Shown in pieces: positions 1 through 64,000 of a stretch of DNA of 64,000 nt. Within the stretch, counting starts at the first letter, position 1; the number at the start of each line of letters is the position of its first letter. Source of the stretch: Syncephalis plumigaleata (taxonomy: Eukaryota; Zoopagomycota; Zoopagomycetes; Zoopagales; Piptocephalidaceae); NCBI GenBank assembly GCA_025201365.1, contig JAIXMF010000003.1:868001-932000 (forward strand), written 5' to 3'. The notes below the pieces were generated by a model, which saw nothing but the letters and a program-made list of their open reading frames with translations, was not told the DNA's origin and made no database searches. Position numbers and translations under genes: made by a program.

Positions 1-1123
1 ACGACAGTATCCGAACCATTACTGGATGTCGATGGTTCAACAATGGCAGGCGTGGCAAGTATACGTGTTTGTTCCAATGGCTCATCGCTTCATTAGCAAT
101 GCCCGTATCGCTACTATTGCTATTACCAGCACACATGCTTGATTGGAGTCTTGTACTGTTGCCGTTGTGGTAGTATCAATGATCGTAGTGGCTACTACTC
201 CTTCATCATTCATGCAACCTCATTCCTAGTAGTCGTCTCGTCAGGAAGTACAGATTCACAATAAATGAACTTGGTCGAGCTGCCATCTTGGTTACGCAGT
301 TATTCTCGATTTTAGCACGGACAAACTTGGACATTGTGGTTGGCGTTGCTGTTTCGATTTAACAGTACGTACGAATCGACGACGGAATCGTGCCTGATCA
401 TGGTTACGCGTTTCATTCTCTTTGTCGTATGCGATGAACCAAGATGCTTAGCATCGAATGTACCAAAAGGCGTGATAATGAAGCGACCCGTATAGAATGC
501 TGCTTTGGCCGATTGCGGAACAGCTTGACATCGTGCTATGGCGGTAGCGTATCCACGAGGTACACCAGTGGCTGTCATGGCATTTCTGCGCATTTCACTT
601 AGACGGGTGAGGATGCAGTTCTGTCGCTGGAACGTTATACTGAATGGCGACTTGAACATCGCCTCTCCTGGATTGAATCCATGTTGCCTGGCCTTCATCC
701 AGAATAGACGAGCATTCTCACGTGCGCACAATGATTACCCTTGATGCACATATCGGCTATCGCCAATATACGCGTACGTATCATATCGAGTAGCGGCGAT
801 CCAGTAGTGTATGATTTAGGTGTTGCTTTAAGCCATGCTGAATGAAGCGCATCCGCCGTCATCATATGCTGCCATTGGGCAAACGTTTGATGCTGACCGT
901 AAAAGGCATGACTGGAGTAGTTGCGAGTTTGTCGCGAGGCACGTACCAATTCAACGATAGAGTGCGGCTGTTGTTGTTGCTGATAATGGTGTGTATGTTG
1001 TTGGCGGTGATGACCTGCATTGGAATTAGGCTGACTCGGCACGGTTGCCTTGGTCTGCAGCCGCGAGAGCAACTGTCGCTTGCAAGGTATCACCACATCA
1101 TATAAGAACTTACGCAACTTCAT
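1..1123 (-). CDS. Unidentified gene, 3' part cut by window edge
   Basis: I do not recognise this protein. The best start is the ATG at 1123, whose product opens MKLRKFLYDVVIPCKRQLLS. A Gln/His-rich low-complexity stretch follows, then a compact, well-folded-looking part (ADALHSAWLKA, then an Arg/Ala-rich middle with RGYATAIARCQAVPQSAKAA). Coding character continues toward position 1 with a Ser/Thr/Asp/Glu-rich tail (ESVLPDETTTRNEV). To follow it the frame must change near 700-720, near 310-340 and at least twice below 240. These breaks resemble those in the conserved genes of this window, so they are probably sequence errors. No introns are obvious. The upstream region is followed by AT-rich intergenic DNA. 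Function unknown; the C-terminus may lie beyond the window. Confidence 0.5.
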
Positions 1124-1646
1124 AGGGGCAATTATAAATTGCGCTCAGAAGAGCGTGAATATAACAAGGGACAACCAAAGTGAATAGCTAGATTGTTATG
1201 GCTAACAAAAAGAAGGGAAAAAGGAAGAGCGAGAGATTGGGTAAAGGTTGGGAATGAAGGGGAAACAACGGGAATTTAGCCATTTTTCCATCTTACTCCC
1301 CCTTTCCTCTCCACCATTCTAATTGTTGTATTTAGACATTAACATGAATATGTGTGTGTGTGCTATTGCTTTATTTTTAGAAGTTCAAAGTCTTGGCACA
1401 TGTACACTACGTGTAAATGAATGGAATGGAGTGCATATCATTTACCTTTAGTGTTCCTATCCTTATTTGCCTGCTTGTTACTCTTCTAGATAATATTAGT
1501 TAGCTTATTATTATTATTACTAGATTGCCTATGCGAACTAGATCTAAATAGGTAAAATTGAATATGAAGTAAAAATTAAAGAAATACCAAAGATCGAATA
1601 CTTGGCATGAATGTGTCATCATTAATGGTAATGAAGCATAACAAAG

Positions 1647-1692
<46 letters not shown>

Positions 1693-1871
1693 TTAAATTA
1701 TAGGACGTTTGTTTTATGACAAGTGAACTTGATTGTAAATCGAATTGCTTTACTTTAATTGCAATGATTCTAATATACACAAACATAGGATGATCTACTT
1801 TTACTTGATTATTGATATGCATATTCATATGTATAGATTAAAGAGGGTAAAGGAAAAAAGGGTATAAACTA
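1124..1871. other. Intergenic region with GA microsatellite
   Basis: AT-rich DNA without convincing coding sequence between the unidentified gene (5' end at 1123) and the 3' end of SYF2. It holds a long uninterrupted GA tract at about 1649-1685. A short reading frame across the GA tract is pure Ser/Leu repeat and is not a gene. Confidence 0.6.
1649..1685. repeat. (GA)n microsatellite
   Basis: About 18 perfect GA dinucleotides in a row, between genes. Seen directly. A similar GA run lies in an intron at 44031-44057. Confidence 0.9.
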
Positions 1872-2836
1872 TTACAATGCAGTGCCACGCTCCAGATTCT
1901 CTTGTATCTCGGATGTATACTTGTCATAAGCACGCGACACCATACGGTTGAATTTCTTGTTAGAATCATTAATGTAGGTAACATCTTCATCATCGCGTTG
2001 AACTCGTTTCTTGGAGAATTTGGCTCGTTTCTCAATTCTAATAATCCATTAGATTACGTAAATAGATTAGCATTATTCTACATTGTATATATATATATAT
2101 ATGTGCTACTTACTGCTTATTAACATCAGCCACTAATCGATTAATGGCTTCTTCGGATGGCTTATTATCAACGCTGGCATAGTCTAATGAATTGGCATCG
2201 AGGTAGCACTCTTCCGCTGATCGGATAACATGAGTACCATCCTTGGACAGTGCTGTACGTAGCATTTGTTCCTGATAGCCTGAAATATCGGGCTTCAACT
2301 CTTTGATCATCTTGTTATACTTTTTCTGTGCCATTTGATTATAATCTAGCCACAATGTAATAACAATAAGCAATCTATCATTCTACGTGTTATTATGTAT
2401 TCCACTACTCTTACCTGTAAATGCAATATCTGATCGTTCAACCTTTTCCGCTTGTTTATTATTCCATTGCTCGACATCTTCTACCGACCAGTCCCAACAA
2501 CGTTCGCGTAGATAGTCCGACCTTGTTCTTCCGCTTCCTAGAATAGTCACGGTCGCCGTTAGTATATATCGTTATCGTAATCGAATAGGATTACTTGCCT
2601 GTTTCTCTATCAACTTGCGCGCTTCTTCTTTCTGTCTAGCTTGACGTGCCTCCAACTTGGGATTCTCCTTGCTACGTTGGAATTCAAGCATAACATCTTT
2701 ACGATTGTCTTGTTTAGATCTTGACTATGAGTTATTCCATATCAATAACCACTTGAGCCATCTTCCTATCCTTTCCTACTCCCCTACTCACCTGTCGTTC
2801 CCGTAATTCCTGTAGTTTCTTGAGTCGATCCTCCAT
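1872..2836 (-). CDS. SYF2: Pre-mRNA-splicing factor SYF2
   Basis: SYF2 is a small component of the NineTeen/Prp19-associated (NTC) complex of the spliceosome. Five exons are visible: 2792-2836 (MEDRLKKLQELRERQ), 2599-2724, 2415-2537, 2114-2345 and 1872-2037. Family hallmarks are the middle motif YNKMIKELKPDI, the segment PSEEAINRLVADVNKQ that joins across a splice to IEKRAKFSKKR, the block VTYINDSNKKFNRMVSRAYD, and the closing IQENLERGTAL, which matches the SYF2 C-terminus very well. The intron at 2538-2598 has a GC donor (cag|gcaagt) and an AG acceptor. Exon 3 needs a one-base frame change near 2516-2519 to read EEQGR then DYLRERCWDW; a lost G in a GG/GGG run would explain it. Divergent to CTP synthase, with about 500 bp between the starts. 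Confidence 0.93.
2538..2598 (-). other. GC-AG intron in SYF2
   Basis: On the minus strand the exon ends ...GAGAAACAG and the intron opens gcaagt, the classic strong context for a GC donor. It closes with ctattctag. Splicing joins LIEKQ to EAEEQG in frame. No GT donor gives as good a junction. Confidence 0.75.
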
Positions 2837-3344
2837 ATTAATAAAGCTACTTGACTACTAGAATGGATAACTCGATGGAGGGTAACAAAGTAACGACGTG
2901 ATGAAGCAAAACGAGAGGAGGGAAAGAGAGACAGAAATGACTTGGATATGAATTCAACTGCGTTATACAAATCCACTTTCACGCTAATTGTAGATATTGA
3001 TCAAATTAGGCATAAGAATGCACGCATTCACTCACTCACTCACTCAGACACAAACACACACACACACACTGCACCACGATCATCATCATCATCATCCTTC
3101 TGATGACATTGAAGAAAAGAAAGAGGAAAAAAAGAAAAAAATACACACCATCGGGCATAAAAGAAAGCATGTCGGGTGCCACCCTCCGCTTCTATTTTTC
3201 TTTCCCCCGTCTTCCTTCTCTAGTATACTTGTTGACGATCGGGCCTTCGCTTATTTTGACCTCTACACGTACACTTCACGGTTCAGCCACTGATTTGTTC
3301 CTTTAACAACCAACCACTAAGCCAATTAGTAACTTATTTCTATC
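2837..3344. promoter_or_regulatory. Divergent promoter region SYF2 / CTP synthase
   Basis: About 500 bp separating two start codons that point away from each other. It holds CACACA and ATC microsatellites and long purine and pyrimidine tracts (gaaaagaaagaggaaaaaaag near 3113). No defined factor site can be named from sequence alone. Confidence 0.4.
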
Positions 3345-5141
3345 ATGAAGTATATTCTTGTATCTGGTGGTGTCATTTCTGGTATTGGCAAGGGAGTTAT
3401 CGCGTCTTCCACTGGTGTATTGCTCAAGACACTTGGTCTACGAGTAACGGCTATCAAGATCGATCCGTATCTTAACATTGATGCCGGTACTCTTTCTCCA
3501 CTTGATCATGGTGAAGTGTTTGTGCTCAATGATGGTGGCGAGGTCGATCTGGATCTAGGCAACTATGAACGTTTCCTTAATGTCACGCTTAGTCGTGACA
3601 ACAACATTACTACAGGCAAGATCTATCGTGATGTCATAGAGAAGGAGGTAAGCCAGTCATGTTATTAATGTTGTTGTTGATACTAATGGATGACATGCAT
3701 GTCTATCGTTACTATTACAGCGTAAAGGAGACTATCTGGGCAAAACGGTGCAAGTCGTGCCTCATGTCACCGATGCCATCCAGGAATGGATCGAACGAGT
3801 GGCGAGGATCCCCGTCGATGACAGTGGCGAGGCACCGGATGTTTGTATTATAGAACTGGGTGGTACCGTCGGTGACATTGAGTCTGCTCCTTTCGTGGAA
3901 GCAATGCGTCAATTCCAGTTCCGTGTCGGTCCCAACAACTTCTTCTTGATCCATGTTTCCTTGGTGCCGGTAGTAGGATCAGTCGGTGAACAGAAGAGTA
4001 AACCCACCCAAGCGAGTATACGCGATCTACGTGGACTTGGTCTCTCGCCCGACGTGATCGCTTGTCGTTGCGCGCAACAACTAGATCCATCGGTACAGGC
4101 CAAGATCTCCATGTTTTGTCACGTGGCACCGGAACAAGTGCTGGCTGTACGTGACTGTTCCTCCGTGTATCATGTACCATTACTACTTATTGAACAAGGC
4201 ATGTTGAACGTGTTGACCAACCGACTCGCCCTCGATCAACTCAGATTACACCGGCCATGAAGCAGTCGGGCGATGAGCTACTCGGTCGTTGGTCTGCCCT
4301 GGCCAAGGGACGTGAGCGTCTTCACGACACCGTCACCATTGCCCTAGTGGGTAAATACACGAACCTACAAGATTCGTACATTTCTGTCGTGAAAGCGTTG
4401 GATCACGCTGGTATGGCGTGTGATCGTAAGATCAACATCAAATGGATTGAAGCGTCCGATCTCGAGGAGGACACTAGCACGAAGTCACCCATTAAGTTCC
4501 ACGAAGCCTGGCAAGGACTATGCTCGGCGAATGGTATCCTTGTACCGGGTGGATTCGGCGAACGTGGCACTGAGGGCAAGATTGCCGCTTGTAAATGGGC
4601 TCGCGAGAATAAGGTGCCCTATCTAGGCATCTGTCTAGGCTTACAAGTGGCCGTTATGGAAGTGGCACGTAATGTTTGCGACTACCCCGAGGCAAATAGC
4701 ACGGAATTCGATCCAGATACCAAGACACCTGTGGTTATCTATATGCCAGAGATATCCAAAACTCATCTAGGCGGTACGATGCGTCTTGGTGCACGTCAAA
4801 CGCTGTTTGTCGACAATACGGAGTCATCGCCTATTCGTCGTCTCTACGGTGGTGGTCGTGTCGTAGATGAACGTCACCGTCACCGCTATGAGGTGAATCC
4901 CGAATACGTGCCAGAATTGGAGAAGATGGGACTACGTTTCATCGGTCGTGACGACACGGGTGAACGTATGGAGATCATAGAAATGGCAGATCATCCTTAC
5001 ATGGTCGGCGTACAATACCATCCCGAGTATTTGAGTAGACCACTCAAGCCATCACCACCATTTGTTGGCCTAGTGGCAGCAGCCGGCGGCTTCCTTAATG
5101 AATGGCTAAACACACATCCAAATCAACAAAAGTCAGAATAG
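3345..5141 (+). CDS. URA7: CTP synthase
   Basis: Makes CTP from UTP, ATP and glutamine; cytosolic, the last step of pyrimidine synthesis. Exon 1 is 3345-3647, with the start [17 protein letters not shown] that carries the synthetase P-loop. A 73-nt GT-AG intron (3648-3720) joins VIEKE to [13 protein letters not shown]. The N-terminal amidoligase part shows [32 protein letters not shown] and GEQKSKPTQ. The C-terminal glutamine amidotransferase part shows VPGGFGERG, the nucleophile loop YLGICLGLQ with its Cys, and the His-Glu of [13 protein letters not shown]. Total length of about 575 residues fits the family. Near 4240-4244 the frame slips between LALDQL and [14 protein letters not shown]; restoring one C would fix it, so I read it as a sequencing deletion. 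The symbol is the yeast name for the same enzyme. Confidence 0.97.
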
Positions 5142-6979
5142 CTAATAATGACGACGACGACGACGAAGAAAAAGAACCCTAATAGTTACATGCAAATCAA
5201 CTATAATAATAATAATAGTAATCGATACAATCTTGTTTTGTTCATTATTATTAATGTGATATTACTGCTTTTCTGCATGTACATCGCATAACAATCAATC
5301 ATTAAACCATTATTTTATACATTATATTAGTGCTCAGATGTGTGTATATAGATATGATCACTTTAATAGTTTAATCCATACTAGGTTATTAGGTGGCTAT
5401 AGCATTAATATAAAAGGACATGTATTCTATGAGAGAGATATAGGATGAATACGGCATGAACATGAACGTTACTAAATTGAATAGCACTGCGGTATTTAGA
5501 GCGGCATAACTTTTGATACTTAGGAGTAAGGAGAGTGAGCATGAAACGACGCAATAATGAGTTGCGTACCTTTACATATAGACGGAGGGTTAATTCACGT
5601 ATTTAGAAATAAACGCCATTGATAGGTGGAATAGTGCAACAAGCCATTTACATGTAAAACGCGGTCGCCTTTTTCTGATAGTAACGTATACAACAACGAA
5701 ACAATACAACAATGAACATGTTCCCCTTGAGTGTACACGGGAGTTGATTGTGTTTTAACCGGTGATATAGTTCCGTTTGAATGGATGACAATCAATTACT
5801 ACAACAAGTAGCAGCAGCAGTAATAATAGTACAAAAGTACGTATTTCTTTGTTACTACATTCAGTCATGCTCGTTTCTCTTTCCATTTAACGTTCCATAT
5901 CTCTTTGCTGCTATCTTCTTCTTCTTCTTCTTCTTCTTCATCGTCTCATTTCCAATATATCAAGTCAACGATTCTATCTTCATCTTCATCATACACTTAA
6001 GATCAGAGACAAGCATTATTGCGTATTTCTCTATTCTATTTCATTCCATTCTACGGCATTAAGCATAACAGCTGGACTGTGTATGTGCATTTTTACGTTC
6101 AATTGTCATTCTAAACAGACGATTATTCTCGTTCATTTCGCTATTCTCATTTGTTCTTTTGAATAATCGATTACGATTAGTGATTATCCACCTTCATTCA
6201 TTCTATTTGATATTAGTAGTAGTTGCATTACGGCAATTATTAAATAGATTCATCTTCTATTGATTCGCTATATTGTAGGTGTGGGTTAGTTTGTGAGAAA
6301 GCCATCTAGTTCATCGTTTCAATTGGTAATCATCTACTTCTTATTCGTCCACATTCAACACACACACACACACAGTACAACGCAATCAATTAGAACATCT
6401 TCATTGTAGTGATTGTGGTAGTGTGTGGTGTCTCACTTGCACTAACCAGTATTAATAATAATCACTTGCTTCACTTTCCTTTTATTTCCACTACCAATTA
6501 CTCGTTTATTCTTTAGTTCTCCATCTACCTTGCTCTTCCTCTTACTTCTCCTCTTCTTCATCTATTGAACACACTTATTGTGTCTAGTCTATACAGTCTC
6601 TATTTACACCTGGTGTGATTGTTGTCTTTATTGATCTTTGATATAGTACAGCTACGCTTACTGTACTATTATCACGCCGCGGTATTGTTATTGCCATTGA
6701 TACTCTTATAAGGTAAGCGGATAGGTATGAATAGTCGTGTCTAGTACACTACAACGACGAGGAGAATTCGGATACACCAGCTAGTCGTGTGATATTGCTA
6801 GTAGGCATAGGTGATTATCCGGTTTACTCAGAACTCCTCGTGTAGTTAGTTCATATGCACTGCATTTTGTGTATGACACGCGGTGAAGTGTATGAATTGA
6901 CACTATGACACGGCAATCACTCGTACACTGAGCTAATATACAGGTTTTCCTTATATTTACCTAATAGTGTGTGTGACAG
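5142..6979. other. Long intergenic / 5' leader region
   Basis: About 1.8 kb with no gene that I can support. It contains (GAC)n just after the CTP synthase stop, (TTC)n at about 5918-5938, CA runs near 6360, and long TC-rich stretches (6460-6560) typical of fungal promoters and leaders. It probably holds the CTP synthase 3' UTR and the upstream region of the NoxR-like gene. Confidence 0.5.
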
Positions 6980-9471
6980 ATGGCGTTAAAGGTAGGTAGC
7001 ATAGGACAGAATAACTTAAGGCCTATTTTGATATTCATACATACATACATATGTGCGTATATATAGGCTACACTAGAGCAATGGGATCAGGCAACACAAG
7101 CATACGATCAACAGGATTATAATACCGCCTTGGATTTGTTTGAAGTAAGTATGAGTAATATAAGCAGGCAGCAGACATGTTTATGTTTGTTTGTTTGTTT
7201 GTTTACCTGTTGATTAATGTAAAGGGGAAAGGATATCAGCTGTGAATATGATCTGCTACAATAAGCATATTAGAGCATTTACTTGATTATAATGACTAGT
7301 TTATACTAGAATGAAGAAATAGACAAGCATATAGCTAATGATATCAGAATTACTAACAATATATATTGCTTTTTTTGTTTTGCTTTCTATAGACTATTGC
7401 TGACTCGGCTAAAATTCACTTTAATATTGGTGTGATTTATCGGCTGCCGGTGATCATGAATCAGCTGTAAGTAGGATAAACTGGATATATATATAAAATA
7501 AGCTAATCCTACATGTGTATAATATTGAATAGATAAAATCGTATATATCCGCTTTGTATCTTGATCAGTATTTCGCTATAGCCTATTTCCAAAAAGGAGT
7601 CTCCAATGCAAAGTTAGGCGATTGGGAAGCGGCCTTCGATGACTTTAATGACTCTTTACTGGTAAGTATTGCGACGTGTAGAACTATTGCTACATCGTTA
7701 TATAGATGTACATTCAACTAATTCATGTCTCTAGTATCTGAGAGGAAATCTATTCATTGATTATAAGCAATTGGGACTCGATTACAAACTATATTCGTGT
7801 GAGGTGTTATTCAATCGCGGTGTTTGCTACATGCAACTGAATGAAGACGAACTGGGTCGTAAGGATTTCGAGACTGCGCGTCGAGAGAAACAGCTGCCGG
7901 ATCATGCACGTGTTGATTTGGCCATTTCACGCGGTTGGGAGGTGAGTTAGCAGCAATATGGTAGCTGCATGCATATACACGCACATATATAATATAATAT
8001 AATATAATATAATATAATATATATATGAACAATATGACTAACCACTAGTATAATTCAATCTATTATCTATATCGTAGACACAACCCATCTTTAAATTACC
8101 TCGTGGCAAGCTATTCCGACCAGATGAATCTAAATTGAAAAACTCGAAAAAGGTCGATTATCTTGGCAAGGCGAAATTGATTGCATCACACAATGCACAA
8201 GATACAGACACGGGATTCTCTGGTACATCAGAACGAAAGGTAATGTCATTACTGCTATTGCTATTGCTATTGCTATTATTGCATACTCATTATCTATGTA
8301 TAGGCTATGAGTGAGAAAACAACCGCTCCTATTCCACGCTCTAACGCACTACAATCCTCTCTTGATGATCCGTCGGTCGACGGTCGTAATCGTCCTGCTG
8401 GTCACAACTTGAGTCGTAATCACACGCATATCGGTAATCTATCATTGCGTAGTACAGCCTCCAATGATCTACTACGTTCGAATAGCATAAATGACATGCA
8501 TCGTCGTCCTAGTGTAGGTGGACAGAATGGTAGACTCCGCGCACCACCAGGCCCTATCAATACTGCGAATCAGCGTCCCGTGTCACCGCTTGGGGCAACC
8601 AAGAATGGACTTGTGTCGCCCTTACCACGACGTAACACGGATGGTGTTGCACCACCACGCATTGACACAACACTACTACAGGCGAAGAAGAGTTACGAGG
8701 GATTTATACAACGATCACCGGATGGTCTTAGTCCTGGTGGCCATTCGCCATCGGGTGCATTCGCTACCACTAATCTATCCACAGGTAGTGCAGCTAAATT
8801 AACCCGAACCGACTCGAGAACACAGGCACTAGCCTTAGCTCGTCAGAATAGTATGGATCGTCGTAGTCCCGGTCTCACTCCTAGGACATTGGAGACCAAC
8901 GGTAGACGATCACCTAATCCTACACAGAATGGAGTTGGTGGTGGAGCTATGCGTCGTCAACCAAGTGCTCGTGAACTGGGTGCATCAGCATCAGCAAAAT
9001 CACCTACACCACCCACATCCACGCGAATATCAATGTCAATAGCAGTAATAGTAGCAATGATAGTAGTATACATCGTCATCATCAATCGAATGATAGTGGA
9101 CAATGGAATACGGCGGCATTGGCAGCATCCATTCCGGAAGGCAAGGTAATAATAATATAATATAATGACTAGTTAATAGGAGTACATTGTAATAATATAT
9201 ATATATATACAAATATGATATAGATTAAACTCAAGTGCCATTACAAAGAGGATACGCGTTATCTTATGGTAGACTCTAAAATTGCACTTAGTGAGCTACG
9301 CATGCGTGTTACCGACAAGTTCAGTTGTCGTCGATTGTTACAACTTAAATATCGCGATGAAGACAACGAACTAGTACAAGTAAGCGATGATGAGGATCTT
9401 GACATTGCACGAGGCAGTTTCAACGGAGGTGCCAGTACCGTTAATCGTATGGACTATGGTGCTTTGACTAG
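6980..9471 (+). CDS. NoxR/p67phox-like NADPH oxidase regulator
   Basis: Cytosolic activator of a membrane NADPH oxidase, likely a target of Rac GTPase. Exons: 6980-6991 (MALK), 7067-7144, about 7393-7468, 7533-7661, 7735-7941, 8078-8239, 8304-about 9148, and a last exon from about 9225. The N-terminal half is a p67phox-type TPR array (WDQATQAYDQQDYNTALDLF, AIAYFQKGVSNAKLGDWEAA, LYSCEVLFNRGVCYMQLNED). The p67phox activation-domain signature follows: GKLFRPDE then KKVDYLGKAKLIAS. A Ser/Pro/Arg-rich linker leads to a C-terminal PB1 domain (IKLKCHYKEDTRYLMVDS, LKYRDEDNELVQVSDDEDL) with the OPCA acidic motif. Frame slips occur near 7445, 9020-9035 and 9454. Undoing the last gives the usual PB1 end NRMDLWCFD and a stop at 9469-9471. 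I see no SH3 domain. Confidence 0.9.
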
Positions 9472-10062
9472 TCTACCTACAAAACATACATATACATATA
9501 CGTATATGTATACACTCATATATACACACACATGCATGCATGCATATTCATGATTACAAGTGAAAAATAGATCCCCCGAAAAGTATGAATATTATCAGTA
9601 GCAGTCTTTTCTTATACATTATATTTGTTAATTGTGACTGCTAGTATGAAATTAGTAATTTGTTGTTTGTTCATTTGTCTATCCTACTTGTTTGTTTGTT
9701 GCTTGTTGCTTGTGCTATGTTCAATTGATGGTCATTCATGTGTAGAGAATGCTCCATTTACACTTTGATGATGATTACTTTACAAAGCATACATACATAC
9801 ATATACATACATACATACATACAAGTAGCAGTAGTAGTATGTTCATTCTTTTCTATTAACATAAAAGAACGTTTGTTTACTATAATTATGACATGCATTA
9901 ATATGTGTAGATATGAATGATGTAATTGGTTTATTCAAATGTAATGATGATATCACATAGTAGATTGTTCCATAACAAGTAGAAAGAAAACAATGGGAAT
10001 GTTATGTCCAAGAATGATGATGATATCATACATTCATCATTATCATTTTAATCAATGATGGA
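9472..10062. repeat. Intergenic, microsatellite-rich
   Basis: Holds alternating TATA/CATA runs (9485-9550), a (CATA)n block at about 9785-9820 and TTGT repeats (9660-9710). Open frames here encode only Tyr/Thr/His repeats and are not genes. Confidence 0.6.
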
Positions 10063-10629
10063 TTATGATTTCATAGCTTGACGTAGTCGTTCGAATGCTT
10101 CTTCATCCAAAATCTAAGAAATTAGTAGTATCAGTGTTAGTATTAGTAACAAATAAACGATGAACTTACTTGAATCTTTGTGTCTTCACTCTGACTCTGA
10201 CCGGATTGCCTGTGGATCGGTTTGTCTCGTAGCTGTTCTCCTCGTTGTTCACTAACGCTAGGCTCGTCTCCTCTTACGGGATTGTAGCTTCCCTTCGCTC
10301 TAGTTGGATCGACTAGCGAATGACTCTTGGGTAGTTGATCCAGGTTGGCCGCTACTCGTTGAGCGGTGGACGCGCTCAATCCCTCCATCGACTCGGCCGT
10401 ATGCTCGAGATTGCCCCAGTTATGATTGCCGGCTCCCTCTTTCTTGGGAATACCTCGAATGTCATTGCCATTACTACAAACAAATAAGCAAACAATCAAG
10501 TATTAGTATGTATGAGACTACACCATTACAGCTTAATCAACTCGAGATAGAGATGCTAGATACTTGCCGTGACAAATGACGATCAGTCGAGTTTGAACGG
10601 TGTCGATCGAATGATACGCGCTTCTCCAT
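10063..10629 (-). CDS. Small HABP4/Stm1-family (SERBP1-like) protein
   Basis: Probable ribosome- or mRNA-associated protein of the HABP4/PAI-RBP1/Stm1 group. Exons: 10568-10629, 10170-10473 and 10063-10113; they sum to 138 codons plus stop. The product opens MEKRVSFDRHRSNSTDRHLS and carries RNGNDIRGIPKKEGAGNHNW, which resembles the family motif of an RH.SRTG-like stretch followed by KK.GAG..NWG. A polar tail with SQSEDTKIQ follows, ending ILDEEAFERLRQAMKS. Exon 1 ends TCACG and the intron begins gcaagt, a second GC-AG intron in this window; only that junction keeps the frame (LSR|NGN). The second intron is GT-AG. No frame slips are needed. Family placement rests on one motif, so it is moderate. 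Confidence 0.65.
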
Positions 10630-10957
10630 GATGATAATGTGATGTTCTTGTTGTTGCTTAGAATGATAGACAATACAATATCAGCTAGTGACAAGTAGAA
10701 AAGAATAAAGAGAAGAAAGAAGTTGCAAGTTGAACGAGGTTCAAGTGACACTCATCGATTTATAATAAATCAGAGAAAGTATGACGATTTGAAACGTGAA
10801 ACCTAGTCATCCTCACATATTGAATCGATATGCCATAAATGTTGTTTCATAATGATGATGATGATCTATTAATATTATCTGAATTGAATCCGTTTCTTAT
10901 CTTGATACAAACTAGCTTTTATTATTATGTTAATGGAGAGAACAATGACTCCATATA
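10630..10957. other. Intergenic region
   Basis: AT-rich spacer between the HABP4/Stm1-like start and the 3' end of the next minus-strand gene. It contains a (GAT)n run near 10853-10865. No gene seen. Confidence 0.5.
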
Positions 10958-11736
10958 TTATGAAATATGCGCATAATGACCGGGAATATGCGCTCTACAT
11001 TGGGCACAATCTTGTCGTGGTCCCATCGAGAATCGAGATGCTGGCGATCTATTATTACGCGTAACAGACGATTCTGATGATACAGTCAGTAATGATGTGG
11101 ATGTAGACATTGACACATGAGATCCTTGTTCAATACTGTATTCCATCGAGTAAGATGGTATAATAGATTCACTTTTAGGTGTAGGTAGATTATCATCAAC
11201 ATCGACAATAGTAGAAGATACCGCAGTTGGCTGTTTATCATTCATATTAGACGATATTCTATGTTTATGATACGCGTATCTACCATGTTCATCATGCATC
11301 GATGTCATACTGCAATACTTTTTCTATTATTTGTATTTGTATTCATATTTGTATTCGCATATGTGTTAATAGTCATTCTCAATTGTAAATGGCGTATAAG
11401 TCGCGATACTTACACGTGTTGGTTCCATACAAAGTTCATGCGACATGCCATCAACTTCACTATTAGCATGATACATATTATTGTTAGATGGATAACGACA
11501 AGTGTTCGTGGTAGTAAAATGATCATGCTGTTGATGATATGATGTGAATGACGGCACAGCAGCAGCGGCCCTTTCATCCATTCAGCTCTTGTTCGTTTAT
11601 GACCTTGATGTGCACCAATATCGGTTATCGTCTTGTTCACCATCGAATCTAAGCAAAGTGAAGGTGAGGTCCATGATGAAGTATGCGATTCAACAACGTC
11701 TACCACATCTTCATTAACATTCATAGGAGCAAGCAT
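10958..11736 (-). CDS. Unidentified Ser/Thr-rich protein
   Basis: Not recognised. The start chosen is MLAPMNVNEDVVDVVESHTS at 11736. The product continues SLCLDSMVNKTITDIGAHQ, then RTRAEW, then a frame change near 11570-11580 into SFTSYHQQHDHFTTTNTC and on to GMSHELCMEPTRV. A GT-AG intron of about 100 nt lies at roughly 11305-11412, after which the reading goes on with SMHDEHGRYAYHKHRISS. The C-terminus is Ser-rich and ends RQDCAQCRAHIPGHYAHIS, with one CxxC pair. It is polar and probably largely disordered, without membrane segments. It could be a regulatory or cell-wall-stress type protein, but nothing in the sequence decides that. Confidence 0.45.
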
Positions 11737-12452
11737 ATTATAAAGATGCAATAGATTGGAATCTACAACCAATCACGCAGTTGAATAATCGTAAAGAAAT
11801 AGGAATAATATCCGTATAATCTTATTATACGAATAATAATAAGAATAAAATACAGAAAAGAAAAAGAAAGAAGTTGAATAAAACGAGAACAATTAGAAAA
11901 GAGTGAGATAAGAATGTGATTCATCTTTATTTTTATAGTGATACACTCACATCATACAAATAGTTATGTATCTATTTAGAATGAATAGACTAGTATGTAT
12001 ATATCATTAATACTTGATCACTATTGAATAGAACAAAAGGAGTACATCTGTATATGTATATGATTTAAACATCCTTTATAAACAAAAAGAAGAAAACAAG
12101 TATTGTTCAATGTATCATTTAGAGTGTAACATAAATGATAGATTAAACATTGAAGAAAAAGAGAGAAAAGAGAAAAGAGAGAAAAGAAAAAGCAAGGATA
12201 GTATATGTATGTATGTATGTATGTTGTATGTTGTATGTATAGAATATAAGAATAATACAAAAGCACGCCTATGAAATTAGAGAATGGAAATAAGAAAATG
12301 GAAAATGAATCAGTAAGCATAGTAGTCAGCTATAATAAAGTCAATCGTGTATATATCTGCAATATTCTATCGAATGGATAGTTGGATAGAATATACATAG
12401 AGGATGATGATTAAAGAGAAAGAGAGACAACAACAATTAATGATCATTCTAT
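11737..12452. other. Intergenic region
   Basis: AT-rich, A-rich on the plus strand, with (GTAT)n at about 12205-12225 and GAAAAGA repeats near 12155-12190. No gene that I can support. It probably contains the 3' UTR of the CBM21 gene and the upstream region of the preceding gene. Confidence 0.5.
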
Positions 12453-15445
12453 TTATCCACGAATCCATGGCAATGGTGTTGTAGATGGTGAGGGTAAAGG
12501 CGAGTCTGAGAAGGGCAATGTTGAATGGTTCGAGTTACGACGATGTACATTGTTTGTCGTAGTATTACCATTAGTCATTGGACTATTCTGATTACTTGCT
12601 GGATAGAAGCCATGTGAAGTACGGAAGAAAGAAGCGGATGTCTTTGGTGAAGCCAATGCTGCACTAGTATCATAAGGGTGATGATGATGATGATGCTGTT
12701 GATGATAGGCAAATTCATCTTTACAATAGTAGTCATTGATGGAGTGACCATAATGAGCTGTATTCGAATTGTAACTACCCGAAGATGAGATTGTTGCGGT
12801 TGACCGTAGAAACCGAAAGAACCACCACCAAAGTTGGGTGATGTTGCATACGATGCCATCATCATGGAATGTAAGGTGTCGATGAATAGGGTGCAGTAGT
12901 AGCAATGGCTACTGGTATACTAGTACTAGTACTATTACTATTAGTAGTGTAGTATTAGTATTAGTATAAGGACGTGCACCATCATCTAATGATAGTACAG
13001 ATGGTGATGTTGCAAACTGATTCATGACACTCTTGTTAGAGAAGACGGGTGACACGAGTGATGCTGGATTGGTGGTGGTTGCCATCATGAAATTACTATT
13101 ACTACCTGTAGTAGTAGTAGTGCTGCTGCTAGTAATAGAGGTGGTAGTAGTAATTGTTGCACTTGGTGAATGAGATCGTGACCATGGTAGAGCAGGTCCA
13201 GTTAATGAACTATTTACAGAATGATTGCTATTGGCGGTTGCTGTTACAATTGGACTTGAATTAACTACAGGTGATGAGTTGCTGGATGTTAAAGGTTTCG
13301 ACACACTAATGGCTCGACTAAGTGCTGATGTAGACTTGGGTATCGTATTGGCGGTAATGGTAGCAGTGCATTAGTAGTAGTAGTATGTAGCAGTAGTGTT
13401 AGGTAAATTGAAGCCAATTTGTGTCTTGAATGATGATGGTTGTGTGCTGCTGCTGTTGATTCAATCATTTCTTCTACTACATCTTGATTACTACTGTTGT
13501 TGTTGTTGTTGTTGTCATCGTCTTCAGATGAAGTCATACGACGCAGTGGACGACGTTGATTACTACGAGTGGCAGCCTTTAATGATGCACCAAAGTCATA
13601 TCGTCCAGCAAATGACGTGTTCTTCTTGGATGGTTTACGTGGAGCTGCTACCATCCAATGATCAGTGATTGTCCAATAGTCTCAGTGGTAGCAGTATTAT
13701 TGTTGTTAGTAGCTGTAATGTAGCTGTGTAGTGCCAGTAGCTGTATTGGATGTAGTCATAGCGGTGGATTGACGAGATGCTGCAGTCGATGGTTTGAAAC
13801 GTCGTTGCTGTATGGGTAGTACATCCCTTTCATCATCGTCGTCATCTTCTGTACGTGATTTCATTAGGACTTGTTGCCAGGCTTTCTCGGCATCTTGTTG
13901 AATACGTTTACGTTCACTGCTCGTACGATCCTGATGATGCTGATGACGGCGACGATCTTGATGATGTGCAGTCAATGCTGGCAATGAAAAGTAGCCATCA
14001 TTAGGATTCATAATCATACGTTGCTGGTAACTATTATTCGTAGTTATTGGTGAACGGGTTACTATGACTCGATAGTTGCTACCACGATTATTGTCCCAGA
14101 ACTCCTTGCCATCTACCAGGTAACGTACGCACAATTCGACAACCAATGGTTCCATCGTTTGCGTTGCATTCGATTGACTATTCGCTGCTAGCATGTCGTA
14201 AATAGGAATGCAGGCTAGGAATCGGTCAAAACCACCATTGCTGATACTATCGTAGAACTCGCCCGATATGTCCTCCTGTGTCTGCCAGTTGTCGAATGTA
14301 TAACGTATGGTGACCGCCTTGTGGAATGCGATGTTCTGACAACACGTCAATACACGCAAGTGACGTGCATTGCCAGCAAGACGAATCCATTCTATGGAGA
14401 TTGGTCGCATGGTCAAGTGGAATACGGATGTCTCGGGTAGATTCACCAGTTGTAATCGATATTCACCAGAGCGTAGACCTTGTGCTTCCTCAACTGCTCT
14501 ATCACCTTGTTCAAGCGTATCTTCTATTCGTGAATGACCATTGATGAACGACGACGACGACGAACGGAATGCCTCATCTTCAGAGTCAGAGTCTTCACTC
14601 TCGGTATTCTCGCCTTCTGACTCGGTACCGGCAACCGATCGAGGTGATTCCACATGTCGGAAGAAACGAACACGGCAGATCTGTGCGTCAAAGTGTACAA
14701 ACTTCGTCGGGGTAGTCGGTTCTGATTTACTGCGTGGCTTCATACCGCGTGTCTTTATCTTCAACGATGGTTTAACAATCTCTCCGCTCTTCTTGGTAAC
14801 CAGGCTTGAACGACGAGCCCACAAACTGGGACGACCGTCATTCAAGTTGAACGGCGTTGATGCAGGTGCTGTACAGTCGGGGGAGTTGCGTTCACTCGAT
14901 GGTGATCCTACTGTATTAGGGGTAGTCGTACCAGTGCAATGCTCTGAAGCGGAAGTTGTCGAGCCTGATGACATCGTGCCATGATAGCCGTTTGATCCCA
15001 TCGCAGCCAGTGGACGTACCGCTAAGGGTGCACGTCTCAATTGCATTTGAGTATTTAGGTTGGCAGTAGCAGCGACAGCAGCAGCCACGGTAATGGCCGC
15101 CTCACTTGCCGCCCGTTGTCGTTGCAATACAGCAGGAGCTGACACAGGCGGTTGTTTCACAGGCACGATGACAGCAGGTGGCATAGACGTGGCCTCTCCA
15201 TTCTCCGATGCGGTAGATGTAGATGTGACGGAGGCAAGCGGAAGAACCTGCCCATCAGTGGCACCACTATTGACAATAGGATGGACAATGGCCTCTCTAC
15301 TCGCCATAGCAGCGGATTTCTTGGGAGGCGCCTGCGCCAAACTAGGCTTCACCGCTAATAAACGTACACGTCGATTGCCCCACGTGGTACCAGCGGCATG
15401 TGTGGTGGAGGAGGTAGTGTTAGCACCTACGTTGATTGTCGTCAT
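12453..15445 (-). CDS. CBM21-domain PP1 regulatory subunit
   Basis: Targets type-1 protein phosphatase to glycogen, like yeast Gac1/Pig1 or animal PPP1R3. The start MTTINVGANTTSSTTHAAGT is at 15445. The first 579 codons are one open frame: an Ala/Thr-rich N-terminus, the RVxF-type PP1 docking site TKFVHFDAQ, an acidic Ser/Glu stretch, then CBM21 (VTIRYTFDNWQT, FLACIPIYD, VELCVRYLV, ending EFWDNNRGSNYRVI with the conserved Trp-Asn-Asn and Asn-Tyr). Downstream of about 13706 coding character continues in changing frames: KKNTSFAGRYDFGASLKAAT, a poly-Asn run from (GTT)n, long Ser/Thr tracts, SYATSPNFGGGSFGFYGQPQ, and a tail ending SPLPSPSTTPLPWIRG at 12453. I treat this as one protein of about 1,000 residues with several frame breaks. 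The tail could instead be a separate gene, but no start suits it. Confidence 0.85.
13490..13516. repeat. (GTT)n tract coding poly-Asn
   Basis: A short trinucleotide run inside the CBM21 gene; on the minus strand it codes for six or seven Asn residues after an Asp run. Such tracts are variable in length. Confidence 0.7.
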
Positions 15446-18400
15446 TGTAGAGGTTTATGAATAGAAAATAAACTAGTAGTGATAGTAATAGTAGTAATAG
15501 TAGTAGTAAACGAGTACAAGTACAGAAATAAGAAAAGCAGGCCCACAATGGGCTTTGTAGATTCTACAGGGTCAAAAAAGAAAGAATAGATAGATAGAAA
15601 GATAGATAGATAGGTAATAGATATTAGTAAGTTGTTGCTATCGCTATCCCTGGAATAACAACGCTGTCGAGTCAAAAGTCACGACCACACCCACACGCCC
15701 ATTCAATAACTATGGTAATGTGCAGTATGTGGAAGGGGGGAGGAGGAGGGAAGAATAGACCGGTTTTTGGTGTCTGATTCCACGCTGTCGCCACTACTAT
15801 CCACCAAACTCTAGTGTATGTATATATAACACTATATATATAATAACTATATATATAGACGTATGTATAATCTTGCTAATCAACAATAGCCTTTCAGTTT
15901 ACACAGCTATTAGGCAACGCGGTAGATATAGTTCAAGAATAGAAGAAATAGTAGAAAGCGCAAGACTGATAATTAGACACGCAGCACTCACAAAGAACAC
16001 AACAATAAAAATAACAACAATAACAAAAACCGGGAAGGGGCAAGAGAAAGATAGAGAAAGGTAGAGAGAGAGAGACAGTCGTGCTCAAGAGGGGAGGAGC
16101 AAGAGAGAAAGGAAGAAGGGTAAACGAGATTGGGGGAAGTATGAATTTAAACGTTAGAAAGCAAGAAAGCAAATGTTGTGTCCAGGTGGCATGGCCAGTG
16201 TGTGTACGAATGGATGTGATCGTTATCTCACACACACACACACACAAGCGTGTACATATCCATTCACATAAAAGAAGAAAAAAGAATCATACTTGCATGA
16301 ATGCAAGGAGTAAAGAGAAATGAATAATAGACGTGAATATACATATCAATATCGATATTATTGATAGATCAATCAATCAAGTAAATGAAGATAAGAAAGG
16401 TAAGAAAGCGTAATCATTCATGTTGTCAAACTTGGTTAATCAACTATACAAATGGCGTGATAGTTTGTGACTATAAGCCAATATAGTATGATAATGATTC
16501 ATCATCTATAATACAATATCCCCACGAGTAATACACTGCCATCACTCACCGCGGATGATAATCAAACGTGGTTATTCCCAACGTATAGTGTATACGTGAA
16601 TTCGTATGTAATAGTAAATATAATATTGATGACAATATAAGAATAAGGAGAAGAGATAGATAAATAGTAGTAGAGAGAGAGAGAAGAGAGAGATATATAT
16701 ATCTTCTTGATTGAATAATGAAATAGGATATAAAACAAGGCACACACTCCCTTCACTACTACTACTGTGTTATCACTAGTGTAAAGAAGAAGAAAAAGAA
16801 GAGAACGGAGAAGAGAAAGAGAGATAAAACAATAACAATAACCAAGAATGAATTCAATATCAGTGTAATAATCACACTATCGTTCAATGTAAGGAATAAA
16901 GCCGATGTTACAGATAAGAGCAAAGTCGTTATCAATGCTTAAATAGTGGAGTGGAGTGGAGTGTAATCGTCTCTATCTCTTCATGAAATGAGATGATAGG
17001 AAAAGCGCGGAGCACTAAAAGAGAAAACGTGAGTACGATAATCCAAGTCAAGATTGGCCACCGATAGTGACAATGAACGAGGAACAGGTAATAAGATAGG
17101 ATTATCATGTAACCATCACACACACACACACACAAACACACAAACATCACGCATATATTATGACTATGACAACATGACACTAGAGAGCGAGAAGGAAAAA
17201 GATGTTTCTAAATGACTAATTCGGTGGGGATGGGGCATATGTTGACCATCCAAATGTGAAGCATGGCGTGCATTACTAAAGTGTTTCTTTTTTTTCCTGA
17301 TCCTGACTCTCTACGCGATAAGCTTATCCTTAAAAATGGCGCGTGGTAAACTGCGTACAACCGATAAATCACCAATCACGTTTCATCGTCTTACCTTGAG
17401 TGACGATACTGTATGCGGTACTGCACTATAAGCAACACGAGACAATCCAGTAATATGAGAGTGGAATGGTAGACCTACAGTTTAGTTGCAATAGAGAAGA
17501 GGTGGTATGCGCGCACGGTGCAGATAAACCTATGGAACGCGACAGAGGCGAGAAATGAGAATAGGGATGTGCGTGTGTATGCGAATGGTGGTAAGAGGAA
17601 AAGGCGTTGTTGTGAGCAATCGCGATGATGATGATGATGAAGAAGATAGGAAATGGTGCTATGTATGCGTGTATGCATGCATTCGCATTAATCGTCGACG
17701 TAAACTGCAGCACGTATGTAGGTTGTGTGTGTTTGTTTGTTTGTGTATGCGTTAAATGGTAATTGAATAAAGAAAGAAAGGGATAAGGTGGAAATGAGGG
17801 GACTAGACCGAGAAACAACAAGTGTACAACGTCGATGTCAAGAAAGTGTTTCGGTAATTGTTACTATTATTAATCTTCAATTGAATAGTAGACAAGTACA
17901 CGAATAGATACAAGTATGGATACGATGAAATAAACTTTCTTACTTTACAGGTTGCCTTTTATATTTATTCATTTATGCAGATCAGTCATCGGCATAGGCT
18001 ATACTATACATAAGAGTAAGAAATTCTCTTCTAATGAATAGGAATACTAGTCAATCTATACACACACACACAACAGTAATAGTAATAGATTGACATGTAG
18101 ATTTGACATTAATGAGTATACGTGTCACTGATAGTAATAGTAATAGTATAATACGCTATTACTATTTTGTATATCTATGCACAGTGAATTGGGGTAATAA
18201 TGACTGGTTTCGGTATGGGTGAGATGGATGCAGTTATCCTCACCTACTCTCTCTATCTCCCTCTCTGTCATGTATATCATCGAGTAGTTCGCCTTTTGTA
18301 TCGTGTAACCAAATAGGTAGTATGTGGGGTAAAGCATACACACACACACGCACATACACGACATACACATACATTTGTACATACATATTGCTACATATAA

Positions 18401-18451
18401 ATCTATATATATTCTGATCATAATGATTGTATTAATGTAACAATAAATCAA
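15446..18451. other. 3-kb gene-poor, repeat-rich spacer
   Basis: No gene that I can support between the CBM21 start and the kinesin stop. It contains GATA repeats (15580-15610), TATA runs (15820-15860), GA-rich tracts (16030-16130, 16670-16695), CACACA runs (16230, 17115, 18062, 18340) and GATGAT near 17620. All long open frames here are repeat-driven or cross such tracts. A 31-codon frame at 17337 (MARGKLRTTDKS...) has ordinary codon content but no support. The left part should hold the CBM21 promoter. Confidence 0.55.
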
Positions 18452-21400
18452 CTACTGCTGATGACATTGTCCAGTAGCATTAGCCTCTTCTGTAATATCT
18501 AATACAGGACCTGTACGATACTAATAGTGATAATAAGGAGTGATTAGCATAATAATAATAATAAGAATGATGCTAATATGCAGTTACCTTCACGGATCCT
18601 TTGGGGTGTCTCTTTGATTTGGGACGGTTTTCCTTTTCTTTTTCCATTTCCTTATCATCACACTGCTCGGATGTTACACATCTAGACGCGGATGCAAATG
18701 TGGCAGGTGTCGAGTTACGCACAACAGATGCTCGTCTCGTATTGGATAGTATGACGTCGTTCTTTTGTCTATCCGTTTGACGTGATTCAGGAGTAGAACA
18801 TGCAATATGCGACGTCATAGGAGGGGTGGCATTGTGAGATGTACACGTTGACCAGGCAAAGGATGTTTGCCCTTCTTTACCCTGATTGGTGACATTTGAC
18901 AAGGGGATTACAGCATCGTCGTTTGCATGTCCCCTCTCCTTCTGCTTGTCCTTCTTTTGGCCCTCCTGCAACTGTTGACAACCTCGATGATGCCATGATG
19001 ATGATGCCGTTGGCTATGGCGTCGACTACTACGCGACTATGGCTATCCGCTACTTCACCTTGACTACTTTGTAACAGGGTTGGCCCCTCGAGGAATGTTG
19101 TCGAGTTTTCGGCTGATAATTACCGCGTAATTCCGACAACGACGTCATTAACTGATGGGTTAGTTGCATCTAATTAGGCAGTTCACGCGTAGTGTACACA
19201 GGGCACATATTAGCTCGCACGTCATATCCCGCCATTCTTGGTCTATTCATGGCTGCTTATCCCTCCATAATTACCGTGGACATTTCTGTTTCTGACACGT
19301 CGTCAAACGTTCGATTCGTCATTGACTTCACCTCGTCCATGGCCATACGTAAATACTACAAGGTCGTGTATGTGCAACGTGTCCGTAAAAGTGAATTAGT
19401 GCTTGTCATACAATACGCATTGGATATTGAATGGATGGATCTACATACTGCATGAATTGCGGCACCCTCTCGTTCAACTTGTAGACAATTGGAACAACCT
19501 GTCGTCTCTTCTTGTGATCTATATAATGATGTATGTGTCAATGAGTGTGATTAACAATAGATAGATATGTATGCGTTATTATTATTTACTTCTTTATCGT
19601 ATGGATTTGTTTCTCTAGTCGTCGTAGTTTCTCTAGCATTGGTTGTCGTTCCATTTCCTAATACATTATCATTCTATTAATCAATTAATTAATAAATGGA
19701 TATGGTTAGTAGTACCAATTGATTAATACGATTCTGTAGCTGAGTATTCTCCTCTTTCAATGCTTGAGATTTGCATTGTGCTTGCTTAGTCTACAATCCA
19801 TTGATTAGTGTTAGCATCCATTAAAGTCATTGTAACTTACTAGTGATTGCTGCTTAGTCAATCGATCCGCTAACTCGCCATTGGCCTGTTGTATATCCTT
19901 AGTCTGCGTTGTTGTCTTTTCCAGTTCCTCCCATCGTTGACGTAGTTGATGATAATCTATCAATGTAATGATATTCGTTAATGACTAGTATAACTAACTA
20001 ATATATATATGTATTTGTATGTGTGTATGTATACCTGTTTGTAGACGTGTATAATCACTTTGAGCAAGTTCTAATGCATTGTTTAATTGCTCGATCGTCT
20101 CTTGATGTTGCTGCGTCAATTGTCGTGTGTATTATGATGGCTGCCTCGACTGCACATTTTGCTTCTGTTTCCAGTTTATTTATCTGCTCTTGTAGCTGAT
20201 GATAATTCGCTCCAATACTCCTTCTCCTTTCTATGTGTCTATAGAAAAATTAAGTAATAAGTTACTAATGCTAGATTAAGTAATTTACCTCATTGTTCAG
20301 ATCTTGTTGCTTCTGCATCAACGTCATACTCTCCTCGAGCTGTTGAGATTGCTTAGTTAGACGATCTACCTCCATTCGAGCTGCCTCCTCCTGACGTGCT
20401 AGTTGGTTACGCCATGCTTCCTCTTGTTCCGTATGTTGTCGCGATATTGCTTCTATCTGCTGGTTCAAGTTCACGGTGCATAGCTCAGCATCGTCAACTG
20501 CTTGTTGCATGGATAACTTTGCCTGATCCAGCTGACGTTCAAGCAATTCAACCTGGTTTGTCAATGATATAATCTAGTATAACATGTTAATCCAGTAGAT
20601 CGATGCATCATGACTAGCTTATACACATTACCTGCGATTGACGTGACTCGATCTCTCGTTGCATGACTGCGTCTTTCTCCTCGAGTTCCGTATTCTTCTC
20701 TATGTAACTCGTAATAATCTCCTGAAACGAATGCAACTCTGTTTTCAGCATATCACATTGTTCGGTCGTGGTATTCAACTCGTGTAGGCATTGCTCCATT
20801 CGTTCTCGATCCGCACCCATCATAGTCGTTTGTTCCTGTAGTTGTACTTGTAACTTTTCTTTCTAAATGATACATTGCTACGTTAATATAATCAAGCATA
20901 TACCGTCACATTCATACTGTCATTGTTTACCTCCGATAGAAGTTGTTGCCGGTCAGCTGTATGTTGCGACAGCATATCATCACGTTCAGCTACCATAAAC
21001 TGATAGGCATGCTCTAATTCTACCAATTTCGCTGCCTTCACATCCAGCATCTCTATACGTTCCTTCATCGACACCGATTGATCATTCGCCGTTTTCAGCT
21101 TATCTTGAAGTAGGGCCACCGCATCCATCTCTGCTGCTAACTGTGCTTGAATCGTTGTCACAGCTGATTGCTCGTTTGATACACGTTCATTTAGCGTATT
21201 AATCGTCTCCTTATCTAATCTACTTTGTTCTTGAAGTTCGATCACGATCTGTTTCTCATTCGATAAACTTGCTTGCAATTCATCGTTCACTCCTTCTCTA
21301 GTATCAATTGTTGATTTAACTTTGCTATATTCTCAGTGTCCTCATGTCGTTGTTGCTTCAACTCTTCTATATCACGAGTAGCACTTGACAATTCTGCGTT

Positions 21401-24400
21401 GATTCGCACGATTTCTTCCTCTTTCATCTTATGCTGCTCCCCAATTGTCTATACACGACAAGTGTTGCTGAATCGTGCTATGCAATTCATCCCGTTCATT
21501 GATACCACCTTCTCGTTTGCCGCCATCTCCTCTCTTAGTCGTGTCGATTCTTTAATCTTCTCCTCTAGCTCTGCCTCTTATTGTCTAATTGCAATCGAAG
21601 ACTCGCTATCATCTCCTCGTGTTCATGTTGTATCTTTTTCATTTCAGTTTGTTCATCACTGCATCCTGCTTCATCTTTTCCAGGCTTTCCTCTAGCAATT
21701 GATACTTTTGCTGCAATTCCATCGTTCTGCGTAACAATCTGCAATTCTGTGACTGTACTCTGCAATGCATGTTCCATCTATTTACATCGGATCTTAGTAA
21801 AAAGTCATATGACTTATCACTAATCAGCATACCTCTTGTCGTTTCAATTGCAGGTCAGCAATAGCCTCTGATAAAGCATCTAGTCGATCTAGTCCATGTG
21901 CTCGCTGATCTCATCCACATCAAGTGATCGTGCAATCATAATCAATCTATTCTGATATTCTTGTTTGTTATGCGTTATCACTTCCAGTTGACGCGTTAGA
22001 TCCTTGGCTTGTTGCTGCAAGCTTTGATGTATACTATGCAACATTTCGATACCTAAGAAATAGATGATGATTATTGTCATTATTATTACTGTTACATTTA
22101 GTATAGTCACGTCAAACATACTCTAGCAGTTTATCGGTTGTTCCCGCTATAATCCTGATTCCTCATCTTCCCACTACATTGATCGATTAATTGGACATTG
22201 TAACATAAATGAATATCTACTAATCATTGCCTGAGATAGTTGATCAGTTGCTAAAGTCATTGGTGTCTCATCGTCTATCATGACTGCATCCATTGAGCAA
22301 TCAACTCGCGATCCTTGATAGCCTTTGATGTCCATTGTTGTTTGTCGACTGATTCACACTTCTATTATTGATTATACGAGTTCACTATTAGACTATTACA
22401 TATGATTGTATTATTGTTCATCTACCAATGATTTAATTTGTCGTGAACCATCGCTTAACTAATAATCTCACTGATTAACTGTAATATTACACGCTACTCT
22501 TACTACTTACACGATAATGTTTACTGGGTCTATTATCGACCAGTTCATCATATATAGATTCATTATCGTTGTAGAAATCCATCTAGTACATCGATATAAG
22601 CTTGCATATTATCATTTATACTCAACAAGCATAGTAGTAACTTACTGATTGTACACTTTCTGTAGATTTCTATTAATTCATAGTTAGATTGTATCTAGAA
22701 TTGTACACTTGTTAACCTACGCGTTTTCTATCTTGAATATAGTCCGTTGACATCTATCATGATTGCTTTTTAATAACCAACATTACTACTAATATAATAA
22801 AGCAATAGTTTACCTTTTTGATCTGCTGCTTAAGCTGACGTATTTCTTCTCGATATCTTTCAAGCTTTGCTGCATCTGTTATCACCTAGATGAGATCAAT
22901 TAATTAATTAGTTAATAATAAATAATAGCGATGAATACAGTCATAGTAGTTACTTCATTAATGGTCGGTTTATTGGCAATAGCCATGGCACGTCTCGCGA
23001 ACTTTAGCGTACTAATTGTTTCATCGACAAATGTGGTCGCTGGTGTAATCGTGCAAATAACCGATGTTTTAGCCGTACCACCCAATGAATTCTGTAAAAT
23101 ACGCGTAAGTTTCGAGTCTCTGTAGGGAACATGTCCTCGACTGTTGATGATTAATTAGTTAGTTAGTTAGATTAACATAAATACAGCATACTCACTTATC
23201 GCCACTTTGTTCAGCGAGACGAGCGATTACCGAGCCCAATGCCAATAGACTCTTATTAATATGTCCTCCTCCTTTAGTCGGATGCCTTCAGCCTTTGTAA
23301 ATCCCACTCGTTCTGAACCAGCCAAATCTACCAAATTCTACATTCCATCATTAGCACTCGATGTTAACTGTGCAATGTAGCAATTATTACCAAGCATGAA
23401 ATACGAGTTGCCTTTGATTTATCCTTATACGATTGATGATTGCGACTTTCAATGATCTAATAGCGAAATACGCCATTAGAATGATGACTATTCACGTAAA
23501 CTTACTTGATACATCACTTACCATACGGAATATAGTATGTGATCGACTGCTTCGTTCATTCATGTTAGTCTCCCTATGCTACGATTGGCTGATATCATCA
23601 TCATCATTGTATCTAGTTAGTAAAGGAATACATCAACTTGTTGTATAAGTAATGCTTACCCTCTCCTTTACGTAATAATTCCATAACTTCATTCGCACTA
23701 TATACCGGTGTTTCGGACAAATTGCCAACAAAGACTTCTCGCTATAAATCAATTACTATGTTAGTATATCACATCGATGCTTCCTCATTGCAAGTATATC
23801 AAAGTACATTGGGTGTTTCGTGAATCTTCAAGTTAATACGCGTTGGATCCAAAAGATCACGAATTACTTCATTGTAAATCTCCAGAAATGACGCTTTAAG
23901 TAGGAATTCGCAATCAGTACGCTAGATAGTTGTATTATTAGCGCCATTTTATCTGCATCTGCATCTTCATAATCATAAGCATAAGTATCTACAAACCTCT
24001 TTGACATGTTGGAAAATATCCTCAACTGCCAATGGAATAATACCCGGTTCCTCAGGTGGCACGCCATACATGGTAAACTAGATAATGCTAGTCATTATAT
24101 ACCATAGACTGTCAAACAAATAAACCACTTACTGTTTTCCCTGAACATGTTTGTCCATAGGTAAATACAGTGCCTATTTACAGCGATATATGTATATGCA
24201 TATATGCATACAATTAGCATTAATATCATTGTCTCTCTACAACTTACCATGTACACCATCAAGCGCACTGACTACAATATCACGCGCCAGTTTATCGTAT
24301 AATTCTCCGGTTTACACGTATCATCGAATATACGATCTAGTTGAATTGGTCGCGTTTTAATTAGTAACGAGACAAAAATTCGCTTGTTCAGTCTATTAAT

Positions 24401-24582
24401 TACTCTGTCACCAACAACACTTCGACTATCACGCACGTACCAAATGTAAACGTAGTACTATTAGCCAGTCCACGGCCGTCGTCTACCTGAATCGTGTTGG
24501 TACTTGCCAGATAGACACCTCTACTGGTGGAGTCACCTAGTGGGCGTATACGAATGGCAACGCGAATCTTGTCTTGTGACAT
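18452..24582 (-). CDS. Kinesin-7 (CENP-E-like) motor with long coiled coil
   Basis: Plus-end-directed microtubule motor. The motor starts [20 protein letters not shown] at 24582 and is spread over many short exons. Landmarks are [19 protein letters not shown], the P-loop [11 protein letters not shown] (about 24132-24173), [35 protein letters not shown], switch [16 protein letters not shown], and switch [19 protein letters not shown] followed by [19 protein letters not shown]. The neck region (ANKPTINE... then [14 protein letters not shown]) gives way to coiled coil from about 22.9 kb down to about 19.5 kb, rich in Gln/Glu/Leu heptads ([20 protein letters not shown]). The basic tail ends [14 protein letters not shown]... 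with a stop at 18452-18454. A CENP-E/Kip2-like class is inferred from the start and the long stalk. Frame slips lie near 24305 and 23268, with more likely in the stalk. Total length is probably well over 1,500 residues. Confidence 0.88.
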
Positions 24583-24706
24583 GACACGAACAGAAAAGAA
24601 AACCGTAGACGATGTAAACAAATACACCGCACCACTTGCTACTATTATTATTATTGCCCATTTTATTCATAGTTATCATACATAATCAATAACAACAACA
24701 ACAACA
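24583..24706. promoter_or_regulatory. Short shared promoter, kinesin / YEATS gene
   Basis: Only 124 bp separate the two divergent start codons. The stretch has ATT and AAC triplet runs and no recognisable factor site. Such spacing makes a common nucleosome-free region likely, which is inference. Confidence 0.45.
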
Positions 24707-25636
24707 ATGTCATCACGTATTATCCGTAAGAAAATACACGTCATTACGCGTAATGACGTACTAACTGATCGAGAGTTCTTTGCCGATCAATTTCCTTGGA
24801 GGAAATGGCAAATTGCCTTGTTCGAAGCGGAAGTGGACGCTTAGACGATCGAATGCCGTTTGTTAGCAAGGTCGTATTTCGTTACACGAGGATTTCGACC
24901 GTCCCAATCGTTGTAAGTACTCGAGAGTTTAGTACAAAAGAAGTTACGGCTCACTGGTTGTGTAGGCGTCACGCAATCCCCGTTTAAAGTAGAGGAAATA
25001 GGTTGGGGCGGTTTTGAAATGCCAATATCTATATTCTTTCATGGCAATGTACGACCGTTCACGTTTGTTCACGATTTAAACTTTGATTATAGCGTATATG
25101 AATCATCGGTCGAACTGGTAATGATTATTAGTAATAGAATCGATTATTGTAGTCGCTAACTTTCACTCAATAGGAATACGAGGATATTTGCGAGACGAGT
25201 GACTCGGAAAATGCCGGTACACCACCGCCACAAAAGCATCATCAAGTGGCTAGGAAGACGCCAAAGACCGTGCAGACTTCTAGTCATATGTTGAATGAAC
25301 GCAAGGTAATTAGTACGATGGAAGAATGATGTATTCGCTAATGATATACGTTGTTAGAAATTGTTGGATTCCATCGAAGAGCAAATGCAGAGTTTAACGG
25401 AAGATACGATGGACAGTATTACAAGATTCTTAGAAAAGAATGACGCATTTACAGATTCAACATCTGCTGATCAAGGTGGGTGGTAATAGTAGCAGCAACA
25501 TAAATCACCGTATTTAGACTAAACATCCTACTATTGTATAGATGAGATTACACTGGATCTAGAGAAGCTTAGCGATGATCAACTAGCGCAACTCAATCAG
25601 CAGTTACTTGGACTATCTGAATCAACAAAGAACTAA
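24707..25636 (+). CDS. TAF14: YEATS-domain protein, Taf14-like
   Basis: YEATS domains read acyl-lysine on histone H3; Taf14 is shared by TFIID, TFIIF, SWI/SNF, INO80 and NuA3. The start is MSSRIIRKKIHVITRNDVLT. The domain follows: FPWRKWQIALFEAEVD, then LDDRMPFVSKVVF and LHEDFDRPNR, an intron, FKVEEIGWGGFEMPISIFFH with the conserved GWGGF that helps build the aromatic cage, and FVHDLNFDYSVYES. After this come a Pro/Lys linker (NAGTPPPQKHHQVARKTPKT) and two helical C-terminal segments ending LDLEKLSDDQLAQLNQQLLG, LSESTKN, which resemble an ET-type acidic/helical tail. Four or five exons. One frame slip near 24882-24884 (TTT read as TT) breaks VVF|RLHED. The symbol is by best resemblance; Yaf9 is less likely because the C-terminus lacks its coiled coil. 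Confidence 0.85.
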
Positions 25637-26235
25637 TAATAATGATGGTGTAAGCATTCATGTAACATATCGCTTGAAATAAATTAAAGTAAAAGGTTGG
25701 CATGTGTTGTTACCAATGTATTATTGTTAGTTATCAAGTAGAAAATGAAGTATGAATATATTGTAATAAATAATGTAATGACTTTGTAAACAGCTAGTGA
25801 AATAAACACTCGATGGCGATAATAACCTACTATTATTTCTTAGTATTGTTGCAGTATGCCAAGGACAAGAACACGCCATTTTAGATTGACATCCAAGTGC
25901 TACGCTACTGACATTACCCATTATTATTATTATTATTATTATTGTGTTACTCTTCTTCCTGGGCAATGCCAATTTCATAGCATTTTACTCATGAATATTC
26001 GAAATAACTCGTTACTAACCAATTAGTACTGAAGCTTAATGGTATATATATATATAAGCATTGTGATTGAATGCTTTACCTCGTTGATTATTACACATAT
26101 CATCTACCTTTAGTCATAAGTCCCTACTGGATAGTTTTGCATACTAAAATCAATTGTATTCAGGAAAAGAAGCAAACTTAACTACCAGATAACATTCGTT
26201 GTGTATATATATACATCCAAAAGCAATTACAAAGC
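25637..26235. other. Intergenic region
   Basis: AT-rich spacer with an (ATT)n run at about 25919-25943 and a TATA run at 26043-26055. No gene seen. Confidence 0.5.
25919..25943. repeat. (ATT)n microsatellite
   Basis: About eight perfect ATT units, intergenic. Confidence 0.85.
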
Positions 26236-28376
26236 ATGTCTACATCTACTAGTAGCAGTAGTAGTGGTAGCGGTAGCAATAATCAATCAGTATCTTGTGT
26301 TAGCGGGAATGCAGTTTATCCGGATTCCCTAGTTAACGATGAACATCACACCGTGACTATTAATCATAACCGCCAAGATAAGACCGGTCATTGTATCGCT
26401 TCGAGTATCGATGGTACAACCGCAATGTGCCACTAACCCTAATTGTCACCTCCACTTTTATCTCTGATACGGAATCTACTCCAGTGTGCGAGGAGGAGCA
26501 GTGGAGATTAAAAAAGAACGAGCAGATTCCGCTTGGTCGTTCGCTTATAATCTTTCTTGGACTATCACTTGCCGTATTCCTTTGTTCACTCGATCAAACA
26601 GTCATCGCTACGGCCATTCCACGAATCGCCTCAGATTTCAATAGCTTGGGCGATGTTTCTTGGATGGTAGGCTTATTGCTAACCACCGCAGCGGTAACGC
26701 CACTCTACGGCAAATTGGCACAAGTGTTCGGGATGAAACGGGTCTTTCTTTTCGCGCTATTCATGTTTCTGGGTGGCTCGCTCGGTTGTGCCTTATCAAC
26801 TAGCATGGTGATGCTAATTAGTTTTCGTGCCTTTGCAGGAATTGGCGGGGAAAGTATGTATGCCTTGGCATTACTTATTATAACAGGTATGATACATTGA
26901 TTAAGATTTGAGTATTTCACTAAATAACTCTACTATTCATTATCATTACTGTTCATTTTCATTAGCGATGTTCACCCCTGAACGCAGTGCAATCCTACAA
27001 GGCTGGATCGGTAGTGTGTTCATTATTAGCGCCGCTTTCGGCCCATTATTAGGCGGCGTATTCACCGACCATATCACCTGGCGTTGGGCGGTAAGTTGTC
27101 ATCAGCGTGCATAATCAATGGTGCATAGTCTAAATACCATAGGCTAGTTCTACATCAATCTACCTGTTGGTGTGGTGCATTTCTAGCGGTAGCGTTTGGG
27201 TTTCGCGACTCGACCAAGCATGATCAAATCAGGGAAAGGTTGAAACGAATCGATTATCTCGGTGCAATCCTACTGCTCATAACTGTCTCGTCCGCATTGC
27301 TGGCCCTTGGTTGGGGCGGAAATCAGTTCTCCTGGGATTCACCTGTGATTATCGTGCTTTTATGTGTCGCGACATTAGTAGGATGCTTATTTATTTGGGT
27401 GGAAGGCTGGTATGCCAACGAGCCATTTATTCCCGGATCTATTCTTCGATCGCCGAGCGTAGCCTTAACCATGATGGCGTCGTTTATGAGTGGATGGATT
27501 GTGTTCACGCTAGTGTACTATCTACCATTGTTTTATCAGGTAAATGACACGTTACATTTATTGATCATTAATAATGATAATAGGTCGTTGTTGTGGTTGT
27601 TGTTTTCATCTACACACACATCAATACAGCTTGTACGTAGCAAAACTGCAATGCAAGCAGGCATTCTGCTTATACCACTCATGATCGCTAGTTGTATTAG
27701 TACAGCGCTTACCACCATGGGTATCGGTAGGCTGGGAGCATGGTCATTTCCGACTACACTTGCCTCAGGCTTCTTCATAGTGGCTACTACGCTAGGTTTA
27801 TTGTTGACAGTTTGGGAATACGGTCATATTGCCTCGGAAATGGCCATTCTCGTGTTGGGCGGGATGGGCGGTGGAATGCTAATCCAGTCAGCATTCTTAG
27901 CAGCGCAGGCAACATGTAGCGGTAAAGGTAGCCTAGAATAAACTATGAAATAATTATATGCTAATGGTACATGATAGACATTGCGGTGGCAACGATGCTG
28001 TGCTCGTTTTTTCAAGTAATCGGTGCAACCATAGGACTAGCCGTATCGGGTTCGGTATTTGATAATGCAGTGAAGAACTATGTGCCTGAACTCAAGTTTT
28101 CCACGGTTGACTCCGGTAAGCATAGCAATGAATTACAATCAAAGAAGCTAACGGATGAGATAGGGCGGTGATGGTGTATCCGGATCATTGGAGGACATTA
28201 ACAATCTTCCTCACGATACTCGCATTATTGCCATTCATGGGATTGCCAAATCATTCCACATGCTATTCATTTCATTAATTCCATTCGCGATTGTCGCAGG
28301 AATCGGAAGCTGTTTCATTCGACCTCGTCGTTGGTCCGATGTTCAAAAAGATGCTAATGTCGCAAGTGCTCATTAA
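26236..28376 (+). CDS. MFS drug:H+ antiporter, DHA2 (14-spanner) type
   Basis: Plasma-membrane or vacuolar export pump. A cytoplasmic Ser-rich N-terminus (MSTSTSSSSSGSGSNNQS at 26236) leads to the membrane part: LGLSLAVFLCSLDQTVIATA contains the DHA-family motif D; LYGKLAQVFGMKRVFLFALF is the loop 2-3 motif; FRAFAGIGGESMYALALL is TM4; and ILQGWIGSVFIISAAFGPLL carries the antiporter motif C in TM5. The block FYINLPVGVV is also diagnostic. Further TM segments follow (YLGAILLLITVSSALLALGW; MMASFMSGWIVFTLVYYLPL; FSFFQ-like MLCSFFQVIGATIGLAVSGS), and the last TM is MLFISLIPFAIVAGIGSCFI before a short tail and stop at 28374-28376. Introns occur near 26885-26966, 27089-27144, 27540-27630 and 27928-27975. 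A frame change is needed near 26400 and another near 27180-27200. Substrate unknown. Confidence 0.88.
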
Positions 28377-29417
28377 TGTACATAATACATAATATAGTTA
28401 TTGTAATTAAAGGAATAATATTAAAATTAGCACGGTTTGGTTAATGCTTTAAGTTTGTATAATAGTACTACATACATTAATTAAACTGATGCTATTAAGT
28501 AATAGAGTTATAATAAAAAAGCCGTCTGCTGTTTATTTCTTGCTTAAGCGGTGTCACCATTGCTAATGGCGATGTGAATACCACCACCAACACTTACACG
28601 GAGGATTTCGTTCAAGTGAGGCGGGTTCGGATCGAGGAAACTAACTGGACGACAATGGAATGACTATTGCCATTGGCAATGTTATTAATGTGCCTTAACA
28701 GCTAGCATCAAGTAATAATGCAAGCTTTTATAATTTGGAAAGCATTAAAGGATGCTGTGGATATGCAAATGATAGTGAATGACGTTGTATGCTCAATTCA
28801 TGCTGATACAGGTCTCGTTGATAGAGACAGCAAGGCAAACTAGATGACTCGTACTAAATTGCATTCTGTTATGCCACATAAAGATGAAAGAAATACTGGC
28901 TAGTCAACAGATGATGATGCATGACCTTGTGCAATGCCAGTCAGTCAATGGATCCTTACTCGTGAAATGAACGTGTAGCATCCTCGATAAACCAGTCGAG
29001 CTGTGCAGCATTATCTATTAAGCAGCTATTCATGCTAATGATATTATACATTGTAAGATTAGTGGATACACGGACAGTCATTTGTTCATCTCATCTAACC
29101 TAATTCTACGTGTAATTCATGCATTCCTATTGATTGGTTTCCTTCAGTTATGCAATTCTGCCAATCGATCATACGTAATACATATGCAGCTACTGCTGAA
29201 TACTGACATAAATAAACTATCCTATCGCATTGACTAGATCATAATTGATACTATGGATGGTAGCATAACAGTAATAGGAATAGTAGAAGTATTGTTATTG
29301 CAAAACATTAAAATGCAACTAGTTTAGATAGTTGAATGAGAATGTCAATAATCATTGTTTACGTATAAAACAAATAGCATGTCATCTACTCTATTCTTTA
29401 TTATCCCACTAATTGGT
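28377..29417. other. 1-kb spacer with a possible stray exon
   Basis: Between the convergent 3' ends of the MFS and EXO84 genes. Most shows only short frames. At 28547-28669 the minus strand reads CRPVSFLDPNPPHLNEILRV then SVGGGIHIAISNGDTA and stops, with AATAAA eight bases further on; the plus strand over the same bases is also open (GVTIANGDVNTTTNTYTEDF). One of these may be the end of an eroded or unspliced gene. I cannot identify it. Confidence 0.3.
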
Positions 29418-32400
29418 CTAGACTGCCTCTTCTCCAAAGCGTCGTATCTCTATTTTCATTCGTTAGTATATGTCTCACGTGTTATACCATCTCTATTCTG
29501 ACCTTTGCCTGAGCCTTGAATGGCTTCAGTTACATGCGCATCGTACCAGTCGCCCGTCTATCATTTTTGTTCGAGGAGTAAGATACAGTCTAGTGTACAC
29601 GAGCAATAGCTTACCTGGAGTGTACGCTTAGAGTGTTTGTTCTGCGAGAAGTACAGACGCAGTGCTCGCTCGCACACCATATTGCCTGCACTGGCTGCGG
29701 TATCCGATACATAAGCATCGCACACCTTGAGTAGGAAATGGATATCAAGCACAAACTGCTGTACACCAGCATAGCCAAAACGACGCGGTTCTTTATCCTT
29801 CTCCCAGAACGAGGCTACATACGCATTAGTTAGTTAGTTAGATATACGTTATTATATACACTATATGCTTTGCACACACCATCGCCTATGCCTCTAAAAA
29901 ACTCCTCGAGTACATTTGCCATCACTGCATCGAGTGCTAATGGATGACGACGAATCTCAAGTGCCATCTTGTGCAAGCCATGCACCAAATAACAAATCTC
30001 CTTGGTCGGCTTGCCAAATTGCTCATCAGGCTCCATCTGTCATAGACAATTGTCATCGGTTATCGATTCATGTCAATGTTAGTCATCGCTCTACTTGCCT
30101 GCGAGTAATCGATCGTTTCGAATGGATACACTTTGCGCAACAGAATAGACGCCTTCTTGACACAGAGCACCTCTTGCAGTGTGATGGGAATCCTGTCAAT
30201 TATTCATGAGTATTAATGGTAGCAACAACAGTCATTCCTCGTATTCGTACCTCCCAGTCGATTACGCAACGATTGCAGTTCTGGAGTGGGACGATGGAAC
30301 ATTTTCTATGTTATCGCACACCATCAGTAATCTAGCATACGAGCATGCTATTGCCAGTTGACTTCTTACCGAGATTTGATGATAATACGTGGTAGGAAAT
30401 ATTCCTGTACGAAGCCTGCATCTGCCAACACGCCAAAACGCTAATCGTACAGCATGCATTAATAGTTGCTATCTATGGAATACAAGGTATTTGCCATGCT
30501 ACCTGTTGATCGTCCAATTCCAATTCCTCACAAGTAGCCAGCATGTGTTTTAGGTATCGCTCTATGATGGATGAGATACTGCCAACAACCGTAGCGTAAA
30601 TCTGCATCCAATATGCCCACGTCAATGATGCTATACAGTGCATGCTCGTATCTACTCACTGGACCGATGAGAGTAGGTTCATGTCTCGCGAAAATTCATT
30701 AATCAGCTTGTATAGCTTGGCCGTACTCGTTGTCAATTGCACCGCAGTACCTACTCCATTTTAGCATGCCACTGTTACCATCGTTGTATTGCTCATCTAT
30801 CCTCATGCACTTACTGCCGTCAACTTCCACTCCCACCATGCGGAATCTATCCTCCAATAATGATTTGGCGAGTGTGTCGGTGCACACCTTTTCGTATACT
30901 TCAATGGCATCGCCCAGATTCTTCACTAGCAGCTGTTCGAGTAGGAAAGAGATATCCAGGCCAATCTCCCGCAACTATTACATATCAATGCGCATTACTA
31001 TCGGTGTAGGCGTGCACATTCATTATGCCGATCATTACCTTTGCACATTCAGTTAGTGCACATTTGATACACTCGGCAATAACATCAAACGGCTGCTGGT
31101 CAAAGAACACTTGTCGACGAAACTTTTCCGCAAAGAAATCCATCTCCTGCTGAACCCACTTCATAAATTCTATCCTCCACGTTCATTTATATATATACAC
31201 GCACGCGTTATTACTGCTATGCTGCATTCATCATCCATCATCCATCATTTACCTGATACAGTTGCCGTATCATGAAATAGCTGATTATACCAAGTGCAAC
31301 TATGCTTAATTAGCGTAAACAGCATCACAGTTAGATTCTTGGTATACAGCATGACATCGTTGGATGTGATCAATTGTCTAAATAGCAACATTAGTAGTAT
31401 CAGCATTGAATACTCGCATTATTCAAATGACAATGTTAACTTGCCGCGTTCTTTCGCGTATCAATGTTGTACGTGTAAATAAAAAGCTACTGCGTGCCTG
31501 CATATGCGCATTAGCCGTGGATTATACATATTCCTACTGCATATAATACCTTTTCATGATATCCAATCTTCAATAGCCAATGAATACGCTGCTGTAGTTG
31601 TTGGCGTGTCAATAGCGGATTCTTGAAATCATCACATATTGTTGCGCTTAATCGCTCACTTCTCTCCTTGATCTTGTCATTGATCGCGTCCAATTCCTTG
31701 CCTTCCTTCTCCCATATCAACAGGGTCTGCTGAGCTAGCACAACGGTCATTACACATGATAAACGAGCATCCACTATGCGTGCCTACCATTCTCGACACA
31801 TTCGACTGCATCGTCAAACTCGCGATGTGCAATGTAAACATCCAACTCGTCGGAGAGATCATTCATCCAGCGTATCTCTGCCGGTATATCGTCGCCTGTA
31901 TTTTCTCCATTCGATTTATCCCTCTAGGAACACATTCAGCTTAGCAGACGCGGCTATGTCATAGTATACGATTATCCCTCGCCTACCTTATCGGATGACT
32001 TGTCCTTGCGTTTTGCTCTACGATGTGCTGCAGTGCATTTAATACATTTACCCGTCGACTATTTCATGTATCCTTTCCGCTTACCTTCCACCGAGTAATC
32101 ACTCTCCTTGCCAAGTTCCTCGCCAATATCCTTGAGTTCAGTGATTGCATCACGTAGCATCAACATGTCACTTTCCAACTGTGTCTAACTGTGAGTCAAG
32201 TTCAATAACTGCCGTACTACTACTACTACTACTGTCTCATAGAGTATGCCACAATAAGGATATTGGTAATCTCCTTGGAAATCACTACAAATTGGCCATA
32301 ATTCCGAAATACCTGTTCGCGCAAGTCAGCTGTAGCCGCGTCTCTCGACTCCACCAGCTGTGCATAGTAGGTGCGCACTGTTTCTTCATCGGCATCTGCT

Positions 32401-32468
32401 AAATGCTCCAAACTATGCGGCACATGAGCTATGGTAGCAATGGCAGCTTTCAAGGCCGGTGTCGACAT
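29418..32468 (-). CDS. EXO84: Exocyst subunit EXO84
   Basis: Subunit of the exocyst, which tethers secretory vesicles to the plasma membrane. The start MSTPALKAAIATIAHVPHSL is at 32468. The Vps51/Exo84 N-terminal signature follows: REQVFRNYGQFVVISKEIT joining LESDMLMLRDAITELKDIG. Then a basic stretch (AKRKDKSSDK), and a segment DLSDELDVYIAHREFDDAVE of the kind that opens the Exo84 C-terminal helical domain. Later exons give LLTRQQLQQRIHWLLKIGYH, WVQQEMDFFAEKFRRQVFF, LREIGLDISFLLEQLLVKNL and FVLDIHFLLKVCDAYVSDTA, ending IEIRRFGEEAV with the stop at 29418-29420. At least ten exons. A PH domain is expected in the family but I did not recognise one. One intron (32181-32263) looks U12-type. Confidence 0.88.
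32181..32263 (-). other. Candidate U12-type AT-AC intron in EXO84
   Basis: On the minus strand the exon ends GAGATTACCA and the intron begins ATATCCTT, an exact match to the U12 donor. The 83-nt intron ends ...TTAGACAC, an AC terminus. A CTTGAC element (32200-32195) fits the U12 branch-site core YTTRAY, with its A 15 nt from the acceptor, as the minor class requires. Splicing joins ISKEIT-K-LESDML in frame, which is the expected Exo84 sequence. No GT donor nearby restores that junction. Confidence 0.8.
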
Positions 32469-32724
32469 GACTGAATATCTATGGAATAAGCAGGTGGCAA
32501 TAGTCAATTTGGTGTAGCAATAAGATAAGTAAGATAGAATAGAACAAGTGTACAATGGAATCGAGTAGGTTAAGGAAGCAGCATTTGTCGTGACTTTTCT
32601 TCTCGTTCTAACACAAGTAAACAATGACACAACAACATTACCGATAACATCATCGACAATATCCACTTTGACATCTCGAGTTGATTATTGGCATCAACAG
32701 TTGGTAGATCGTCTTGATAGACCA

Positions 32725-32946
32725 ATGAGTGACAATATTGCCATTGATGCTATTCATCTGCTATTAGCGAGAACAGCTGCAATGCTATCAAATACTGCAT
32801 TAAATGCAACGACTACTACTTCTGCTGCTACTGTTACTAGCAACATTGACAGTGTATCAATGCATAAACCATGTCATGAAATCATGAACAATAAGCGTAC
32901 AAGCAGTGCATGCATCAATCAATCGACCATGACAATCAGTAACTAG
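32725..32946 (+). CDS. Possible first exon, unidentified
   Basis: An open frame upstream of and divergent to EXO84. It reads MSDNIAIDAIHLLLARTAAM then a Thr/Ser-rich stretch and ends SSACINQSTMTISN. The frame is open upstream to about 32590 (STLTSRVDYWHQQLVDRLDR) without a better ATG. Codon content looks coding, but no family is recognisable and no splice partner is evident. It may belong to the kinase-like gene further right or be spurious. Confidence 0.22.
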   Translation: MSDNIAIDAIHLLLARTAAMLSNTALNATTTTSAATVTSNIDSVSMHKPCHEIMNNKRTSSACINQSTMTISN

Positions 32947-33171
32947 TTTATTATGCGATAATGCCAATCAGTCCATCACGTTAAACCCTATGCTAACTAA
33001 GCAACGTCGCACTTTACCCGTTGACAATATGAATGCTCGTTGTATCTCCATTGATTAGTTTGTAATAAACATGCCTGTACCATTCTATATGTGATTACGA
33101 TAGGATACTGTCCCATAAACACATTCCACATGTTCATTGCCAGTACAACCAGTCCATTTTACCCACCAATC

Positions 33172-33244
33172 GTTTGTTTCCTTGAACAAAAATCCAAATC
33201 AGACAACACAGATTCGTGCCAATGCGTCTTCATTCATATGATTC
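33172..33244. repeat. 73-bp exact repeat, copy 1
   Basis: Identical over 73 bases to 36414-36486 in the same orientation, from gtttgtttccttgaac to tcatatgattc. Sequence on both sides differs. One frame reads VSLNKNPNQTTQIRANASSF before a stop, so it may be a copied exon piece. Confidence 0.95.
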
Positions 33245-33442
33245 GATTAACCGTCGCTTGTCACGCGTTCCCGTTGTCAGAGTCGGCACATCAAGTTGCC
33301 CTGCCGTGTAGTTTGCTGATAATGATGCTGTGATACCACTTTAGTGGCATGTTCAGTATACACCATAATATGCGGGATATATCCAGCCAATAAAGAAAAA
33401 AGACATAATAGTTTATTACTATGACTAACATACTATTACTAG

Positions 33443-34399
33443 GCAATTGCCGAGGCCAGAAAAACAAATCCTCAAGATGGCCAATACTTCGTGAATCACA
33501 TAGAGACATTCAAGACTGGTTTGCCATCTGCAACTGCAGAAACAGTCAAGAAGTATAGACCTAGTCTCTTGCCCAAAACAATCCCATTTATTAACTTTGG
33601 TCGATGCATGATTATGGAGTATGCTGGAGATATGTCATTGGATGAATACATTAAGACACTGAATGTCAACAATCGGGATCGTATTATCTACGATATAGCT
33701 ATTCAGCTTCTCAAAGGTGAGTCAATGACAATCATTGCTATTGCATATGTAATCTCTAACATTATTTGTATAGCCCATAGACTCCTCCATAAGAATCAGA
33801 TTATCTATAACAACATGAAATCTTCAGGTAAGTGCAGTATGGATATCATGACTTGCTAATTACTAATATCCATCATATTAGATATCATTGTAACGCGGGA
33901 TGCAAATAATAGTCCACATATCAAGCTTATTGACTTTGACACGAGTGTTATGTTCAAAGAAGGCAAGCACTTGTAGGAAAAATGAAGAATCAAAATTTGC
34001 GCAATTCACCACCAGAATACGCAAAGTATGGGTGGACTAGTATGCCAAAGGCTGACACTTGGTTTATTGGCGCAAGACTTTACCAGCTTATAACTGGTAA
34101 AAGCGTTACAGAAGATACTGTAGATATGTATGCAGAGGAATATGCTACTAGTAATCGTAATAGTTTTTTAGAGTTCTTGCAAGTTTTGTGAAGGATTTCA
34201 GTAACGGTTTACTTACTCCCCACCGGTTACAAAATACGGAAATGATGGTGGCGATGTTGCACCCTACCTAACTGATTTACTAAAGGTGCTCTTGACTCCT
34301 AAGGTGGCCGATCGACCAACACCAGAGGAGTATCTCAATAGACCAGCTGATATGCGACATCCTGCACAGATGCAGCTTGTAGTGCGCCCTCGTAATTAA
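33443..34399 (+). CDS. Kinase-fold protein with altered catalytic motifs
   Basis: A protein-kinase-like C-lobe split by short introns. The first visible exon opens after an AG at 33441-33442: AIAEARKTNPQDGQYFVNHI, then MIMEYAGDMSLDEYIKTL (hinge and helix D) and RIIYDIAIQLLKG (helix E). Across the next junctions it reads HLL-HKNQIIYNNMKSSDIIV, the place of the HRDxKxxN loop: the catalytic Asp position is Asn and the metal-binding Asn is Asp, while Lys is kept. IKLIDFDTSVMF stands where DFG belongs (DFD). PPEYAKYGWTSMPKADTWFI is the PE / DxWxxG block. The last exon has LLKVLLTPKVADRPTPEEYL, the subdomain XI Arg, ending VVRPRN. The N-lobe with its Gly loop and Lys is not found; it may lie in an unrecognised exon to the left. 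One or two frame slips near 33975 and 34185-34260. Activity is doubtful. Confidence 0.6.
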
Positions 34400-35040
34400 C
34401 GATACGCTATTGTCATGATCAATGTTCATGATAAATTATAAGCAAATGTCAAATACAATGAATCTATTTGCTTATTATCAGTCGATATAATGCATAGCAA
34501 TAAAGCTGCTTTTAATTACGATACTTTATTGGTGCAATGACATATTCATATACTAGAATGATTAGATAGATGTAATGGTCGTGTATACCGTTTAGTTTGA
34601 ATGCGTGGCAGCTATTCAAGCTTAAGATAGATTGAACGTACAAATACCAAGTCATGTATTCGTATAGTACGAATCAACGATGACACTTACAAATGAGCTA
34701 ATTATTGATTCATGATATGGATCAATATGGTTATACAGTTATCGAAATGTTATGTCACAGCAGGAATGCAATCGAATAGAACAACTAGGTGCACCCAATT
34801 GATTAACCATCGATCTTCATGTAATTATAAGCAAGAACTAGCCAGTCATTGATGATAGTATGTCATCGTGCTTTATTTACTCCTCTGTATGAAACAATAT
34901 TCATTATTTGCATTTATCTCAATGCTATATTTCTGGTATGTTATTTTACAATCGATAGCCACAAATGAACAATTCCAAATGCTGCATTGTCATTTACACG
35001 ATGCTCTAGATTGCTTAACATATATCCTCCTTGCACATGT

Positions 35041-36000
35041 ATATGACATCCATGGAGTGGATAAACGGTATATATATTGGATGTAATCACTGTGATGCAA
35101 ACACAACCAATGCTACTAATGTCTACACTCGGTCATTAGTGGACATGGCATCCAAGGCAGCAATTGGCATCTATGTTGTATGTGAATGCAATGGAAATAC
35201 CGGCTTTGAGATGGTGTTACAAGCATTACGCTACACTGCTTATTAACCATTCGATGGATGCTACAACATTGATAGAAATCAGAACAGAATCGCATGACTT
35301 GCCACTACGAAATGAGATCAGCAAGACGGTATCAAATGACATTATCGTTGTAGTTAGTCATTGCCACCAAGGAGGACATCATAAATCGTAGATGCTTGCT
35401 CTTTTATAATCTATCGACAATGCTTGTAGGCGGTGTTGACATGTCATTTCATTCACCACATTGATTGTTTGAGAAAGCAACTATGAAAAGATTGGTGGAA
35501 TTTGATTCATTGCACGACAACATGGTTTACAATACTGGCACGATAGAAACTACCCTTCTTCTTATTGTTACATTTATATCTCAGCACTATCAAAGAAAGA
35601 TCAATGACAATAGATAGCATACTCAGTAGTGGAGATATGCAATTTCTAGCGTTTAACACGGAAGCCAACGATGTTACAGTATCATAGCAAATATTAAAGT
35701 GAGAATATCACGTACGATTCTAGTGCTTGCAATTCCTCATAATGATGCAGAAAGAATGTCAATGATCGTTCCGCTAGACAGATATGCCATTACACATTCT
35801 TTAGATGGTATAGAAATACTTGGTTAAATTCGACTACTTCACGGAATATGCATAGCCATCCATTGTTATTCCTCATACTGTTGCATTTGACAACTATTTA
35901 TCAATTGCAACTGAAGATCTGCAAGAAATGTACGCATTTCAACTATTGATACGATAGTAGTTTATACGTCAAGTGTCACTACTCTAGTATGCGAGAGTAA
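35041..36000 (+). pseudogene. Decayed coding stretch, unidentified
   Basis: Several plus-strand pieces read like protein but are separated by stops and frame changes, denser than elsewhere in the window: EWINGIYIGCNHCDANTTNA with SLVDMASKAAIGIYVVCECN (35050-35245), TTLIEIRTESHDLPLRNEIS with SNDIIVVVSHCHQ (35255-35389), FEKATMKRLVEFDSLHDNMV (35470-35530), SMIVPLDRYAITHSLDGIEI (35758-35826) and VAFDNYLSIATEDLQEMYAF (35883-35940). No family is recognised. It lies with the kinase-like gene between the two copies of the 73-bp repeat. It could also be a real gene hidden by many sequence errors. Confidence 0.35.
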
Positions 36001-36413
36001 TGACAACGATCGATTAAGCATTGATTGGAGTAGGTATACGCATAGTGTCAATGCAACTTCAACTATCCACATGTATGGCACAATCATTGCTCTAGTTGTA
36101 CGTCATTGCTTCTGTCTACATGATTTGAATAACATACTGACAATAATATGGACTTATCAACATTTCTGATCACATTTGCATCAATGATAAATACCAGCAT
36201 TCCTATAATTTGGGAAATGAACCGATACTGATCACATCATCGCTGTTCCCTATTACATGGCATTGGAATGATTGTAAACATGTGTTTGTCGAATAGATAC
36301 ACCTGTATTCATACTGTCAATCCGATAAATATAACACTAGATGATTCAAGAATGTCGACTTATGCGACATTCACTTAGTAAATGATAGCTGGCGCACGTT
36401 AATTGTTGGTCAT

Positions 36414-36486
36414 GTTTGTTTCCTTGAACAAAAATCCAAATCAGACAACACAGATTCGTGCCAATGCGTCTTCATTCATATGATTC
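36414..36486. repeat. 73-bp exact repeat, copy 2
   Basis: Direct copy of 33172-33244, about 3.24 kb away and just beyond the 3' end of the metalloprotease gene. Identity is perfect over 73 bases, which implies a recent copy or a local assembly artefact. Confidence 0.95.
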
Positions 36487-36691
36487 TTTTGCGTTTTGCT
36501 TATAATAATTTGTTTATTATTTCCGTTGTTCTTACTAGAATAAAAGTTATACGTATTTGTTCTAATAATTACCGAGAAATGGATAAAGAAAAAAGACTGC
36601 TCATTTTATAGTATGATGACTATAATGTGAGTCCAGTGTTTGTTTGTATAATTAGTAGTTTATATGGTTTGTCATCTCCAAATGGTAAATG

Positions 36692-38531
36692 TCAGACAAG
36701 GCATGACAAACCTATATTCGCGTATGGCAACTCATCCCAAATGATTAATCTATAAAAACCCGATACGTTGACGAAGCCTATTACAATGGTGATCAATGCT
36801 GTCCAGCTAACGGTCGTCAATATCATGCAGGTGAGAGTGTTGGCACCTGTATTGCTAGTGGCATTCATTTCCATTGTTATATGAACCGGATTCTTATTTA
36901 TCTTATAGCCGAGTGTTTCCAGGATGGTCAGTAATTTGGACCAATAGGACCGCCAACGTAATTGCCGCTTTTCTCAATGTCATCCTTAAGTAGTGTGCCC
37001 GGATCTTGTAGATAGCGCATTAAAAAGTCGGATGATTTCGTGTAGTCCTTATAGGATACGTGTGCAATCGAGGATGCGAAGTAAATCCTTGACTAATTCC
37101 GGTCTCTAGTACGATGACATCCTCTTTTGTTTTCCCCTCCTTTGGCATGAATCCCAGCATACCGTGCGTAACTGAGACGTTAAGCATATACTGAGCTAGC
37201 TTATATTCGGGTGCACGGGTCAATGCATCCATAAATTCCTGTTGATTATTGTATACCTTGCCAATGCCTTGATCAAAGTGGTTTAGCTTGTTGGTGATCT
37301 GTGGAATAGGCTGTAAACTAGGCAGTTCCACCAAGTAGCGATCGAAAGCACTCTCATAAAAGCCGCTGAATTGAAATGGTGCCGCTGGATCGTTGACGGC
37401 ATTCTCGGGTAGTGGATTTGGAGTGAGCGCGGTTGGCTCCAAATTGATATATTCATTCCAGCTTGTGGTAAATCCTAGACCATGAATCATCTCGTGCACT
37501 GCCACGAAAAGGAAATCCGACTGCGATGGTTTGATCGGACCATCGCCATCGAACCAGAAGCTAGCGTTCGAGTTGAACTGCGCTATAATGTCGTACTTAT
37601 CATAGGAGGGATGAGTTTTTGACGGCATCTGTTTAATTAATGACTGCGGATATACACGCGAGATACCATCGCTATCTTTGAGTAACATTGTTCGTGCGGC
37701 CAATCCTTTGCCTATAAATAAATAGATGATTAGTTAAGTAATTACAATTGACTATTCCATGGTTACATACCTAAAAGTTGATGCTTAGTATCGCATTCTT
37801 GCTTTCGTTTGCAAAAATCTAATAATGTTGCATTGACGACTAGTGGTACATCGAGAATTAGGACATTGCTCATAATGCGTGAAGCCAGATCAAAGGCATT
37901 TTTAGCCTTCTTGCAAATGTTATTATTATTGTCGAGACATGTCATTTCAATAGAGAAGGATGGTTTGGCTGCAGCACCACTGGCTGATTTGAGATTTCTA
38001 CCACCGGCAACTCGAGCAACAGGCGGCGTTACTTCCATTTTACAAGGCACTCTAACCCGCTCGCATGGATTAAACGGATTGGTAGCTTGGAAACAAACAG
38101 GACCATGCTTTCCATCAGTCGAATTTGATTGCGATGACTGCGATGATGGCGATGACTGTGATGACTGTGATGATGGCGCATTTGTATTCGTATTTGTTGC
38201 TATGTCAGATTTCGGTGCCGTGTTTGGTTTCAAGCCATAGGCAATACCGAGCGACGAACGTTGTCGTGTCCTTCCCAACCAACAGGACCTTGAGCGAGGA
38301 TGTTGGTATCGCACTTAGTAGCAATAGACATAGTATCGATGAATAAAGCACGACAGTAGAGAGACTAAAGTGCAGTACTAGCTTATTGAGAGTAAATCTT
38401 CGATGGGACGACGACGATGATGATAACTCGGTTAATTGCTGGCATGATGTATCTTTAGCGCTAGTGTTAGTGATTTTTGATGGAAATACTAAGCGGGATT
38501 CGGTAGATAGATGACTACTTGAGCAAATCAT
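36692..38531 (-). CDS. Secreted, membrane-anchored zinc metalloprotease (HExxH)
   Basis: A probable secreted zincin. The likely start MICSSSHLSTESRLVFP is at 38531, followed by the hydrophobic stretch STVVLYSSILCLLLLSAI, which can act as signal peptide or signal anchor. A Ser/Gln/Asn-rich linker leads to the catalytic part: CFQATNPFNPCERVRVPCK with paired Cys, a GT-AG intron near 37715-37770, and FLFVAVHEMIHGLGFTTSW, the zinc site HExxHxxGF. Downstream are FSGFYESAFDRYLVELPSL and THGMLGFMPKEGKTKED. After a frame slip near 37070-37085 it continues SYKDYTKSSDFLMRYLQDPG and GPKLLTILETLGYKINKNP. The end is a Thr/Ser/Asn stretch plus a hydrophobic segment (MILTTVSWTALITIVIGFVN), suggesting a C-terminal anchor. 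I cannot assign a MEROPS family. Another slip lies near 38240-38290. Confidence 0.7.
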
Positions 38532-41078
38532 TACGATAAGAAGATGGCCGTGTTGCCACCAGATTACAAATCTTATCGCTAACGGCAGTTATGCTAGTAT
38601 AACAGCAATGTACGCTTAAGGGTGCGTTCAAACCACCAAGTGTAAATATGTTGATGATAGTGATAATAGATGATAGTGATGATGATGGTGATGATGATAT
38701 AGAATGTCGAAACTATTTGTCGTTCTCTTATAGATCGTTAAGATAGCTGGTACACACGTTGAGCGGTAAAGATGGACTTGTAACGTCGGTATATGCCTGC
38801 GTATATAGTTTATTCCTCTTGCTTTATATGCACTAGCATATAGTATGGAACCTAGATGGATTGAAGCATAGAAACAATGAGATAGGTTAGTATTGCTGTC
38901 GTATTACATTAAAAAATGCCGAATTACTCGGTTCATATTCTAGATGTCTACACATATACACACGCACCGAATAACAAAATAGAGGAAGCGGAGACAGCGG
39001 AGGAGGAGTATTTATATCACAGCTACACTAGATAGAATGGAAATACGTACTAATGATGCTAGCGGTCAAAGAATGCGGACCTGCCGTTGAGGATAATAGA
39101 ATTGAATCTTAGAACAATGGTATGCCAAGAATACTATAACTATTGTGTGCGAGGGATGAATAGTAGCGAATAATGAAAGGATAGTAGGCTACAAATAGAA
39201 TAAAGGTATATGGCCGACGTTACAATTGCAGTGATTGTAAAGTGTTTAGCAAAAGAAGGAATAGCGTTGAATGGATAGTGCGAGAGTGTGAGCGAAAGAG
39301 AGAAAAAAGGGCGAAACCAGGTAACTTGGTTAATAACAACAGCAACAGCAACAACAACAACAACAACAACGAAAACAATAACGATTTCAATGAGTGTAGT
39401 GATATCGGTAATATAGTGGTAAAGATGGTGTGTGGTAGAGAAAAAGAAGGGACCAAGTCATAGTCAATTCAAACCTATCCGTTAACTTGTTGTACGCACA
39501 TTCATTTGCATATATCAAACGTATTATAACAGAATGTGGATGTGCATACTACAAGTGATACAATTGAGTGCCGTGTTTGATACGTTTGTATGCGTATACT
39601 CGCTATGTTGGATGTGGTTATGGCTGGCTGGAGTGGCAGGGGAGCAATAAGATGTGCAAATGAAGTGGTGTACAAGTGAGGTCTGAGGCGTGGATGAAGC
39701 AAGAAAAATGCCTCCTTACTCCATTAAGAGATGAAACACCGCCGCATGGAATGGTCATGTTTTTGTGAGGATGGACGTGTAGTCATACCAAAAAAGTGCT
39801 GACCATCCATAGTTAGAATGAATGAGTGAATGAATGGAAGAGAAAGAGAAAGAGAAAGAAAGAAAGAAAGAGAACAAAATGAATATCGTCATTGTTGCGT
39901 AGTATAAATGCTAGTCTAATCACTAGAACCCCTTATGATATATATATGTGTGTATATGCGTATACGTATGCGTATATACGAATAAAACGTAGATGAAGTG
40001 TCAAACAATGTATGACACGACATATATAAATGCATGTCTGTAGTCACAGCTGGTAAGCATTTGTTTATGAACTAGTGAGGAAATTGAAACTGACGAATTT
40101 CTTCTACTACTCCATTCATTAGTGGATGAAAGTAAGTAACAGCCATTCCAACTGTGTAATAGTGTAGGTGTTAGATGGCTTTACATTGTTTTATACGCAT
40201 TCTATGCGTAGTCTATTTCAACTTGAATGTCATACAATGGCAGTGCTATACACGCATGAAACAATTCGACAAACGAACGAGTTACACTTCCACTAGATGC
40301 TAAACGCTCACTCACCTTGGTATTGTTTTCGCAGCCAGTTACTATGACCACTTGTATATTATGTACAAGTCAATCCACGTAGACCTAGTTTAACTTCTTA
40401 ATAACGATCTAATAATGATAGTTCTATCTATCCTTGTTCCGTTCGCTTTGTTTCTATCTGGTAGTACGCTTGATGTAGTCTAGCTTCTATACCGGTGTGT
40501 ATTACTGTATGCACCTCGATGAAGTACAGGAAAGCTGTCGGAAGAATGGGTTCATACACTTGGATGTGTATGCTCGATGACTATGATGGATTCACCAATA
40601 AACGTGCAGTACTACAGTCGACAAACAGCGGTCGTGCTATGACTGCACTTGTTTAACATAGATAAAAAGCTGTATAGGAATACGAGTAACATAACGGTAA
40701 TATTGATAGTTGACTGTCAGACTAGTAGAAATAAATAGAGCAATTACGATAGAGTAACGGCAGACACAACGGTAGCGTGTGGTATTCAAGTAAAAATTTA
40801 TAGAATTTCAAGATGAAGGAATGTTCTTCAAAAATTACTGCGTATACTAAAACGTTTGCAGTAACACAACAACGACAACAACGACAAAAAGAAGAGGAAA
40901 AACGAATAAACGCGCGAACAGGTCAACGATACGCGGAGCGATAAAAGAGAAAAAACAGAGCGGGTATTAAGCGATAGTAGTAAATATATATGTTTATAAT
41001 AACAGAGATTCCCCGTGGCAATAGTAGCTGTAATAGTCAACACAAAGCGAAGATAAAGACTTGCAGAGCCAGATAAGT
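38532..41078. other. 2.5-kb intergenic region
   Basis: No gene that I can support. Contains GAT repeats (38660-38700), an (AAC)n run at about 39335-39370, GAAAGA repeats (39840-39870) and TATA/CGTATA runs (39930-39980). Open frames over these are low-complexity. The outer parts should contain the promoter of the metalloprotease gene and upstream sequence for the next gene. Confidence 0.5.
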
Positions 41079-41285
41079 ATGGCTTCCTTAACACCGATAT
41101 ATACTAATTGGGTGGTGGCTGCCATGTGTGCAGCTTATCCAGGAGATCATTCATTGATATTACACTCATTGCTGGCAACACACGCACACACCACATATAC
41201 ACGCATACATGCTACTGCTACTGCTACTGTCACTTGTTGTTGTTATTGTTGCAGATCCAATGGAATATCATGCAGCATTAACTGA
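41079..41285 (+). CDS. Possible small protein, unidentified
   Basis: ATG at 41079 gives MASLTPIYTNWVVAAMCAAY followed by PGDHSLILHSLLATH, a short hydrophobic region. The unspliced frame then runs into a CA/CTACTG repeat (41190-41235). A TTGTTGCAG acceptor at about 41247-41255 would join PMEYHAALTDIAIISCM and a TAA. Codon content before the repeat looks real. It could be a small membrane protein about 50-60 residues long. No family recognised. Confidence 0.35.
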   Translation: MASLTPIYTNWVVAAMCAAYPGDHSLILHSLLATHAHTTYTRIHATATATVTCCCYCCRSNGISCSIN

Positions 41286-41605
41286 TATTGCCATTATATC
41301 GTGTATGTAACAATATAGGCAATGCCATGTTATATCTTGTCTATTAGTTGTTAATAAAGAATAAATAGTGTATTGTTATTTCTACTGTGACAACAGACTA
41401 GAATAGTGACCAATTCAGTTCTTAATCCATTCGTTGTCGTTGACGTGTACAAACCGCACTTTCTCGCTTTCTTGCTCCCTCTTTATCCCAGGTCCTCTTG
41501 CCTTTTGACTAATAATATCCCTTTACTCCTCGGGTCTATCCTAGCCGTGTCAAGTAGTAACCGTTGCTGTCGTGTATATAGGGCTATCCTAGAACTAGTG
41601 TGATC

Positions 41606-43193
41606 ATGCGGAATATACTAAAGGATTACGAGTCGTTTCTTCTAAATAACGCTTCTCAGATCAGTAGCATTGAGAGTGGGCTACGTTCGTTTACTTATAT
41701 TCTACCTGGTCGTTTTCATGACGCGGAATTAGCCTCTGAAAGTTGTAAGTAGCTGCAGCTAGATATATGTATATATATACCTATATCTGCAAATAGGTGA
41801 AGGTGGATACCAACTCATAATAATACTCACTATTCCTTGTCTAGTATTTGCCCTATTGAATCTAGTGGGTCTCTATCACGATGCGGTTATTCGACAGGCA
41901 CTAGCCACTCGACGACATCGCGTGGCAGTCGGTCTATCCGGCATTAGTCCAGCGATTGATCTAGCGGAACGACCGGCCAGCGATCCAGTTGTACAGCATA
42001 ACATGTACACGCGTGCATTATGGCAATCCAAGCGAGTAAAGTATTATCACTACTACTTACACTGGTGAAAACTACGGAAGTAACCGCAGAAATGCTCGTA
42101 CGTCGTCGATGGAGTAGCGATGATACACGCTGGCGATTAGTGCTGTTCATTGAAACTATCAAGGCCGTACTACGTCTCTTACTATTGCAACAAACAGATC
42201 GACGCACGCTAATCTCACCGTCGCATCCAGTGCGTGAAATCGATCCAGCAATGGTTGAAGAGGTGGCTCATGATATGCATATCAATGGTGATGCATTCGA
42301 TACAAATCACCTGGATCAACATGGTCAGGAAGGGCAAGCGGCCACATGGAAGGGAGCACGTACCGGTAAACGAATACCGCAACTGGCCTCGATCATGAAT
42401 AGATCGAATGCTAATGAGAATCGACAGCTTGGTGGATTAAGTCAACTACTAGGCGGTGCTGGTGGTAGAGGACAGGATGATCATGTTACCGACTTTCTAT
42501 TAAACAAAACACTACGCGTTGAAGATGTACTAGGACCATTGCAATTGGTACATCCTCGTCGTGGTCTACAACTACTGGGAGAATGGATGTTTATTCTACG
42601 TCCAATTGTATATGGCAAGTTATCACTCGTAATAATGTGATATATATATATATATATATATACATTCAATAGCATTGTCATCTAACTATATAATGACTAT
42701 GCAGTAATGGCGATTAAACGCTACGGTCTAGGTGCATGGCGTCCATGGCTTATTTCACTTGCCATGGAAATCATGGCTTATCAGGCTACCGTAAGACGTG
42801 GCAAGAATAATGGCTTCCCGACCAATCTGGAGAAGGATGAGTATTCACGTCGTAAACGACTCTTCTTTCTTTACCTGCTACGTAGCCCGTTCTACTATCG
42901 ATACACAAAGTAAGCCACTCATTTATACGATAAACACTCGTTAACGTACAATTAGATCACGCGTTGACGGTATTCGTAACTGGTTATTGGCGAAACCGTT
43001 ACTTTCACTTATTGGCTGTAAGTGTACACTAAATAATGATTATAATAATAATAGTTACTCATTTTATACCTTAGCAATTATCGGTAATTATCAACCATTA
43101 TGGGAATCGCTCTATTTCTATAGTAAGTTGCTTATTTATTATGCCTCTTCATTATAATAATGTACATTGTATTTTATAGCATCTGGATCATAA
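41606..43193 (+). CDS. PEX16: Peroxin PEX16
   Basis: Peroxisomal/ER membrane protein needed to bring PEX3 and membrane proteins to nascent peroxisomes. Start MRNILKDYESFLLNNASQIS; then GLRSFTYILPGRFHDAELAS, an intron, and FALLNLVGLYHDAVIRQAL. Downstream: RWRLVLFIETIKAVLRLLLL, a variable acidic/Gln-rich loop, LHPRRG-like LVHPRRGLQLLGEWMFILRP (the RP.VY landmark), an intron at about 42614-42705, and VMAIKRYGLGAWRPWLISLA with MEIMAYQATV, both typical. Then KDEYSRRKRLFFLYLLRSPF and small 3' exons ending WESLYFYTSGS. Six exons. A frame slip at 42040-42041 (GG read as G) separates QSKRVK from VLSLLLTLVKTTEVTAEM. The protein is near 450 residues. Confidence 0.93.
42639..42661. repeat. (TA)n in a PEX16 intron
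   Basis: About eleven TA units inside the intron after WMFILRPIVY. Seen directly. Confidence 0.85.
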
Positions 43194-43625
43194 TCACACT
43201 AATGGCAATAATAAATATTTACGTAAATGCAACAATCGTGTATACTCGTATAATATATTATTATTCTCATGTTGTATTCTGTAATCTATGAAATGATGAA
43301 ATGGCATCATTATAACGACATTATCTAATAAATAGGATACTAATCCGATAGATAAACGTCATACGATACTCACTTTGTATGTCAATCTAGCTATCAGTGT
43401 ATAGATAGCAGGCAATGTACAACACAAGCATCTCTGACGTCATCATGATTCAGTTAGGAATGAAAAGGAAAAACTGTAGCTTCTTTAAATACCTCGCATT
43501 ATTACGGTGTAAACACCACCACACCACCACCATCGTCTTTTATCTTTCACTTCGTATTCTTTTTGTTCAACTTTTATCACATTGCACTACTGTGTCTATT
43601 TGACTTGCAACTAAACAAATCAATC

Positions 43626-44719
43626 ATGGCAATCCACTACACTCTAGTATTTGGTATGCTAGTAACTGAGGTAAGCTTGTTGTAGTTTTCCCGATATGTA
43701 TACTAATGAATACGCCCTATTATCATTGTTATGTCATATCACGAATAGATGGTGTTCTTCCTTCTCTTAACGGTAAATATTAGCAGACTATATGCTTTAT
43801 TCATTATTCATATGCTTATCCATTATCATATTATTATTCTAGTTACCATTGCCTAATCACTGGCGAGTAAAGACATTGAAATTCGTATCGACGTCTCGTC
43901 TGGTAAGTGGAACTGAAACGTTTCTCGCATAGCTTTGATAACTAACTCATTAGCTAAACCTATACGTTTCAGGTGGCGCAACTGGTGCATGGTATAAAGA
44001 TAGCATTGATGTAAGTAAACGATCATAGTCGAGAGAGAGAGAGAGAGAGAGAGAGAGGCATATCATACAATCGCAATTTACTAATGATATGATATATTTA
44101 TCAATAACAGCGGTGTATTTATTCTATTTGTGGGTAAGTCTAGTTAAATAGCAACAGTATAATTACTTAACAATCATACTAATCTACCATATGTATTCAT
44201 TATGATGTAGATGCGGTCAATCGAATGCTCTCTCTTACCAATGATGCTCAGAAGCCTGGCCTTGACATGAAGACAGATGCCGCTGCCATATCGTCCATGC
44301 ACGCCAACAAATTCTATGCTCAACGCAACGTGTAAGAATCTAATCTATCCATTATCATTTACTACTAGTGTAATATACTGACCATATCCGTCATATATAT
44401 ATATGCGTATACACAGCTATTTGACAGGATTCACCTTGTTCATGTCATTGTAAGTGTTGCTTTACTTACCTGTCAAGCATTTATTCTATTGTAGAACAAG
44501 TTTAACTAACGTGTTTATTATCATTATCATTATTATTCTATTAGTATACTCACCCGTACACACGTGATGATTCTTGACTTGTCCACCGTGGCCGAGCAAA
44601 AAGTAGCAGTAAGTAGTCTAACTATACATATATCTTTTTATTCATTGATACATTGTTTCTATCTATAGGAGCCAGCTGTTGTGACATCCACGGATGTAAA
44701 GGCTAAAAAGGTCGAGTAA
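43626..44719 (+). CDS. BAP31/Yet-family ER membrane protein
   Basis: ER protein of the B-cell-receptor-associated 31 / Yet1-Yet3 family, which helps ER export and sorting of membrane proteins. About nine small exons splice cleanly: MAIHYTLVFGMLVTE, MVFFLLLT, LPLPNHWRVKTLKFVSTSRL, VAQLVHGIKIAL, IGVFILFV, DAVNRMLSLTNDAQKPG, FYAQRNVYLTGFTLFMS, then LTRTHVMILDLSTVAEQKVA, and a last exon ending STDVKAKKVE. Family landmarks are the three N-terminal TM helices, DAVNRM (animal IDAVREI) and FYAQRNVYLTGF (RAQRNLYIAGF). The KKVE end resembles the family's KKxx-type ER signal. The long coiled coil of animal BAP31 is missing; at about 150 residues it is short. No frame slip is needed. Confidence 0.9.
44031..44057. 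repeat. (GA)n in a BAP31-like intron
   Basis: About thirteen perfect GA units in the intron after the HGIKIAL exon. Confidence 0.85.
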
Positions 44720-45137
44720 TACGGCTAATAGGCGAAGACAAGCAAGCTGGGTAGTTAGCGGTAGCATAGTAGTATTAGCACCGATTTATATCGCATGCTA
44801 ATAGGTTATTTCTTTTGGATATACATATGATATCTAGCTAGGAATAAAATATGTCTATTCCCCTTCACTATCAATTCATATTAGTGGCAACAACAAATGG
44901 TCAATAACATTCATCAATCTATCAATTTTACATCATACAATTAGCGAGAAATAGAAACAAACAAACAAGATTCAGTTTATATAAAATAGTCGTATGCTAT
45001 AAGGGTATAGTAAACATTAAACATTACGCTTTTCAGTTCAACAGTATGTATATGCTTTCGTAATAGTTACAAGTGAATGATGATGATGATGATATGATAG
45101 ATTAGCTACAGTCATAATAATGCAAAAGTTGTTCAAT

Positions 45138-47317
45138 TTAGTGATTTCTACCAGATGCATTGCGTGATAAAGAGTCACTACGTGGAAAATGTCTCGTGAC
45201 GTTCAATGGTAATGATCGAGGCATCTCCGGTCGCACTCTGTCATAAGCATCCATGGGTAATGGCTCGGCCGTGTACACTTTACGTACGGGATAGTTGGAC
45301 GTGCTATAAGGGATGTGCGTGGAACGAGCATCATTGTAGGTGAACTGAACTGAACCTCTTCGTGGTGATGCAATATTGCCTGCGGGCGGTCTACACTCCG
45401 AGTGCGAGGTCTCCATGGCTGTAGCAATGTAATCGTTTAGAAAATCGCCATACTCAACGTCAGCCTCGCCCGTGCGTTGTATCCGATTACCGTTCATGGT
45501 ACAAGTGGTCGGTGTCGTCCGCTCTTCCGGGATCGTTTGCCTTGCGATTAACGGCGATGTTCGAGTGGTTTCCCGACTCAGTGACGGTCGTACGGCAACG
45601 GGTTTCGGTGGACTGAAATGAACCGTGGGCTTACCCATTATCAAATGAGCTGGCAGTGTAGTATTCGATTTATTAGTCGATAGTACCTTTTGACTAATGC
45701 TGGCATTCCTGGAACTGACCATCGTACGCTGACTATCCATCGTGTTACTTCGCTGATAGAAGGTTGGATTGGCCCAGCTGTCACCGGTGCCACGACGTTG
45801 GCGAGCAATACGACGATGACGTTCATGCGACCAGATAAGCGCGGCGTGCATTACCGCGCCCAATTGCACGAATGCCACGCCGAAAATGAACAATTCAGCG
45901 GAAGTGGCATTGCACAAAGTGGCAATAGAGTGCAACGTGCCAGGTGTATAATGCAGGATGTGGACTAGCATATGCTTGGCGTTACTTTGATTAGAGGCAA
46001 CTTCGTGTGCGGACAATTTTGCACGCGTATTATTTGTGCCGTATTTCCGTTGATGTCGCGAAACGCGCATAATTGGAATGAAACACATTAGTACGATAAG
46101 TAGAATCGTATAATGGAATAGTACGGTGGTGGCAAGGGCGAACTTTCCTGACTTGTGTCCTACTTGCGCGAAGCACCAGAACTCGTCCTGACCGAATGCC
46201 TCGAATGGAAAAAGAATGGCGGCAAGTACCCAGGGGCCGTAACGAAGAGTAGCCAACGACTGCACGATTGGATGGTGGACTTTTGCGGGGTATTGCTACG
46301 AGGCTGGCTGAATGTCATCCACATGACGATGCACTCGAACATAACCAGCGTGATATCCATTAGGAGTAGCGAGAACACGGCAAAGCCGATTAGTTCACAG
46401 GGTAGACCATCGACAAGTGCACCCGTGAAGTAGCTGTAGCAAATAGTGGTGGTTATCAGGATGGTCACCATCAAATCGGTGGTAGTGGTGAAGAAGGCCA
46501 GTTTGTGGTCCTCGTGACGACGCACCTCCTCACGCTCCTTCTTGGTGAGTCTACCGGCGTGGAATTGCTGTTCAAGCATCCAAGGTGCCGGGATTTGGTG
46601 CATGGTACGACGTACGGCACTGGCGGCCGATTGTAGGATGGTCTGGCGTTTAGCGGCCGTATCCGCTGCCTTCTTCGTTTTCCTTAGAGGATGCGTATGT
46701 CTAATGACGTAGATGCCAGCGACGATATTGAGTATACCAGTGATGCATACCACGGCAAAGTACACCGTTGATGACATTTCACTGGGATTGAACACTAAAT
46801 GATGAGCCTCCTCGCTTTCATGTTCCTCTTGCTTATTCTGACTTCCATGCGATGCGCCGGATTTTGACGCGGCATGAGCAGTCACGGTATGATGGTCAGC
46901 ATCAACATGATCATCATCGTCGTCGTCGTCGTCCTTGTCATCATCGTCTTTGTCATCTTCTTTGTCATTTTTACTATGCTTACTACTACTGGATGAACTG
47001 GTGGCGGATTTAGTTTTTGGAATGCTACTCTCCTTTAGCTCGCTTCGTTTAGATAAACTGTGTTTGTTGTCGATTGTTGTATTGGTGGTGGTGGTGGTTT
47101 CAGGTTTGGATTGTCGTTGAGACGTATTGAGTATAGATGTGATGGCGGGTGTTTCGTTGAGGAATGGTGAAATGGCTCCATTGTACGTTTCATCATGAAA
47201 CAGCACAGAGTCCAAGTGAGATGGTATGGGTAGACCGGCTACACCATGAATATCGGAATCAAAGTTGATCGGTGCGAGTGCAACCAGAAGACATAATAGC
47301 CGAAGCTTAAAGTTCAT
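45138..47317 (-). CDS. Seven-TM receptor-like protein, copy 1
   Basis: Opens with signal peptide MNFKLRLLCLLVALAPINFD at 47317, then a polar ectodomain with a long Asp/Lys run (DDKDDDDKDDDDDDDDHVDA) and His-rich pieces. Membrane segments: TM1 STVYFAVVCITGILNIVAGI, TM2 LAFFTTTTDLMVTILITTTI, TM3 LIGFAVFSLLLMDITLVMFE, TM4 YGPWVLAAILFPFEAFG, TM5 TVLFHYTILLIVLMCFIPIM, a sixth around MLVHILHYTPGTLHSIATLC, and TM7 LFIFGVAFVQLGAVMHAALI. A long Ser/Arg/Pro-rich cytoplasmic tail ends RSDSLSRNASGRNH. A frame slip near 46255-46300 divides the gene between TM3 and TM4. Topology (signal, outside N-terminus, 7 TM, long basic tail) fits a GPCR, but I recognise no known fungal class. Its paralogue lies 1.5 kb upstream in the same orientation. 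Confidence 0.7.
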
Positions 47318-48788
47318 TGGTGGATAAATGTATGAATGCAGAGGTGAGCGAGTACGAGCGAGAGAGTAAGTGAGAGAGAGTAAATGTTCGTATCAAAGAA
47401 GTTAGTAGGAAGAATGGAAAAACATCAATATATCTTTTCCGTCAAGTTTGTACGTTATAATCCGACCAGCAGACTAGTTCACTAATCAATCTAATGAATG
47501 TATATATGAGAGGGACGATGTTCGAGGTGAGAAATGAGATGAAAAGAATGCGGAAGCTGTCCGGCAGCTGAATGAAGTTATATATCCTTGTATATATATA
47601 TATAAATATGCTAATGTGTGTGTGTCGTCAATCAACAAGGAAGATTACGCCCGCTGGTCTGGATGTTGCGAAACTGTCACGCTACGTTTCAATGAACCTG
47701 TAGTAGAAATGATAAATATAGAACGACAATCGTAATTATATCCGGTATATGAAGGTGTTGAAAGGTTGTTTTCAATGTTACATCGTTAACAATAGGTAAT
47801 TGTTACAGGTGTACCGATTTAAATCACCGACATTTCATGCATAATCCCATGTGATGTATACATGTCAATATGATATAGCAGTATGATCATGATGATGGTC
47901 ATGATAATGATTAGTAGCCTATTCCAGTGTGTGATACATGCGTTACTTACAATTCAGAAGTATGGGGAAGAAAGACCAAACCTCTATGAACCGGGTAGCG
48001 TAGAACAATAAGCGTATTGACAACTAAACAAGAGGAACAAAGAGGAATAAACCGTGAAATCAATTGTCAGCCAAGGAGAACTGCTCGCTATTATAAAGAA
48101 ATTCAGGGAGCCAACCCGCCGTTTTCCCCAATACTAGCCATGTCCATTTACGGTTTGCGTAATTATCTGAGTCCATTCTACTCGTATGCTATAGGTCAGT
48201 TGATAGCTGATAAGGGCTATCTTGGCGGGAATCAATTGTTTGGAGAGCGGTGTTTTAACAAATATCCAAAAAGCAAACCCACTTACTACTAATGTGCAGG
48301 TGTGTTTGTGCCTGCAATAAATCCATGGACAATATTCGCTTGCCAACAATAGATGAAACGAAATTGCTTCAGGAGTAATTTCCATATTAGATGATATTCA
48401 AGGATTTGCGGGCGAAACAATCCACGGTGCGTGTAATTGACATAATAGTTCGACGGTCATGAGTGAACGAAACTTGTATGCGGCTCCTACCTCAACCAAC
48501 TGTTGCATTGTTACAAATTGTCATATTAATGGTGCGACTACTCAATAGCACCATCAATGATAATAATAAAGCGTTAACCTGTATATTTATATTTATTTAT
48601 ATATATGTGACTGATACATGTTTGCTACAAAGGAAAAGTATATTAATGTAGCTGCAAGTGACATAGATAGTAGTAATAATGGTGATTGATGCTGACTAGG
48701 AAGAAGATAATAACCAATTTATTTGTATAGTTATTGTGAATACATGATGTTTAAAGTAAATAGATACGTTAAATAAACGCAATGGATA
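47318..48788. other. Spacer between the receptor-like pair
   Basis: Promoter of copy 1 and 3' flank of copy 2. It holds TATA runs (47590-47610). A plus-strand open frame at 48017-48292 reads MTTKQEEQRGINREINCQP and later AIGQLIADKGYLGGNQLFGE; the opposite strand is open as well and neither is recognised, so I do not call a gene. Confidence 0.45.
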
Positions 48789-51157
48789 TCATTGTCGTTT
48801 ACGACTTTCCCGCCATTCGGACCAGCCGATAACGAGAGCGTGCATTAGAGCGCCAGACTGCGTGAATATAATGCCACAAGTAAATCCACAAGTCTTCATA
48901 GTCGAAGAATTGCGCTGCAACATGAAGGGTGCCCGGCGTGTAATGGACCACTTGAAGCAACAATGGGTCAGCGTAATACCGGCGCCTTCAACTACGTGAC
49001 GATGATGTTCCAGTCGCCGACGTTGTAATGCATCAGCGTCTGTGTGCCCAGGCGTAATAGGCGAGTGATTAGCCGAGGATACATGAGTTTCATATGGATG
49101 ATGCGAATGCTGCTGATTATTGCTACATTTTTACATGGTGTTGCTGATTATCGCTATGGTGTAATGCTTGTGGACTGGTTGGTGGTGGCAACTGACGAGC
49201 AGCACGTAACACGGGAATGTAACACAACGAAACAATGAGTAATACAGTGTAGTGTAGGAATACCATGAAGGCTAGCGCACCTTTGCCTCCAGCGGAATAA
49301 TTGTACACGAAACACCTAAAAAAGTATATATATATATATGTGTGTGTATGCGTGGTTAATGGAATGAAATGATAACATAGAATGAACTAAAAGCGCTACC
49401 AGTAGCGATCCCATCCAAATCCATGCGCAGGAAGTAGGGAAAGCGATAAAACCCAGGGTGCTACCGTGCAAGCTAGCCATAACTTCCAATGGTAACGACC
49501 GAGACTGCGCGAGCTACCGTTCTCCAACTCTTGCAATGAATGATGTGCCGCCGCTTGTTCCGTCATCCTCGGATTGCTACTCTTGTGACCCGTGTGATAG
49601 TGCGCCAATGGCAATGCTAATTGTGACACGGCCGACCAGAATAGTATAGACTCGAAGGCAACTAATGCTAGATCCATGGCAATTAACGCGTAGCTTGCCA
49701 AACCAAGAGCGCGACACCATCCGTCATCGGGTAGTTGACCACGAATGGCGGCGTAGAGCGCACCACCTGTAACTAGCGCGGTTAATGCCATATCCGTTGT
49801 AGTGTGTATAAAGCAAATCTATGCCGTGAAGCCACATGTTTATGCTTTGAATGATGACTATGAGGATGATGATGATGACGTTGCGGTTGTGGTTGTTGAT
49901 ATACGCTTTCTCCTTTAATAGTCTGCCCATCATTAGATTTGTTGTGTTGTGACAAGTGACCAGCATCTGTCATAGTGGTATTAGTCAATGAAGTATTGCT
50001 AAGCTCAGCATGCGTATTATTAGGTTGTCGCAATGCGAAACTACTCTCTTCTTCAGTGTTCTCGGAATCAATGGTAACTAGTGATGTCCTGGAATTACTA
50101 TAGATAGACTCGGCATAAGCTTCTAAATCCCAAGCAGCGGCCGACCAACGCAATGGACCTCGACTTGCCACATTCTTGATTTTCACTGCTGCATCTCTCG
50201 CCTTGTCGAATGTGGAGGTACGCTTCATTTTACGCGTGAGTGGTGGTCGATGACGCGACAATGCTCCATCGCTGAACGCTGTCTCTGTGGCTGATGTATT
50301 AGCGTAGTAAGAATCGGATAGATCTGGAGCAGAACTAGGAAGTATCGCGCGCATATCCTGTTTATTCTTGCTACGAACGGGAGCTGGCAAGGTCACAGAT
50401 GGTGGTGCCACGTCATTGCTAATTCCTTTATGATTTAACATGTCGGTTGATGCTTCAGATGCAGTTGGATGACAGGCCTTCTTTTCCTCCTCCTCTAGGT
50501 TATCGTCTACTTCGATATCAACTGAGTTGTCATTCATGTTGACCTCTTCTTTGCCGACTTGTCTGTACTTGCACGTGGCCATGTTTTTATCATAATGTAG
50601 ATGCAACTCGAGAAATTGAAGGCACCAGTAATCAACGCGGTCATGGTAAACCACATGCCACCTTCATCCAGTTCTAGGCTCTCGTCTTCGGCCATTTCCG
50701 CTTCCTCTGAGCTGTTCATCTCTGCATTACTAGCGTGTGCCATCGACTGATCGTTGTCGTGCTTGGAGTGGAAAAGTAGCCACGGCTTATGAGCATGAGC
50801 GTTCTCCACCGGTGAACCTTGAGCTGCAGCAATTGGATTGCTATTCCCATTTCCTTTGCCATCAGGTACATCCGAGTCACCGTGAACGTTATGATTAATG
50901 GTGTGTAGTTTATTCCCTCGCTGTGAATGTGTCACCGAGGCTGTAGCAACCTCGGAACCATGCCCCGAGTTGCTCGTGTGTCCGCCATTATCTTCTCTTC
51001 GGTATAGTTTACGTGCTAAGTCAGCATCATGCCTTAGCGATTGTTGCCCTTGGATAACATACTCACTAAAAGTAAGGGTAGCTTGTAGAATAAATAGAAA
51101 AAGTATCGATCCACAGAAAATAAGGATACCAAAGCGTCTTTGATGAAGTACTAGCAT
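48789..51157 (-). CDS. Seven-TM receptor-like protein, copy 2
   Basis: Paralogue of the protein at 45138-47317. Start MLVLHQRRFGILIFCGSILF at 51157 is itself a signal or first hydrophobic segment; a polar ectodomain follows with ESLELDEGG. TM1 MWFTMTALITGAFNFSSCIY. A large insert of about 250 residues lies between TM1 and TM2 (KACHPTASEASTDM; PLRWSAAAWDLEAYAESIYS), absent from copy 1. TM2 RFALYTTTDMALTALVTGGA, TM3 LGLASYALIAMDLALVAFES, TM4 LWLACTVAPWVLSLSLLPAH, TM5 ALAFMVFLHYTVLLIVSLCY, then VVHYTPGTLHVAAQFFDYE, TM7 CGFTCGIIFTQSGALMHALV, and a short end WRESRKRQ. The shared TM2 'TTTD' and 'HYTPGTLH' motifs tie the pair together. Introns near 49320-49395 and between TM5 and TM6; frame slips near 50640, 49790 and 48890. 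Confidence 0.68.
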
Positions 51158-52638
51158 GATGCTTGGGATATTGAAGGTTAGAATGTCTGACCGTTTGCTG
51201 TTTACATAAACGTCAATGGCTAATATATATATTGTATTGGATTGTATAGATGTTAAACTGGTTATGCGCAATGACTTGAGCTGAAACACCAACGCGCTTC
51301 TTGGCAAGCGATGCGACACCAATCAGCGTTAGTCGTGCTGTTTCAAACTATGGAAACGGAAATCTGTAACAAGCGGGCGTTTCTCTTTGTAAGCGAGTTT
51401 CTTTTTCGCTAATACGCTTCCTAGAGTTGGATACAGGATGTGTTAGAACGGTCTACACCGGTTTCCTTTAGGCTAAATTCAAGAAGTGATACGCTATATG
51501 AGGAAAGATGTATTAGAACTGCAAACACACATAGATTCTTAGCCTCCGGTCGTACACTAGAATGATAGCGCCATTACAGTGACAAGGGGCGAGCTACTCC
51601 GGAATCAAAGGGGTGTCACCGCTTAGCAAATCATATACAATGTTCACTTACAGAGGGGAGAGAAAGATAGAGGAAGAGAGATGTTACAAAAGCTATTCTT
51701 TTGCAAAGTATCACCCACCGTTGACATAAACGATAACGATAACAATAAAGCAAGTAAGTAACGAAAAGAAACCGCTACTTATGACACAACTCGGATTAGA
51801 ATAGAAACACAAAATGATGGATAGCTCGACAATTGTTTGTACCTTATAGGATTACCACGTCAAACGCAATGATCTGCGGGAGGAATTGACGCCTAGCTAG
51901 CTATAATAGCCTCTTATTTAACGATAATAATGATGATGATAATAACTGCGACAATATGAAAATGGAATAAAGTGAAAAGGAATGGTATAGTATGTAAGAG
52001 GAATAGATAAACAAGAAAATTACTAATACAATAGGTAAGGACGCTGTAACTGGCATGGCGGCGAAATTATCCACCTGGAGGCAAAGGAACACGGCTACAA
52101 CTGGTGTGCGCGACGATGTTCATGTGGCATGCATACCAGTTGCACCACACGCCTCGAGTTATGCACGCTGTTAACTATTTCGGGTAATTGAGCCATGAAA
52201 AAGGAATGCTGCATTAATCTTGCACAGTTTACCTGATGAAACGAGAGGAAATAGCAGTCACATCTACATCCACATCCACACACATATCCACACATAACGT
52301 CTAAATTACAATGTGATCATTACTAACACACCTATTATTGATCCTAGAACAAATTAATAACGACTGATACCGGTTTGTTTGCTCATTTGTACTGGATTCA
52401 GTGTGCGTCTTGTCAGGATAAAATTCATTTGTATCAGATTAACATGCAAACCATGAAAGATATCAGGATGTACACATATATTTGTTTAGGTGTAATTTAC
52501 GATCGAGTAAGATGTGAGAGACTGTCTTTTACTAGAATGATTCAGTCGGAGTGAGAAACTGCCAATAAGTAGCAGAGCCGATACAGATGACAAATCGATA
52601 ATCGAGTTCGTAAGCTGTAATAGCAATAGTAATGATGG
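51158..52638. other. 1.5-kb intergenic region
   Basis: Contains the upstream region of receptor copy 2. A minus-strand stretch at 52095-52240 reads LMQHSFFMAQLPEIVNSVHN and SRRVVQLVCMPHEHRRAH after an AG acceptor-like site and looks coding-like, but it has no recognisable family or partner exon. Otherwise nothing seen. Confidence 0.4.
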
Positions 52639-52916
52639 TCATCCAGTGAAATCAACGATATCACTTGTTACATCGTGGCTTAAACTGACATGCCACTGTG
52701 TTACATACGTCTCTACAGCTGGAGTAGGTTCTATCCAGCTAGCTGACTCCAAACATCTAGGTTTAATGGTTTAACTTGTGGTCTTTGCCATGTTTCTTCT
52801 CTGACCTCCTAGTTATTCCACGACTCATCCGATGCTAGCTCGGTAACCTTCTTCTTTTTCTTGTTCGTTTTGCTATCTTCGTTGCCGTTCTTTGCCATTA
52901 TAGCTGTTGTTTCCAT
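52639..52916 (-). CDS. Possible small gene, unidentified
   Basis: ATG at 52916 gives METTAIMAKNGNEDSKTNKK, a Lys run, then VTELASDESWNN and a TAG. The same frame carries on EVREETWQRPQVKPLNLDVW with SQLAG; after a one-base change it reads WIEPTPAVETYVTQWHVSLS and HDVTSDIVDFTG with a stop at 52639. The downstream pieces look strongly coding. Either a very short intron (gt just after the Lys run to the tag) or sequence errors hide one small protein of about 90 residues. No family recognised. Confidence 0.35.
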
Positions 52917-53256
52917 TGTTGTGATTATACTTTTTACACATTGACAATTATCTGTACGTTGATCGACAACACGCACATACCCACACACACACAGAGAGAG
53001 AGAGAGCCTACGTTTGTACATCAATTATTGTGGTTGCATTACATTGCGGTAACATCGGATCATTTTGATATATGGAAATTATCCAAATATTATTAAAATA
53101 TCCACGAATACGCTACGACAACTAGGTTGATGGTGTACACCTTTCTTTTGCTTGACTTTTAGTTCTTATACTTTCATCCTACCAGTTATCATTACTATTC
53201 CTACGCTTATCGACTAGTATTAATAATTCTAATTTGCAAATAACTCGGTGACAATT

Positions 53257-56101
53257 ATGCGTACCGTTCCAGATGTAAGTTATTCGCCAGTAAGCGTGTG
53301 TATAGCCATCCTACTTACTAGATCCAATAATCCATGCCATTGACTGCTTTGTTGTTGTTGTTATAGTTAACGGATCCCATTCCATCGGAAACGATTCATC
53401 CGTCCGACTACTCCAATTCACCATGTATCTTTTTACTTCGTGACAAGTATGACACGTCACTGGCCGAGATTACAGACGACATACCAATTGGATTAGCACT
53501 TCAAAAACGTAATGCAGAGCAAGAGCGTATAAATCAGGAAGCTGCTGCCGCTAACAATAGTAGCAATATACCGAGTCATCATGGATCTGATGCATCAACT
53601 CCTCCGTCATTATTACGCAATAATGATCATAGTACAAATCAAGGATTGGAACAGCAACCGACTGCTTCGCCACCTACACGACCGGCAACAACTGAATCTA
53701 GCAACGCTAATCGCACTGGTGTAAATCCACCGCCCCGCGATAATAATGGCAAGCAGCGTCCACATGGACATGATTCCGCCATCGTGGTGGGCACACCGGT
53801 TCCACGTAGGACTATGTCAACATCGAGTAAACCATCACTGGGACTTGCAACCAACACGAACACTACTAGTGGTGCAAATTCATGTACTGGCGAGCAATCT
53901 CATCATCGGTCGCCGGCATCACCAAATGATGAAGATTCCAATCAACATGGACATCGTTGTGCCATCAACGATATCGCCAATGAATTGAACACACCGCCAG
54001 ATGCGCCTAGAATGCCATCATCTGCGCCACAAACACCAGGATTTGCTTCTCGTTTCCGTCTTCGACGTAGTGGTCGTAGTCATTCTACTCAGGATAAATA
54101 TCATGAGATGAACACTGGTTATTTTCCATCTACTCCCGGTGCTCATAACAATTACACTCGACTAGGGAGTGTAACGCAGGTGGTGGGACATGTTCCACTC
54201 TCGGATGATGATCCATTTACCTTGGAATCATTCGGACGACTCGTTGCTATGCACGCTGATCGTGACTGTGATATGATGTAGCGCGTGTGCGTACCATTGA
54301 TCCGCGAGACGCAACACGATTCAATTATTTCCATTACGCGGCTCATCATTTAAACAAGATTCTATTTCGTACAGAACCGGAGCGAGGTTTATTACATCGA
54401 GTCGCACTAAAAATGTAAGCTACTATTGTTATTATTATTATGCATTGCATACACACATTATCTAATTAGTTTCATATATATGTATATACATATAGCCATT
54501 AAGCAATGATTGTATCCATGGTAAGGTCGACTACTTCGTGATCAAGGCAAGCATAGCACGAGCCTGGTCGAACGCGTATCGCAAATTCAACAAAGAACAA
54601 AAGAGAAAAACGACACATCCAAATGGCATCACTATTGCTGCCACTGTTACTACTAATACTACCAGTGCCAATAGTGATGTCAATAGCTTGTCAATCAAAG
54701 CTGACGATGATGATGATGATGAAGCGGGACTTCATAAACTACCGTCAGACGCTACAATTCTGTCACGCTGGACAACGCGTACATTCATGGAGGTGACGTC
54801 GCAGGAAACACCCGACGTACTTCATAGTGGACGGTGTTCACCCGTGCCAACTACTACGGTGACCGAGTTAACTCAAGTAAAAGTCGTGGCAACATCACCT
54901 TCATCACCATCGCCGATTGTAATATCGCCGACAAACACGAATGGTGGACAATTCGACGTTACATCAACAGCATCAATTGACACGCGTGCAATATCGACTA
55001 ATTCATCAAATACTAGCAATAGTGATTTATCCTTAACGGCTGAACCTCTATTACCTAAATCATCATCATTATCATCACCATCATTATCTCATCGTCATGC
55101 TAATACGCGAATTAGTCTGGACATACCAGCATCATCGTTGTCATCATCTCATCGTACATCGTCACTCGCTAACCTTGTAGCTGTTGCATCATCAATGTCA
55201 GCACCATCATCCCCTTCGTTGTCATCATCCTCTACGACTCGTCAACCCATTATCGCAGCATCTTTATGTAACGTAAATGACACGGACAATACTAATAAAT
55301 CCGAATGTCGTGGATCGTCTCCTCGGTACAATCATCGACATCGACAGATGTGAATGCTCCCTCGAGTAACCCTCATCATCGTAATTTCTCTACACCTCGT
55401 CGTTGTCATAGTTTAACAACTCACCTATCGTCAATTCAGCATACTAATGATGACAATAATGATGATAATGATATGTCAACAGAGTTGCAGCATACCTACA
55501 AAGCAGCAGCTAGATTACGTCGTGCATCACGAGCCATTCCCGCAATAGATATGGGCAATAGTCAACCCGCTACTCGTCTCGTGTCTCCCATCGAGCCACG
55601 TACCAGCCCAATTGGCTAGTCGGTCGCTATATCGGCAATGACTACGACTTTTTATACAAGGCGCCTATTCGACAGTTCTTCGCTAAAAATGCCCTTGAAC
55701 CCGATGATGCACTACTATTTCCGTTGCATTCACGTCCACGCCCAGTGCTACCGCACCATCGATGGATGCGACCACTCGTGCCGTTGCTTCGTTTTGATTC
55801 CGACCAAATTGGATCGGTAATGGACGGCGAGTTTCCACGGCCAGAGGAACAGCAGCGCGGACATCGACCCAATCCGATGGCTAACATGAGCTGGATCGAG
55901 CGTTTCCATTACGTGCTCACCACGGGACTGCTCGACTGCTTACGACATCGACGAACTCGCTGGTTCACGGTGGTGTATATCGCAGCGGCCATCGGTATCG
56001 TATTGTTTTTCATTCCACCTACATCCGTGGTTATCGTTGGTGTTGCCTTATTATTTGTGTTTCTACTTGCATTTGGCTGGGCATTGGCAGCTTACTGTTA
56101 G
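53257..56101 (+). CDS. Tail-anchored protein of unknown function
   Basis: First exon MRTVPD (53257-53274), intron, then LTDPIPSETIHPSDYSNSPC and IFLLRDKYDTSLAEITDDIP. A long disordered Ser/Pro/Asn-rich part follows. A conserved-looking block reads TIDPRDATRFNYFHYAAHHL then KILFRTEPERGLLHRVALKM, an intron, and SNDCIHGKVDYFVIKASIA with RAWSNAYRKF. More Ser/Thr-rich sequence (YKAAARLRRASRAIPAIDM) leads to a second block FLYKAPIRQFFAKNALEPDD and MSWIERFHYVLTTGLLDCLR. The C-terminus has two TM segments: RWFTVVYIAAAIGIVLFFI and SVVIVGVALLFVFLLAFGWA, ending LAAYC. Frame slips near 54275, 55325 and 55620-55640. It resembles a membrane-bound adaptor or regulator; I do not know the family. The ordered blocks around each low-complexity part suggest conservation. 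Confidence 0.6.
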
Positions 56102-56294
56102 AGAGGAGTTGTATTCTGTTTCTGTTGTAACACCGTAAACTATATGTTCATTCCATATCTCCTTTATCGTAATAATTCATAATATAAATAAATAATACAC
56201 TGTGTTTGCTCTTGTTAAATAGACTGCTCTAGAAGGCTAGGGCATTGTATTTCAACTTTATTCCATCGTAGTTGCATGGATAACGCTAGCCCGG

Positions 56295-56670
<376 letters not shown>

Positions 56671-57300
56671 GTTGAATTCTTGAAGTGTATACTAAAAAGT
56701 ACGAAATAAAAAAAGTGAAAATAGGCAACTTTGCAGAAAAAGAAAGATGTTTTAATGTCAGTAGAAGAGTAAATGGGAGTGAGTGAGTTGACAAACCATT
56801 GTCAAAATTACGTTTGCGCTTGCGCGTGTGCGGGAGTGAGAGCATGTGTGTGAAATGAGTGTACGGTTCGAAAAGTTACCGTGCTATCCGTCGTCTTCCT
56901 TTCCTCTCCTTCTCTCGTTCTGTTCGTTTTGATTGTTGTTCCACCTTGATTGTCTACAAGCAGCGCTGAACTTTCCCAGTTGTATAGTATCACGCACAAC
57001 TGGTAACGAGCATATATATACACGCACGCATAGTTATAAGCACATACCTTTGTATAGCCACCGTTATTTAGTAGTTTATTGTGTGAGAGAGTGTGTGTGT
57101 GCTTCATATACCACACACTTCGCACGTATTCATAACAAACACGCTTACAAGTCAATCTGTCACCTCGTTAGTATACGGTTATATACGTTGTTATCCACTT
57201 GATTGTTCGCAGTTCAAGCACTACTGAGTAGTGTTGCGACGTTCCTCGTTCGACTAATTCTTTTCTATTCCAACCGGACTATTCACCACCACCATATAAT
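56671..57300. promoter_or_regulatory. Divergent promoter region TMA7 / PEX13
   Basis: About 630 bp with TG/CA and TATA repeats (57010-57100) between two divergent starts. No defined regulatory site recognised. Confidence 0.4.
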
Positions 57301-58683
57301 ATGCCCTCGCCTCCTAAACCTTGGGAACGAGCCGGTGGTGAGAGTGCAGTGGCCAATGGTGGCGGTAATGCAGGATTGACTGCATCAACGACAAATTCAA
57401 GTATGGCCGGTGTACCAGCTGCTGCGACAACTGGTGGCGCCCGTCTATTCCGCCACGTACAACTACCACCGGTTATACAGGAGCCAATGGACCCAATACA
57501 ATGACACGTCCAGGTTAGTTAGTTTAATTGATTGATTACATAGAAATGATTGTTATACTAATGATATAATTCATAATAATAGGTTATGGCATGGCTATGG
57601 CACGTTATGGAATAGTTATAGCAGTGGATATGGTAACAGTTATGGCAGTGGATATAGTACTGGACTTGGTAGTAGCTATGGCAGTGGATACTCCAGTTAT
57701 TCATCACCGTATAATCGATATGGCATGTCACGATATGGAACTGGTGGTGGTTTATACGGATCGAGTTATGGCGGCTTAAGCTCTTACGGTAACTACGGCA
57801 CAGCTTATGGATCGTATGGTGGCTACGGCGGTGGTCTGTATGGTCCACGAACTGGCATGTACGGCATGGGTGGTGATCCGAATGATCCATCACTCATGAA
57901 TAGAATGGAGCAGAGCACCGCCGGTACATTCCATCTACTAGAATCGGTTGTGGGTGCTTTCGGTGGATTTGCACAAATGCTGGAAAGCACTTATATGGCC
58001 ACGCACTCATCGTTCATGGCAATGATTGGTGTGGCCGAGCAGTTTGGCCATTTGCGCAATATCTTGGTCAGGCACTTAGTATATTTGCCCTGCTACGTAC
58101 CTTGAAACGACTTGGCTACTGGATTATAGGACGACAACCACCGGTGGATCCTATGGCAATTAGCGTAAACGAGTTTGAGGCGCATAGTCAACGACCCAGG
58201 ATATCGCGTCGTCCTATTCTGTTCTTCCTAGCGGCTATCATTGGTATTCCATGGCTAATTGGTCGACTAATACGCGCTGCCGATAATCGTCGACAACAGA
58301 ATGGCGGTAATGGTGGTGGCGACAATTCGGCGAATAATCCTAATATTCCAGGTGGAGCAGCCTTTAACCCGAGTGAGTTGGAGTTTGCACGCGCACTCTA
58401 CGACTTCCAAGGTGATCATGCAGCCGAATTGACGCTGCAACGCGGTGATCTTGTCGCGATTCTAAGTCGACACGACGCGCAAGGTCAACCGAGTCAATGG
58501 TGGCGTGGACGTCTTCGTGATGGCCGTGTTGGTTTATTCCCCGCAATTACGTTGAAATATTGGAGAAGCGCTCTAACAATAACGGTCCTGATCCTAATAA
58601 TCCTGCTGGTGGTGGTGGCGGGTAATGATGCAGGTCAAGGCAATCAACCAGGATTACTTGATCCCAACGAATTTGTTCATTAA
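57301..58683 (+). CDS. PEX13: Peroxin PEX13
   Basis: Peroxisomal membrane docking protein that binds PEX14 and PEX5 during matrix-protein import. Start MPSPPKPWERAGGESAVANG, the usual PPKPWE opening. After an intron near 57513-57583 comes a Tyr/Gly-rich YG-repeat domain (YGSGYSTGLGSSYGSGYSSY; SYGGYGGGLYGPRTGMYGMG), which in PEX13 forms part of the nuclear-pore-like phase. Then EQSTAGTFHLLESVVGAFGG, TM-like IFALLRTLKRLGYWIIGRQ, ILFFLAAIIGIPWLIGRLI and the SH3 domain (FARALYDFQGDHAAELTLQR, ILSRHD, WWRGRLRDGRVGLFP). Frame slips lie near 57500, 57590, 58063, 58544 and 58623; undoing the fourth gives the canonical SH3 end FPANYVEIL. The tail ends LLDPNEFVH. Confidence 0.93.
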
Positions 58684-59080
58684 TCATCTATTCCTATTAT
58701 TATTATTATTACTTTCAATCGTAAAAGCAATATGCTATTTCTCCTTCTACTTCCACTACGCTACTTATCCACATATTTCATATTGTTTTTTCTTTGTATA
58801 CGCGTACCAGGTATGCAGTGTACAATGCCTGTTTAGCGCAAGTGCTTTTTCCTAAGTTTCCTATCTGAATACAATGTTGCTAATTAATCGCAGTTTACCT
58901 GTGCCATCGTGTACCACATTATAATGAAAATGCAATATTGAATAACAATACGATGATAGATGACAGCAATCATCATCGTTTATTTATTAGTTAAAATAAC
59001 CAAGCAGTAAAAATACACCACAAACAATGGCTTCTTGTTTGAACTATTATATACATATACATACGTATATGGATCGACGA
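58684..59080. other. Intergenic region
   Basis: 3' flanks of the convergent PEX13 and dUTPase genes. ATT repeats at 58700; no gene. Confidence 0.5.
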
Positions 59081-59650
59081 TTAATCGGTGGATTTCACGC
59101 CAGTTGAGCCAAATCCACCCTCGCCTCGCTCGGTCTCGTCCAACTCTTCGACCTCCTCCACCTCTGGAGTAATAATACGCTCAAGCACCATCTGAGCAAT
59201 ACGGTCGCCTTCAGTGATCTCGAAATCCTCATCGCCAAGTTGAATAGCAAGATTGCAATGGACCTCGATAATCGGCGTCGATAACACCGGCACCGACATC
59301 AATCGATTTACGTACGGCTAGACCGCTTCGTGGAGCTATACGGCCATAAGTGCCCAGTGGGATTTGCATGGCTAGATCGGTTGGTACAATTGCTTTGCCT
59401 CGTGCCGGTACAGTCATGTTGCGTGCACTGCAAATGTCGTAGCCAGCAGCTAGTACACTGCCACGCTTCGGTAGGCGTGCCTTCTTACTAAGACGCTTGA
59501 CCTTGAAGCCTGACTAGGAATGAGCGATACTAGCGTCGAGTCGAGTGGACCAACATGCTCCACTTGATTGTTGGACTCGGAAACAGTAGTGTCGCAACTG
59601 GAATCCGAATCATACTCGTCACGAGAACGCTTGCGAAAAGAAGTAGACAT
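59081..59650 (-). CDS. DUT1: dUTP pyrophosphatase (dUTPase)
   Basis: Hydrolyses dUTP to dUMP and PPi, keeping uracil out of DNA and supplying dTMP synthesis. Start [20 protein letters not shown] at 59650, a basic, Ser-rich N-terminus that may carry a nuclear signal. All five trimeric-dUTPase motifs are visible in order: [33 protein letters not shown]; and [10 protein letters not shown] near the C-terminus, which ends VKSTD. Single exon apart from two frame slips: near 59509-59511 (GG read as G, between PSQ and [18 protein letters not shown]) and just after motif 3, near 59275-59285, where a few bases seem missing before [16 protein letters not shown]. Length of about 190 residues fits a eukaryotic nuclear dUTPase. 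Confidence 0.94.
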
Positions 59651-60272
59651 GGTGTATAAACGACGAGAACAGCTGTAGTAGTGATTGTAATAGAAAAAAG
59701 ATAACGGCGGTGCACTAAACCGTATGAACCAGTGTGAGCCTTTAAATAACCTTTGTCTTTGCGGAATATAAAAACCGTAGAAGATTTGAAAGAGAATGTG
59801 GTAATAGTAGTAGTGGTAGTAGTATGGCAAAACAATCCGCGAAAAGCGAGTGCTAATGCGGATGGTCGACGTGTTGCGGTATTTATAGCAGCGGGTAGCA
59901 TGGCGATGGCGATTAAAAGTTTGCAAAATGCAAAAACGCGTTGGCGACACGTTTTATTTTATTTCATCACGTGATTTAATGGTTTTTACGAGAATGATTG
60001 GCAGATAGCAATTTAATCTCGTGATTAGCAAAATAGTGTTGCGTTTCGATTCGTGTTTGCTCATTTACAATCAGCGTGACCTTAACGCGCTCCTTTTATT
60101 TGAACAATATATGTTGTTAATACACTAGCAGTAGAACATAGGATATGTAACAGCATGTAATTATAATGAATAAAACTATAGATGATAATGACAAGTTGTA
60201 TACAATCATGAGTCATACTTGTTTAATGAGTGTACTCTTTCGCTCTCATTCTGTTTGTATACTATTACTTTG
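59651..60272. other. Intergenic region
   Basis: Upstream of dUTPase and downstream of the LanC-like gene. Short MluI-box-like ACGCGT is not seen; aaaacgcgttggcgac at 59932-59947 contains ACGCG core elements that in other fungi mark G1/S genes such as dUTPase, so an MBF-type site is possible. No gene seen. Confidence 0.4.
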
Positions 60273-61853
60273 CTAACAATTAAAGACATAGCCTATATCT
60301 GATAAGCAAGGAAATCCCATACACGTATTGCTAGGTGTATAAATCAAATCGGCGAGTAACCATGCCACACCACCGATGCCTTCCCATATAGACCACGGAT
60401 GACTGGGCAGTCGAAACTGTTCGGATCTTGTTAAATCCTCCCAATGGGCACAGGTGTCGATTAGCTTGTCCACTCGTGTAGCATACTTGACTTCACGCGT
60501 AATGCGATGGAGCATTGCTTGCGGATAAGCATTACCGGCAACGCCATGGCATAAACCTTATCAAGGATAGTAGGAATAAGGTACATTAAACATTACAATA
60601 TTACATCACCGATATGATAGCTTACCAACACCCTTATGACCGATACCTGCTTGCCAGCTTGTTTCTGCCGCCAGTCCGGCTTGTTGCAAGTAGTGCTCGT
60701 CGTTAAACACTTGATAAGCCTTGATTGCACACAATGCTATGCCTATCATCATCATCATTATTGTTATTGATTAAAGTACGTCAATGATAGCATTAATCTA
60801 TTCTAATTTACCTGGTGCTCCATGACAAAATTGCACTAGGTCCATTCGACCGGATGCCAATGCCGCACTATGACTGGCACGCTTTGACGTGTTAATACTG
60901 GATGGCCAGTTAAGTAAGCGACCATCCTCGTTATTCGGCAATTGAGCTGGCTCGGCCGTTGTAACTAGTAGAAAGTTGAGTGCCGCGTGTAATTCCAACG
61001 CATGTCTCCGAGCATGATCTGGCCATGCCATGAGCACAGTCAATATGCCGGCCATGCCATGCGCTGCGCCTATATAAGCTTTTCCGTGCCATTGCCATAG
61101 TAGTGGTGTTTTACTGGCAAGTCTCAGTTCCCTTGCTGTTCGTCGACCATCCTCCAATATGGCAGTGTAGAGTATATCGACTAGCGTGTCGATCCGGTTG
61201 AGTAACTCGAGCAATTCAGCGCTCGTATCCTGGCCTGTTACCAAATTGGTACGGATATACCCTAATGCGTATAGATAACCGGCTCGTCCGTAGAGCAATT
61301 CTGAAGGCGTGTCCGACATTTCTATCGCCATTGAGAATGATAACACTCGCCGTAGTTGCTCTATCGACTCGGCTAACCGTGCCTGTCGTTGATAGACTAT
61401 ACAAGATTACTGTCAATAACCGGTATTATCATCGTGTAGTTTTCTATCTATTTTTACTTATAGTTGCTATCGCACGTATTCCCACTTCAGTACAAAGGAA
61501 ACCGCAATGTCGCATCTCGCTGGGGGAAGCGCGTGTCACATCGACCCAACAACAGGCCATATCGATATAGTCGCCTGCTAGATCAAGGGCCGAGCGCTCC
61601 ATTGTTTGCCCATCATCACGCTTCAGTGTTAGCTTGAAGTCATTATCGGCATCATGAATATGTAGAAATAACTGTGCGATGCCAGCAATGCCTAATGATT
61701 GGCGTTATGACAACACTACGACTATTACGCATGACAAATATACTGACCTGTATACGGAGTTGCATGACGAGTTTGCTGGTCAGCCGGTAGTTGAACGACT
61801 AGTTGATGACAGAACTTCTTCAGTAGTGCCGATAAATCGAGACGACCCTCCAT
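60273..61853 (-). CDS. LanC-like protein (LANCL family)
   Basis: Eukaryotic homologue of lantibiotic cyclases; animal LANCLs add glutathione to dehydroamino acids in damaged proteins. Start MEGRLDLSALLKKFCHQLVV at 61853. Exons give LGIAGIAQLFLHIHDADNDF, MERSALDLAGDYIDMACCWV, LLYGRAGYLYALGYIRTNLV (family GR.GYLYAL), LWQWHGKAYIGAAHGMAGIL, DLVQFCHGAPG, then WQAGIGHKGVGLCHGVAGNA and WSIWEGIGGVAWLLADLI, ending CLSDIGYVFNC. The zinc ligands of the family are present: Cys in FCHGAPG and Cys-His in LCHGVAGN. The catalytic-site His in AAHG is present. Splice junctions are ordinary GT-AG, e.g. HKGVG|LCHG at about 60560-60627. Slip-free so far as I can see, except perhaps near 60790 and 61390-61490. About 400 residues, as in the family. 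Confidence 0.92.
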
Positions 61854-62382
61854 CGATAATTATCCACAATACTAGACAATAATAGGTGATGATAACGCGA
61901 GTTATACGTAGAATAGATGGATATTAATGGATTGAGTTGTCTCACTCTCTATTCCCTTGTAGACATACATATACGTGTACATTTAAAACGTATTATAATG
62001 AAACGTAAAACGTATAACTCACCACGGCAACCGTTCAGATTAATGACAGTTGATGTTGAAAGCGATACAGGCATGGCTGCGTCATTGTATAACATAAGCC
62101 TATGGCACAGAAAAGGTGTCTATTTTTACAATAACCACAATACCGCTCACCTTTGTGTTGAATGAGGTATACGTATGATATTCATTTGAACAATGGACCA
62201 GGTAGCAATGATGATGATGTATGATAATGATGATGATGGTCTATGAATGTGTATCACACGCCCACACACTCACACTCAGCCACACAAATTATAATATGAC
62301 GATCTCGCTCTCGCTCTCTTTTCCTTGCTTTATTCTTTACACCTCACTTACTATTTAAATACCCACATAGGTGGTTCCAGCC
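61854..62382. promoter_or_regulatory. Divergent promoter region LanC-like / LPA1-like
   Basis: About 530 bp between divergent starts, with GAT (62205-62240) and CACACT repeats. Nothing else recognised. Confidence 0.35.
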
Positions 62383-64000
62383 ATGAGTGACACCACCGCT
62401 ACTACCACTACTACCACTACTGCTACTACTTTTACTACTATTCCACGCTTATCCTCCAGTAATATCTCCTATATCACGGTGGATACTACTCTAACTGGCC
62501 GTGTAGCACTTGTTTGATTGTATTTTCTTGACTATTTGTAATGCAACTATAGAGTGTTTGCACTTTATTCCGTATTACTATCGTGGATATTTGTCGCCGT
62601 CAACCGGGTAAACTTGCTGTTGTCGTCTTCGTAATGGAATCGTCACTGTCGCCATCTGCGCTTTCCGCTAAGCGTGGCACGTCAAAGTACGATTTCGTCA
62701 AACTACGTGTTCATCTTTCCAGTCAGCATTATTACGTGCTTTCTCGATTCCTTGTCAGTCGGATGTTAATGGCCACCAAGGTAAATAGGTCTTTATTTTG
62801 GTTTATAACACTCATACTAAAGAAAAAGCATTGTTGTTGGATAATATAGGTCTCAGTGTTACATGCTACGCGTATTGCTCTTGACCTTAAAAAGCGTCTA
62901 GTTGATCGTGGTGCACTAGATGTGTCGCAACTAGAGTTAGAACAAGCTTTATTCCAATTGATGGCAGAGAAAGGCTACGGTCGGCATAGTATTCGATTGT
63001 TCTGGACACTTAACCGGTAAGTAGTACTAGTAGCAGCAGCAAGATACAGCAGTCTCATTCCATGTTTATTTTATCTTTTGGTTACTACAACTAATATGTA
63101 CTGCGTATAACACAGCCTTCATCATCAACGTATTCCATTGGTGATCTTGATTGGTGGTGCTGGCTCTGTAGGCAAATCAACATTAGCCACCCAATTGGCG
63201 GAACGGCTTAACCTAACGAATACACTCAAGACGGATCTTATTTGTGAGATGACACGATCTCTACTAGGGTAATAGCGGATGATGACAAATATATAGATAT
63301 AAATGTATGTACTTACTAGTATACTATTGGATTAATAGACTATCCGAGGCATGCACGATTAACACTACAGCAAGATCGTCATCATCATCGTCATCGTCAT
63401 TAGTAACAAATGAGCCAGATGCATGTGCACTAGTACGTCGTGGATTGGAAATAGAACTACGTAAATGTTTGTCTTCCGGTAAATCAGTCATTGTAGAGGG
63501 AGAGCACGTAGATGTAGCATTGTTGAACTTTGTTCTACGCTGTCTCGATGATGAATACACGAGTCGTAAGAAGAGTCGCAACACAGCCAAATCCACTTTT
63601 GTAACATCCAGTATGCGTAGACAACAGCAACAGCAGCAGCAAATGAATAACACAGAATCATTATGCAAATATCGCTCATCTCAGACTAGTTCAACGACAA
63701 CAATATGCATAGCCACTACTGCCATCGATGAAAATAGCAACAATATGGATGTCAATAGAACTTACATAAATAGTTATCCTACTATTCCAATTGATGATAC
63801 TGCTTTACTACTGGATAATGAATCTAAGCTATCTCAAGCAGCGTTATCGACAATTCATCGGCAAACTAGACTATTTGAGAATGATATACATACATCATTG
63901 AATACTGATAGTGACGATGGCGAGAAATGGTCTTGTTCTCCCGAGACATTACCCGCAAATCATAGTTATCCTTTGGACACGCCACCGCTTTCCTACTCGG
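62383..64000 (+). CDS. LPA1-like P-loop protein (2-phosphoglycerate kinase family), 5' part
   Basis: Related to plant LOW PHYTIC ACID 1 and archaeal 2-phosphoglycerate kinase; the plant protein is needed for phytate build-up, but its reaction is not settled. Start MSDTTATTTTTTTATTFTT at 62383, with a Thr-rich leader. Family blocks follow across introns at about 62780-62850, 63017-63115 and 63270-63340: KYDFVKLRVHLSSQHYYVLS, RFLVSRMLMATK, VLHATRIALDLKKRLVDRGA, LFQLMAEKGYGRHSIRLFW, FHHQRIPLVILIGGAGSVGK with Walker A GGAGSVGKST, and LATQLAERLNLTNTLKTDLI. The next exon has LRKCLSSGKSVIVEGEHVDV, the usual Walker B-like region, then a long Ser/Thr/Asn-rich insert (poly-Gln RRQQQQQQQM). The window ends inside this gene. 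The exon joining the Thr-rich leader to DICRRQPGKLAVVV is uncertain. Confidence 0.85.

Follow-up and report, generated by a model that had tools for sequence, protein, structure and literature searches.

The EXO84 locus and its predicted AT-AC intron

The window analysed here, a stretch of 64,000 nucleotides from Syncephalis plumigaleata, carries the exocyst gene EXO84 on its minus strand, in the first part of which the following features were placed (a slash marks a splice junction here and below):

32264..32468 (-): EXO84 exon 1, encoding MSTPALK...ISKEIT and the first base of a K codon; supported by homologues
32181..32263 (-): predicted U12-type AT-AC intron, 83 nt, phase 1; read directly, then recomputed
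32256..32263 (-): U12-type 5' splice site ATATCCTT, an exact match to [A/G]TATCCTT
32195..32200 (-): putative branch-site core CTTGAC; its presumed branch A, at 32196, is 15 nt upstream of the end of the intron
32181..32182 (-): AC acceptor, the sole listed end with which both the frame and LESDMLMLR are kept
32085..32180 (-): EXO84 exon 2, encoding the rest of the K codon and LESDMLMLRDAITELKDIGEELGKESDYSVE
32185..32312 (-): rival GT-AG intron, CAG/gtattt ... ttag/ACACAG, its position inferred by matching a deposited protein (P0001) to the DNA

Exon 1 ends in GAG ATT ACC A and exon 2 begins with AG TTG GAA AGT GAC ATG, and the intron between them opens with ATATCCTTATTG and closes with GAACTTGACTCACAGTTAGACAC, its last letters being GACAC; the predicted exon junction in the mRNA is thus ATTACCA/AGTTGGAAAG. 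The sequence-only reading of this DNA had proposed an AT-AC intron at 32181..32263 on the strength of its exact donor, CTTGAC core and AC acceptor, and each of these elements was found where it had been described. It had further claimed that splicing restores an Exo84 signature, and a scan of the nine AC or AG ends lying 5-42 nt past the branch A bears this out, in that the AC ending at 32181 is the only one to yield T-KLESDMLMLRDAITELKD, including KLESDMLML. Seven of the other eight candidates are out of frame, and the remaining one (42 nt, ending at 32154) is in frame but without LESDMLMLR.

The consensus for U12 branch sites is TTCCTTAAC, also given as TTCCTTRAC, with the A about 10-20 nt before the acceptor. 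Set beside the U12-type AT-AC introns of animals, plants and fungi, the EXO84 intron has the same ATATCCTT donor, a CTTRAC core near the acceptor, an AC end and phase 1; it differs in being short (83 nt) and in its branch core GAACTTGAC, which is weaker than the consensus, the upstream TTC being unmatched. Eight RTATCCTT sites occur in the 64-kb window, and a CTTRAY motif 25-140 nt downstream is found at the EXO84 site only. The full pattern (ATATCCTT, 20-90 nt, CTTRAC, 5-18 nt, AC) occurs once, compared with 0.065 times on average when the window was randomised 200 times under a first-order Markov model; taken alone this rarity is modest, and the weight of the intron call rests on where it lies in the coding sequence, on the protein relatives and on the snRNAs rather than on the rarity of the pattern.

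Thirteen other introns were placed in the EXO84 region, by eye and in a search for such borders, 11 of them GT-AG and 2 GC-AG. The GC-AG introns lie within EXO84 at window positions 31444-31378 and 30098-30037 (-), the second being less certain because the EXO84 reconstruction loses frame there; the last exons of the reconstruction, which are out of frame, were left out of use. Scans of the window with Rfam (gathering scores) and with ARAGORN gave no hits. Open frames resembling a protein-kinase-like gene (a likeness judged by eye) adjoin EXO84 at window positions 33443-34191 (+).

Conservation of EXO84 across the junction

With residues 1-457 of the spliced EXO84 as query, and scoring confined to the 7995 candidates that had most words in common with it, seven relatives were returned: two from S. 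plumigaleata itself (P0001 and P0004), one each from S. fuscata (P0002) and Thamnocephalis (P0003), two from Piptocephalis (P0005 and P0006), and P0007; none of the relatives found among these candidates is from Mucoromycota. Five were aligned, leaving out P0004, which starts after the junction, and P0007, which is distant (24% identity).

At the junction the deposited S. plumigaleata model P0001 reads REQTQLESD, with TQ instead of VFRNYGQFVVISKEITK, a conserved segment of 17 residues. This reading fits removal of the GT-AG intron 32312-32185 by the major spliceosome, which would join GAACAG/ACACAGTTGG, remove the VFRNYGQFVVISKEIT segment and leave the frame open, the ATATCCTT motif then lying inside the intron by chance. 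We consider it very improbable, as the VFRNYGQFVVISKEITK segment that it exchanges for TQ is present in S. fuscata, in Thamnocephalis and in both Piptocephalis proteins. The Pfam domain VPS51_Exo84_N also tells against it: this matches residues 22-86 of the AT-AC-spliced EXO84, across the junction, with 41.4 bits, and among the four deposited models scanned it matches P0002 (28.7 bits), P0003 (25.1 bits) and P0005 (46.0 bits), whereas the GT-AG-like P0001 gives no match at E<=0.001.

The models of the relatives also contain a feature that the GT-AG intron leaves unexplained in two other species, one of them of another genus. Both Piptocephalis proteins have a plain ISKEISKLET, reading ISKEISKLETEV, and LETEV continues directly. 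In S. fuscata the junction is VFRNYGQFVVISKEITNIL-LESDML (ISKEITNIL-LESDML), and in Thamnocephalis it is ISKEISNILCAALEDDM, the same N-I-L included. These three residues are as read-through of ACC-A/ATATCCTT would give (ACC A/AT ATC CTT, with the codons inferred), and because N-I-L fits such read-through the AT-AC donor looks conserved in S. fuscata and Thamnocephalis. The public EXO84 model of S. plumigaleata thus appears to cut the AT-AC intron wrongly, and those of S. fuscata and Thamnocephalis look distorted at the same junction. Relative to P0002, P0001 is also without the stretch STAKLYKLINEFSRDMN, which is found in the fragment model P0004, and without part of the C-terminal region.

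Minor spliceosome components in the genome

The sequence-only reading had predicted that genes for U11, U12, U4atac and U6atac would lie elsewhere in the genome. Two of the four, U11 and U6atac, score above their Rfam cut-offs, and candidates for the other two fall below the cut-off, with other evidence added:

C1:977157-977339 (L008): U6atac, 33.7 bits, cut-off 33, with AAAGGAGAGA
L133 1698-1501 (contig C329): U11, 53.7 bits, Rfam cut-off 39
L041 (contig C373) and L042 (contig C290): very probable U12 copies, 27.4 and 22.8 bits, both below the Rfam cut-off of 53
L010, C306:11623-11772: U4atac candidate, 20.1 bits, cut-off 53, E 4.83

U6atac spans 183 nt compared with 126 model positions; a TATATA lies near -30 and a T8 closes the gene. 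U11, which gave a shorter match of 35.7 bits in the first genome scan, has an insertion in its first hairpin region, about 70 nt long, that itself folds.

A search with the Rfam U12 model at the default limit found nothing, and the two copies emerged at a relaxed E<=10 (match E 0.0235). Both copies align with the model in place over the 5' region TTAATTAATGAGTAAGGATATAAC, and the one on C373 is preceded by TCCCATA and a TATA-like element; together with the Rfam matches these features make it very probable that the loci encode U12 snRNA. By eye, the CTTGAC branch core of EXO84 could pair with GUAAG of the C373 copy. The two copies differ little between the 5' end and a T-run some 255 nt downstream, well beyond the expected RNA end, and their 5' flanks are unrelated. 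A different route to U12, through an 18-mer with up to three mismatches, gave 55 matches compared with 103 for the reversed control and was dropped; none of the 30 loci fetched from those 55 has an Sm-type site at the right distance. The 18-mer AGAGTAATGAATATAACG has 11 exact copies listed genome-wide (e.g. L023, L027 and L031) and is probably a dispersed repeat. Two 150-nt loci, L006 (C24:402567-402716) and L007 (C99:6966-7115), were rejected as U12, as they keep the U2 branch-recognition stretch; they are U2-like without stem-loop IIa, and the 3' hairpin of L007 appears flipped relative to that of L006.

The score of the U4atac candidate is by itself at chance level, the same relaxed search having matched in 11 of 14 control genomes. 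Its first 35 nt, however, are predicted to pair with the U6atac of the same genome at -32.9 kcal/mol, compared with a shuffled mean of -19.6, and equally good pairing was reached by none of 500 shuffles and by 2 of 9138 35-mers from the window. It also carries a CAATTTTTGG Sm-type site. An 80-nt piece of the candidate paired with U6atac no better than shuffles (185/500), and a piece with 30 nt more upstream stood out in part (8/500 shuffles as good); an extended helix is not claimed. Another, unrelated-looking locus, L009, scored higher than L010 (22.4 bits), but was rejected as U4atac since no U6atac-complementary 5' end could be seen by eye.

Upstream of four of these matches we noticed, at first by eye, the heptamer TCCCATA, which lies at -66 of U6atac, -70 of U4atac, -75 of U11 and -55 of the C373 copy of U12; when 100-nt stretches were drawn at random in fours, only 2 of 20000 such quartets shared any 7-mer. 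That the four share the element supports the U4atac call, and on the combined evidence L010 is a probable U4atac snRNA gene. TCCCATA is absent upstream of the C290 copy of U12, and for that reason we suggest that this copy may be inactive. TCCCA is found at -62 of U2 and, with the TCCCATA of L008, L010, L133 and L041, has the look of a proximal promoter element of fungal snRNA genes.

Minor spliceosome proteins had likewise been predicted, and here the outcome was divided. With a human U11/U12-35K query, two exons matched on C1 outside the RRM (37.4 and 36.8 bits), although they were outscored by a general RRM protein (49.8 bits). The gene spliced by eye (L134) gave 165.3 bits (E 8.6e-48) to 8r7n_C, named U11/U12 35 kDa protein, the next structure chain being a U1A/U1-70K fusion at 97.4 bits; on this similarity the genome clearly appears to encode U11/U12-35K, and the deposited protein is P0012. 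Relatives among the matches listed come from S. fuscata, Thamnocephalis, Basidiobolus, Glomeromycota and Mucoromycota, and none from Piptocephalis is among the best 120 of 397 matches. Less certain is a U2AF35-family gene on C1, which with its exons joined gave 108 bits against human ZRSR2 versus 87 with the U2AF35-like gene on C351; in single stretches the order was reversed, the C351 gene giving 85.3 bits compared with 43.4 and 29 for two exons of the C1 gene. Among solved structures the C1 protein matches a U2AF 23 kDa subunit best, and an NCBIfam scan gave no help in naming it; we regard the gene, with some reserve, as ZRSR2-like and apart from that on C351. RNPC3 was not found with a 101-aa query in an exon-by-exon search of this intron-dense, short-exon genome, and nor was CENATAC (PF14968) in a search of the same kind. 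The contig pairs C84/C351, C91/C1 and C68/C191 matched the same queries almost equally well, as would be seen had two haplotypes been assembled apart.

AT-AC ends are not enough to assign an intron to a class, and the EXO84 intron could in principle be spliced by the major (U2) spliceosome, as are some AT-AC introns with U2-like signals. According to a pan-eukaryotic survey (PMC10639083), both spliceosomes are able to process introns whose ends are unusual. This reading nonetheless seems to us more improbable still than that of a GT-AG intron, given that the donor is the exact U12 motif, that a CTTRAC core lies 15 nt from the acceptor and that minor snRNA genes are present in the genome. That there is no intron here at all, the segment being translated or a pseudogene lesion, can be set aside as negligibly probable: the frame does run on for 11 residues beyond EIT (EITNILIVAYSMRQ), in favour of this reading, but it then meets a stop inside the segment, the downstream EXO84 exons are conserved, and Piptocephalis goes straight on with LETEV.

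The donor, the branch core, the open frame, the protein conserved across the junction and the snRNA-like genes, all of them observed here, agree with the U12-type class given in the sequence-only reading. We are therefore highly confident that EXO84 of S. plumigaleata contains a genuine U12-dependent AT-AC intron that would be removed by the minor spliceosome of the same genome, of which U11, U6atac and U11/U12-35K were found. If the snRNAs are expressed, splicing and its base-pairing steps would be expected to follow the known minor-spliceosome pathway: recognition of the donor (ATATCCTT) and of the branch core (CTTGAC) would fall to U11 and U12, U6atac, brought by U4atac, would then take over at the donor through its AAGGA stretch, and the branch A at 32196 would attack, the exons being joined at the AC ending at 32181 to give ISKEITKLESDML.

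Further probable minor introns and their place among fungi

The donor pattern RTATCCTTT occurs 938 times genome-wide, compared with 669 for the reversed pattern, an excess part of which may come from composition. One hundred of the 938 sites were listed, and the 90 loci fetched cover 94 of them. CCTTAAC lies 30-110 nt downstream of 9 of these 94 sites; among control 80-mers it is present in 7 of 2740 taken from these loci and in 5 of 1598 taken from the window (Fisher p 5.5e-9 for the latter comparison), and in stretches 20-220 nt from the donor site it was found nine times downstream and never upstream. A branch-like motif is present at 18 donor loci; homology tests covered eight of these, and five predicted junctions are backed by relatives:

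xanthine dehydrogenase: AT-AC; relatives ungapped through S/DLNGM
SMC3: AT-AC; relatives' support weaker because the junction is in coiled coil
NASP: AT-AC; relatives support the junction
CDC45: AT-AC; relatives support the junction; branch-acceptor distance 25 nt, which is long
ELP1: GT-AG; Pfam match begins 4 residues before the junction

At the other three loci (L076, L113 and L121) Pfam gave no support across the junction. A CDC45 search at E<=1e-30 returned four proteins, none of them named Syncephalis, which length and candidate limits may explain. A rough extrapolation would put the minor introns of the genome at around a hundred in order of magnitude, a figure in which duplicated contigs count twice.

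The intron had been taken to place the organism, and the fungus does belong to Zoopagomycota, order Zoopagales. According to the pan-eukaryotic survey (PMC10639083), minor introns in significant numbers had not been known from fungi until then, 205 such introns are present in Rhizophagus irregularis and 249 in Basidiobolus meristosporus, and the ancestral minor-intron density of Zoopagomycota was low; the name Syncephalis does not occur in the main text. Syncephalis resembles R. irregularis and B. meristosporus in being a non-Dikarya fungus with minor introns, minor snRNAs and apparently many such introns, although it differs from Basidiobolus, which has its own phylum Basidiobolomycota in the NCBI taxonomy. 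It is likewise similar to Rhizopus oryzae and Phycomyces blakesleeanus, early-diverging fungi for which about 4 and about 20 U12 introns respectively have been reported (PMC2846911, PMC10639083), in having both AT-AC and GT-AG U12 introns; against those numbers stand, beyond EXO84, five more homology-supported junctions in Syncephalis from 94 of the 938 donor sites. The snRNAs of the survey were called with Rfam models at E 0.01 (PMC10639083), a limit at which loci such as those of U12 (E 0.0235) and U4atac (E 4.83) might be missed.

The minor-intron class and its presence in fungi are already known from Rhizophagus and Basidiobolus; the open-licence literature searched gave no report of minor introns or a minor spliceosome in Syncephalis or Zoopagales, and as far as this search extends the Zoopagales case and the mis-modelled EXO84 are new. 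A wider proposal, which we offer as a serious possibility that we nevertheless incline slightly to doubt, is that the Zoopagales (Syncephalis and Thamnocephalis) keep at least of the order of a hundred minor introns, together with minor snRNAs that are enlarged and have a TCCCATA promoter element in common, and that gene models favouring GT-AG borders hide part of them, making the published low estimate for Zoopagomycota partly an artefact of annotation. A well-equipped member of the Zoopagales provides a data point on the retention and loss of the minor spliceosome across fungal evolution, and surveys that start from annotated introns may undercount minor introns, since the EXO84 model appears to lose 17 conserved residues on account of the AT-AC intron, and in two relatives the models look distorted there too.
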